Position numbers and translations under genes: made by a program. Below the pieces are notes generated by a model that had not been told where the DNA came from, made no database searches, and was given only the letters and a program-made list of their open reading frames with translations. A stretch of DNA of 64,000 bases, taken from positions 2,666,001 to 2,730,000 of the forward strand of contig NC_089431.1 of the NCBI RefSeq assembly GCF_026210795.1, in the 5' to 3' direction. The first letter of the stretch is position 1. Each line of letters begins with the position of its first letter. Of the stretch, positions 1-64,000 are shown piece by piece. This DNA comes from Rhizophagus irregularis (Eukaryota > Glomeromycota > Glomeromycetes > Glomerales > Glomeraceae).

Positions 1-46
1 TTTAAGCACATTAATATTGTTAGTCTAATCTGTATTTGTCGTATAG

Positions 47-2726
47 GTTAAACCTGAAAAGGCAATCGAATATCAGGCCACGTATCTTGAATTATGTCGA
101 TATTTGGACTTGGGTACCGGATTTTACCACACAATCGTTGATAACTTAAAAATTCGTGAAAATATAGATTTAGATCGGATTGGAATCGGTAATTGATAAT
201 TTATTTTTTTTGTTTTTTTCCTTTTTGGTTTGAAAAACTATATCATCATATTAATTTATTTAGAGGTTTTCAAGAATAATGTTAATCCTTCGGCCACAGC
301 ATCACGCTCTGTGTCAAAATATCGCAGAAGAGAACTTACTGCCGAATATATTCAGCGATGTCTCATCCACTTAGGTGACTTTGCTCGTTATCGTGAGACA
401 CTTCTCGATGCAAGTGAAAAACGTTGGGAGTTTTCCAGACAGTTTTACACTAAAGCTGCAAGGGTTTATTGTGAGAACGGTAATAGTCGGATTTTAACTA
501 GATATGATATAAATTATAGCAAATCATATAATAATTTATTTTATTTAATAGGTAAGGCACAGGCACAATTAGCTCTTCTTGCAACATATGGTGACAATGA
601 ATTAGATATTGTTTATTGGTATTGTTTTAGGTAATGCATAATATTTGGAATAAAAGAGTTTTTTTTTTGTGATAACTTTATTTTTGCTTCTTTATTTTTT
701 AGTCTTTCAACAAAACAGCCTCCTAGTATTTCCTCAGAAAATCTAAAGTTCTTTTATTCAAAATTTGCCCAACAAATTAACGAAACTCCAAATGGTATTA
801 AAGATGTGTAAGTGAAAATAGTTTATATATTAAGTTGACAAAATTGACAACAAAATTAAAGTTTTTTCATAGTTTAACTGTTAAGGACTTTGCGAAAAAC
901 TTCATGGTTATTCATCGGTATATTTTTGAAAAAAATGTTGAAAAATTGATGGAAAATGATGATGCTGAAAAAATTGTTTATCGTTTTGATTCATTATTGT
1001 CATCATCCGAATCAAGTCTTCGCGATTTGAGTATAACTCTCAAAAAAGTGATATTTATTCTCATATTTACCATTTGGGACTTGCGTAACGGTTCAGGTAA
1101 GATTAATCTAGGCTGAAGTTCCAAATTATTATAATATGCATTATTTAATTTTCATTTTTATTATAGTGCAAAGTCGAATTCGAAATTTGCAAGCTTTAGC
1201 AATTGGATTGGCATTTGGCTTTTTAATTCCGGTTTTTGAGAAGATAAATTCTTTGAACTCTGAAGACGAAGAGAAAAACTATACATTATTCTTACCTATT
1301 GTTATTTTATGGTGCGAATATTTGGGGACATTGACTGATCTTTTGAGTCAGTTGTGTAAATCAGCTGATAAAGAAAATATGAAGATTTCCAGAATGTTTT
1401 TAATGGTATGTTACTATTTATTCCATTTAATACTATAAATATTAGTTATTAACAATATTTTCGTTTTGAAATTCAGAATTTGAAAGCTTTCTTCAAATCA
1501 TTTGTCGATTTCATAAACCATTCAAAATTTTCTAATTTATTGTCTACAAATGATGATTTTCATGAAGTAGCTAAACGTGCTATTTCAGAAGATAACGAAT
1601 TTTTGGGAATAATTCCACTGCGGGTAGTTCATCAGGATATTAACTTTAATATTTTCGGTAATGTTGACATGCTTAAGGTTAGGTTTGCTAGATTAATTAT
1701 TTTTGGTAAGAAAATTTCCGAAACTAGGGTGAGTATATAAAGACATGCAAGAAATTGTATTACTATCTACATATTTAACGCTTTTATTATTTAGTCATTG
1801 GATTTATTAGAATACAATGAATCTACAAGTCAATTCATAATGATTGATGAGGATTTAAAGGTACTGAAGACTTTTGTAAAAAGTTATGTTAAGAAAATAT
1901 GTTTACTTATAACATAATTCTATAGAAAAAAAATCGACAGCGTGTTATGAAATTAATGGCACAACAACATTTGCTATATCAAGTGAATGATTTGGAAGAT
2001 AAAGTTAAGAATATTAAACCTCATCAGTTACAGCAAACTTCACTTGTTGCTTCAAAGGATTCAAATGCAATACCGCCCAAACACTGTGTAGTTGATATTA
2101 CTATTTTCTTAAATCATTTAAATTCTGTTAAGAAATGGATAGCGGACGCAAAATGTATTGTTATTGTACCATTGGAAGGTAAAAAAAAAAATTCATTATT
2201 TTATTTTTTGTTTTAGCATTTAATTATTTCGAGTAACTAAATTCGATAATTACCCATAATAGTTATTGATTATTTGGATATAATCAAAAAAGGAAATGAT
2301 AAAGAAAATATACGTGCAAGAGAAGCCATCCGTTTTCTAGATCAACAATTTCACAAACGGCAACAACAGAGCGAAAAGGAGAATGAGCTTTTCATTCGTG
2401 CCCAGCGAACAAATGAAAAGTTACCACAATGGAATTGCTCAGAGGATTATCTTATTGAAGAAATTGATAGTTCCGAGGATGTTATTTATAAAGACCATAA
2501 AGATAATGAAGAAGGATCAAAAAGTTCTGATGAGTTCAATTATTTAAAAGAGAAAAAATTTGATATCATGGTCATACCACAAAAGTATCGTCCACTTATG
2601 AGTTGTTGGCTATATTATGCTTACGTGGCGAAAATGAATGAGATTTTATTTGTATCGGAAGATCAAGAATTAAAAAAATATGCAAAAATGTTTGGTATTT
2701 CCGTTGTAGGTGTTGAACTTATTTAA
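47..2726 (+). CDS. SMG5/EST1-like nonsense-mediated mRNA decay factor, 5' end missing
   Basis: Exons read as 47-188, 264-479, 552-630, 703-805, 835-1096, 1167-1405, 1477-1728, 1795-1860, 1926-2178 and 2263-2726; all junctions keep frame. The donor at 806 (GTGTAAGT) was chosen because the next GT (808) would run into a stop. The gene begins upstream of the window. The N-terminal part matches the EST1/SMG 14-3-3-like TPR block (LGDFARYRE, then a KAARVY..NGKAQAQLA pattern). The C-terminal part is a PIN domain: CVVDITIFLNHL, then IVIVPLEVIDYLDIIKKG, then a conserved AREAIRFLDQQF helix. SMG5 recruits decay factors to phosphorylated UPF1. Of the PIN acidic residues known from the SMG6 nuclease, the first Asp (CVVD) and a late Asp (SEDQELKKYA) are visible, but the Glu of the NELD-type motif is Tyr here (IDYLD). 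This fits SMG5, whose PIN is thought to be inactive. An EST1/SMG7-type protein is less likely because of the PIN. Confidence 0.8.
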
Positions 2727-2816
2727 TGTTATAGACAAGATAATTAACTATTTCAGATTAATCGCGAATCTTTACATTCGATGATACGATGTAAGTCTAA
2801 ATACTCTATTTTTGTT

Positions 2817-4337
2817 CTATTTAGCTCTTCTTTCAATACCATCTTTTAAAATTTTCTCAAACTTTTGCAATCGCGTAATTGCTTCTAATCCAGGTTCACC
2901 TCGATTGTTAATTATGTTCGGATTTACCGCACTATTTGTTATATCATTTCCATTTGATGATGTATTGTTATTGACTGAGTTATGTTGATCTATGGTACAT
3001 GGAAGGTGAGATACAATTTCTTCATATGATTTTTGTATAGTTTCAAAGTCTTGAAGACTCTAAATGTATTTTGTCAAAAAACAAGCGCTTTATAAAAAAA
3101 TACTTCATAAGATATTAGATTAAATAAAAAAAATATTGAATATTATTTACTTTGCGTATTTTACATAGTCTTTTATTTGCTTCTTGCACTCGATGTCCTA
3201 GACCTAAAATTATCAAGATAAATTAAGATAATGCAAAAATAAAGGAGTAACAAAGCAGTAAATTACCCTCGACGATCTTATCTCCGTCACGCTTAATGTA
3301 ATCCTTTTTAATCCACGGAGAAATTTCGTTATCGTAGATTTCATTAAACCTTTTAAACTTGGATGACAGATCACTAGCAATTACAGAAAGGTCTTCATGA
3401 GTTTGATCATTCACATCTGGTTCATCTAAATATAAGCATGCTTCTTGTTCTTGAATACAATTGGATTCTGCATTAAGGGCTTGTAATTCTTGAATTTTCT
3501 TTCCTTTCATTGACTGAAGTGTAGAGAGATCAAGTTTGCGTTTATCACTCTCTACAGCTTTTTCTTTTCCGATCATTAACAATACATCTCTCGGAAACAA
3601 AACAAATTCTTTTGAAACAATTTTATTAACTAAATCACATTCTTTAGATATGGAATCAATTAAATAACATGATTTTTTGAAATCGTCCGGTTTTCTATAT
3701 CAATGTGAAACACATCAATTCAAATTAAAAAAAAAAACGCGTAAAAAAACTATCAATTTAAACCAGGAAAAAAAGGAATTACATCGAATTTGGTATCTTG
3801 AAAGTATCATCTAGAATAATTCGAGAAGTTTTCAAGATGTTTAATAAATTGAAATAGAAATTTATTAATCGAAAATGAGGTGCTGTCGCCTATCAAGAAT
3901 TGATTAATATCATATAATTGGTGTTCGGAAGGTATAGAAAATTATACATACGTCAATTAAATCTGTGTCGGTTATTTTACATATTCCTAATGAAGCTACA
4001 GTTTGAGTTAAACCTGTAAAAAAAAGTGATCGAAAATTAGGTACCTACTTGTAAAATTTAAAAACTAATAAAAATACCACAAACTTTGTAAGCGCAATTC
4101 ATTATTTTGTGGAAATATTCTTACTAAACGATAATCAATTCTTTCAGAAAAAAAAGAAAAGAAAATTAATAACCTAAAGTATAAGTAAGAAACTGAAACT
4201 TCTTTAATTTACTTTAGCAAAACCCATTCAATAAAATCACAAGCAATTTTTTGATCATTAAGAACTTGATGAAATGTAAATGGTGAATTAATTTCAAAGA
4301 ATTTTTGTGAAATTTCTTCTAATTGTTGATTCATCAT
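2817..4337 (-). CDS. Coiled-coil protein, possible augmin HAUS7-like subunit
   Basis: Read on the minus strand with exons near 4213-4337, 4083-4140, 3953-4013, 3783-3889, 3267-3694, 3151-3203 and 2817-3059. Start ATG is at 4337 and the TAG stop at 2817. The donor of the second exon is uncertain: GTTTGT at about 4082 keeps frame, while the stronger-looking GTATTT does not. The protein is about 320 residues. It begins with a short all-alpha region containing a DFIEWVLL motif and a TDTDLIDATAP stretch, then a charged coiled-coil-like region (about residues 130-230), then an Asn-rich tail. The pattern 'xIEWV ... LG....TD.DLI' resembles the N-terminal calponin-homology-like fold of augmin subunit HAUS7, which helps bring gamma-tubulin to spindle microtubules. 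That assignment is a guess from motif order, so the gene may simply be an unrecognised coiled-coil protein. It converges on the SMG5-like gene with 90 bp between the two stops. Confidence 0.45.
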
Positions 4338-4825
4338 TTACGGAATGACTAAGTAACGTACCGCGTTTATTTTCGCGTGTTCTTTGATCGGCCTACTGAT
4401 TTTTTATCATATTATAACAGTTCTAACCAAATTTGTACAATTACCTCAATGTTTTAAAAACCAGAAAATTTTCCGATGTGGCGATGATTACACTTGATAA
4501 TTCTAGAGCAATTTATATGTTTATTTATTTTTATTTGATTCTACTTAATTTTATAATTCTTCTTGATACCAAATTCGTAAGTCGTAACGCATTATTGAAA
4601 TTCAAATTACATAATCCCATTACAATTCTGTTTATAAGAAAACCCCTTTTTAGAAACATAACTGATAATAAGGAAATAATAGAATAAATAATAAAGAGTA
4701 TTAGGATTTTTAAAGTTATTATACTTATAAATAATTATTTTATTAGTAATAATACATTTATTATCATAAATGCAGTAGAATTAATAATTTAACATCAGAT
4801 ATAATATACTACTTAAAGCCAGTCC

Positions 4826-4868
4826 CAAATTTCAAATTCCAAATTCCAATTCAAAATTCCAAATTATA
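4826..4868. repeat. Short AAATTCCA-type microrepeat
   Basis: The octamer AAATTCCA and close variants occur about five times in a row. It has the look of simple slippage. Confidence 0.6.
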
Positions 4869-6727
4869 TTGTATTTTGCCAATATGTATAGCATCAAATA
4901 ATTAGGCTCATTATCTATTTCACAAAAATCCATTAATTCCTTTAATTTTTAATTATTTAAACTGCCATTTTATTAGATTTATGATTTTCATAGCAAATCA
5001 TTTCATAAATTATAGCTGCTACAAATTTGCTTTCTCTTTCTTTTGCATAACTTCATTTTGAGATTCAAATAAAATGTATCATATACAGTATATAGTAGTT
5101 ATTGACCAAACTGTGAAGTGATTTTTTAACTATTATTACCCAATAACTGTGTTATTCTATATAAAAAGCATAGTAAACAATAGTATTTTACCTTAAAAAT
5201 TAATATTTGTGATATTTAATCTAAATGGTGTAAATGTGTTAAAAATATTAATTAATGAATTATAAAATTAATTTTAATAAATTATAATAATTATCCATGT
5301 ATTATTATAAAAATCATTTTTAGAATAAAAATTTGATTTTCTTTTCCACAAAATTAAGTATGGCCGATAATTAATTTGGACCAATAAGCGTAATGAATCA
5401 CGTGGAATGGAAAAAAGGTAAACTCCACAAAATTTTTCGTGTAATTGCTTCGGTATATGTTCTTCTTTTGCTGCGTCCTGTACGAACACCACGAATTTTG
5501 ATTTTTGATTTTTATTTTTTTATATCAAGCGTTGCATGTTGTGTCATTAGATAAAATTATCAAAAAGACAAAGTCCACGTGTTCTTTAGTTCAAGGATAA
5601 TTTTAATTGCATTTGAAAATTAGCAAAATTACATATAAATTCTTTGTAAATTTGAATCATGTATTCTTGTACTCTTATAGGCTAATTACAAAATTGCTTA
5701 ATTTAAAAACTTTTTATTCCACATATAGTGGATGTTCCATTTATTATATGAAACCTAGGAAATAATTATTACGGTTCGAGATGAATTTGAATAAAGCTTG
5801 TCAAGCTCTGGATTGAGTGTGATGACATACGTATAACATATATACTGGTAAAAATTCATCTGGAATGTGGCAAACTTCATTAAAAAAGTCAAAGAAAGAT
5901 GAAATATATTATTTATTCATTGACTGGGCAGCCAAGACAAACCAATGACATAAAGAAAGTTAATTAATGTAGTATTTGATATTGATATTTGCCGATATGT
6001 CATAATCACTCGTCTTCAATTTTCTCATTCAATTTTAAAATTTTTTATTTGACATGATTTAGTTGATTTACGCCATTTACCTTGTTCGTATAATAGAAAA
6101 AATTGACGAATTTTGGCTAATGTCTTTAGCACTTTTCGTCTCCCATCTGGACCTACTAACCCTACTAAATCAATTGACTTCTTTTCGGTAAACAGCATAT
6201 CAAACAATCAGTTCAAACCTCTATTCTGCTGAAATGAAAAGTTCCTTTAATGACTATTCTACATAGAGGAAGTTTCTATGTTTTGATAGGTACAAACTTT
6301 CAGTAACAGTACTTTTCTATAATAATTCATAATATCTTTAAGGCTATGCATTAGAAGTAGATTGTCCACCAAAGTGTCAGGTTTAGAATTTTTCGTGCCT
6401 GTTGCTACTTTTTCATACGTCACACATTTCGAAACTGGCTAACATTACAAGATATTAAAATAATTATAGACGCACGTTAGTTAAGTCAAGCATTGAGCCA
6501 GGCACATTGAACAATGCCCAATAATATATTAATATTATTATCGAAGTGAATTTAATTTGTTCGAGAATTCCACAAAATAAAATAAACTACTATATATTAT
6601 CATTTATTTGTTTTTTTTTATTAAGTAAAATGATTGGACCCTTGCAGTGGACATATATGGTTTGACTTGTTACAATTGTTACAACAACACCACCTATCTG
6701 CTACATACTTATAAATTATTGAGAATT

Positions 6728-6785
6728 CTCATTTGTATTGTTTAGACCTCATTTGTATTGTTTAGAATCCTCATTTGTATTGTTT
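6728..6785. repeat. Three direct copies of CTCATTTGTATTGTTT
   Basis: The 16-mer CTCATTTGTATTGTTT starts at 6728, 6748 and 6770, with spacers AGAC and AGAATC. The three copies are identical, so the duplication is recent or maintained. No function is visible. Confidence 0.8.
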
Positions 6786-7607
6786 CCTTTTATTGTAATT
6801 TTATAATTTTCTCTTAATTTACTTTTTAATGACTCGTTAACTGTTAAAGGCTTAATGGACAACTGTGCCACGTTACTTTTATTTTTCGGATTCTCAAAAT
6901 TCTACTAGAACATATGTAGCTAGCTGTTTGAAACATTTATGAAACCTCTAGTGTTTCAGTACATTGTATAAATTAATATTAAATATTTAAATTTTTTGTT
7001 TTCAATTGGACATGCTGCATTCGGATAATTTACATAATTCTTTCTTCGAATGATTCATCAATCTTCATTTGCACGACTTTGTAAATCTTTGTAATGAGAT
7101 CGACTTTCTTTGTATGTAACAACATGGCAATGATGCAAAATTTTGTGTAACATATAATAAAAGCAAATTAAATTTACCATTTCAGCTAACAAAAGAACAA
7201 AAGGAATTTCAAATAAGGCCGCAGTTTACGCCCAAATGTCAAGGCGCAGCATTAAGTTTTTCCGGCTCATTTCCGTGAATCGAAAGGCCGATGACAAATA
7301 CAAGGGATTTTGTGGCGTATTGAAGCTTTAAAGAGTAAGAATCATGACGGTGCATGACGAAAGTGTCTTAGATGCTTTGCTGATCCATACGTTTTTTATA
7401 ATAAACTGAAATTTTTTTTTTTGTCTATTAAAAGATTTGTGCGCAGAATACAAAATTTATTTTTAGATATTATACCCTGGTCCTTTGAGATTTCAGGTTC
7501 AAAAAAAAAAAATTTTTTCTTGTGTTTATATTTTTTTAAAAAAAATAAAATATTATTTCTCTGTCGATTTACGACTATTTTTTTAATAAAGAAAAAAAAC
7601 TACAATT

Positions 7608-10395
<2,788 letters not shown>

Positions 10396-11600
10396 TATCC
10401 ACCTTCTAAGAGAAAGGAAAACCGGGAGCTAATGAGGAAATGCGGAAACAGCTATAGAAATGTTTATGATGAGTATGATTTTCGGGGTGTGGTTATACCA
10501 ATCGTGAAGTATAAGATTGTGATTATTGCATGCATTTATTTGAAATGAGAGATATATTCAAGAAATTTTGGCTGGACTTAATTGCAATTTCTTTGTTCTA
10601 TAAATTATGATAGACGTCATCATTATTTTATTATATGTAAATGGACATTAATTTTTTATTATTATTATTATTATTTTATTTTATTTTATTTTATTTTTGG
10701 TTTACCCTCACCCCTTATTACTATTCGCTAATGTTAATTAATGAAATACCTTATAAAATATTCCGTATTTTCTTTACATATACATATATTATTTTTTTTT
10801 TAAAACAAAATTTTTCACAAGTATTCATTGTAAAACTCTGGTATATATATAGAAGCAAAAATGAACAATTTTATATTCTTTTTTATTCATTTAAATCATA
10901 GCTATCAATATATTTAAAAATTTGTAGATTTTTCATAATAATTTTTTTTCTTTTTTTTGGTTATTATTTCTGTATTTTGTGATATCATTACTACTTTTTT
11001 TTAAACGTATTTCTCAAAAAAAAAAAAAATATTAAACTTGTATTATATATGCCAGGGACCGCTTCTTTATCATATATATTTTTATTTTAGGTATCATTCC
11101 TTATATATTTTTTTCACTATTAATATACTTATTTTTCTGTTAAAAGTGCCTTTGCTTTTTTAAAAAAATTTTATTAAATAAAAATAAAATAACTACAAAA
11201 AATCAAAAAATATATTCGCGTGATTTTATCTTTAGTTGGTATATATGAATTGCAGTGTGTAAAGGTGATCGTAATATGCAATCCGCTAAGGTAAAAATAG
11301 AGAACATTTGGGGTGATGGAGAAGTTAAAAATCATGTTGTTTATTCATTAGCCTTAAAACAACCTCTTTGTGCTTATAGGGAGCAGAGAAAAATAATACA
11401 GAGTCAAGTTATAAAAAGATGGTAAGATTGGTGTTTATCGTGTTTATTATATACCACAATGCTGTATAAATCTTTAATGGAATTATATTATTACAATATT
11501 ATAAATAACAGAAAAATTATATTATTGAATATATAATCTTTTTATAAACTACTCGTGATCTGATTCGAATCTGATTAAATCTGATCCCAGTATTTCAAGT
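10396..11600. other. 3' UTR of the helicase and AT-rich spacer, with one short open frame
   Basis: The first 250 bases are likely 3' UTR. The rest is T-rich and A-rich simple sequence. An isolated 49-codon frame at 11276-11425 on the plus strand starts MQSAKVKIENIWGDG and has more balanced codons than its surroundings. It matches no family I know and may be part of a non-coding transcript. Confidence 0.4.
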
Positions 11601-13949
11601 CTATAAATCATACGCCAGAAGACGTACTTTCCATAGCTTCTCTACTCTTGAAATCTAATATTTTAACAAATAAATCATTAAACAGATAGATAAATACATA
11701 TTGAAAATCCGATTATTCGATCACTTACAAATTGAGGAAAATTTGGATCTTTTAATATCTCTAGAATCCAATCTTGAAGTTCATCGTCGTCTTCAGGTAA
11801 TGGAATATGTTGTCTCTGAATTAAATTATTGTTTAAGGGTTGGATTGTGGATAATGGTCGATTTCGTAAATGTTGAAATCCCTCCTGTGTTAAATGCGGC
11901 GAAATTTGTTTAGCTGACGAGTAGGTATTTTGTGTTGAATGTGATAAAAGAGTAGAGGGTTGATCCGAGTTTGTGGGTTGTAAATGAACTTGAGATGCAA
12001 TAGATTGTGCAAATTGTGATTGATTAATTAGGTTCGGTTGGGATTTTGCTTGTATATGAGAACTCGGAACTCGCGTCGGTTGAAAATCGAATTCAAACCC
12101 ATTATCATCTTCATTTATAGTTAAGTCGATAAAATAAGGCTCTTTTTTATGTAACGTAGGAGAAATATCCATTTGCTCTTGTTTTATCTTCACTTGCTGG
12201 ACTGCTACTGAATTAGTGGTTATTTGATTTTGTGTACATGGTAATTGTAAATTTGGCATATTCTGTAATATATTTTTCTGCGGATTGGAGAATGACCCAA
12301 ATCGTGACTGTGTACTATTTGTCACTTTTCGATTATTAGGAGACATGGATTGATGACTTGATTGAAAAGTCATGTTTACATTGTCTGTATGAGATGATCC
12401 CATGCTCGCATTATCCGTAATACTCGAATTATTTTGGGTAATATTTGTTTCGTTCTTTTCAACATTTTCTTGTTCATTAAACGTTCGTTGTGAATTTTCG
12501 ATATTAATATTATGATGAGTTGTCTGTAAATTTTGCCGCACTCTTGATTCGTTAGTATCCGTCTGAAGTTTTATTTGATATTGTTTTTGATTATATTCGT
12601 TTTGCTGCTGTAGGGAATATGCCTGTTGTTGCGATTGACGCGAAAACTGATCATTTTGAGCCGATAAGGGTGCTTTGTGAGTCTTGTGAGTTGATACTTG
12701 AGGAGGGACCGACATATATCTACTGGGAGTATAAGATGGCTTGTCCGGTTCATTTTGAGTTATATTTGGGTTAATATATATACTTTGATTATTTGTATAT
12801 GAGACTGATTTTTGATTGTGTTCATTTTCCATATATTTAGACGAACGTAAAACGGCACTTGTCATATGCTGATTATTTATGTGTGGCAAAGAATTATTTT
12901 GCGAATTTCTTTGTCGAACTGAAGTGTTGGCTGACTTGATTTGTTGATTTTGATCATGGATTCCATTAGATTGATGCAACTCTACATTATTCATTGAAGA
13001 TCTTGACAAATTATTTTTGTGAACATCTCGAACCTGGTTATTTTGTTGTGAAACAGTAAACTGCTGCATGTTTATATTATTAGTGAAGCTTGATTGTGAA
13101 TCTCGTAATTGAAATTTTGAACGATCTTCATCTATTTGAATCATTGAATTTCGCGTATTATCAGAGAAAGCAGACGTATAAGATGAAGTTGGAGATGCGG
13201 TTGACGAACTATTTTGTGGGCCGATTCTTTGTTGATGTTGTCCCGCTCGAGCATTAACAACTGAAGGCTCCCTCTGTGTTCTTTCTAAATTTACATTATT
13301 ATATGTAACTACACTTGTTCGAAACTGCGAAACACTATTTGTGTTCTCTTGAGTTTGATTACTGATACTCGATTCGCCGTTTAAATTCAATGTTGGATCA
13401 TTCATCCGTCTACAATTTATATATCTCTCAATAATACTTGCGCAAGATTCGAAATCACTGACAGTTTTGAACCTTAATTGAATCTTACGCGTTTCCTGAC
13501 AAATTGGCTAGAAAATACGCGATAAAATATTTATATTTTACTATGCGTTATTCAAAGGAAAATACAATCCATCTATCTCACCATAGCATTATCATCCAAG
13601 ACTGTATAGTTATATCTTATCCCAATTGTAGGACTTTTCAATAATGCCTTGGCTTTCAATGATTCTGCATATCGATAGGATACATTTAAAGATTCCTTGT
13701 TTTATTCTAAATTAGTTAAATATCCTCTTTCAATTATTATAATACTGTAATTTAATAATTTACCAATAACACGGTTTGATCTGACACGACCTTTAAAATA
13801 GGTTCTCCGGCTCCATTATTAATAGTTCCAGCAGGAAACATGTTTTCCAAAATAATGATGCTTGGTTGTGATATATGAGTCCATTGGGGAGCTGATTTAT
13901 TCGAGGTATATTGTCTAGAATATCTTTCAAGTTCATAACGAAAAGGCAT
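11601..13949 (-). CDS. REC114: REC114-like meiotic recombination protein with long Gln/Asn-rich middle
   Basis: Exons 13764-13949, 13582-13695, 11729-13507 and 11601-11654 keep frame and give 710 residues. I end the big exon at 11729 because GTAAGT there is a perfect donor. The next acceptor (AG at 11655-11656) adds ISRVEKLWKVRLLAYDL and completes a conserved C-terminal helix; reading through the donor gives an unrelated tail. The N-terminal 130 residues fit the REC114 PH-like domain: ELERYSRQY, APQWTH, ILKVVSDQTVLL, ALLKSPTIGIRYNY, KIQLRFKT. The last 40 residues (DWILEILKDPNFPQF plus ISRVEKLW) fit the C-terminal REC114 motif that contacts MEI4. REC114 with MEI4 and MER2/IHO1 promotes Spo11 double-strand breaks. 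Residues about 150-660 are Gln/Asn/Ser-rich and disordered, which suits its known condensate behaviour. Divergent from CSE1 with a 246-bp gap. Confidence 0.68.
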
Positions 13950-14195
13950 CGCGAATCGAGTAAATAGATCTGGTGATACTTTAAAGTTTTGATTTAAATT
14001 CTATTTAGACTATTTGCCCAGAATTTACGGCATTAAGAAATCATTTTTTCTCATTTTTCTATTGAGATCACGTGGGTGAAAGCGGTGATACTGGGAAGAT
14101 CCGGTAGTTTGACGGTAACTTTGTTCTGATAAATTTAAAAACATTCTTAGTCACCGGCTACCTTTACATTCACCTCTTTAAAGTCTCCTGAAGCA
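13950..14195. promoter_or_regulatory. Shared divergent promoter of REC114-like and CSE1 genes
   Basis: Only 246 bp separate the two start codons, so both promoters must lie here or overlap. A CACGTG E-box is at 14069-14074, inside GATCACGTGGGTG. No clear TATA box was seen. The two leaders may also contain UTR sequence. Confidence 0.6.
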
Positions 14196-17100
14196 ATGTA
14201 TGATAACGATCAATACTTGGCTACCTTAGCTATCTTCTTAAGACAAACATTAGAACCTGATAAAAGACAACATGGTATGATTTTGCTATTCTCAATGTGC
14301 AAATATTGAAAAAAATTGGTGTTTATCTTATATATTTTAACTTTGCCTGTACAGCTGAGCAGGAACTATTCAAAGCAGAGGCCGAGCAAAAAGACTTTCC
14401 TATTGCTGTTATGCAGTTAGTCACGAGAGAAAGTACCGAACAAAGTGTACGGTTTTCTGCGTCACTACTTTTTAAGAATTATATAAGAAGAAATTGGGTG
14501 CAGGTAAATTTACTATACTCGACGCGTGATTTGTACATTTACTTTCCTTAATATTATTTATTTATTTGTGTAGGAAGAAAATTCAAACTTAACTCCAGAG
14601 ATAAGAATGGCGATTAAAGAAAGTTTGGTTGATATTTTGATATCCGTACCGTCAAATATACAACTTCAACTAAGTGAAGCTGTATCTTTAATTGCTGAAA
14701 ACGATTTCCCTGATCAATGGCCACACTTGATCTCGGTACTATATTGATTCTTGTAAAATGTGATATTATTTATTTGATTGACTTAATATTTTTTTTTTTG
14801 GTACAGCAATTAACTAGTAAATTTAGTTCGGGAGACTTTGCCAGAAATAATGCTGTTTTGCAAACTGCTCATTCAATATTTAAAAGGTAATATAATAATA
14901 TGTTTGCATGCTAATTAAGTTCTTCGATACACTGATATTTAAGATCACGATTTAAATAATTACAAATTAGGTATAAGTCAGAATTCCGAACTGATCCGTT
15001 ATATAATGAAATCAACTTTGTCCTAGATCAATTTGTTCATCCCTATTGGCAACTTTTACAGGTATATTTATACGATTATTATAAAATTGATTAAAAATAC
15101 TTATAATTAAATTAATTTTAGGCGACTGATGCGCTTATTACACAATATGCCAACGATAAATCTCAACTCCAAACTCTTTCACAAACTTTGCTTCTTCTAT
15201 TAAAACTCTTCTATGATCTTAATTGGCAAGATCTCCCTCCATTTTTTGAAGATAATAAAGACGAATGCATGTCATTTTTGCATAAATATTTAACTTATAA
15301 TAATCCTCTTTTGGATTCCATGGTAATCATTATTAGTTATCTAAGTTATCGATTTAGCATTAATAAATTGGTACTTATTGTGTTCAATTCGTTTAAAGAG
15401 TGAAGATGAAGCTGGTCCTTTGGAAAAAGTCAAGTCTATTATATGTGAAATTTGTGCGTTATATGCTACAAAATATGAGGAAGTATTTACAATGCTGCAG
15501 ACGTTTGTGGAAACTGTGTGGACACTTTTAACAACCACAGGCCTTGAATCAAAGTATGATATTGTGAGTAAAAAGTTATTTTAATTTCACATTTATATTT
15601 AGAACAATTTGCGTTTGATTCTTACTATATTATTATTCAATTTTATAGCTTGTCAGTAAAGCTATGGCTTTTTTGTCTAAAGTCGTCAAATTGGAACGTT
15701 ACAGCAGTCTTTTTGCGAAACAAGAAATACTTACTCAATTTTGCGAAAAGATTATTTTACCAAACATGTATTACAGACGTAAGTTGCGCAACAATTAATC
15801 TTGTCTAGGATTGTAATATGATACTTGATTAATATCTTTTCTTATAGCTATCGATGAAGAATTATTTGAATACGATCCTATTGAATTCATTAGAAGAGAT
15901 TTGGAGGGTTCAGGTAATTAAAAGGTTAAAAAGTTCACCATGTGAGAATATAGTCACCTGATCCACAACGTGTTTTTTAGATAGTGATACTCGAAGACGA
16001 TCTGCTTCTGATTTTGTCCGTAGTTTGATGACATATTTCCAAAAAGACATAACGACCATCATTTGGACATATATCAATCAATATTTACAGGTTGGATTTC
16101 TATATCTTTATAACAGAATTATAAATTTTAAATTTTCTAATTTATTTATGTCGTATACGTTAGCGTTATACCGAAAATCCACGTAATTGGAAAGATAAAG
16201 ATGCAGCAATTTATCTTTTAACTTCGATAGCTGCTCCAGGGTCTACAACAAAAGTAGGTGCTCATTGAAATCCAACAAGATTGAAGATCATTTTAAGTAA
16301 CAGGAGGAACTTTGTGTTAGTTTTTGCAAGCTTGTTCAGAATGATTTTAATAAGTAAACAAGATAAATAAGAGTGAATTTTGACTTATCGTTGATCTTAA
16401 CAGCACGGTGTCACAACGACCAATGAGTTTGTAGATGTTGTCGAGTTTTTTTCTAAAAACATGTTACCGGATTTACAAACAGCAGTTGATAGTGGCCAAC
16501 CAGTATTGAAAGTAGATAGTATAAAATATGTGTATACTTTCCGCAATCAGGTAAATTAAAATCGGTTAATTCGGTTGGGTTTATTCTTTTACTAAATTAT
16601 TCAACTGTTCTAATATATAGATGACCAAACAACAATTAATTTCCGTGTTTCCGCTTTTGGTCAAACATTTGTCATCATCTAATTATGTTGTTCATACATA
16701 TTCTGCAATTGCAATTGAAAGACTTACATTCAGATTCACTAAGGCTGATATCAAGCCATACACTCAAGAATTACTTATTAACCTGTTTAGATTAATCGAG
16801 GCTGGTACAACTCCTGAAACGTTAGCTGAAAATGATTACCTTATGAAAGGTATTTATATAATTATTTAAAAGTGAAACTAATGAAAATTACCTAATTAAC
16901 GTCCTTTATATTTGATTGTCAATAGCCGTCATGCGTGTAATTTTTACTAGCCATGATGACGTGGCACCATACGTTACAGACATTATGAATCATTTAAATA
17001 AAATTTTAAATGAAATTAGTAAGAATCCGAGTAATCCGCGTTTTAACCATTGTGTTTTTGAATCAATTGGTGCTCTGGTGAGGTGAGTAAGAACGACAAC

Positions 17101-18686
17101 CCTGGTATAATTTATACATTAATTGACATACTTAATATACTTTAATACCTCCAGATTTAATTGTCAAAATAATCCGGAAGCGTTGTCAAATTTCGAAAAT
17201 ATGTTGTTTGGCCCATTCCGGATGATTTTACAAAAAGATGTAGTTGGTGAGTACTAAATATAATTATGTGAACTTTATTTTAGATACAATAATGATGATT
17301 ATTCTCTTCCTCTTCCTTTTTTTCTGTAGAATTCGTTCCATATGTTTTTCAGATTTTTTCGCAACTTCTCGAATTGCACACAGAACCTGTGTTTCCAGAA
17401 ATTTATAGGTCTATGTTGCCAGCTTTATTGACTCCTGCTATTTGGGAGAATGCCGGTAAGAAATTTAAAATCCTCAATTTCAAAATTTATTTCTTATATA
17501 TTAAATATAAAATATATAATGTATATCAGGTAATATACCCGCTTTGACTAGATTGCTTCATGCGTATATTTGCCGCGATGCAAGTTCTATAGTCATCAAT
17601 AATCATCTTGAACCTATCCTCGGCATTTTTCAAAAGCTGATAGCCTCGAAAGCGAATGATAAATATGGCATTGATTTATTATGTTCTATTGTTCAGTATA
17701 TACCTACGTAAGTTTTATTTATACTTAACCTTTTTTTTTCCTTTTTTCTCCTTATTAATAAATAATTTTTATACCAGGGAAACATTGAATAAATATTTGG
17801 CAGCGATTATTTCACTCTTGTTAACAAGAATGAAGAGTAGTAAAACGGATAAATACACGTTAAGCTTTGTGTATTTTGTATGCTTTTTCCTCGCAATAGA
17901 AAAGGAGGGTGTTAATCCAGACTATGTTATCCAGGCTTTTGATTCTATGCAACCAAAGTAATGAATCCTTTTTGTCTTCATTATGTTTTATGATATTATT
18001 TACGGATTTTAATAATTATAATTACTTCTCCAGATTATTTATTGAGGTCCTAAATGCATTTATTATTCCTGAAATGCAAAAAATTCAAGACTATACTGAA
18101 AAGAAGATCTGTGCAGTAGCTATGACGCGACTTTTAACTCAAAGTGAAAAAATATTAACTGATGATTATATCACAGTATGGTAATGATTTAACATTTTCT
18201 TTATAATTGTTCAAAAAATATATATATAATTTTCTTTTTTTCTCTATAAATATATATATATATATATATAGGCCCTCTATTTTAGCCGCATTGATTAAAT
18301 TATTTGAAGCTCCAACTGAAATCAAAAAAAGTGAAGAAGAAGAATTGATAAGTTACGACTTTGAAGAAGAGAGACAATTTCAAAGTGCTTTTGCCAGGTT
18401 AACGTCCACGGGAAAATTAAAACGTGATCCAACTGAAAGAATCGAAGATCCCAAAATTTTCCTGGCCCATTCACTTCAGACATTGAGTCAGAGATATCCT
18501 GGGAAGGTAATAGCATTTTTATGACTTTTATTTTTTTTTTAAAAAAAGAAAATATATATACATATTTATATTATATTATTTGATTTGAAATAGATTAACG
18601 ATATGATATCAACGAAACTTCCACCAGAATGTACTCATCATTTAGTTCAGTACATGAGTTTAGCCAATCCTTCGGGTTGTGTCTAA
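14196..18686 (+). CDS. CSE1: CSE1/CAS-type exportin (importin-alpha re-exporter)
   Basis: Twenty-one exons chain in frame: 14196-14274, 14355-14503, 14574-14735, 14807-14886, 14971-15061, 15122-15322, 15399-15563, 15649-15778, 15848-15913, 15981-16090, 16164-16253, 16404-16550, 16621-16849, 16926-17082, 17155-17246, 17330-17455, 17530-17707, 17778-17957, 18034-18180, 18272-18506 and 18594-18686. They total 968 residues, which matches the 960-970 usual for the family. The N-terminus has the importin-beta repeat (AEQELFKAEAEQKDFPIAV, LLFKNYIRRNW). Family hallmarks follow: SEAVSLIAENDFPDQWPHL, FKRYKSEFRTD, EDEAGPLEKVKS and IRRDLEGS. The protein is a HEAT-repeat karyopherin that returns importin-alpha to the cytoplasm with Ran-GTP. 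The intron before exon 20 ends in an uninterrupted (TA)n run up to the AG, an unusual 3' splice site. Confidence 0.95.
18246..18270 (+). repeat. (TA)n run abutting a 3' splice site in CSE1
   Basis: About 25 bases of pure TA precede the AG acceptor at 18270-18271, replacing the usual T-rich tract. Length variation here could alter splicing of exon 20. Confidence 0.7.
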
Positions 18687-21600
18687 TAGCAAATGGAAAA
18701 ATAAATGTCATATTAGCAAAAAAAAAATCTAATCGTTCCTTCCATATAGGAGAATACTCATTGAAACTAAATGTTTAAAGTTAAATCTAAATATTTAACA
18801 TAAATACAAATAACTAGAAAATGTATTCAAAGACGGTATATGCAGACTTCTATTTCATTGATCGCTATTTCATTGACTGCTAATTGCTAATGTATTTTAT
18901 ATATATATCTGATATATATATATCTCCGATATATATATACGTATATTATATATATATAAATTACATAAATAATAAATAAAATTGTACTTTGAAACATTTT
19001 TTATTATGTACAGTATATAATATTCGAATGCTAATAATCTAATATAATGGTAAAAATATAATTCTCACAATCACAAGGAAAATAAATTTTATTAATTTTT
19101 ATTTATATTACGTGATAAACAAACTACATCAATAAGGATACATTTTTTTAAACCTAAAATAAATAATAATTATAATTATAATTATAATAATAATATATAA
19201 TAATAATAATAATAATGTCGAATTATAAAAAAAACCGGTATTATTGTAAAAGAAAGCTGTGGGTTTATCTTTTCATCATCTATTAAGATCAATCAAAGTT
19301 TCACGATTAACTTTTTAATTTTGTAGCTATCAATCAAAAATCAGGTTTTTAACAAATTAAAGAGAAAAAGAGATATAATGAATTGAACACAACATTTACA
19401 TACATTTAACTGATAGGAAAAAAGGTCGTGCAAATAACTGCAAACGCAAGACACTGAATAAAACTTTGAAGTTTTTTTATACATTGAATGAGTCATTAAA
19501 GTAAAAATTGAATTGTTTAATTATGAATAAATTATGTACAACATTTTTTTTTATTAAAACTGCTGTCGGATTGATTTTTCAAGTTGTACGATGCAAATAC
19601 TTTATGGTGAACAAACCCTAATGAACGTTTCTCAAACCCGCCCACTTTGAGTAATTCCTAGAAGGGATGATTACATTAAAGGGCTTGTTAGATGAACCCT
19701 TAATTTCTTGTAAACATCTAAACTAAAACAAAAACCAATAAGTTTCCTTTTCTCCAGATTTTTTTTTTTTTTTTTTTGCAAACCTGAATATAATCAAGCT
19801 TTAATTGTCATTCTTTTCTTTTTTTTTTTAAACCATAAATAAATAAATAAATAAGTAAATAAATAAATAAATAAATAAATGGATATATAAAATAATAGTT
19901 TTTTAAGGGATAACGATAAAATTATGCAATGATATTTTTTTTTAAAAAAAAAACGAAAAGGGTCTTACGATAAAAATGTAAGACAAGGAATGAAATCCGG
20001 GGTAAACAAAAAGAATTTTGATCTACAATAAATTTTTTAATAAGCAAATATTTTCAAACACACATTGTGAACTTTTTTTTTCGATTACTCCTGATAATGA
20101 TAATTGATTGAAACCATATAAAAAAAAGTTTTTCTATTAAAAAAAGATAACGAGTTTTGATAAGATATTTAATATTCTAAATTAAGTATAGTACAATAAA
20201 TAAAAGCATATGATCTCATTACATGACCTTTTTTGTGGGGGTATAAAACAAAAAAAAAATAATCATATGGTAAAGCGGATAAACTGTTCAGGAAAAGTCA
20301 AAATGAAGTCCAGGTGGGGAAATTCTTGTCATATCTTGATTTGTAAATTTCACTGCCAAGGTAAATTGTTTTTTAAGAATTAAACAAGTGTAATATCAGG
20401 TAACGGAATAATTACCTGATTGACATTCATAGCAGCTGACTGAATATCTAAAAATAAAGAAAATGAAACAAATAAATTCAATTATTAAAATGAAATCTCG
20501 GAGAAATTTTTCATTCTTTGCAAATCTTAAATGAACCTTTTATTAATAAAAAAAAAAAAGGAGAAAAAGAAAGAAAATAAATAAATTTAATGAATTTCAA
20601 TTACTATTTTTATTTTATAATTAAAATGACTGATGATGTCAAGTAATAAAAAAATATAAAAAACTACTTATACAATCTGAAACGGGGAGATCAAAACTCT
20701 AGTTAACTGTAACCGATTGAGAACGTAATCTGATTATTCAAAAAGTTTGTAGATCTTTGGATCCTTGTGTAAACAATTTTTTTTTTTTTTTTTGCACTCA
20801 CCGAGATGATTACTTATCTAATATATTTCATACTACATGACACAACGCTTTTAGTTTTATTATTTTCCAAATTTTTTTCACTCTCTATATGATGAATAAT
20901 TGATTGAGAAAAAAGAAAAGAAAAGAATACAAGTATTTTAGTTCATTTTGTCGTTTTTGTTAGATTCTTGTGTGTCGGTTCACTTTTTTAACGAACGCCT
21001 TAAACACTGCCCCGTTACTAAATTATATGTTGTGCAATTTTGATTTACCCGCTTGTCAATAAAAAAAAACTATAAAACCGGTTTAAACCTGATTTCACTG
21101 ATAACGATGACGGTACTTTTATTGATTTATTATATCGTTTGGGGTTAGAATTATTAATAAACGGTACAGTATCTGTATATTATCTGTATAAATCTGTACG
21201 GTATCGTCTATATAGAATTTCTAATTATTACAAATTATTAAGATTAGTCAAAAATGGGTTTGTATCTTTTGTATCACAATTTCACCGACTTGGAATCCCT
21301 TGAACCGTAGTAGTCCCCCCCCCCTTAATCTTATTCCTTTTTTAATAAAGTTCCTTTTTTTTACTTTTTCATTTCTTTGACAAAAATAAAAAACAATTTA
21401 TTTTTATTTTTTTCATTTTGTAAAAAAGTAAAAAAAAATTTTTTCAACGTTTAAAACTTCTATTCATTTTTTTTTTTGACATGAAATGTCAAAAATTAAT
21501 GAGATACCGTTTGACGAAAAAAATTGATCACCAAGAAATTTATAAAAAAAGAGGGATTTAAAATTCATGTGGTTTTACCTTAAATGCGGCGACTCATGTT

Positions 21601-22062
21601 AATTTATTAATCTGCTTGCATTCGTGAAACTTGTCTTATTCCGCTTTTGTGTGTCATATGAAGTAAATATTGCCGTTTTAGAAGGTATGACGTACATGAA
21701 TTCTTTCTATTTTTGGATCATCACCTCAGATCGTGTGACTACCTGCCCAAAATAAAGGGAGGCTACGGGTCCTTCATCTGCATCACTTAAAGCTGTCGAG
21801 TTTTTATTGGTGAATTCAAACATCCCCAAATTTAAACATCATATTATCCCCCAAAAACTTGTTTAAACCCCCTAAATTCTATTATAAACCGTGCCACTTC
21901 TCGAGTTTTTTCCCCCCCTTTAAAAAGAAATTAAAAAACCGGGTGGACAATAACGCACTGCACAGTAAAACAAATCCACATTTTTATACCGCTTGAAAGT
22001 ACAGTAAACAGATAGACAGAAAAACTTCGAAACTCTTTTATTTCTTTTAGCCGAATCAACAA
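18687..22062. other. Long AT-rich intergenic region with microsatellites
   Basis: Contains (TA)n around 18898-18958, (AAT)n around 19190-19216, (AAAT)n at about 19838-19880, and several T and A runs. No open frame with family motifs was found. The last 120 bases are likely the leader of the membrane-protein gene; a TTTCTTTTAG at 22041-22050, 12 bases before its ATG, could be the acceptor of a 5' UTR intron. Confidence 0.5.
19834..19880. repeat. (AAAT)n microsatellite
   Basis: About ten near-perfect AAAT units, with one AAGT interruption. Confidence 0.85.
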
Positions 22063-23473
22063 ATGGCTTATAACAGTCAAGATACTTCTAACTCGTACTC
22101 GCAATACAATAATATCAGTATGCCTATTCAACCTCAACAAGGTCAACCGAAAGAAAAAATACAACAGGTTGGTATTTTTAAAGATGAGCGATAAAATTTA
22201 AAAGTTTTAAGAACGAATAAGCAAAAATTATATTTTAAAAATTTATTTCGAATATATTCAAACGTAAAGTCGCGAAAAAAAAATTTCTAAAAAAATTTAT
22301 ATTTTTTTTTAAATTTACGTGTCAAATATACATATATAATATGTTTTTGTTTCTCTAACTTAGTTAAAACGTGTTCGTTTGAAACCATGATAAATATAGA
22401 ATTTTTAATCTATTTATAGCAAATCATTTCGGTTTAATAATGATCAATATTTTTTTTTTTTTCCTTATCTACTACTAGTCATCCTTGGAATTAGAGAAGA
22501 GACAGAAAAAAATCGCACAAAATGCACATAAACGAAAGCCATTAACAATTGAATCAGAGCGTGATAAACAAAAAGCAGAACTAGAAAAGTCAGGAGTAAG
22601 TATTATAATATTATTATCTTTGATTCAAATATCATATTCATTAAATAAATGAAGTTTATATTAATTAATATATTGATTTATTATATATTAGAATGAATTG
22701 AAAAGTCTTTTAGCACAATTCGGAACAAAAGCAAAAGTCGCTGATGATATAGAAAGTGATGCTAAAAGATTACGTAGCAACATTGAAGCATTAATGGCAA
22801 AAGCGCAAGCCAAAGTCAACAAGGTTTGTCACTTATATTTAATTTATTTAATTATAACGATTTTATCCTTTATGAAAATTTTAAATGATCTAACAAATAT
22901 TAAATTTATTACTATAATATAACTAGCCTATACAAGTAACACCACCACCACCACAACTATCACAGGTACCGCAGCAACCACAACCACAACCACAATCACA
23001 ATCACCGGCGATGGAACAACAAGAAGGATTATTTACTTCAATATGGAATAGCCTTTTACATATAATCTTATTTCCTTTTAATCTTATAATAAACTTATTA
23101 CAATTATTATACAATTCAATTAATTGGACGGTATTATTATCCTGTATATTATTAATAGAATTAATAATAATTGGTTTAATTTGGTCGTAAGTTTCATCAT
23201 CAATTTATTTCTTTTGAAAAGTTTTGTCTTTTTCTTTTCATATATTAACAAAAATCATTCTTTCATTTAATTACCTGTAGTGTCAGACGAAGTCAATATA
23301 CATATGCGTACGTTGAACCGTACGAGGCAGTTGTACATGGAACTTTTGGAGTTGAACAAAACACATGGGGAATATCGACGGCTGTAAATTTAATACATGA
23401 TTTTATAGCAGAAGTGATGAATGGAGGTCGCGGGTTCGGCAGTCCAAGTTATGACGGTTTCGTGCCAATATAG
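22063..23473 (+). CDS. Unrecognised small coiled-coil membrane protein
   Basis: Exons 22063-22167, 22479-22595, 22692-22823, 22927-23186 and 23281-23473 stay in frame and give about 268 residues. I do not recognise a family. In order: a polar, Gln-rich N-terminus (about 1-35); a charged helical, probably coiled-coil stretch (about 36-118) with KRQKKIAQNAHKRK and DDIESDAKRLRSNIEALMAK; a Pro/Gln linker with a PQPQPQ run; two closely spaced hydrophobic segments (about 155-205, LLHIILFPFNLIINLLQLL and VLLSCILLIELIIIGLIW); then RRSQYTYAYVEPYE and a Gly-rich end. The layout suggests an anchored cytosolic coiled coil, possibly an ER or organelle membrane adaptor. The first donor (GTTGGT) is weak and the first exon could end elsewhere. 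Confidence 0.75.
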
Positions 23474-25453
23474 TGTTAAATAATAAATACTTAATAATAT
23501 ATATAAAAATAATGAATGGGGTTGACCTCCTTCATCATATACATATTAATATACAAGTATATACATACACATTATAATGGGACAATCCTTGTTAATTTTA
23601 ATATATTTTTTAGAAAATAATTAATTTTTTCCTCCTACCACCCCTTCCCCCCTTTCACTTGTACATATTGCTCTTTTTTGGTTCACTTGTTTAAAAATTT
23701 TTTTTTCCTTATTTGTATTTTTTTTGTTTAGACTGTTTTATTATAATTTTTCTTTACCCTTAATTTTCCTTGCACTTGCACAAATAGTTTATAACGTACA
23801 TATAATGCATTATACATTTCACAAAATTACCTTAATTTTCATACTCCCTTCCCTAGAAAAATAATTTCATTCCCAACAAAAAAAAAAGAAAAAAAAAACT
23901 TTGATTAGTTTTTTTTTTTCACGTATCTGCTCTTCAATAAATTTCAAAAGTGTAAAAGTGTTCTATGAATTTTACACCTCAAGAAAAAAAAAAAATTTCT
24001 TGTATATATATATAGAAATTTACCTTTCGAATCTTTTGAATTCTTATTATTTTTATGTTCTCAATACTAATTTTTAATTTTCCAGTTTTCCAACTTATAT
24101 GTGGCGCAGTAAACTCGCGTGGTGAGTGTTTGTTTTTAAAAGGAAAAAAAAATACTTTTTTTTTTTTGATTTTATCATCATTATTATTTATACGTGTAAA
24201 AATGGTTTGTATATTATTAGTAATAGCTCAAATTCGCGTATAAATCGCACACTTCACACGCTTTTGGGGGATTTGGTTTAAAAAACCGGGAATTATGAAA
24301 AAACACATACATTATATGTATTGTCCACAACAACGCGAAAAAAATTTACTTCTCCCTAAATTTCTAGCCCATACCCAGAAGTTCATGGTATTTGGGATTA
24401 TATTAGGGAGTAAATTATAAAGACATAGTTCCAGTACACCTTCAATATTTAAATGTTAATTTGAGGGTCACTCTTATTCGTACATTTCTTCTGTGCTTCT
24501 GAGGATTTATTATTAAAGGTAAGAAAGATACTTTTTAAAATGTAAATTTCAAATGAATATAATTTAGATGTATAATATTTGTAATATTTGTAAAAAAAAA
24601 AGCAATGAATAAAAAACTTTTTAAACAGAAAAAAATATTTAAAATTTCACGAAATATTTTCTTAAATGACCGTTATAATGACAAAAAAAAAAACCCGATA
24701 AATACGCGCTTTTAATTAAATTTAACAAAAAAAGAATTTTAATTAACCGAAATAAATTATTTGTTTATATAAAAAAAATTTGGCGAAGTTTTTTTAATTA
24801 GAAAAAAAAAAGATCGGTGCCGTGTAATCCTCGTGTTAAAGTGCATTGTTTGTTTTTTTTAACTACTGAAATCTAGTCAGTTTTTATTGTTTTTTTTTAC
24901 ATTTTATAAATGGGCGGTATCAAAAGTGGTGACGTTTTTACCGATTTATCACTGATAATTATGACAGATAATTTGTTACAGATAGTCATCGGATAGATCT
25001 ATGAAACAAAAAATAGTCCGATTTGGTAATATGTAATTTATTTTCCACGTGTTCTTATTATTAACAAAAAAACAAACGGTAACGGTGTGATTTCCCACGG
25101 AGGCTATAATCGATATTACGGAAATTAAATGTTAAAATATCAGTCGACCGTTTCAAGTGATAATTATGAATTGTCTGATGATATGCAGATAACATTTTTG
25201 AAATCCTCCGAAATTCCGACTTTATCAGAATTAACTCTTTACAAGTTATAACAGGTTAAAATGGAATAAAACATAAATATCAATTTGGTAAAGAAAACGT
25301 TTATGGAAATAATTATTAGATTATTAGTTACATGTTGGACAAAATAATTAATTTCGTAATTTTGAATAACAAATTTATTAAAAAAAAAAATTTTTTTTTT
25401 TTTTTTTTATATACAGATATATAAATTACATATACATTAAAATTAATAATAAT
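23474..25453. other. 3' UTR and AT-rich spacer
   Basis: Holds long A and T runs and no supported gene. The frame at 24055-24243 is hydrophobic only because the DNA is T-rich. Confidence 0.5.
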
Positions 25454-26710
25454 CTATTTTAATAGTTCATCTAAAACTTTTGGATTTGTTTGAAGATTAT
25501 GCCTTATTTTTACCATATCAATTAGAAATTTATTGATAGGAGTAGGAATATCGTAAAATTTTCCTAATTTCACAATATAACCATTTAAATAATCAATATC
25601 AGTCAGAAAATTTTTTTTAACATCTTGTAACATAACAGATTCATAATGGCGAGTTTTAATACAAATTTGAAATACAGCATCGATTAATCTTTCAGGTGCA
25701 AATCTATTTGATGGTTTCATCCCAAGGTATTCTCTATGTTTTCTTATAACAATTGAAGTTTCTTCACAAATTGGTCTCATAGTTTGTTCGGCTACTTTAT
25801 TAAATAATAACGCACCATTACGTATGGAATAAATTGATGTAAGTGGATCAATTACAGCATTCAATGCAAGATTTTCAAGTTTACGATTAATTAAATTCAC
25901 GTATTTAACACATCTTGCATTAAGCTCTGGAATTCTTGAAAACGATCTTATTACTGATTTTAAAGTATCTACTTCTATCTCTGATCCTTTATTATCATCA
26001 TCATCTGCTTCCGTTGCTGCTGTAATTGTTTTCGATTCTTCAGTTTTATTATCCATTTTCTCATTTGGTAATGATATTTCGTCCAAATCTTCATTATTAT
26101 CTTCCAAAGACTGTGAATTAATATTTAATTCTTTTTCTTTAATTTCGTCAAAACGTCTAGGAACAATCCCAAGATCAATTTCACCAAAACCCGAATGTAT
26201 CAATTTAAATTGGGAACCAAATTTGGCTTTTTTATAAGCATGATGAGAATTTAAAGCAATTATAATATTTGGTCTACTAGCTTCATCAAAAGAATAATAA
26301 TCTCTCATTAATTCTTCATAACTTCCCAGTCCATAAGTGAATAATACAATTGTACTCGTTGGCGATAATCGATGAAAAATTCTTTGATAATATTTACTAA
26401 ATTCATGAGATTTAAGTGTAACTATAAGTTTGCTTATACGTAAATGTGGTGGGCATAGTTCGTTTGGATATTGAGGATCAATTACATTTCCATAATCACC
26501 CTGTAAACATTCTGCTTGATATCCTTTTGTTACTTCAACTTCTGGTTCAAATTCTTTTGTAACTTCGATCGTACGATTAAGTTTATTGAACATATTAAGT
26601 GTTGTTGGATCTCTTATTAACAAAGTAACTTTGTTTCCATTCTTTCTAAGAAAATGTGCGAAAAGAGAACCATAATTTCCGACTCCAAGTACATGCCAAC
26701 GTGCCACCAT
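25454..26710 (-). CDS. 2-dehydropantoate 2-reductase (ApbA/PanE family)
   Basis: A single uninterrupted exon of 418 residues. The N-terminus is a Rossmann NADP-binding fold with GVGNYGSLFAHFLRKNG, a GxGxxG-type loop. The C-terminal domain has the family helix INRKLENLALNAVIDPLTSIY, where the Lys of RKLENLALN corresponds to the catalytic Lys and PLTSIY to the conserved PLTAI block. Near the end SVMLQDVKKN and TDIDYLNGYIVKLG match the S-x-LQD and EID-NG substrate motifs, although EID reads DID here. The enzyme reduces ketopantoate to pantoate for pantothenate and coenzyme A. Residues about 190-245 are an acidic, low-complexity insertion between the two domains that typical members lack. Fungi also have ApbA-derived proteins with other roles, so the substrate is inferred. 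Confidence 0.85.
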   Translation of the reverse strand: MVARWHVLGVGNYGSLFAHFLRKNGNKVTLLIRDPTTLNMFNKLNRTIEVTKEFEPEVEVTKGYQAECLQGDYGNVIDPQYPNELCPPHLRISKLIVTLKSHEFSKYYQRIFHRLSPTSTIVLFTYGLGSYEELMRDYYSFDEASRPNIIIALNSHHAYKKAKFGSQFKLIHSGFGEIDLGIVPRRFDEIKEKELNINSQSLEDNNEDLDEISLPNEKMDNKTEESKTITAATEADDDDNKGSEIEVDTLKSVIRSFSRIPELNARCVKYVNLINRKLENLALNAVIDPLTSIYSIRNGALLFNKVAEQTMRPICEETSIVIRKHREYLGMKPSNRFAPERLIDAVFQICIKTRHYESVMLQDVKKNFLTDIDYLNGYIVKLGKFYDIPTPINKFLIDMVKIRHNLQTNPKVLDELLK

Positions 26711-27045
26711 TTCATTGAAATTACAGAAAGTTAAAAAAAAAAATTTTTTTTCTGATTTGATATCACATGAAATCGCGTGTTCACGTGTTGTTGATCACTC
26801 GTGATTGCTTATCAATGAAAATCCTATGATAAGATTTACACCTTTCTCTCATGTATTTATCTGCAACTAAGAAATTTATCTTGGCAGACACTTGCATCGT
26901 TGGCTAAAGCAATGAAAAATTACTGCTAAAACGTGGTACTCACCTTTACAACATTTCTTGCATTTTTCCAGAGTTTCCCAAAATGAAATGCTGATAACAC
27001 CACCACCGCCGCCACCAAAATATTTAAAAATATACACCAAAATTA

Positions 27046-27160
27046 CTTGCAGAACTGATTACTAAATGTTGGGATGCTAAAGCCCAACTGCTAAAGAATT
27101 ATATCAAAAACTTGAAAAATTATGCACAGCAAAAAGAAGACCTTGAACGACAGAAACAAC
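27046..27160 (+). pseudogene. Fragment of the C-terminal lobe of a TKL-type protein kinase
   Basis: One frame reads LAELITKCWDAKA, the 'CWD' helix of Rhizophagus-type kinases. After a small frameshift the next frame reads KELYQKLEKL, the conserved helix after it. Nothing upstream restores a kinase domain, so this is a decayed scrap of an expanded family. Confidence 0.55.
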
Positions 27161-27229
27161 TCCTCAGCTCTCAATTTCCAACCTACAAACTTGTTAGAAA
27201 CAGCTATTCCAGGGTGAAAGAAAATTCAT

Positions 27230-27560
27230 GAGAGCTGTAATTGAACACTAAATGTTGCACTAATCATTTAACTGTTGAACATTCAGAATCTTATTTTTTT
27301 CAACAACTATTACTTAGAATACCTGTCCAAAGTGAAACTGATTTAAAGAAACATTATTTAACATATAAAGCTCAATTTGAAGCTGAATTTCCTGAAGAGT
27401 TTTCTTTAACTTTAAATTATATACATGACTTAACACAATGTACTGATATAATTGGATAAGCAATAGATGAAGCAGTAACTGAGATTATTAAATGAAATAC
27501 TAAATGTGTGCAAGATGAATCTATTGATTCTCTATCATTTGAACTTACAAAGATCTATGA
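27230..27560 (+). pseudogene. Fragment of a PIF1-like helicase/Helitron-type protein
   Basis: The frame 27241-27459 contains HSESYFFQQLLLRIPVQSE followed by a KKHYLTYKAQF helix. This matches the segment before the helicase core in PIF1-like helicases carried by Helitron-type elements. In-frame stops interrupt both ends and no Walker A motif follows. The assignment rests on this one motif. Confidence 0.45.
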
Positions 27561-28125
27561 CAAACTATAGCTCAAAATTTTCATCTTCAATATGAGACCA
27601 TTTCTACATCACCTATCTGCATCACTCCGTCAATGATAAAACGAAAAAATAAGAAAGATTATTCAAAAGACAGTCAAAAAAATGCTTAGCCAGGCACATT
27701 AATGATTTTGCCAATATCTAATAGCCAAAGCAGAAGAATTAGGAGTTCATATCTGATATTATTATCCAAAACAAAGCCTATATAGGCTATACCTCTAAAA
27801 CTTAGCTGGTGTGTAAAAATTCAAAAAATTGGAAGGTCTGAAGTGTATAATTGCCAAAATTGTTTCTCTGAACATTACTTGTGAAGTCTTGATTCTCTTC
27901 AGAGATCATGCAGGAAATAGTAGTTTACTTAGCATTACATATTATTGATGTATTACAATCCATCCGCGCATCAAAATAAATTTTTAGAAGTGATTACCAA
28001 AGTAAATCATATTCCTTTTATCATCAAAATCATGTGTTCCAATAATCATATTCATTTCTTAAGAGTTCGCAGCCTTATACTAACTGCTGAAAATTCATTC
28101 ACTAATTGCAAATTTGAATAAACTA

Positions 28126-28537
28126 ATTATGGCAATAATCAACAACTTTAAATAATACCTGACGATATATTGAGTTAATAGTGACACGTTTCATTTACTA
28201 AAGATAATTAACAAATTCTACCTTAACTCCTTAAAAGTTATAAATTCTTAATTTGATTTAATACGTTCAATTTTATTTCTTCTTTATTTTTCTGATTTTT
28301 TTACCGTATTTTTGCTGGCAAAATTATGGCAATAATCGCAACTTTAAATAATACCTGACGATATATTGGAGTGGAATAGTGACACGTTTCATTTACTAAA
28401 GATAATTTGAACAAATTCGCCTTAGCTTCCTTAAAAGTTATAAATTCTTAATTTGGATTTAATATGTTCAATTTTTATTTCTTCTTTTATTTTTCTGATT
28501 TTCTTTTACCGTATTTTTGCTGGCAAAATACGGTAAA
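28126..28537. repeat. Head-to-tail duplication of a ~198-bp unit ending in a hairpin
   Basis: Two units start at ATTATGGCAATAATC, 28126 and 28324. They share long blocks such as AATACCTGACGATATATT and GTGACACGTTTCATTTACT with scattered indels. Each ends TTACCGTATTTT TGCTGGC AAAA. In the second copy the arm continues to AAAATACGGTAA, making a 12-bp perfect stem with a 7-base loop (28506-28537). No coding potential is seen. Confidence 0.8.
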
Positions 28538-31500
28538 TAATTGAACTAATACGATTATTATTTTCTAGGAATGATTTAAATCATTTAATAATGAACAAAC
28601 AATCAGAAATTGAACTTGATAGCTTTATTCAAGATTTACTATAAGGAATATTAGTACATGATAATGTAATAAAATTAATTTAATAATGAAAACTAATAAT
28701 AAATTTCAGGCATATTTTAGTTTTGGGTTGGAATTCAAAAATCAAAGCATTTCTAAAACTGAGTTTTACGGAAGTTTTAATTTTATTACTCATATTTAGA
28801 CCATTAGAAATAGTTTCAAATTGAAATATGATTCTTTACATCATTTTTTTTTATACAGAAAGAAAAGAATCTTTGGATATATAACATTTAAATATTAATT
28901 TTTTCTTCTTCCAGTATTTTAAGAGAATACAAAAGCATAAGAAAACTGGAACAAATAATGGTTTACTGAATTTGAGCTAGATTTATTTTATCTATGAAAA
29001 CAAATGAAAATAAATTGATAAGCTATATTAATAATGATTCAAAATGTGCTTTAAAAGGTAGTTTAAAAGGAGACTTATAAGAAAATTTAAAAGATAGTTC
29101 AGAAAATAGTTCAAAAGATAACTTTAAAAAAGGATTAATAGAAGGTTTGAAAAATATTTTAAGAAAAAGAATATTTATATTCTGATTCAATAGCTAACAA
29201 AAAATTTATTGCAAAATTATTATTAAATAATAATATCAAAAAATCTAAAATTTTAAAATACAGCAAAAAAAAAACATTTATCATATATATATTTTTATTA
29301 TAATTGTTAAAATCCTTCATATATCCATATCCTTCATATTATTTGAAGAAAAAAGAAAAGTAGAATTTTTAATTTTTAAAGCTAAAAATTAGTTTATATA
29401 TTATATAAATTAAAGTAAATTCATTAAAAATAAATTTTACTATATATGAAATATTGGAAATTTTTAAAAAATTTAATATATCAAGATGAAATTTTAATAG
29501 AGTTTCTAATGGATCAGTTCAGGTTGAGTTAAATTAATTACTTAACCTGAAGTATCAGGTTCAGATTAAGTTTTAAGTTATATAAAAAAAAATTAAAAAT
29601 TCAGTTTTTTTTCAATTTTTTCAATAATTAGTAATCAGAAATTTATAAAATATAATTCATTAAATTTATTTCACCAAAACAAATCTAATGGTAATTAAAT
29701 CATTAAAATTAGTATGATATTAAAGAATTTAATAGAATTCCAGATATCTACAATACATATAACCTAATCTTAACAATTAAATTTGATGAAATTTAAATCA
29801 CTACTATTCATTAAAAAAAAAAGATAAACATAAAGTATAAACGTACAATGATAAATCAGATTGAGCTTAATAAAACTATATTTTTAAATTTCTCGTAAAG
29901 TATTTTTTAATAAAGTAATAGCAATTTAAAGTTGAAATATTTTACTATTAAATTAAATATTTGGCCATTTTATTCTGACCAAAATTACATGTAAATCTGA
30001 TTAAAATTACTTTCATTTAATTATTAACTATGTAAATCTGGCTAGAATTAAAATTATAACTTAAATTAAATAAATCTAATCAATAAAATTACAGGTTAAG
30101 TATTACATAATGTAAAAAATTTAGCCGCTTAAAAATTTTTTTTGTTAGAACTAGGTTGTATATATTGTAATATAAAACTTATACTGTGATACTAATAATT
30201 TGAGCAAATTGATCTCTTTTTAAAAATTAATATTAAACTTTACAAAATAAAAAAAAGGTAATCCAAATCTGAATACTAGATTTTGAAATAATTGCAAAAA
30301 ATTATTCATATTATCCAAATTATATATTTTGGGCTGCCATAATTATAAGTAAAATTCCAAATTCAATTATGGCATTTCAAATTATAATTATAGCATTTCA
30401 AAATAATTTGGGCAACATGTATACAAAAATGAAAAATAAAAAAAAAGCAAATTGGTAAAAAGTCAGTTATGAACTCTATACTAGATGTTTGAAATTCTGA
30501 TTTAATATATATTTTGCATTCATATAATTATACTTTAAAATTTTAATAATAAAATTAAATATGACAGTAATTAAAAATGTTTATTAGATTCATTTTAATG
30601 AAATGAATTTAATGGTAGTTATTTATTTTATTTTAAATAAATTAATATAACAAAATATTAAAGTTTCTTTCCAAAAGAAAAATATAGGGAACTCAAGACT
30701 ATTGTTAAATCAAAAAGAATAGCATTAACTATTGCAGCCCTTTTTTTAGAAATATTTGTTAATGAATTTTACAACATTATTTGGCAACCACGTTGTAAGG
30801 CAGTAGCATAATGGGAACATACTAAAGGCATAAAAAGCAAGACCTAAGAAAAAGGCCATCAGCACATCAACACATTGTATACAAACGGATTCCAACTTTA
30901 CGCATTTAGAAGAGGGTACATATGATTTGGAAAGAAGGAAAATTTTGAAACATAATGAACAGTGGTCAATAGCATTAGAAAAAACAAAACAATACATAAA
31001 TCAATTTATTAAAGAAGGAAATAGGGTTCTTTGGAAGGTATATAATAACACAAAATTGTACAAATATAACATAACCTCTTTTTTTTTCTTCTTTTAGAGG
31101 GTAGTGAAAGCATTTACTTAAGCCTTACAATATAATGATTTTATATAATTCAATAGCTACTATTGAAGGATATAGATGAATTTTATAGGGTGATGGTAGG
31201 GCACGGAAGCAATCTTAAGGATGGGGAACTGGTTTGGAGTTTTAATAAATTAGTTATATAACAGATGCTTTTGTATCATTACATATAATTAATAAACTTA
31301 CAAATTGCACTACCTTGGGAAAAAAAAAATATAACAAAATATTTAATTTTAAATTTTTAAATAAAAATTTCAGATTAGATCATCAGATTAAGCAAGCTGA
31401 TCTATTCAGAACTCTAAACTCAAATTTACTATTAAATTACCAAAATTTAGTATTTTAGTAAAAATTTATATAAATTAAGATAAATTTACTTTTAGTAAAT

Positions 31501-32139
31501 TAATTTTAAATTAATCCCTGGTGAATATAAAATTAATTTATATTATATTCTAATTTTTAATTTGTATTATTAAAATTAATTATTAATAATTTGTATTATT
31601 TTAGTAATTAAAATAAATTTTTACCAATTTAATATAAAATTTACTATATTAACTAAAATTTATAAATATAAATTAAGCCAAAAGTTATTTTTTTATTCTA
31701 TTTATTAGAGTATAAATTTTATTAACAATTATTTTACTTATTATTAAATTTAGAAAACTTAAATTTAAGCAAAATTTTTAATATTAATTAATTTTTATAT
31801 TTATTAATTTTCAATCAAAACTATTATATGAATATAACAAGTTTTTTTTCTATTTCATATATCAGTTTTTACATGCATACTTTATTAAAATTGTAAAATC
31901 CTTTTTCACTGATATCTATTGTTATTTTAGTTTTAATACAAAACTGTTTATTTTATTTTGTAAAAAATAATATGTTTAGTATATAAAAATTAGTACATAT
32001 ATGTTTAGTAATAAATCACTATGTTTAGTAAGAATATGTGTCGTCTTATCTGCTTAAATTCATATGCATTATCCCAAAAAATAATCTGCGACCACTATTT
32101 CACTCCAACGTTTCTGTTCGAAAAAAATATATGAATAAT
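28538..32139. other. AT-rich gene-free stretch
   Basis: Mostly A/T simple sequence with short decayed open frames. The interval 30860-31015 on the plus strand reads as a short clean frame (THLEEGTYDLERRKIL) that I cannot place and that may be a transposase or repeat remnant. No other gene is supported. Confidence 0.45.
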
Positions 32140-32497
32140 TTACTTTTTCAAATTAATAACTGAAAATTAATTTGAATTTATTATTCGTAGCAAATTATAG
32201 AGAACTTAAAACAATTAATATTTTAATGGTAATTAATGTTGATAAATAGGTATACGTACAATTTCCACCACGAAGAGCCAATACTAAATGAAGAACTACA
32301 CCGGATTTTATGCCGTAGTCCTTAACTGTCTTTTTATCATCTTTTAATTGTTTGCCAGAATAAATGATACACTGTTGAGCTGGTGGAATCCCTTCTTTTT
32401 CTTCTAAACGTTCTTTGATTTTTTCTACCGTATCTGAATTTTCAATGTCGAGTTCAAATTCTTTACCAGTAATAGTTACGATTTTAATAATAAACAT
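32140..32497 (-). CDS. RUB1: NEDD8/RUB1 ubiquitin-like modifier precursor
   Basis: Exon 1 is 32260-32497 and exon 2 is 32140-32159; the donor GTACGT and a TTTTCAG acceptor keep frame, giving 85 residues. The sequence is a ubiquitin fold with [33 protein letters not shown] and [19 protein letters not shown]. The Ala in LALRGG (Arg in ubiquitin) and EEKEGIPP mark it as NEDD8. After the Gly-Gly the predicted tail is NFINLKK, to be removed by a NEDD8 hydrolase before E1 activation and transfer to cullins. One extra residue near the N-terminus shifts the Gly-Gly to 77-78. The 20-nt last exon codes only for the removable tail. Confidence 0.93.
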
Positions 32498-32945
32498 TTT
32501 TGGTCAATTTATGGATGGCCTGAGAAGTATAGATTAAGAGGGCAGTTCGTTAGAATAGTATGAAAGTTTGTCAATTTATCTTTCAAAAAATAATATAAAA
32601 GATAGAGATTGAGATTTTTTTTAAGAAACTGTCTAATTAATGATTTTAATGTTAATAAGATTCTTCATTTTAGGTAATGTGAATGATTAATGCGGGCCTG
32701 TAATGTATATAGCCGAGGAGAATTTATCAATGCGTTATGATATTACACGTAAAGTCGCAACCTATATGAGCTTTTCTATATATTAAGGTATATCTGAATT
32801 CAAGAGTAATGTGTGTTACGCCTACTGCGCCTTGATTTTATGATACAAAATTTTATTTAAAATAAGCTATGATGTGAATTACTATATTAATATACACTTA
32901 TTATAAGTGAGAGGTTAGAATGAAAGGCGATCAATAACTTAATAA

Positions 32946-34266
32946 CTAATGTTTATATTGAATAATCTGTCCACCTTCCCAACTTTCTTCAGATTTCAAA
33001 GTTATATATTCTGCAACATGACCAGGTTCAACACAAACCATTTGTTTATATTCATCATCATCAAAATCTGACATACCTTTTGCCTTATCAATCCATGGAT
33101 TCCATACAACTGAAAAAATGTGTTTTCGTTAATAAAATAATTTTTTTTTTGATAATTTTTTTTAAAAAAAAAAATTTATAACATACCCGAATCCTTTAAA
33201 TTAATTCTTTGTAAGAGGAAAGCCTCATTAGATTCGTCACTTATATTTATTTTGATTATTTCAGTTGGAACATTTCCATAAATTCTATCTGTCTCTTGGG
33301 TAAATTTTACAGATTTATCATTATCGACGACCGTTATAAAATTTTTCACTTTATCAATGTATGAGATATTCTGCAATCCTTCAACTGATACTTTAGAAAT
33401 ATCCTATTGTAAGTAAATTAAATTAATATATTTAATATTCAAATACAAATTTACGAATAAATAATAACTTACTGGAACAGAATAATAAGTATGCAAAAGG
33501 ACGTTAAAATCAAACGGTGCAGTATCTTCATTCTTTACTGACAAGTTAGTTTTTAATGTATCATCGTTAAGAGTTACAGTGAAAATTAGTTTAAACTTTT
33601 TGGGCCAATCTTTTTGTAGATTTTCGGGAACCTGAGAATTATTTAATCCTTTAAAAAAAAATTATGAAAGTAAGCAAGAATGGACCATGCAAAATAAATG
33701 TATTATTATTTCTTACCAAATCTGACAGAAACTTCAGATTCATTATCAACTGAAACCCCATTCCATTCAAATTTTGAGATACGAGCCAAACCATGTTGTG
33801 GAAGTGCAGCAGTTTCAGCAGATGAATCAGTTGCTTTAGCAAATTGAGGGAAAACTATGACAATATTTGGGTTAATCAAAGAAAAATAGAACGAATTTTC
33901 TCTAGTATATTGAATAAATTTAATTACTTATGGGAATTCCCCCACGAATTCCTTTAGTTCCATCAAGAAGAGATTTCTTACTAATAAACAAAATTGAATT
34001 AAGACAATAGCTAATAATTCATTTAATTCATTAGAAATATCTTCCAACAAGTATTGAGTTTTACCTCAAAAATAAAAGCTCTTTTCCGCGATATTTCCAA
34101 CTGGTAACAGTTGCACCAAAATAATATACTAAAGTACAAAAAAGAACGTTAGGTGTTTTGCGGTATTAAACAAGCAAACAACGAATGTTGACTTATGTGT
34201 ACCTTCTGCGGAGGAGCCTTTGGAGTCTTTCAAAATAACTTTGTCTTCTAGAACTTCGACTGGCAT
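32946..34266 (-). CDS. Glucose-6-phosphate 1-epimerase
   Basis: Exons 34203-34266, 34065-34128, 33928-33980, 33717-33854, 33473-33648, 33187-33403 and 32946-33109 give 291 residues, the usual size for hexose-6-phosphate mutarotases. Family landmarks are GATVTSWKYRGKELLFL, then GIRGGIPIIFPQF, the catalytic-His block LPQHGLAR, then FDFNVLLHTYYSVP, and the C-terminal signature VVWNPWIDKAKGMSDF followed by MVCVEPG. The enzyme interconverts the anomers of glucose-6-phosphate and needs no cofactor. It lies 448 bp upstream of NEDD8 on the same strand. Related aldose 1-epimerases lack the VWNPW...MSDF block, so the phosphate-specific branch is favoured. Confidence 0.92.
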
Positions 34267-36309
34267 ATTTGAAATATTTGAAAATATCCGCAAGACAATC
34301 GATAATAGTAAAAATAATTAATCAGCGCGTAAATAGGCCTGGAATTCAAACCGAGGAGAATATAAATAGGAATTTTTTCTAAATATTAATCAAGATAGGG
34401 GTGGGAAGCTTTAGCTTTTTTTTATATAAGGGTGACGTTAAACAGAATTTTAAATTGTAATAGCTTTAACTAAATTAAGGTTATAGCAGGGTAGCAATTC
34501 ATGAATCGAAGGGAAGGATAATCTGTTAAGCCAGTTAAGCCTAAGCCGTTAAGGACCCTGATAATGAGAAAAAAAAACGGATTTCCTTTTCGTCTTCATG
34601 ATAGCGTTAAACTTAACTCCGTGCGTACGTTAATATCGTACACATGATGCGTAAGTTAAAGGATGCTCTTCATGGATACTGTACTATCGTTAACGTATGA
34701 AATAATTTGTATACTGCCGTATGTTGGAATTTTCGAAAGTAAATATGAAGAATAATGCTATCTACAATTGTGATGGCCATTCCGAATAGGTGTCAGATTA
34801 TATTTGCGTTTTTGTATTAATAAAGATATAAAAGAGAATAACTATTTACTAGTACATGATAATTATAGCTTGATTCATGGACATGTCCTCTCCCACAAAG
34901 ATTACACCAAAATTTTTTCTTCAGAATTAATTCAACACTTCTTTATTATCTTTAATAAAAGCTTGAAGCTTTTGCATCCTACAGAAGTAAGAATTATTAT
35001 ATAAGTAATACCCTGAAAAAAGTGCTTCAATAGTTAGATCTACAGGTAAATACAACTTTTTCTTTTTATGATCTTTCAACAATCAAGACAGCAGGTATCA
35101 TCATACAGGTGTTTTAGTATCTAATATATAGGCCATAATGAACTTTTGGCCAAATTTACTCTTTTTTATTAAAACTCAAAATCATTTTTTGCAAATATTT
35201 CAAATATATAATTAGATTTGTATTAATCCTATTTGTATATATATCTGAACAAATCCCTTTATAAAATCTTTCTTTTTAACCAAAAATCCTACTGGTTTGA
35301 ATAATATTTTATTGTATATTTAGTGATTTAATTTTGATAACCTTTTTTTAAGCACATAGTGGAAGTGTCAAGGGATCAAGCAGGGTGAGTTCATCATCTC
35401 GCTTATCAATCTCTAAATCTGAGTGAACATTGGATATTGCAGATTTATTTGAGACCTCCCCTCCAGCATCAAGACCGGTAATACCATCCGTAGAAGCATT
35501 TGCCATTTCTAGGCCTATCACTCCTATACTCCCTTTTTCTCACAAAGTGCGAAGGTTATCAATGTCACTATCAATAACAATTACTCTGATGCTTCAGAAG
35601 TTAAGCAGGATTAGAATTTTTCTTTAATGTACTTAACAGTAGAATGATGTTTTAGCAAATTTTAGTATTTTTTTACGACTGCAAGTGTGTATATTAAAGG
35701 CGCAATAGATTACAAAACAAATGTATTATTATTCATTAATGACACTTGTATAATAAAGAATAAATTACAAGTCTCTGGGACTTTGCCAAATGCACCATTA
35801 GCACAGTTTTATTTATTCAATGAGCAGATCAGACAACATATACATGTGTTAAAAAATGAAAGCCCTATTGGGTGAAACTTTATTAATTACAAAGCGATCA
35901 TGCAAAGCGCAGGAATTTGGGAAAATGATTACGAATAAAATGCACATGCAAAAATGTATTATTTTTCTGATGGTAGAATTTGGATACAATGTCCAAACTC
36001 ATCAAAAATGCGCAGAAGCTGAATCAGCATCTGGTTAAATTTATTTCCCAAAATAACTGGCACTTCATAAGTCATTGTATATATGACTATTTGATGGTAG
36101 AGTCTGGAGTCTGGACATGATGTTCAGGCTTAGCAAATCATTTTTCATGATGTTTTGGCAATCATATACATTTAAAAAATAAAGCCCCAATATGAAAATA
36201 CATGTGAACAAAATTCTGTTTTTTCTGGTAGTAGAGTCTGAACACTGTATCCAAGCTCGACTTAATTGCACAGAAGAAATGGCACAGTATATTAACAATC
36301 CTTTCGTTT
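34267..36309. other. Intergenic, with a coding-like scrap and a degenerate tandem motif
   Basis: A frame at 35430-35620 (plus) reads ADLFETSPPASRPVIPSVEA, with biased Ser/Pro codons. It is probably a fragment of a decayed gene or gag-like protein. Between about 35870 and 36260 a motif with GGTAGA(A/G)T(T/C)TGGA recurs three times at roughly 115-130-bp spacing, each after an A-rich 'AAAGCCC' segment. No intact gene was found. Confidence 0.4.
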
Positions 36310-37129
36310 TAAGATTTCAGCTATTATATAATCCTTTTCATTCTTAATTAGATTTAAGATGAAATCTGAAGAAGTAGATTTTATCTGTGCTATTTTTTCT
36401 TTGCCTATACTATTAAAAAGCTTATAAACCTTTTCGAATCTCTTCATCCTTTTTCACAAAACTTTATCAGAACATTTTGCTTTAGAAATTGCTTTTTTGA
36501 CCTTACTTTTAACTAATGCTTGAGATCCATCCTTACCATGCTTGAGTTTTAATTTCTTGTATTGTTTAAATACAGCCTTTCCAAAATCAAAATAGCTGTA
36601 AATAAGACCTTGAAATGCATCTTCATTTTTAGATTCAGCGCTATCAATCTTATCATATAGTTGCAAAAAATCGCTGGTTTTGTTTTCACTTGCTTCTTCT
36701 TCCAAGTTCTCTTCAGTTACATTTGATACCACATCAGTTAAAAATTTTTTGATAAGTTTTTTTAGCATACTCGATACTTTCTTTCTACCAGTCTTTTCAC
36801 TTTCTTGCTAGACGATTTTTCAGTAGATGCTGGAATGCATTCTTAACGACGTACGTTTTTTCCTGTACATCGATTTGGATTCGATGTTAGCAAAGCTAAT
36901 TAATTCTGATATCGTTTCGGACGAACACTGGTCAAAATAAAAACTTTCGGTCATGTGACAAATCAGCTGATCTGTCACACATTTTGGCCAAATTTCAGAA
37001 ATTATTAAAAATTGGCCAAATTTTGACATATATGATTTATAGTCGATTTATTGAATTATTTAATCAAACGTTACATGTTACGCATTATACTATTAAAAGT
37101 TTAAAAAAGGATCATCCTTTTTTAAACTT

Positions 37130-37283
37130 TTTTTAATTTTTTTCTTCCCTTTCCTTTCTTTTCCTTTGTTCCCCTTCCCTGTTTCCCCTTCTTCCCCTTT
37201 CCCTTCCTTCATTCTCCTTTCCCTTTCTTCCCTTTTTCTTCCTTCCCCTTCCCCCTTTCACTTTTTTTACTTTTTTTTTATAG
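37130..37283 (+). repeat. Long pure-pyrimidine tract
   Basis: About 150 bases of almost only C and T on the plus strand lead into the first 3' splice-site-like TAG of array A. Mirror-like C/T runs could form a triplex. It also acts as an exaggerated polypyrimidine tract. Confidence 0.8.
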
Positions 37284-38760
37284 GTTCAACTTTCGGTGGG
37301 CTTCCGAAGTACAGAAACTCCAAAAATTCGTAAGTACGAATACTTTGGAGTTTATTTTATTTTTTTTTTAATATGAACGGTTACTAACCGTTCTTTTTTC
37401 TTTCTTTTTTTAGGTTCGGCCATTCGGGTGACTTCCAAAAAATGGAAAAAACCAAGTTTCGTAAGTTCGAAATTTGGTTTATTTTTTTTTAATATTATGA
37501 ACGTTTATTAACCATTCTTTTTCTTTTATTTTTTATAGATTCGGCATCTCAGGTAGGGCTTCTGAGTTTTGAAGAACGAAAAAAACCAAGATTCGTAAGT
37601 ATATACGAATCTTGGTTTTAATTTTTTTTGTTTTTTTTAATTTTATTAATGAACGGTTACTAATAACCATTCCTTTTTTTATTTTTTAGGTTCAAATGGG
37701 CTTCCGAAAAATGAAAACCTAAAGGTAAAGATTCGTAAGTACAAATCTTTACTTTATATTTTTTTTTTGTTTTTTCTTTATTATGAACGGTTACTAATAA
37801 CCGTTTTTTTCTTTATTTTTTTAGGTTCGGGTGGGCTTTCGAAGAACGAAACTCCAAAGGTAAAGATTTGTAAGTACGAATCTTTACTTTATAATTTTTT
37901 TTTTAATTTTATTAATAAACAGTTACTAATAACCGTTCTTTTCTTTTTTTATAGGTTCGGGTGGACCTGAAGAACGGAAAAAGGAGAACCTTTAAGATTC
38001 GTAAGTAATATACTTACGAATCTTTTTTTTAATGTTATGGAATGGTTACTAACCGTTCCTTTGATTTTTTTTTATAGGTTCAGGTGGATTTCTGTCTTTC
38101 CAAGGAACGGAAAAAACTAAAGATTCAGTATGAATCTTTGTTTTTTTATTTTTGTTTATTATTACAAACGGTTTCTAACCATTTTTTTTTTTTTAGGTCA
38201 GTGTCTTCTGAAGAATGGAAAAAACCAAGATTCGTAAGTATGAATCTTGGTTTTATTTTTATTTTTTTTTTATAATATTAACGAATAGTTACTGATAACC
38301 GTTCTTATTTTATTTTTTTAGTTCAGTGGGCTTCCGAAGAACAACAGAAAACCAAGATTCATAAGTAAGTACGAATCTTAGTTCTTTATTTTATTTTTTA
38401 TTTTTATTTTTTATTACTACGAACAGTTTACTAATAACCGTTCTTTTCTTTTTGTAGGTTTCGGGATCTTTAGAAAAAGTGGAACCAAGATTCATAAGTA
38501 CGAATCTTGGTTTATTTTTTATTTTTTTAATATTATTATGAACAGTTATTAATAACCGCTCTTTTTTTTCTTTTTATAGGTTTAAGTATGCGAGTGGATT
38601 CCGATAAACAGAAAAAACCAAAGATTCGTAAGTAGAATCTTGGGTTTTTTTGCTTTTTTTTAATATTATGGAACGGTTACTAACCGTTCTTTTCTTTTTT
38701 TTATAGTTTTGATGAGTTTCCAAAAGATCAAGATTCATAAGTATATACGAATACATGAAT
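37284..38760 (+). repeat. Tandem array A: ~12 exon/intron-like units
   Basis: Exon-like blocks begin at 37284, 37414, 37539, 37690, 37825, 37955, 38078, 38197, 38322, 38458, 38580 and 38707, so spacing is 119-151 bp. Each block (37-56 nt, core GTTCGGGTGGGCTTCCGAAG) follows a T-rich tract and TAG and is followed by GTAAGT or a variant. The donor lies in a palindrome with arms like CCAAGATTCGTA and TACGAATCTTGG. Each spacer also holds GAACGGTTACTAACCGTTC-type hairpins whose top includes TACTAAC, the spliceosomal branch-point consensus. Open frames here come from T-rich DNA and no consistent peptide emerges. Confidence 0.85.
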
Positions 38761-39288
38761 TATATAATTGTAGAATTGTAGATTAGCAATATTTATTTGT
38801 AATATGCATTTATAAATAAAGTTGTGATTTTATTGCAAATATCAAATAAAATGAGTTGTGGCAGAATATTAGTAAATAAATTTAGTACAAATTTGCAATA
38901 TAAATTAAGTAACACTCGGAAAACTATTCACCAAAATTTGCTATCTGAAATTGTTCCGAATGTTAACTGAATTTTAGCCAAAATTTCAAGCCGAACTTTA
39001 GGCGAGTGGCAGCGAATTGCAGCCAAAAAATCTGCTAAAGTTTGACCAGCATTAGACCATAAATCAGCCTAAAATCGGCTGGCTGAATTTTGGCCGATTT
39101 GGACTATTTTGACCAGTGGAAGGACAGGTAGGACACATCTTGTGAGAATTCTTGATGTAATCGTAATGCACAATATGCTTGCAAGGTAAAAAAATGGTTG
39201 GTTTTGTAAATTCTAGGAAGATTTCTTCAGAGCATTTTTCACATATAGGATGTTGGATTTGACTGCTAGTATCCTTTAAAAGAGGCCC

Positions 39289-39700
39289 GTTAAAGCGAGG
39301 TAGAATCACGTGATTTAAAATTATTATGATTTGATAAATTTTTTATAAACTAAAATTAAAGTGAACTTGAAAATCATTAAATAAGTGTATTTCAGCTTGC
39401 TCCACAAGTTTACTTAAGGAGAAAAAGTGGATTTTGAACAATGTTTTTGACTTTACATATGAGCAAACGAATTTTGCTAATCATACTCAAAAAAGGATAG
39501 ATCAATTTTAACGAAATTGAAAAAGTTGAATAAATCAAAAACGGTGTTCTAAACCTCATTTTATGCTCTAAGTAAACTTGCAGAACAGGTCAAAATGCAT
39601 TTAATATATGTTTATTTGGAAGGTTTTATATATAATAAAAAGTTTTATTTAAAAAAAAGAAAAATTTCGAAAGTCACGTGATTCTACCTTACTTTAATGG
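39289..39700. mobile_element. MITE with AGGTAGAATCACGTGA inverted repeats
   Basis: Left end TTAAAGCGAGGTAGAATCAC and right end ending in GTGATTCTACCTTACTTTAA are near-perfect inverted repeats that include a CACGTG. Flanks GGCCC and GGTCC may be a diverged 5-bp target duplication. It sits in the coding sequence of the RING-family gene between ILKGGP and LLKDTSS, whose frame rejoins when the element is removed. Confidence 0.75.
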
Positions 39701-40962
39701 TCCCCCTTTAAAATCAAGTCATCCAAATTGTCAGAATTGCCAGGTGTAGTGCTAATAACCTCAATAGGGCTGGTTATCTGGTCAAAAGTTTCTTTAGTGA
39801 TCCCAGTAGTCTTGAACGAACTTTGTTTCTTTTTGCCTAATAATCCTAATTCGTTCATTAGTGTTATATCATCATCTACGGGAATTTAATTTCCTGAATT
39901 CACTGACTTGAAGATAGTATTTTCATCAGTAGTTGAAGGTTTGTCTTATAATCAGAGTTCTGGAGAAAGAAAAGTTTCAATAACTTTGTTACACTTCTTA
40001 TTCAGACAAATTGCCTCTCCATTTACCAAATGCTTTTCGAGACATTTCTGATTTCACACAAAGCTAAAGTAAATTCTTTAAATGGTAAGAATTTCTGAGG
40101 TAAGTAAAGACCTTCTCTACATAACAAACATGGGTCTACTTCTGAAAAAACAGTATTTTCAGGAAGAATATTTGTACTTTTGAAAATATTAATTGCAAAA
40201 GCTTTGATAGGATTTGTATACATGTTGCCCGCTTTTGATTACTAACCAGAGAATAAGCGATCAAAAAAGGTCTGTCTTTCATATCACTTGTAAATTTCGC
40301 AGGAGAAGATATTCCCTTTGGGATTAATTTTTACCAGCAATTACGCATTGCATTTCGTCATTTTGTTAATCCTCCTGCAAATCGATAAAAATGATTTCAT
40401 AATTAGCATACACATTCCCAAATCCTTTCATGTATATGAAAGTTGCTGAAGCTAAAAATGGTGTCACAAATAAGTAATTGTGGAATATTTGCGATATGTG
40501 GTATTGCAAAATATTGCAGATTTTGAAGTCTATATATCCACAATTCCGCAATCCGTAATTAGACGCAATTCTGCAATTTTTTGCAATTTTGCAAATGATC
40601 TGCAATTTCATAATTAATTGCGGAATTGCAGATCATTTGCAGAATTGCAGATTACCTGCAAAAAAAAGAATAATTTTTTTTAATAAATGTAATTTTTTTA
40701 ATTAATTAATAAAAAAACTGATTTCTTCTTATTACTAAAAGTAAAAAAAATTCAGTTTTTCATTAATAAAATTTTTTAAAATAAATCATTTATTTTTTAG
40801 AAAAAATATACTGGCCGGTTAATTCGATGGTTGTTAATATTAATAGTTAATGATCTGGATTAGATTATCGGATAGCATAGTACAAATCACATAAGAATTG
40901 CATTACGCAATTTTAAATTTTTTTTTTCATTTTAAAAAAAACAATACTGTTTTTTTTTGTAA

Positions 40963-42450
40963 ATTCTGGCCTAGAACTTGGAAATGAAGACCGGTGAGTA
41001 TTTTAAGGGGAGGAAGTGGAGGGGTTTTTTTTTTGTTTTTTTTTATGTAAGAACGTTTATTAACGTTTTTTTACTTCTTTTTTTTGTAGATTTCAGCCTG
41101 GAACTTGGAAATGGAGACCGGTGAGTATTTTAAAGAAAGGGGAAGCAGTTTTTTGGTTTTTTTTTTATGTAAGAACATTTATTAACATTCTTTTACTTCT
41201 TTTTTTGTAGATTTTGGCCTGGAACTTGAAACTTGAGACCAGTAAGTATTTTAAAGGGGGGAATGGGTTTTTTTTAGTTTTTTTATGTAAAAATATTTAT
41301 TAACGTTCTTTTACTTCTTTTTTTTGTAGATTTCAGCCTGGAGCTTGAAAATGGAGACCGGTGAGTATTTTAAAGAAGGGAGTGGGTTTTTTTATTTTTT
41401 TATATAAGAATATTTATTAACGTTCTTTTACTTCTTTTTTTGTAGATTCTGGCCTGGAACTTGAAAATAGAGACTGGTAGGTGTTTCTAAAGAGGAAAGC
41501 AGGGGTTTTTTATGTAAGAACATTTATTAATGTTCTTTTACTTCTTTTTTTTTGTAGATTTTGGCCTGGAACTTAGAAATGAAGACCGGTGAATATTTTA
41601 AAAGAGAAAGTAGGTTTTTTATTTTTTTATGTAAAAACGTTTATTAACGTTCTTTTACTTCTTTTTTTTTGTAGATTCTGGCCTGGAACTTGGAAATGAA
41701 AACCGGTGAGTATTTTAAAGAGAGGGAAGCAGTTTTTTTTTTTATGTAAGAACGTTTATTAATGTTCTTTTACTTCTTTTTTTTGTAGATTCTGTCCTGA
41801 AACTTGGAACTTAAGACCAGTGAGTATTTTAAAGGGAAGGACACTGGTAAAAAAATGATTTATCCTACACATATCTTACACATATTGGGTACTCAAAATG
41901 TAGAAAATCATACACAAATAATACACATATCATACACATATCGGGTACTAATATATATATCATACATATATCAGGTACCTGATAGGTATACTATATATAT
42001 AAGTACCCGATATGTATATGATATGTGTATTATTTGTGTATGATTTTCTACATTTTGAGTACCCGATATATGTAAGATATGTGTAGGATATGTGTAGGAT
42101 AGACCATTTTTTTACCAGTGGGAGTGGGTTTTTTTTGGTTTTTTTATGTAAGAACGTTTATTAACGTTTTTTTACTTCTTTTTTTTTTGTAGATTCTGGT
42201 CTGGAATTTGGAAATGAAGACCAGTGAGTATTTTAAAGGGGAGCGGGTTTTTTTTATTTTTTATGTAACGTTTATTAACATTTTTTACTTCTTTTTTTTG
42301 TAGATTCCAGCCTGGAACTTGGAAATAGAAACCGGTAGGTATTTCTAGAGGAAAAGCAGGTTTTTTATATTTTTTTTATGTAAGAACATTTATTAACATT
42401 CTTTCACTTTTTTTTGTAGATTCCAGCCCAGAACTTTGATTAGTATTATT
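40963..42450 (+). repeat. Tandem array B: eleven exon/intron-like units with invariant 31-nt blocks
   Basis: Exon-like blocks, core ATTCTGGCCTGGAACTTGG, are at 40963-40993, 41090-41120, 41211-41241, 41330-41360, 41446-41476, 41558-41588, 41675-41705, 41789-41819, 42193-42223 and 42304-42334, plus a partial one from 42420. All ten complete blocks are exactly 31 nt. Spacers vary (80-96 nt, apart from one with an insertion). Donors are GTGAGT (6), GTAGGT (2), GTAAGT and GTGAAT. Acceptors are T-rich followed by GTAG, except the first, which is GTAA. Each spacer has a GAACGTTTATTAACGTTC-type hairpin carrying a TTAAC branch-like sequence about 25 nt before the acceptor. Confidence 0.88.
41842..42120. 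mobile_element. Fold-back CACTA-like MITE inside array B
   Basis: Ends CACTGGTAAAAAAATG and CATTTTTTTACCAGTG, with GGA duplicated on both sides (41839-41841 and 42121-42123). The whole 279 bp is one long inverted repeat (for example ACACAAATAATACACATATC against GATATGTGTATTATTTGTGT). A second copy is at 58766-59351. Confidence 0.9.
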
Positions 42451-43054
42451 AAGTTCATCATTGTTATCTGTATTTGATTTAGTTTTTGGTGCAGTTGCAC
42501 CATTTCAGAAATTATGGTTTATTGTTTTTAATAAATAATAAATAAATAAATTTATTAAAAATTTTTTTTTGATTAAATTTATATTTATAAAACCAGTGTG
42601 TTTTTTATTAATTATCATTAGAAAAAAATTTAATTATCAGCCAATTAGAATTGCAGAATTGCGGGTTGCTAATCGCAATTCAGCTCAAAAATTCGCAATA
42701 TTGCGAATTTTGGAAATTATTTGCGAGCCCATCCTTAGCTGGAGTGTTAAGCTGAAAGAAAAATATCCATACCTGAATATTGTTTTATTAATAGCGTGGC
42801 CAAAAACAGCCAGAAGTGCTAAAGCATGACACAAAAATAAATGCAAATCAAGTCAAAAAAAATAATGCAAATATATATGTGATTCACACATCACACAGTC
42901 CCTGTTCATTTCGGCAAGAATTTTACCAAATATCTTCTGCACATTTCAGGTAATCTATCTCACATGATTATTACGACAATAATAATAACCTGATTTTTAT
43001 GTAATCTATTTTTGACCAGACACTAAATTTAAGATAAGTAAATTTAGAGTATTA

Positions 43055-43405
43055 TATTAGTTATGGAATAAAACTTACCAATTGATTCTGATATTAGTGT
43101 TGTGGATGGAGATTACAAACTTTTGAAGGCTCTAGGGTTAATAGTTGATGATGAAGAAACTGAGATAGTTAATGGGAATGACAAATTCGAGGTGGATGAA
43201 GATGATGATGATTAGGGACCGATGATGACGAAATATATAATGGGTTGGCTCATCATCGTAATATTATTTTTAGGGAATTCACCAGGCCGTCCAGGCATCT
43301 TTTAGATATTTCTGAGCAAGCAAAAAATGGATTATTTGACACATTTTCTAAATCTGATGTATTTGGATTGTTAAAACACATTAATGTCTGTATAATGCAA
43401 TAAAC
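43055..43405 (+). pseudogene. Coding-like fragment, acidic, unrecognised
   Basis: One frame reads SDISVVDGDYKLLKALGL and then a run of Asp/Glu codons ending in a stop. After a frame change it continues DEIYNGLAHHRNIIF and SRHLLDISEQAKNGLFDTF. The composition is protein-like but I know no family. Probably the remnant of a transposon or lineage-specific gene. Confidence 0.35.
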
Positions 43406-44573
43406 AAAATTGGCATATAACATTTTTTATGTATAATACAATCATACCACCCATATTCATGCATAGTACACAAGTTAAAAAATAAAATCCAATTTGTGAA
43501 TAACAAATATTTTATTTATTATAATGATGAACTATCAAACATGCTAAAGTAAGAAAAGTAAATTATAAAGTGTTAGGTTGTATACATACATTATGATGTT
43601 TTTCCACTAACTCTACTAATTATACAACCTTTTCATTTGACACTAATAACTTAAAAAAAGTTAATAAGATTTCTGAGTAAGTTGTCATAATTTGCTTCAT
43701 TCGCTTCCTGATAGATTGTAGCTCACTATTCTAAAGAATTTCCATGAGAAAACCAAAAAGTTTTAATTTCTTGCAATTGTTTTTTAAAGTTTCTATTTTC
43801 AAGTACCTTATCAAAGGAAAACCTCTCCATTACTGGATTATGAAATATCAGGTAAAGTGATCGTACCAAACATATGAAATCCATTCTTGAATTATAATTA
43901 ATTGCTTTGTTGTTATCCAATGATTCCAGAATATCATCTGGCATACATTTAAGCACTCCAGCGAATGGCATATTATCACCTTCCATTACACTGTATCTCC
44001 AGTCAGCAATCAAAATGTTTCCATTATTATCACGAAGAAAGTTGTATTTTTGAAGGTCCCTATGTACAATGTGGTATTGTGAATGAACAACTTTAAGGGT
44101 TTTGATAATTTTTTTAATATCTTCCTTTCACAGATTTTTGACTTTCATACAAAAAAGAGTCATAACCAGGGTATTTATATTGCTTAGAAGGAGTTTTGGA
44201 ATATGCGGTAAATTCAATTCTGAAAGTCGAGTCAATGCATTCCTTTCTTGTTTAAAACAAAACAAGTATTCATTCTTTTTTGCTATTTTTACAACTACAA
44301 GTTCTTTATTGCTGTCAATTCCTTCGTATATAATGCTAGTTCTTCCTGCACTAATAGATTGATTCAGAGTTATAGTAACACTGTCAAAATTTAATGATGG
44401 TTCAACCTAAGAGGACTCCATAATTATCATTAAGTATTTCCATCCTGTTGGAGGTTCAGAATCAGCATATTTGTAAATTCTCAAATGCTGTGTATTGATA
44501 CATAAATTGATTATCGCTAGTTTTAGTTATCTTATAGATAGGTATAATAATGCAATCTGTCAACACCACATAT

Positions 44574-45125
44574 TAGGGATGATTATGGTTCAATGAACCG
44601 CGGTTTGAACTGAGTCAACTCGACTCATGGTTCAGTTTGCTCGTACTCTGAACTGAACCGCTGAACCACGGTTCAGTTCAAGTTGACTTAGTTTAAACTG
44701 AACTGAACTGAACTGAGAATTGTATTTAATGATTATGTAATATCACTATCTCTTTAAAAGGTAAATCATTAAAATTAATTATTAATTTAACAGCAATTAA
44801 CATTTAAAAATTTTTATATTTATATATACAAAATTAAAAATTTTCACATTTGTATACAAAATTATTCAATATACTAATAAAAATAAAGAATTGAAAATTT
44901 TATATGATCAGCAAGACTTAAATTATAAATTTTAGTTTATTATACAATCCAATAACATGGATATTCAATAGTGTCTTGTTAAAATTGCCCAAATTAAACC
45001 TTTAATATGAACCGGTTCAGTTCACTGAACCGAACTTTTGAACTGAACCATGGCTCAGTTCATTCAAGACGTAAATCGAACTGAACCGGATCAGTTCAGT
45101 TCAGTTCGAGTCATGATCATCTCTA
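44574..45125. mobile_element. hAT-like MITE, TAGGGATGATTATG ends
   Basis: Left TAGGGATGATTATG and right CATGATCATCTCTA are inverted repeats. Flanking octamers CCACATAT and TCACATAT match at 7 of 8. The interior is rich in CGGTTCAGTTCA-type repeats in both orientations, so each half folds on the other. It separates the nuclease-like and kinase-like parts of the Crinkler-type gene. Confidence 0.8.
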
Positions 45126-45923
45126 TCACATATACATGTTGTTTTCGTGACTGAAGTTAGATCACTTTTTCATCAAATGCTATTGCATGTTCTACATCTG
45201 CATTTGCAAATTGGCTGGTTTGGCTGGTTCGCTTTCTTATTTCTCCAATGGCTGCAACATTCAACAGATCTAAAGGTCTTCTTTTTTGGATGAATATGAA
45301 ATCTGGTTTTTGAGTATTCAGTAACGGTTTAAGATATGTATCTGCAACTATAAGTTTTGTTCCCCTCGTCCTCTTTAATTCATTGCATTCTTCTATAAAG
45401 TATTCTTGCCATATGTCTTCAATTTTAGAAGCGTCAGGTTGATCCTGAAACCTTCCTCTCATACCTTGTCTGCATTGTGTTGTGGTCAATGTAAATGGAA
45501 AAGCCATTTCATTACCAATGGATTTCATCTGTTTATTTTTTTCAGTCTTCATCATAATACCTAAACATGAATAATTAAATAGCATCTGCAGAAAATGGTT
45601 GATGGGCTAAATGACATACCTGGTGAACTTAACCATGACTCTGCAACATAACGTACTCTCTTCACTTCACTTCTAAGACTGCCTACTTGTTGTATGACAA
45701 CTTGCTCAAATTCTCTTTTCAGAGAAACTATGTCAGGAATATTACCTTAAAAGAGTTTAGAGTTTAAAATTATTGTTAGGGAATGAAAAAGTTCGCATTG
45801 ACCAAAAATTTATTACAACTCACTTACCAATACCAGGTTGCTCTACGATAACGCGAATGTGTTTTTTGGGCGGGTTTGATGATAAGAAGCAGGAAAGAAG
45901 GACCCCGGAAAATACTTATATAG

Positions 45924-47365
45924 GTAAGGTCCCAAAAATATTTTTTATTATGATAGTAGCTCTAAGCATAGGTTTTTACTATGATCGCTAAGCATTGTTG
46001 ATATCTAACCTTAAAAATTATATAAAAATAAGCAAATCAATCTTCTAACCTAATTAAATTTTTATTATAACACATATAATTTATAAAATATATTTATTAA
46101 TTAATATATTTTATTAAATCCAATTTTAAATATGTTGTGAAGCTAAACTAAACATAATATACAAGTAGATTAACAATATTCAATTAATAAAGTTAATAAA
46201 CAGTAAAAGAAAAATTCGAAATTAATACTATAACAAAAAATGTAAATTTCTCCATAAGTATTATACTTACACCCATAAAAATTAATATGTAGGTAGTTTC
46301 GACCTTGCTGAACAATTTTCAATTAATTTAGAAAGTCGATTTCATTTGACCAAAGAGGTGTAATTACGCTCTGAAGTTGTAAACGGAGAAATGAAAAATT
46401 CGGAAGTTAGTACCGTAATGAAAAATGCACTTTTCTCCATAAGTATTATACCCACACTCATGAAAATTAATATATAAGTAGTTTCGCCCTTGCTGAACAA
46501 CTTTCAATTAATTTAGAAAGTCGATTTCATTTGACTGAAGTGGTGTAATTACGCTCTGAAGTTATAAACGAAAAAGTGAAAAATTTAAAAGTTATTACCG
46601 TTAAAAAAAATATGCTTTTCTATATAAATATCATACTTAGCCTTATGAAAATTAAAATACAAGTAGATTTAACTTGCTGAACAAACTTACTTAAACATAA
46701 AAGATAATTTGATATAACCAAAGTGGTGAGTAGTGAAATTATATTTTAAAGTAAAACATATTTATAGTAATTTTATTTAACAAAATAAACATGTATAATA
46801 TAGTAATTTTATATTAAAATAATACACTGAGTTTAATAAAAATTAAAAAGATACTATTGACAGATAATTAATAAAACATTGAAAAAAAAAAATTTCATCA
46901 AAAAAAAATTTTTGTTTATGTATTTATATAAAATTGTGAAATGTAGTACAAAATTAACACTCACCGTTAGTGAAAATAAAATAAAAATTAATTATAAATT
47001 CAATATATAATATTTTAAAAAGTTATATAAATATGAAAAATAAGCAACTAAAAACTCTTAGTATTTTAAAATAATACCAAAAATATGCAATTTAATTATC
47101 TTACATAGTATAAAATTTTCTTAAAATTAAGCATTATAAAATTCTTACATTATAAAACTTTACTATGTTGGCTAAGCTATACTTCTCAGTAGAATTAAAA
47201 AGTCAATGTCAAAATATTATAGCATAGCCAAAAACAATTACGTCAGTACAAATGTTTACTAATAAAACATATAATTACGGCGAATTATGGCATTTTAATT
47301 ATATCTGTCATAATTCAAAAATTCAATTCCGCTGATAAGTATAGGCTAAGCACCTTGGTACCTTA
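45924..47365. mobile_element. hAT-like element with ~180-bp internal tandem repeats
   Basis: Ends GTAAGGTCCCA and TGGTACCTTAC are inverted repeats of 10/11. Flanking TTATATAG and ATATATAA match at 6 of 8. Inside, three units of about 180 bp (about 46205, 46390 and 46575) share GTAGTTTCGACCTTGCTGAA and AAAGTCGATTTCATTTGAC. The same unit is in the element at 49304-50681, so the two are relatives. It lies in the first intron of the Crinkler-type gene. Confidence 0.6.
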
Positions 47366-47385
47366 CATATATAAGCATTTTCTGG

Positions 47386-48380
47386 TAGAGCTCCGAACGG
47401 GTCAGGTCAACCCGGGTGACCTGACGGGTTGACCCGAAAAATTCAGGTCAGGTAGCAAATTTAATGATCCGACCTCGGGTCGGGTCAGTCACAAGTCGGG
47501 TATCTGACCCGACCCGTTGACCCGATATATTTTGGGTCAATAAAAGACGTTTCGGCGTTTTTTATATATAAAAAATGCCAACCCGTTTTTTTGACTCAAA
47601 TCCGACATTTGTTCATAAAAATAATAATAATAAACGTCTTTTTTTAATGAAAAAACGCCGAACCCGACGTTATTTCATTAAATAAATCAAAAAAACGTTT
47701 TTTAATGAAAAAACGCCGAAACCGACGTTATTTCATTAAATGAATGAAAAAAAAACGTTTTTTAATGAAAAAACGCCGAACCTGACGTTATTTCATTAAA
47801 ATAAATAAAAAAAAACGTTTTTTTAATGAAAAACGCTGAATCCGACGTTATTTCATTAAATGAATAAAAAAAAACGTTTTTTTAATGAAAAAACGCTGAA
47901 CCTGACGTTATTTCATTAAATGAATAAAAAAACGTTTTTTTAATGAAAAAACGTATAACCCGACGTTATTTCATTAAATAAATCAAAAAAAGACGTTTTT
48001 TTAATGAAAAAAAAGCCGACCTGACGTTTTTCATTAAATGAATCAAAAAAACGTTTTTTTTTTAACATCAACGGGTTGGGTCAGGTACCCGACCTGACCC
48101 GATATAAAAAACGTTTTGGCGTAATCTAATATGTAAAAAAATGCCAAAACGTTCTTTTCCACAAAATAATTGTAAAAAAAAACGTTAGAGCTTTTTCTTA
48201 TAATTTGATATATAAAAAACGCCGAAACGTTTTTTTGATCCAAAATATCGGGTTAACGGCCGGGTCTGGGAAGTACCCGAACTGACCCGTGATATTCGGG
48301 TCGGGTCATCAAATTCGTGACTCCCCCTCGGGTCGAGTTAAGTCAATTACCCGACCCTACCCGACCCGTTCAGAGCTCTA
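47386..48380. mobile_element. hAT-like MITE with perfect 8-bp duplication, TAGAGCTC ends
   Basis: Left TAGAGCTCCGAACGGGTC and right GACCCGTTCAGAGCTCTA are inverted repeats with one mismatch. TTTTCTGG is duplicated exactly (47378-47385 and 48381-48388). Subterminal regions are unusually G+C-rich and made of GGGTC/GACCC motifs. The centre is a satellite-like array. No transposase is visible. Confidence 0.92.
47590..48055. repeat. ~60-bp tandem repeats inside the TAGAGCTC element
   Basis: About eight units of the form AACGTTTTTTAATGAAAAAA CGCCGAACC... GACGTTATTTCATTAAAT, with small variations in A-run length. Every unit can pair AATGAAA with TTTCATT, so the array can also fold as a series of hairpins. 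Confidence 0.85.
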
Positions 48381-48907
48381 TTTTCTGGGTCCTAGGAAAG
48401 AAAAGCACAAGATTAAGTAAGTATTCAGTATTATTGGCAGATACAAATAAAACCTATAAGAGAATGTACCAGGCTTTAGAAGATTTTTCAAACAATCAAC
48501 TATCTCATCGTCATCAAGGGTAGGAAAGAGATCTTCTACTTCAGTTCTTTTATTTGGGTTATTAAGAAAGAAAGCGCATAGCGCACCTTTTTCTTCTTTT
48601 GTGAGATTGAGAGATTTGATTGCACTATAGACGAGAGATGACATAATTATCTTATTGAGACGTACAGTTGTACAGTAGAATTTAGATTTAAGAAATTGTT
48701 ATTTTATATATAAGAAATCGATTGTCGCACAAATTGATCTGACTCATCAGTTGATCAGTTACACAACTAACTTAATACAGATATCTGTCACACCAGATTA
48801 CAAAAATCATGCTTTACAATATTTTATATAAAAAAAGTGCTAAACTTTGAGATTGTGATACGCATCACAGTCTTGGGATTTTGTAGTTTTTACATATCAG
48901 ATGATAA

Positions 48908-49061
48908 GGGCAGTGACATTTATTACGTAATATCCATTTACTATAAGCCCATACTCCCCCACCCCCATGTAATATGAAAAATCTTATGTTACACTTATAT
49001 GTTATATGACCTTTAAATACCCTCCCACCCCTAAAATATTACGTAATAAATGTCACTGCCC
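48908..49061. mobile_element. Harbinger-like MITE with TAA target duplication
   Basis: Inverted ends GGGCAGTGACATTTATTACG and CGTAATAAATGTCACTGCCC are perfect for 20 bp and extend further. TAA is present on both sides (48905-48907 and 49062-49064), as for PIF/Harbinger elements. The 154-bp interior has no coding capacity. Confidence 0.85.
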
Positions 49062-49158
49062 TAAGCGAAAAGAATATTCACGGTACTTTATTAATGAGTG
49101 ATGAAAAAATAAATACAATAACTTGTTATACACAATAATAATATATAAGATTTGTAAA

Positions 49159-52100
49159 TTATGCTACTATTGTGAACTTGAGTTTATTGTTTGAAGTGTT
49201 ACAGGTAAAACAATATTCCAACTTATCCTGAGAATACAACTTTGCTAATTCAGGATCATAAGGGAGCTGATTCCTATTTTTGCGGTACTATGAGCCATGT
49301 AATAGGACCCCGCTTACTTCTAATAAAGGTCTCCGGGCAAAATTTCAGATTTACTAGTAATTTTACCAACCTTTCTTATCTCATAATTTTACCATATATA
49401 TATAGTGACCTTTTAAAATTATATTAAATTTTACCTTAGATTTTCAGAGACCTAAATTTTTTTAAATATTAAATAAACAAAATATTTTATAATCATTACA
49501 ATAAATTTTAAAAATTTTTTATTTTTACTAAGTTTAATTCTTATTCTTTAAAGATAAATAACTTTTATTAGTAAAAAAAGTACTTTGAATTACAAAAATA
49601 CTATAAAAAAAATCTTAAAGACACACATCTTTAACTTTACTTCAAAACTATTATTCACTTACTTTCTTTAAAAAAATCTAATTGATTTTTTTAAAAAAAA
49701 AATAAATTCGTAATTGGTATTATTATGAAAAAATGCTCGTACCCCATAAGTATTAATCCAACTGCTATGAAAATATTTATCTAAATATTTTCGACCTTGC
49801 CGAACAACTTTACTTAAGCATGAAAAAGTGATTTCATTTGACCAAAGTGCCCAAATTACGCCCTATAATCACTGATCGGGAAAATAAAAAAAAATTAAAA
49901 GTGCGAAAATTGCTCGTATTCCGTAAATATTAAACTGATTCTTATGAAAATTAATATTCAGGTAGTTTCGATCTCGCCGAACAATATTACTTAAGCTTAA
50001 AAAGGTGATTTCATTTGACTAAAATGCCCAAATTACGCTCCGAATTTAATAAACAAAAAACGTAAATTTTAAGTTAATATTAAAATAAAAAAATGCTCGT
50101 ATGCAATAAATATTACTCCAACTGCTATAAAAATTCAAATATAAGTAGTTCGACCTTACTAAACAACTTTCTTAGATAGTAAAATATGATTTGATTTAAC
50201 CAAAGTACTGAAATTAAATTCTGAAGTTGCTAATTGCTGTACGAATTTTTATATTTTAAAAGCTAATTTTTGTAATAATTTTCAAAAAGATAGTGCTAAT
50301 GCAAATAAAATTAAAAATATAAAATGGTTTTTACAAGTATAAAGAAGAGAATAAATTTTTTATTTTGAGAAAAAATTATAAAACGTATATTACCAAATAT
50401 TGTAATAATTGTTGTACAATATTTCAAATTAGTATATATAAGGTAAATATTAAATTTTATATACAATTTTACCTTATTATTTACCGAAACATTTGTAAAC
50501 TTATATTTGATTTTACCTTATAAAACCGGAAACCTATTTTAACTTTACCTTACATATCCGGAGACCTTTATTTGTCATATATATAATTTTACCTTTATCT
50601 ATTAAGAGACCTAAAATTTTTTTTTAATATAAATTTTACCTTATATTTTCGGAGACCTCTATTAGAAGTAAGCGGGGTCCTCATGTAATCCATAATTCCT
50701 ATGTTTTTCATCACAAATGGAACATGATGAGCTTCACAGCTGAGATGATGCAAAATCATGATTATCAATTCTCCTAAAACTATTTTGAAATTTCAAGTAT
50801 GGGAAGTGTTTTATCATAGATTTGATAATTAATTCTGGATTGGGTTTGGCTTCGAAGGTGATAGGCTTGAAATCAGAGACTTGAGGTTTTTCTGATATAC
50901 TTATTATGATTTCTGAATTCTGATAGTTGCTATAACTCATTTTCAGTTTCTTTTTTATATCTTTTGTATAATTTTAAATGAATCTTATCTGTCAAAATAC
51001 TTGGTAACCCAATTAATTTGGTATGCCAATCTAGATAATCGGCAGTTAGTATTTTAACAGACTCAGTCATTTTCCTTTTTATATGATTGCAGGCAATTCA
51101 AATCCTATTTTCTCATATAGACTATTCATATGAAAAAAAGATTAAAATTTCCAGACTATTATAAAGCGATAAGACTATGCAACTATCTCAATTTTACGCT
51201 GTTCACATTTAATAAAGTACTAAAATCCTGCTTTATATCTACCTTCTATTTCTTCATCATCATGACCTAATTTGCATAATAGGCAAATATAGTCCCACAT
51301 AATGTCTTATCAGTAATCCCATAATAATCAAAATTTTCACTACTACATTCTCTATATAGATTAGAATATTGATTTAATATCTTGTTGCGAAAATAGGAAT
51401 GATCATAAGCTGGTTTAGATTAGAATGCAGATGATACACTTGCTTGAAACATGTCTGATGAAATTTCTAGTGAAGCATTTGGTTGAGAGAATGTTGGTAC
51501 TTCAGCTGGTATGGTTTGAGATACATTTATGATTTTTTTGCTAGTTATACAATCCAGTGTAATCGAAGCAGTTATATCACTAGCGATCATTTTTGAAGTC
51601 ACATAACTCTGATCATGAACATTGTTCCCAGTTTTATTGGTAATAGTTAAGTTCACTTAATCTATAATGTATTGAATTTAAAGGTTAGTGAGTCTGAAAA
51701 TACTGTCAGCATTATAGGTAATCTAATTAACCATATGCCATCTTATACCTTTAATTTTTTTCAGAGTTATAGGATTGTAATTATATCCAAATAGCTTATT
51801 GATCTTCTTTGCTTTGCTTATTATCTTACGCAAATATTCATCAGAAATGTCTAAAAGGTATGGTTTTATTTTATTATAAATTTGGGACCTTACTGTTTTA
51901 TCCTTAAGATTTTTGTCCTCTTCATGACCTTATCTTCGAATCTTTTAGAGTAGTGATCCCAAGATGAAATCTCTTTCTGCTTAACTTTGATCAAATTTTT
52001 CCTTGCTATACTCGCTCGATAAAATAAATAGGCAAGTTCCTGCGACAAGAAAGAATTAATCGCTCTATCAATAAATTCAATATTAATAAATTCCCTCTGG

Positions 52101-52834
52101 AAATCATCCACCAGAAATCCTTGTAATAAGTTACTTAAATGCATAATTTACGTTAGCGGAGCCTTGAACTTTCGATTTTACCAAAGCTTATCGCCATTAA
52201 GCACCTTTCAGGCATTTTTTGCACAGAGTCTTCCAATGAAATCTTTTCTTGATCATGAACAATGTTCACAGTTATTGTATTACTTTCATTTACATCATGA
52301 TTTCTTAGAGAAGTTTCTGTAACACATGATAAGTCAAAAGAGACAGTTGACTTATGTTAAATTTTCTTCTTTTTGTTACGTTGCCTTATCTTATCACTAA
52401 CCCTTTTTTTATGTACCTATCCAAGAAATCATCCGTCTCTTTATACTCCAATGTTTAGTTTCATCGTGTGAATAGGTTTGCATACATTAAATTAAATGTG
52501 TTATCAGATGTATTTAATGGATTTGCCATCTTTTCTAGTTTACTCAGGCGAACAATATTGTTGGGGTTCTTGAAGAACTGGCATTAGCTGATGATTGTTT
52601 GATTTCCTTGATATCATCATCCATTTTGGCAATAAGGTTAGTTTTTTCTTTATCTCTTTGCTCTAGTCTCATGAACTTAGCTTCATGTTTTTCCAAAACA
52701 CACCTTAACTTTATATTCTCAGCTTTGACCTTTGCATTCTCATCCATAACCTTAATATATTTGGCCTTAACCTCAGCATTCTCAGCTTCAAGTTCAATGA
52801 TGCGTTATCTCAATGAATCAAGTTTAGATGACAT
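49159..52834 (-). pseudogene. Rhizophagus-type coiled-coil family gene, degenerate
   Basis: Start context at 52834 (MSSKLDSLR). Order of recognisable pieces: coiled coil 52544-52747 (DENAKVKAENIKLR, KEKTNLIAKMDDDIKEIKQS), Ser/Thr-rich linker, helical block 51890-52144 (NIEFIDRAINSFLSQELAYL), a KKINKLFGYNYNP segment near 51780, 51420-51656, a block at 50734-50940 (PNPELIIKSMIKHFPYLKF), and a short tail at 49159-49295 (PYDPELAKLYSQDK). I know this arrangement only from a large family in Rhizophagus genomes, function unknown. Multiple stops and an inserted element at 49304-50681 show that it is not functional. Confidence 0.55.
49304..50681. mobile_element. hAT-like element, AGGACCCCGCTTACTT ends, perfect 8-bp duplication
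   Basis: Ends AGGACCCCGCTTACTTCT (49304) and AGAAGTAAGCGGGGTCCT (to 50681) are inverted repeats perfect for 22 bp and nearly so for 32. CATGTAAT is duplicated exactly at 49296-49303 and 50682-50689. The interior has three ~170-bp units sharing TTTCGACCTTGCCGAACAAC with the element at 45924-47365. It lies in the coding part of the coiled-coil family pseudogene. No transposase is visible. Confidence 0.93.
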
Positions 52835-52999
52835 AATAATATTTTAATACTCTATAATGCTAGTATTCAAAATCAGAAAAATATGTAGGCCATTTTGACT
52901 GATCGTGAACATTGTTCACGGGTTTGCCAAGAAATTTTTTATTATTACATGCAAAAAAATAAATACATAGTTTGGGACTTAACCTGTGATACATAATGT

Positions 53000-53690
53000 T
53001 TATGCTAATACTCTATCCTATTATTCTGTTTTTACCTGCTTCAATAAACCCTGTGATTTAATCTGATTATTAAATGCCCACTTGATTTGTCCAAACAAGT
53101 CCTTGATAGGTTCTACCAAATCGTCATAGATCAATATAGCCTTATTGATTGGTAATGGAGAGAAAGACAACGAACTTACCTAATCCACAGTAGTTGATAC
53201 AATCCCGTACATTACATCTTCCTGCAAACCTGCCGTATCATAAGTTTATTTTTTAAGATTGTTCTGGGTAGATGTCTGCAGTTAGATCGCATTTTATGCA
53301 ATTCCTTAATTGATGTCCTCTTTTTTCACCTTAGTGATTGTGATAATGATATTCCTTATCTTTATAGTCCAATCAACAGGATCTTTGCTGTAACTTTCTA
53401 AGATTTTATGCTGATGATAAACCTTTATTTCACCTTCATATATTGATGTTACACCATAAATGATATGGGAAATATATTCACAACAGGTGGCTTTATTGGC
53501 GCTTGTGATGTGTTGGGAATTGGAATGTCTTGTGTAATCTCAAAAATTCATCTATAACTAAATTTCAGATTTCTTCTGGCGTTTTTTTAACACTTCCAGC
53601 AAAAGTAGGTAGTTCATTATAATCGTCTGCTTTTAGGTTGAAGAGTGACTTCATCTTATCAAACCTCTATGAGAAGAATGGTTGTTGTGC
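53000..53690 (-). pseudogene. Fragment of another lineage-specific repeat-family gene
   Basis: Reading from 53670 downward, one frame gives FNLKADDYNELPTFAGSVKK and then TPEEI, after which several stops occur; further pieces (DLFGQIKWAFNNQ in another frame) follow near 53100. I do not recognise a function. Confidence 0.4.
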
Positions 53691-53779
53691 TGTTGTGAAA
53701 ATACAAGATTAAAGCTGTTAGTATCTGTTATGTAAATATAACGAAGAAACATAGCTAATATTAAATATTACTTACATGT

Positions 53780-54343
53780 AAAGCTGCTACCTGAAATTAG
53801 GAAATTTTACTATTTGCCGAAACCAAAATGGTAAAATTAATTTAGGAAAAATACTTAATTCCAAAATGCTGAAACTATTCTGAAATTCTGATTGGCTGTT
53901 ATAATATCACGTGACCAAAATTAAAATTTTTACCAAAATTATAACTGTATTCTAATACTATAATTTTGGCTCTGTAGCGATCTTCCTGACACGTGTAGCT
54001 TCGATATTCACTTTGTGTAATGTATATACCATATAAGGAAATTATGCGTCTTTATGCACTGATATTACACAAAGTAAATATAAGCAAATAAAATTGAAGC
54101 TTCTGCTATCGGAAAGATACGATACGAGCTAGAATTATGGAATTAGAATACAGATAAAATTTTAGCAAATTTATAAAGTCATGTGATTTTATAATAGGCC
54201 AATCAGAAGTTTTAGACAATTTCAGGAGTTTTGGAAAGATTTTGGGATTTCAGAAGAATTTTGGGATTTCAGAATTAGTTTCAGAAACAAAATTCTGGCT
54301 GAAATTATTTCAGAATTAAGAAATAATTTTGGGTGGCAGCTTT
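53780..54343. mobile_element. MITE with 10-bp target duplication, possibly MULE-type
   Basis: Ends AAAGCTGCTACC and GGTGGCAGCTTT are inverted repeats with one mismatch. ACTTACATGT (10 bp) is duplicated at 53770-53779 and 54344-54353. Duplications of 9-11 bp are typical of Mutator-like elements. Interior inverted segments include CAATCAGAA/TTCTGATTGG. No coding sequence. Confidence 0.85.
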
Positions 54344-54353
54344 ACTTACATGT

Positions 54354-55486
54354 GTTCAAGACAATTGGAAGGTCAACTTTGAACTCTTAAGACCAGATTA
54401 TACATACCAAATCCTCATCATCTACCAAACGAATACGTTTTTTTTCACTTTTACGATTTATGACAATATGCTCATCCTCAGTTTCATCTGGGAAAGTAAA
54501 ATAAGTTCAAAGCCTCATTTTCAAAGCTGACAAGGTTATTTGCCCTGAAATCTAATGATAAATAAATTATCATATCATTTTTCCATTTTTAAATTGATTA
54601 GCATAATAATAATTGTAATTTATAACATATACTCTAAGATACTCCTACAAATAAAATTTTACTCAAATTACCATATTTTTCTTTTAGTAACCAATTGGAA
54701 ATCAAAAATTGTTGATAATTAAATCAAATTAATATGTATTTATTTTGTACATAAGAAACATAAGAATTAATAAAATATTTACAAATGGAATAATAATTTA
54801 TATCAAATCTAGGATAATTATGAATCAGCTTAGACACCATTTTTATTATAATTTTTATTTAAAATAATATCAATACACTTATTAGGCCTTACTTTGTTAA
54901 TATGAATTTCTGATATATTTAACAATTTATAGCAATTTTATATTGATCTATAGTAATTTCAGTAAGTTATTGCAATTATTTATTAATTTATACTAGTAGT
55001 AGAAATATTAAATTTAAATTTATATAAATTTATTAATCCACTGTAACGTATTTATATTACTTAGCTTTTAACCAACTTTTAATCAATTTCTTGCCCTCTT
55101 TTCACAACTCAAATTATAAAATGAATTATAAATTAACCAATTAGATTTTATGCAATAACTAAGCTACCATTATTAATTTCTATTTTTTTCTAATTGTAAA
55201 GTCTAGATACAGTATTTAAGCTCATTAAAATTATGTAAAAACAGGATCAATATCTGATTAAATTTATTTCTTGAACTTACACTTCTTGATGTAAACAAAA
55301 GATTAACATCAAGTTAAATTTACCTTTCAAAAATACTATGCATATAATTAGTTTATTTTTCTGAAGAATAAATAAATTAATTAACATAGTATAGCATATT
55401 AAGTGATAAATAAATATATTTATATGCTTATATAGTTCTACCAATTTCTTACAGAATATAGCTTACATATTTAACCAAATCTTACC
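54354..55486. other. AT-rich spacer
   Basis: No motifs, coding frames or defined repeats were found, only diffuse AT-rich sequence. Confidence 0.5.
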
Positions 55487-55709
55487 AGGACCCGCTTACT
55501 TATAATAAAGGTTACTGTAGAAAATTGGCCCTTTACTAATAGTTTTTACCTTACTTTTTTCTTAAATTCTATTGGTTAATTGGCTAAAAAGGAAAAAATC
55601 ATAACAATGTAACATAAAATTTCCTTTTATAGTAGGATCTGCAAAGAATTTTATATATGATTTTTACCTTAGGCCTGGGGTGGCTTATCTTATAAGTAAG
55701 CAGGGTCCT
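55487..55709. mobile_element. Short hAT-like MITE related to the 49304 element
   Basis: Ends AGGACCCGCTTACTTATAA and TTATAAGTAAGCAGGGTCCT are inverted repeats that resemble the AGGACCCCGCTTACTT ends at 49304. Flanks ATCTTACC and ATCTTACT match at 7 of 8. At 223 bp it is a short deletion derivative. Confidence 0.85.
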
Positions 55710-55717
55710 ATCTTACT

Positions 55718-56259
55718 ATTACAATTTTAATAAAAAGATACAAATACTACACATTTATTTTGCTTTAAAAACTTATAACCTATTCTTATAACTTCAAACT
55801 TTACTATTTAGATTATAAAAAATTTCAATCATCTCATCCACACAAGACTGATATCTATTGTCAATTAAGGCATACCAGAAATCATATAATTATGCTCAAT
55901 TAAAGACCTGACCTCTTTACTTTCTATATGATTAAATTCTAATTGGCTAAAAAAATACATATAATATACAATATATTATATTATATTTTTTTTTTTTAAA
56001 TGTTGAATCATGTATCATTTTATTAGAATATATTTGGATTACATAATAATTACAACTATTCTGTAAATGATACTCCCAGCTCCTAGCCAGTCCGATCAAA
56101 CATTAACTATTACTAATAAATTAAGAATAAAATTAAATAGTAAAAGTAAACCAAAATATTTAAACCAAAATACCATACTATAAACCAAAATTAGATTAAA
56201 AAGAAAAATAAAAGTAAAATAAAATAAAATTATGAATAAAAAGTAAAATTATTATCATT
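55718..56259. other. AT-rich spacer before the retrotransposon 3' end
   Basis: Nothing supportable was seen apart from a short AT-palindrome-rich stretch near 55960-55990. Confidence 0.5.
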
Positions 56260-56724
56260 ATTTTTTTTTTTTAAAAAGTCTTACTCCAATAATTTTTTGC
56301 TTATGTATAATGTAACCTTATCAAACTTCTTCTTTATTGGGATCCAATTCTCACATATGTATTTCTTTATAAAGGTATCCATTGATTTCTTTACCAAAGG
56401 AATTGACTTTTGTATTCGATCTGCTTTTCTTATTTTTATATCTTTTGCTTTATCTGACGGTTGATTTAAGTTGTCCTTTAAGTTGTTCTTTATTTTGAGT
56501 TCTATAGTAATTTTATCTGTTCAAGTAATGCCTTTTCTTTTTTCCCATAAAATAACTTGTTCACATCTTGGTTTTCATAATAATTCTTTAAATATTAAAA
56601 TGAACCGTATTAAAATATTGGCCATAAGCATCTGTACCTCAGTAAGAGATATCTTAAAATCTTTTTGTAATTTTGTTATTAAACAAGTTTCAACTTTCAC
56701 TTCCAATGCCAAGTGTTGGAACTT

Positions 56725-57710
56725 TTAGAATTTTTTTGACTTTGCTGTAACTCCTATTATATCTTGTAATACATTTCTAATAAAATCTTCACTTTGACAT
56801 TTAATTTGTTTTTGTTTTAAACATATAATTATAGATTTTTCTGTTGTAATTTCTAAAATTTTTTGCCAAATCAATTTATATGCTTGACATTCAAATAAGT
56901 AATTCCAATTTTCCTTCTTGTTACAGTTCATAATACATTTCATCTCCTTATAAAGTTTTGGCTTTCTTAATGCTAGAATAGATCCTAAAGAAAGGATTTT
57001 ATGAAATAGTTTTGCTATAAAAGTCCACAAATAGTTAGTTTGCATACTAGTGCAGTGAAACCCTTTGCAATAATGGAAAATAATCCAAGTAATTTTCCAG
57101 TCTATCTGATTGATATTTGCATAACATAATTCCTGATTATTTTTTAGTAATGACCATTCAGTAGCTTCATGTGTAGCTAATATTTTCAAAATAAATCGCC
57201 TAATAATATTAACTTCAATAGGACTATCTATAAAAACAGGAAAATAAGATAGTATATTATCGATAAAATCTACATTATTTTTAAAAAGATTATTTCCATA
57301 TTGGCCTTTTTTTGCCAATTTGTCAGTTATATCATTTCCTATGATGCCACTATGTCGTTTTATTTTAACCAGCTTTATGTTTATTGATGCCTCTCTGATC
57401 AGCATAATTATTTTAATAATGATCAAGTTATTAGTTTTTTTGAGCCATTTTCTAGTTGTTGAATCAAAAGCTGAGTTAATTGAATTAATAGCACTTAAGC
57501 TATCTGTGTATATAGTTACATTAGAATTTTCTGGTGCTGTCAGTAATGCTAAGAAAATAGATGATGGCCAGAGATATAGACTTGAATATACTGAATATTC
57601 TCCTTCTTCATTATTTGTATAAAATGCTACTCCTAAATTTACCATAGTATTATCTGCCATATTATATGAATGATTATTGGTATCTATAATTTAATTAGCT
57701 AGTGATCCAT
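56725..57710 (-). pseudogene. LINE RNase H domain and zinc-binding tail
   Basis: RNase H carboxylates are visible in YYTDGSLAN (just upstream of 57660), IYTDSLSAIN and GNDITDKLAKKG, with RHSGIIGND at the usual place. The tail has CIMNCNKKENWNYLFEC, a zinc-knuckle-like spacing in which the usual His is Tyr. The stretch from 57660 to 56725 is open, the longest intact part of the element. Confidence 0.8.
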
Positions 57711-58765
57711 CTGTATAATATTTAATGTTTTTCAATGACCTTAATTTATATCGTATATTTGTAAGTTCTTGTCTAAGTGTATCTTGTTCTTTTTCTTTAC
57801 AAGTCCTATTGATAGTTTATTATTTTTATCTTTTATTATCACATACGGGTGTTTTCACTTGTCCTCTGATACTGGCTGTAATATATTATCAGGAAATTAA
57901 ATATAGAAAATCTGGATATTTCTATTATCAATATTCCCTTGATCTATTGGGTCAACAGCTAAAACCATTTAGCTATTCGTCCTTTGGCTGATAGTCTTGC
58001 AATAAAATGATAACATACCCAACTCATAGTATGTCCAGAAGGTAATATTAATTGACTAGCATATATAAGTGGGTATGAATTTGAGGTTCCAATTTTTCGT
58101 AATAAATTGAGGCATCTATGTGTTATAAATATTTCTCTAATGGGTATACTCCCCCGCTGATAGTCCATGTTGTCCTATTTATATAATCTTATTGTATAAC
58201 AATATTTAACTTTTGGGCTATAATAATATTATATAAACTTAGATTAGATTTGGCTTCTTGATGACCTAAAAATAAAGATCCTGATTCATGTTCAAAAATA
58301 TTATCATGTATAGCCAAACGTAGCTGTGCAGCTCTACATCTTATTATTATGAATCTAGATGCCAGTGAATTACTATTTATTAAATATGTAAAGAAAGTAA
58401 TCTGATTTGCGCATATTTGATCCCATGGATTATTAATTCCTAAAATGTATTGATGATATAATGCCGATATTAGATAACTCCTAGGCAATCCACATATTTG
58501 CTTAACTAACTTGATTACTGGAGTAAATAAAAGATTCCATTCATTTTCTGATAATGTCATTAATTGGGCTACATATACTACTCTTGGAATGAGAACGTGA
58601 TTAATAAGATATGCAATGTGTCCTACTGTAATACGTTTTCGTTTGATGGGATTCAAAAATTTTTCAATTATATCCTTAATTCTTTTGATTGATCTTTTTC
58701 TTGAATTGGAAGAAGAGAAATAACATTCTAAATAATGTATTTCTTTATCTGTGGCTTGAACCTTT

Positions 58766-59351
58766 CACTGGTAAAAAAATGGTCTATCCTACACATATTC
58801 TACACATATCTTATATATATTGGGTACTCAAAATGTAGAAAATCATACACAAATAATACACATATCATACACATATCGGGTACTTATATATAGGGTTGTG
58901 GTAGTACACCTGTACTAGCAAAATTCTAGTACGTACTGTACTAGCAAAAAATTTCGTACAATCTTTTAAGTACACTGTACTAATACAATTATTACTTTTT
59001 AGGATATAATTTAACCATTTTAGGTAAATATCATGTGATCAATATTGTTTATATTTATAAAATTAACCAATAAAATTTATTAATAGTATGTACTAAAATT
59101 GTATTTGTACTAAATTTTCAAGTACAAGTACAGTACTTAGTACTGTACTATACTGTACTAGTACTGTACTAGTACAATTCTCAACCCTGCTTATATATAT
59201 AGTATACCTATCAGGTATCTGATATATGTATGATATATATATTAGTACCTGATATGTGTATGATATGTGTATTATTTGTGTATGATTTTCTACATTTTAA
59301 GTATCCAATATGTGTAAGATATGTGTAGGATAAATCATTTTTTTACCAGTG
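58766..59351. mobile_element. CACTA-like MITE, second copy, with a nested insertion
   Basis: Ends CACTGGTAAAAAAATG and CATTTTTTTACCAGTG (one change near the right end) with TTT on both sides (58763-58765 and 59352-59354). It belongs to the same family as the element at 41842-42120. It interrupts the LINE between the RT core and the next domain. Without the nested insertion it would be about 280 bp. Confidence 0.9.
58891..59189. mobile_element. hAT-like MITE nested in the CACTA-like MITE
   Basis: Ends TAGGGTTG and CAACCCTG are inverted repeats with one mismatch. CTTATATA is duplicated exactly at 58883-58890 and 59190-59197. The interior is dominated by GTACTAGTAC and GTACTGTAC palindromes. 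Confidence 0.9.
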
Positions 59352-59379
59352 TTTGATTTGTCACATCCAATAATAATAT

Positions 59380-60100
59380 ATAGATTATCTCTAGGTAATT
59401 TAGGATTAATAACTATCAGTTTGAACTTTTTCCCATTTATATCTACATCATGAAAATGATAGAACTGTGTGGCTATATTGATCGATGCCTGAATTTTATC
59501 CCCTAAACTATCCAAATAGCTCGTATCATCTATATAGGCTTTGACTGGTATCCTTAATCTAAATTGCTGCTATGTTGATCGATCCCAAATATCTGTAGGC
59601 CATGTATTCACCATTTCATATCCTTGTTGGTAGTTGCACGCTTGTTGAATGGCTACAAGCAATGGATTGTAAAAGATTCTCCATAGGAGAGGTGAGATTG
59701 CATCTCTGGTCTATACCATCTCCTCCTATGAAAGTTGGACTAGGGCTGAAAGCTATTATTACGTTCATTTGTCTATTCTTGAATAGGCCTGTAATCCATA
59801 TGACAAATTTCTCTAGTATGTCTAGCTTTCTTAATGCTAATTATAGACTTTCTAGACTAACTGAATCATAAACTTTCATCATATCTTGGGTTACTACCCA
59901 AAGTTCCCTTCCATTTTCCCTTGCGTCTTCAATTATATTATTCATCAATCGTAATAGTATTGCTATGTCTTGCTCTTTGAGACCGCAAAAATTTAATCTG
60001 CGTAAAACTTTATTAGATGTCAAAATTGCACTTAACCGATTTGTTATTTACTTTGGTGACGTATTTCCTAATATTATCTAATAATGCTATGGGACGCGTG
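59380..60100 (-). pseudogene. LINE reverse transcriptase core, frameshifted
   Basis: Motif A region reads LWVVTQDMMKVYDSVSLESL (about 59845-59905). A following segment at 59650-59740 needs a frame change between the first bases of motif B and the next helix. The catalytic YxDD is present as AYIDDTSYL near 59515-59550. At least one frameshift lies between motifs A and C. Confidence 0.8.
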
Positions 60101-61299
60101 TTGCCAAAATATAATTGAATTTTTGTGGTTTTGGAATTAGGTGGATAGGTGACTGCTTCCACTGGTCTGACACAACTCCTATTTTCAAGGACAGATTAAT
60201 GAATTTTAATAAAATATAATTAGATTTTTCTGAGAAATGTTTAATTATAGCATATCCAATGCCTGAAGGACCTTGCGCTGAATTCGTATTTACAAACTCA
60301 AGTGTTTGATGTCATTCTCCTATTGTTATCTTGTTCATTAGGTTAGTCATACATTCAGTGAATTCCCCTTTCGGCCTATATATATTACTCCAGAAAACGT
60401 TCTGTTCTATTGACTTAGTATTGCATTTTCGTAAAATTCCTGCAAAAGTATCTTTTGCATGAGTTCTAATTGTATCAGGATCAAAAGCTAATCTAACACC
60501 TTCATTCTCATTAGAAATTACTGCTCTATCAATGACAATGTGTTCTTTAACGTTATCTTGTGGGGAGTGTAACCATTTAGGGATATCTGAGTGTATTATG
60601 TTGCACTGATTTTCTATACTATCTTGGATCTTACATAGCCGTTGCGCTTGTAAATAGTTTTTATCTATTTTGACTCTCTTTTTAAACACTTTTTTAGCAT
60701 TCTTTATCCATGTGTTACTGAAGAGACTATTTGTAGGAATAGTAATTTCTTTATGATTATCAATAAATTTATCATATTCTATCCTGTTGTAATCTTTGTT
60801 GTATTTATTGATTCTATTTATCCAAAAATTAATCCATTTATCATCTTTATTGTCAATGAAATCCTGATCCTTGCTTATTTTCCTCATTAAACTTTCCAGT
60901 TTAATGGTATGTCGCATGGTTTTATCTACAAATGATAATTTATGTCTTGTATTACGACTTTCCAGATATTTAACTATCTTCGTAGGCAGCTCTATATTCA
61001 CCGCTATTGATATTGTGCTCATGATATTATTCCAAAGCTCATTAAATCTACATCTTATTTTTTCTCCATCATCGTTCGTTTTATATCCTAATTGTATTTT
61101 ATAATTGAATTTATCGATTAATTGTTGAAAGTCCCATGCCTCTATTTTTCTGTCCAGTATTTCAGTAAAATTCTCCCATTGTAAATTAGTTATTTTACTG
61201 ATGTCTACTATGCGATTATTCTGATGTCTATCATCTAAGTTTAAATCCTGTATCTGATCTAGGACACAATACCAGAAGTTGTTCTTAATAATAAATCCT

Positions 61300-62084
61300 G
61301 ATATATTTACCGTTGTTGAAATAATACTATGATGGCTATTTGTGATCATCTGTGATGAGTGCACCGAGAATTCTACTGGAATAACATCGGCTTCATGTAT
61401 GATCCAAATTTGATCAATTCTTGATATCGAGATAGGGCTTGATTTATCCTTATTTTTATCTCATTTCTCATGTGTAAATAGCTCTGTATCTGGATAAAGA
61501 GCTCAGCAAACATCATAAAGTCCCAGTTGCGATAACTGTATCAGAAATTGTAATCCTGGTTGTTCAGTACTAGGCGAGCGATCTATTTTATTGTCAATTG
61601 TATCGTTAAAATTGCCTAATACAACGTGTAGTACTACGGTGTTGTGAATTGATCAGTTATGTTCCTCTATAGCCATTTTCAATTCATCAATCAAGTTTTT
61701 CCTCATATCTTGATTGTTAGGGGTGGCATATATTGACCAGATCCATATTTCTCTCTGTATGAATAAGAATTTAACTATTATGATATATGGAGATATGTAT
61801 TCTACTGCATAGTAATATTTCATCTATCTGTTATAAATCACAAGTGCTGTTCCTGATCCTTTGGTTTTTTGATCTCATTCACTGAATATTATTGAGTAAA
61901 CCTTTGACTTAATATCTTGGTTTATAAAATATTCCTGACAATAGTCTATATTAGTTTCTGATATAGCCATAATATTGATATTATTTTTTTCGATAAATTC
62001 TAACAAACTGTGAAGTTTTTGTATAGACGGAGTACTAGCTATCCCATCTATATTATATGCTACTATGTGCAAGTCTAAATACAT
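61300..62084 (-). pseudogene. LINE AP-type endonuclease domain, interrupted
   Basis: Motifs in order: HIVAYNIDGIAS, AISETNID (catalytic Glu), VVLGNFNDTID (GDFN-type), SRIDQIWI, and NSHHSII where SDH is usual. Stops fall between several motifs. The Asp-to-His change in the last motif would itself be expected to weaken catalysis. Confidence 0.75.
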
Positions 62085-62377
62085 CGAATCATTTGTTTCT
62101 TAATTATTTAGATTCTTCTTAGTAAATCTTAATCTCTGTCTTGCTAAGAATACATTAACGTTTTCTTCATTTGTCAAAGATTTGACTATTTCCTCTAAAT
62201 TGTCTGGATCTTTTTGGAAATCTCCCTTTTCATACGTTAATTCAGTTGTTTCTGAGTTCGTCTTATGTTTGTTCTGTGTTTGTTGTAATTGTTCATTACT
62301 CGCGTGTTGTATGGAGGATGACGCATTGTTGTTCTGATTATTTTTGAGAAGAATGCTCGGAACTTGACTATACTTGT

Positions 62378-63047
62378 GTCTGAAATTATTTTAGTATTAC
62401 GGAAATACGTAATTACGTAATTCTGTAATTATTAAGTAATTCATTAAAAAAACTCCGTATTCCGTAATTGATTTCAGACTCTGTAATTAATTTCGTATTA
62501 CGAAAATATTTGGCCAGACTTAATTTTGGCCGATTTATATATATAAACTTTAACAAATAATAACTCGGCACCCAGTGATCCATTTTGGATGATCTTACTA
62601 CCATTTGATTCGTCTTGATAAGACAATTCTAATGGTAGTAAGATCATTTAAATCCAATCACTAGATCGCGATCCGATACCAATAACTTTTAAATATTTAT
62701 AGCGTAATAGCTCTGCCAATTTCAATGCTAGAAAGATGATCTTACCGCCATTAGAATCGTCTCGTCATGACAAATCGAATGGTGGTAAATTCATTCAAAT
62801 CTAATCACTGGATCGTACTCCGACACCAAAATTCATTAAATGTTTATAGTAATTTTACTCCATTAATATCGGTGCTATAGAAATGAAACACATATCATTA
62901 GATTCGTCTCGATGAGACGAATAGAATGGTAGTAAGATCATCGAAATCTGATTACTAGATCCCGAGATATTCGCAATTTCGCACTATTATGCAAATTTCA
63001 GAATTTCGGAATACGTAATTAATTACGATTTCGTAATTTCAGATTTT
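62378..63047. mobile_element. Palindrome-rich MITE inside the LINE 5' region
   Basis: Both ends carry TCTGAAATTA next to TACG/AATTACGTAATT-type palindromes. The middle has three copies of a hairpin module made of GATCTTACTACCATT and AATGGTAGTAAGATC arms around a GATTCGTCT..AGACGAAT core (62588-62650, 62730-62800 and 62895-62945, the last partial). LINE-like coding sequence is recognisable on both sides. No clear target duplication was found. Confidence 0.6.
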
Positions 63048-63261
63048 GGATTTGCCAATTGAATCTCGGAAACAACTATAAACTTGACATTGTTTCAGCC
63101 TTTTTCCGTGTGTAACTCTATTGTTGATCATCTTGTGTAACCTTCGCTCTTGTTTTTTATTTAGGCCAGCTAAAGAAAAAACTGTTGTATTCAATCTCGA
63201 CAAAATAATATTATAATGATATTATATTGGTCACAATATATTATATTAATAATATATATAT

Positions 63262-63800
63262 ATTATAATACAATTAATTTGCTATTTAATAATTAAATTT
63301 GCATAAACTTTTTTTTATTTGTAACCCTCTTTATATTTTATAAAACAAAAAAAAAATCATTAAAATTAAACTGCTAAATAGTAAATTAATTGCAAAAAAA
63401 CCTCTTAATAAATAAATTACTATATATTATATATATATAATATAATTATTTTATTATCCAATAATCCAATTTGCATAAACTTTTTTTGTTTTGTAACCCT
63501 TTTTATACTTTATAAAACAAAAAAAAAATTTATTAAAATTGGATTTTTAAATAGTATGATAATTATAAAAAAAGTTTCTTAATAAATAAATTACTATATA
63601 TTATATATACTATATAATACAATTATTTTATTATCCAATAATCCAATTTGCATAAACTTTTTTTGTTTTGTAACCCTTTTTATACTTTATAAAACAAAAA
63701 ACAAAAAAAAAATTTATTAAAATTGGATTTTTAAATAGTAAGGTAATTATAAAAAAAGTTTCTTAATAAATAAATTATATATTACTTACTATAAAAGATA
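63262..63800. repeat. Three ~175-bp AT-rich tandem units
   Basis: The block AATTTGCATAAACTTTTTTT recurs near 63295, 63470 and 63645, followed each time by GTAACCCT, a TTTATAAAACAAAA stretch, AAATAGTA and a TA-rich end. The first copy is the most diverged. No coding potential. Confidence 0.8.
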
Positions 63801-64000
63801 TATTATTACTATAAAAGGTATATTGTAATACTTGCAGGATTTAATCTCTACTAAATTACATAATTTCTGGTATACCTTAATAATATACGAATGTCTTCAT
63901 CACAATATATTTTAAGGAATGCTAATATTAATTATTTATAAAATTTATTACCAATACATATTTTGCTGATTTTAATACATCTCACATTGCACTCTCAATT

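Follow-up and report, generated by a model that had tools for sequence, protein, structure and literature searches.

The closest described systems are introners and introner-like elements, some of which have TIRs and TSDs (PMC9860276, PMC8469720). In the accessible parts of these sources they appear as repeated spliceosomal introns tied to DNA transposons, with a stable internal structure in fungal introners, and in this respect the arrays reported here are alike. They differ in that a single transposon contains a whole tandem series of intron-like units, in an array with gene-like ends. The words 'Rhizophagus' and 'Glomero' are absent from the accessible text of PMC9860276. For R. irregularis, the available parts of two articles report non-autonomous hAT and CACTA/CMC-type TIR transposons (PMC11075540, PMC8647823); 'intron' is absent from the main text of both as accessible. 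Elements of these kinds have TIRs and 8-bp TSDs (hAT-like), or CACTG ends and 3-bp TSDs (CACTA/CMC-like), as do the elements described below. SP7-like proteins of Glomeromycotina, according to the available text, have a signal peptide, a conserved island and, preceding the first repeat, a conserved intron, with hydrophilic imperfect repeats and paralogues scattered over the chromosomes, and aphid bicycle genes are named there (PMC11333574). The present arrays are set beside the SP7-like proteins by description, but the copy analysed here has no open frame. A literature search by titles and beginnings of abstracts, with subscription papers mostly outside its reach, yielded no description of arrays of introns within transposons of Rhizophagus.

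The locus belongs to a 64-kb stretch of R. irregularis DNA, referred to as the window (C3:2666001-2730000), from a genome of 146.7 Mb in 32 contigs. On the plus strand of the window, 10 blocks of 31 nt apiece alternate with intron-like spacers, and an 11th block is terminal (Table 1). A first-pass annotation had reported ten such blocks, which were indeed located at 40963-42334. The spacers had been given as 80-96 nt, which holds for the nine unbroken ones, with GT..TAG borders in 9/9, but not for the tenth (41820-42192), which measures 373 nt and is split by a MITE. Donor GT, branch motif, pyrimidine tract and AG follow one another at intron spacing, and a U2-type intron layout is thereby present in the arrays. 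Every unit had been credited with both splice sites; this is right except at the ends, as block 1 lacks an acceptor because GTAA stands before it, and the last block lacks a donor. A chain detector, which links units of donor, branch, acceptor and short exon and was designed after the arrays had been seen, returned 2 chains in the 64 kb, array 1 and 37330-38077, both on the plus strand; it gave 0 chains on the minus strand and 0 in 20 Markov-1 simulations. Neither the MITE nor the second array figured in the first-pass annotation. The original reading of the plus strand as exons and introns agrees with the layout, the signals and the gene-like ends, and we infer that the array-1 introns are probably removed from RNA.

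Table 1. Positions of the arrays, their blocks and the surrounding elements in the window.
Feature	Positions	Strand	Remarks
Second array-bearing TIR element	36926..39118		CACTGGTCAAAATA ends, CACTGGT type; 3-bp TSD GAA
Family-2 array	37284..38720	+	Exons differ from array 1; branch motif in hairpin GAACGGTTACTAATAACCGTTC or variants
Candidate non-autonomous hAT-like DNA transposon with array 1	40453..42737	+	TIRs 40453-40473 / 42717-42737, 16/21 identical
Block 1	40963..40993	+	GTAA just 5'; donor GTGAGT at 40994; read as donor end of a 5' exon
Block 2, internal, exon-like, 31 nt	41090..41120	+	
Block 3, internal, exon-like, 31 nt	41211..41241	+	
Block 4, internal, exon-like, 31 nt	41330..41360	+	
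Block 5, internal, exon-like, 31 nt	41446..41476	+	
Block 6, internal, exon-like, 31 nt	41558..41588	+	
Block 7, internal, exon-like, 31 nt	41675..41705	+	
Block 8, internal, exon-like, 31 nt	41789..41819	+	
Near-palindromic MITE, 279 bp, in intron 8	41842..42120		TIR CACTGGTAAAAAAATG, TSD GGA; foreign to the array
Block 9, internal, exon-like, 31 nt	42193..42223	+	
Block 10, internal, exon-like, 31 nt	42304..42334	+	
3'-terminal exon-like block	42420..42535	+	Acceptor present; no unit-type donor; reaches AATAAA 42530-42535, repeated several times

The array had been placed inside a DNA transposon, and an element with TIRs and an 8-bp TSD was found around it at 40453-42737. Both bounds were found again in other copies of the element. 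The TSD of the window copy is eroded, GCTGAAGC (40445-40452) and GCTGGAGT (42738-42745) matching at 6/8 positions, and exact 8-bp TSDs flank four copies (L009 CTTATTTT, L010 ACTGCAGG, L012 CCCTAAAC and L026 GCTCTATA). The imperfect TIRs and the 8-bp TSD suggest a hAT-like element; no ORF of at least 90 aa was found in it. The MITE that splits the long spacer has full-length matches at many other loci, 98-100% identical, and its ends resemble the CACTGGTC ends of array-carrying elements. An Rfam search of 36500-43500 with E up to 0.1 gave only microRNA-type hairpin matches, below gathering scores, which fall in the subterminal part of the element and in the MITE.

We consider it probable that array 1 is a transposon-borne, spliced micro-exon gene, coding or not. 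A non-autonomous hAT-like transposon would carry, as its cargo, a multi-exon gene of polymerase II type, and the array would form the body of this gene, with a first exon lacking an acceptor, nine internal exons of 31 nt and a terminal exon that contains a poly(A)-like signal. Its ten U2-type introns would each comprise a donor, a short hairpin that holds a TTAAC-type branch motif, a T tract and TAG, and the array would have grown by tandem duplication of a single exon-plus-intron unit. Transcription would start from the element and splicing would be carried out by the host, the window product being a short repetitive RNA without an intact reading frame, although the ancestor of the family may have encoded a repeat peptide. 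Transcription and splicing of the arrays are predicted here from sequence features, and a spliced RNA, which was among the options first proposed, is still the leading candidate. A self-removing element, another of these options, is unlikely: the array opens on a donor and closes on an acceptor together with poly(A)-like signals, and both transposon ends would therefore survive splicing.

Copies of array 1 (family 1) are numerous in the genome. At least 22 array loci, the window included, were recognized with 40 candidates scored, and at least 8 further loci are indicated among the listed matches of the branch hairpin, a 31-mer of which has 182 genome matches against 0 for its reversed control. 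The set used below comprises 21 loci, namely the window and 20 of the 21 others taken with their flanks (C23:544853 was left out). L009 and L010 are among the young copies, and C7:4824461-4825684 and C14:4967980-4968818 are positions of young copies. Arrays inside the hAT-like element form group (a), and group (b) is represented in L013 by an array inside a 4412-bp CACTGGTC element with the TSD CCA. Two different intron arrays lie in this 4.4-kb element, at 860-1640 on the minus and 2003-3274 on the plus strand. Three isolated-looking family-1 matches were followed; two proved to be arrays and one a two-unit remnant, and no single intron was met among them.

The equal length of the blocks had been put forward as a sign of selection, and comparison of copies was proposed as the check. 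Across the 21 loci, block length is 31 nt in 103/140 cases, with a range of 28-36 nt and an SD of 1.18, and 99 family-1 spacers have a length SD of 4.98. The block varies less than the spacer but is not fixed. The hairpin segment within the spacer is steadier than the block (24 nt in 94/95, SD 0.31), and the exons of the second array family described below are 30-50 nt long in the majority sequence. Spacer indels fall mostly in the T tract and in a purine/T stretch, and the contrast between block and spacer arises because slippage acts in low-complexity tracts. Block length as a mark of selection was rejected, as blocks elsewhere have 28-36 nt and the hairpin segment is more constant.

The ends of the arrays recur among the copies. 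In group (a), the acceptor G is missing in 8/8 first blocks of the copies that retain this end, against 3/77 other blocks. In the last block the acceptor is retained, a unit-type donor is lacking and the sequence passes into AATAAATAATAAATAAA, with AATAAA repeats, in 9/9 copies with a right end. First blocks in L021, L024, L025 and L027 likewise lack an acceptor, in a different context. Since the copies share ancestry, these losses and retentions are not independent events, and the gene-like ends may have been inherited from one ancestor. The donor GT is present in 70/73 units of group (a), with values of 0.97/0.99 against an exon-site mean of 0.92, a small contrast, and in group (b) GT reaches 0.98/1.00 and AG 0.99/0.97 against an exon mean of 0.85; units were picked by their splice motifs, by which motif conservation is overstated. 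Co-variation was tested in the family-1 branch hairpin and none was found. At hairpin columns 17/27 and 18/28, CpG decay is strand-consistent per unit (Fisher p 0.012 and 0.006), as if deamination had hit one strand at a time. An already spliced junction was sought in the genome with one group (a) pattern allowing 3 mismatches, and 0 matches were obtained.

A second array-bearing element lies about 2 kb upstream of the first, at 36926-39118. Its family (family 2) has at least 20 near-full copies in the genome (40 candidates scored). The majority sequence of 22 copies contains 11 units by donor motif and a twelfth by spacing, all with GT and TAG. Comparison of 11 exon bodies gave a mean identity of 0.61, with the splice signals kept. 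The exons close with similar motifs, as in micro-exon and repeat gene families, among which the aphid bicycle genes are comparable in layout. The last bases of a family-2 exon pair with the first bases of its intron, so that the donor sits in a hairpin and the units are near-palindromic there. Cognate donor arms pair better than shuffled or swapped arms at 8/8 loci (at most 1 of 10000 shuffles), the sites tested being all GTAAGT motifs preceded by a T tract and AG, among them one in L029 that lies outside the array. The donor stem uses different base pairs between units at exon positions -11 to -8. Matching arms could also come from hairpin-templated copying. Fold z-scores averaged -4.85 for 8 family-2 introns and -0.93 for 9 array-1 introns; four ordinary introns, marked by eye and in three cases misplaced at their borders by a few bases, ranged from -0.2 to 0.6. 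In family 2, CpG changes that destroy a donor (16) were no less frequent than harmless CpG changes (10).

At least four array families with unlike exons follow one plan of GT, branch hairpin, T tract and AG. Families 3 and 4 conform to the plan of families 1 and 2, their locus counts being lower bounds with 40 candidates scored for each. Two kinds of transposon ends are involved, hAT-like and CACTGGT. Termini of the CACTGGTC type with a 3-bp TSD were met at 36926-39118 (GAA) and at L013:269-4680 (CCA), and one element end of this type was seen in family 4; we take elements with CACTG ends and a 3-bp TSD to be of CACTA/CMC type, a superfamily name given by the ends only. Exons compared across families (9, 4, 2 and 1 of them) gave no match. 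In their 3' halves, the introns of family 1 match those of family 2 at E 3e-12, against a best value of 5e-4 in 40 shuffles, and those of family 3 at 8e-7 against 4e-4 in shuffles; the 3' halves of families 2/3 and 1/4 are no closer than shuffles. These similarities suggest that the introns of families 1-3 may belong to one lineage, combined with different exons, and the notion that the families are wholly unrelated was rejected, as the 3' halves are alike in 1/2 and 1/3. Under the spliced-gene reading, this plan recurs in the CACTGGT-ended elements, with intron 3' halves that resemble one another between families 1 and 2 and with exons that differ. The donor-arm shuffle is uninformative in family 4, L068 and L069 having few units. 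L068 (C9:5170000-5173300) holds a degenerate array of family 4, in which about 22 starts resemble those of blocks and which ends near a CACTGGTC-like terminus, and by eye its last intron holds an unrelated near-perfect hairpin around TTGAC.

A repeat protein had been judged an improbable product. For the window copy this stands, as the joined blocks contain 2, 6 and 7 stops in the three frames and coding by this array is not supported, but family 2 shows signs of coding. All frames are stopped in 14/21 family-1 loci, the window included, and an open frame exists in 7/21, against a shuffled-letter mean of 1.9 (0 of 200 shuffles). The corresponding figures are 12/17 short chains against 2.9 (0 of 200) in family 2 and 0/11 chains against 0.9 in family 3; the excess over letter shuffles is overstated because shuffles ignore repeat structure, and the block-finding regular expressions behind the frame and peptide counts miss some blocks. 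In L010, 7 blocks read without a stop into the terminal exon; the same terminal-exon frame has 2 stops in the window, 3 in L009 and 2 in L026.

The 12 joined exons of the family-2 majority yield a single stop-free frame of 171 codons. The idea that joined family-2 exons are full of stops proved wrong with the count of open chains. The open frame alone proves little because its probability is P 0.059 under random exon phases. Family-2 exons are open in 29/36 phases against 14.3 when shuffled (0 of 2000). Three frames are often readable at once in these exons. Changes between copies in the 171-codon frame, CpG sites excluded, amount to 0.045, 0.068 and 0.092 by codon position, the third being highest. 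This third-position excess was reached by 4/5000 random phasings, or 18/5000 without CpG sites. Stop-making changes were slightly fewer than expected in this frame (22 vs 28.9; 40 of 300) and numbered 92 vs 63.7 and 80 vs 71.8 expected in the other two; the repeated units behind all these codon statistics are not independent. As the frame requires intron removal at the mapped borders, the codon signal is moderate evidence of past splicing, and possibly of coding, in family 2.

Array pieces are also found in protein sets. Joined blocks of L011 match 22 predicted proteins, the names among the matches listed being all from R. irregularis, and a junction-type peptide, sought with a pattern made for this analysis, occurs in 21/22 of them. 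In several R. irregularis annotations, gene models join family-1 blocks. The family-2 reading is matched by 112 predicted R. irregularis proteins, some labelled isoforms. The family-2 models mix frames, and by eye P0006 takes an internal AG; the gene models are therefore predictions, not proof, and may be ab initio. Seven predicted proteins gave no match in Pfam. For annotation, this is a warning that R. irregularis protein sets hold array pieces as hypothetical proteins.

Protein coding would be a special case of the spliced gene, a micro-exon family encoding short repeat peptides of basic or acidic character, with a window copy that has decayed. The joined frames open above shuffles in families 2 and 1, the 171-codon frame with its third-position excess, the stop-free L010 reading and the 112 matching predicted proteins speak for it. 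We regard it as unlikely nonetheless, considering the overstatement by letter shuffles, the 14 family-1 loci stopped in all frames and the absence of open chains in family 3, the stops of the L010-type frame in the window, L009 and L026, the frame shifts caused by blocks of 28-36 nt, and the lack of a Pfam match for seven proteins. A plain minisatellite, in which a transposon would have captured an exon-intron piece of an old gene and amplified it via slippage and unequal exchange, leaving the splice signals as relics, is rather improbable too. The length differences among spacers lie in T and purine tracts, as expected from slippage, the CpG donor changes reveal no selection in single family-2 copies, and the hairpins carry CpG-type decay; such a history would nevertheless leave the gene-like first and last blocks, the family-2 donor arms, the codon-position signal across joins and the one plan in several exon families poorly accounted for.

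The sharing of that plan could instead reflect introner-like spread, one intron lineage being copied beside different exons and piled up in tandem. It would fit the alike 3' intron halves in families 1/2 and 1/3 beside exons unmatched across families, as well as the branch-hairpin matches absent from the reversed control, and the structure recalls fungal introner-like elements as described in the available part of PMC8469720. This is very unlikely, given that families 2/3 and 1/4 are no closer than shuffles, that the isolated-looking matches turned out to be arrays or a two-unit remnant, and that copies travel with whole transposon ends and TSDs. The presence of arrays in TIR elements with two end types, and family-2 units that are near-palindromic at the donor, would suit a role at the DNA level, with hairpin repeats that bind transposase or shape DNA for transposition and an incidental likeness to introns. 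Such a role is highly improbable in view of GT, branch, T tract and AG being intron-like in order, spacing and orientation in four families and of array ends that resemble terminal exons.

At least two kinds of transposon carry arrays, suggesting that the array may help the element. A guess, which we hold to be doubtful, is that the intron-rich transcript keeps the element expressed and resists small-RNA silencing. In C. elegans, introns limit nuclear RNAi, and a three-intron sensor had fewer silencing small RNAs than a single-intron one; the accessible text of this source also refers to plants, where transgenes that contain introns are protected (PMC5554785). Small-RNA loci are reported for R. 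irregularis in the available part of PMC10234402, which also names stranded short-read and Nanopore poly(A) data sets of spores and colonised roots (Table 2), and the intron barrier shown in C. elegans is an analogy for the arrays here. In a wider and equally tentative version of the spliced micro-exon gene, there would be a class of DNA transposons with an array of micro-exons and structured introns as main cargo. Repeated splicing would itself be the adaptation, hairpins would enclose the donors and branch points, and the transcript would mimic an intron-rich host gene and escape small-RNA silencing, one intron lineage having been combined with several exons. If spliced, the arrays would be an unusual transposon cargo, mobile genes that are mostly intron, represented within one genome by several families of exons and by transposon ends of at least two kinds. 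They would then offer a natural experiment on how a parasitic element might profit from introns, on the structures surrounding splice sites and on the origin of multi-exon genes.

Other tandem arrays of the window, at 46190-46684, 47612-48060, 62588-62961 and 63245-63782, have periods of 185, 60, 147 and 172, and the chain detector found no intron chain in them. On the minus strand, 56725-61364 contains long ORFs that resemble, by eye, parts of a retrotransposon.
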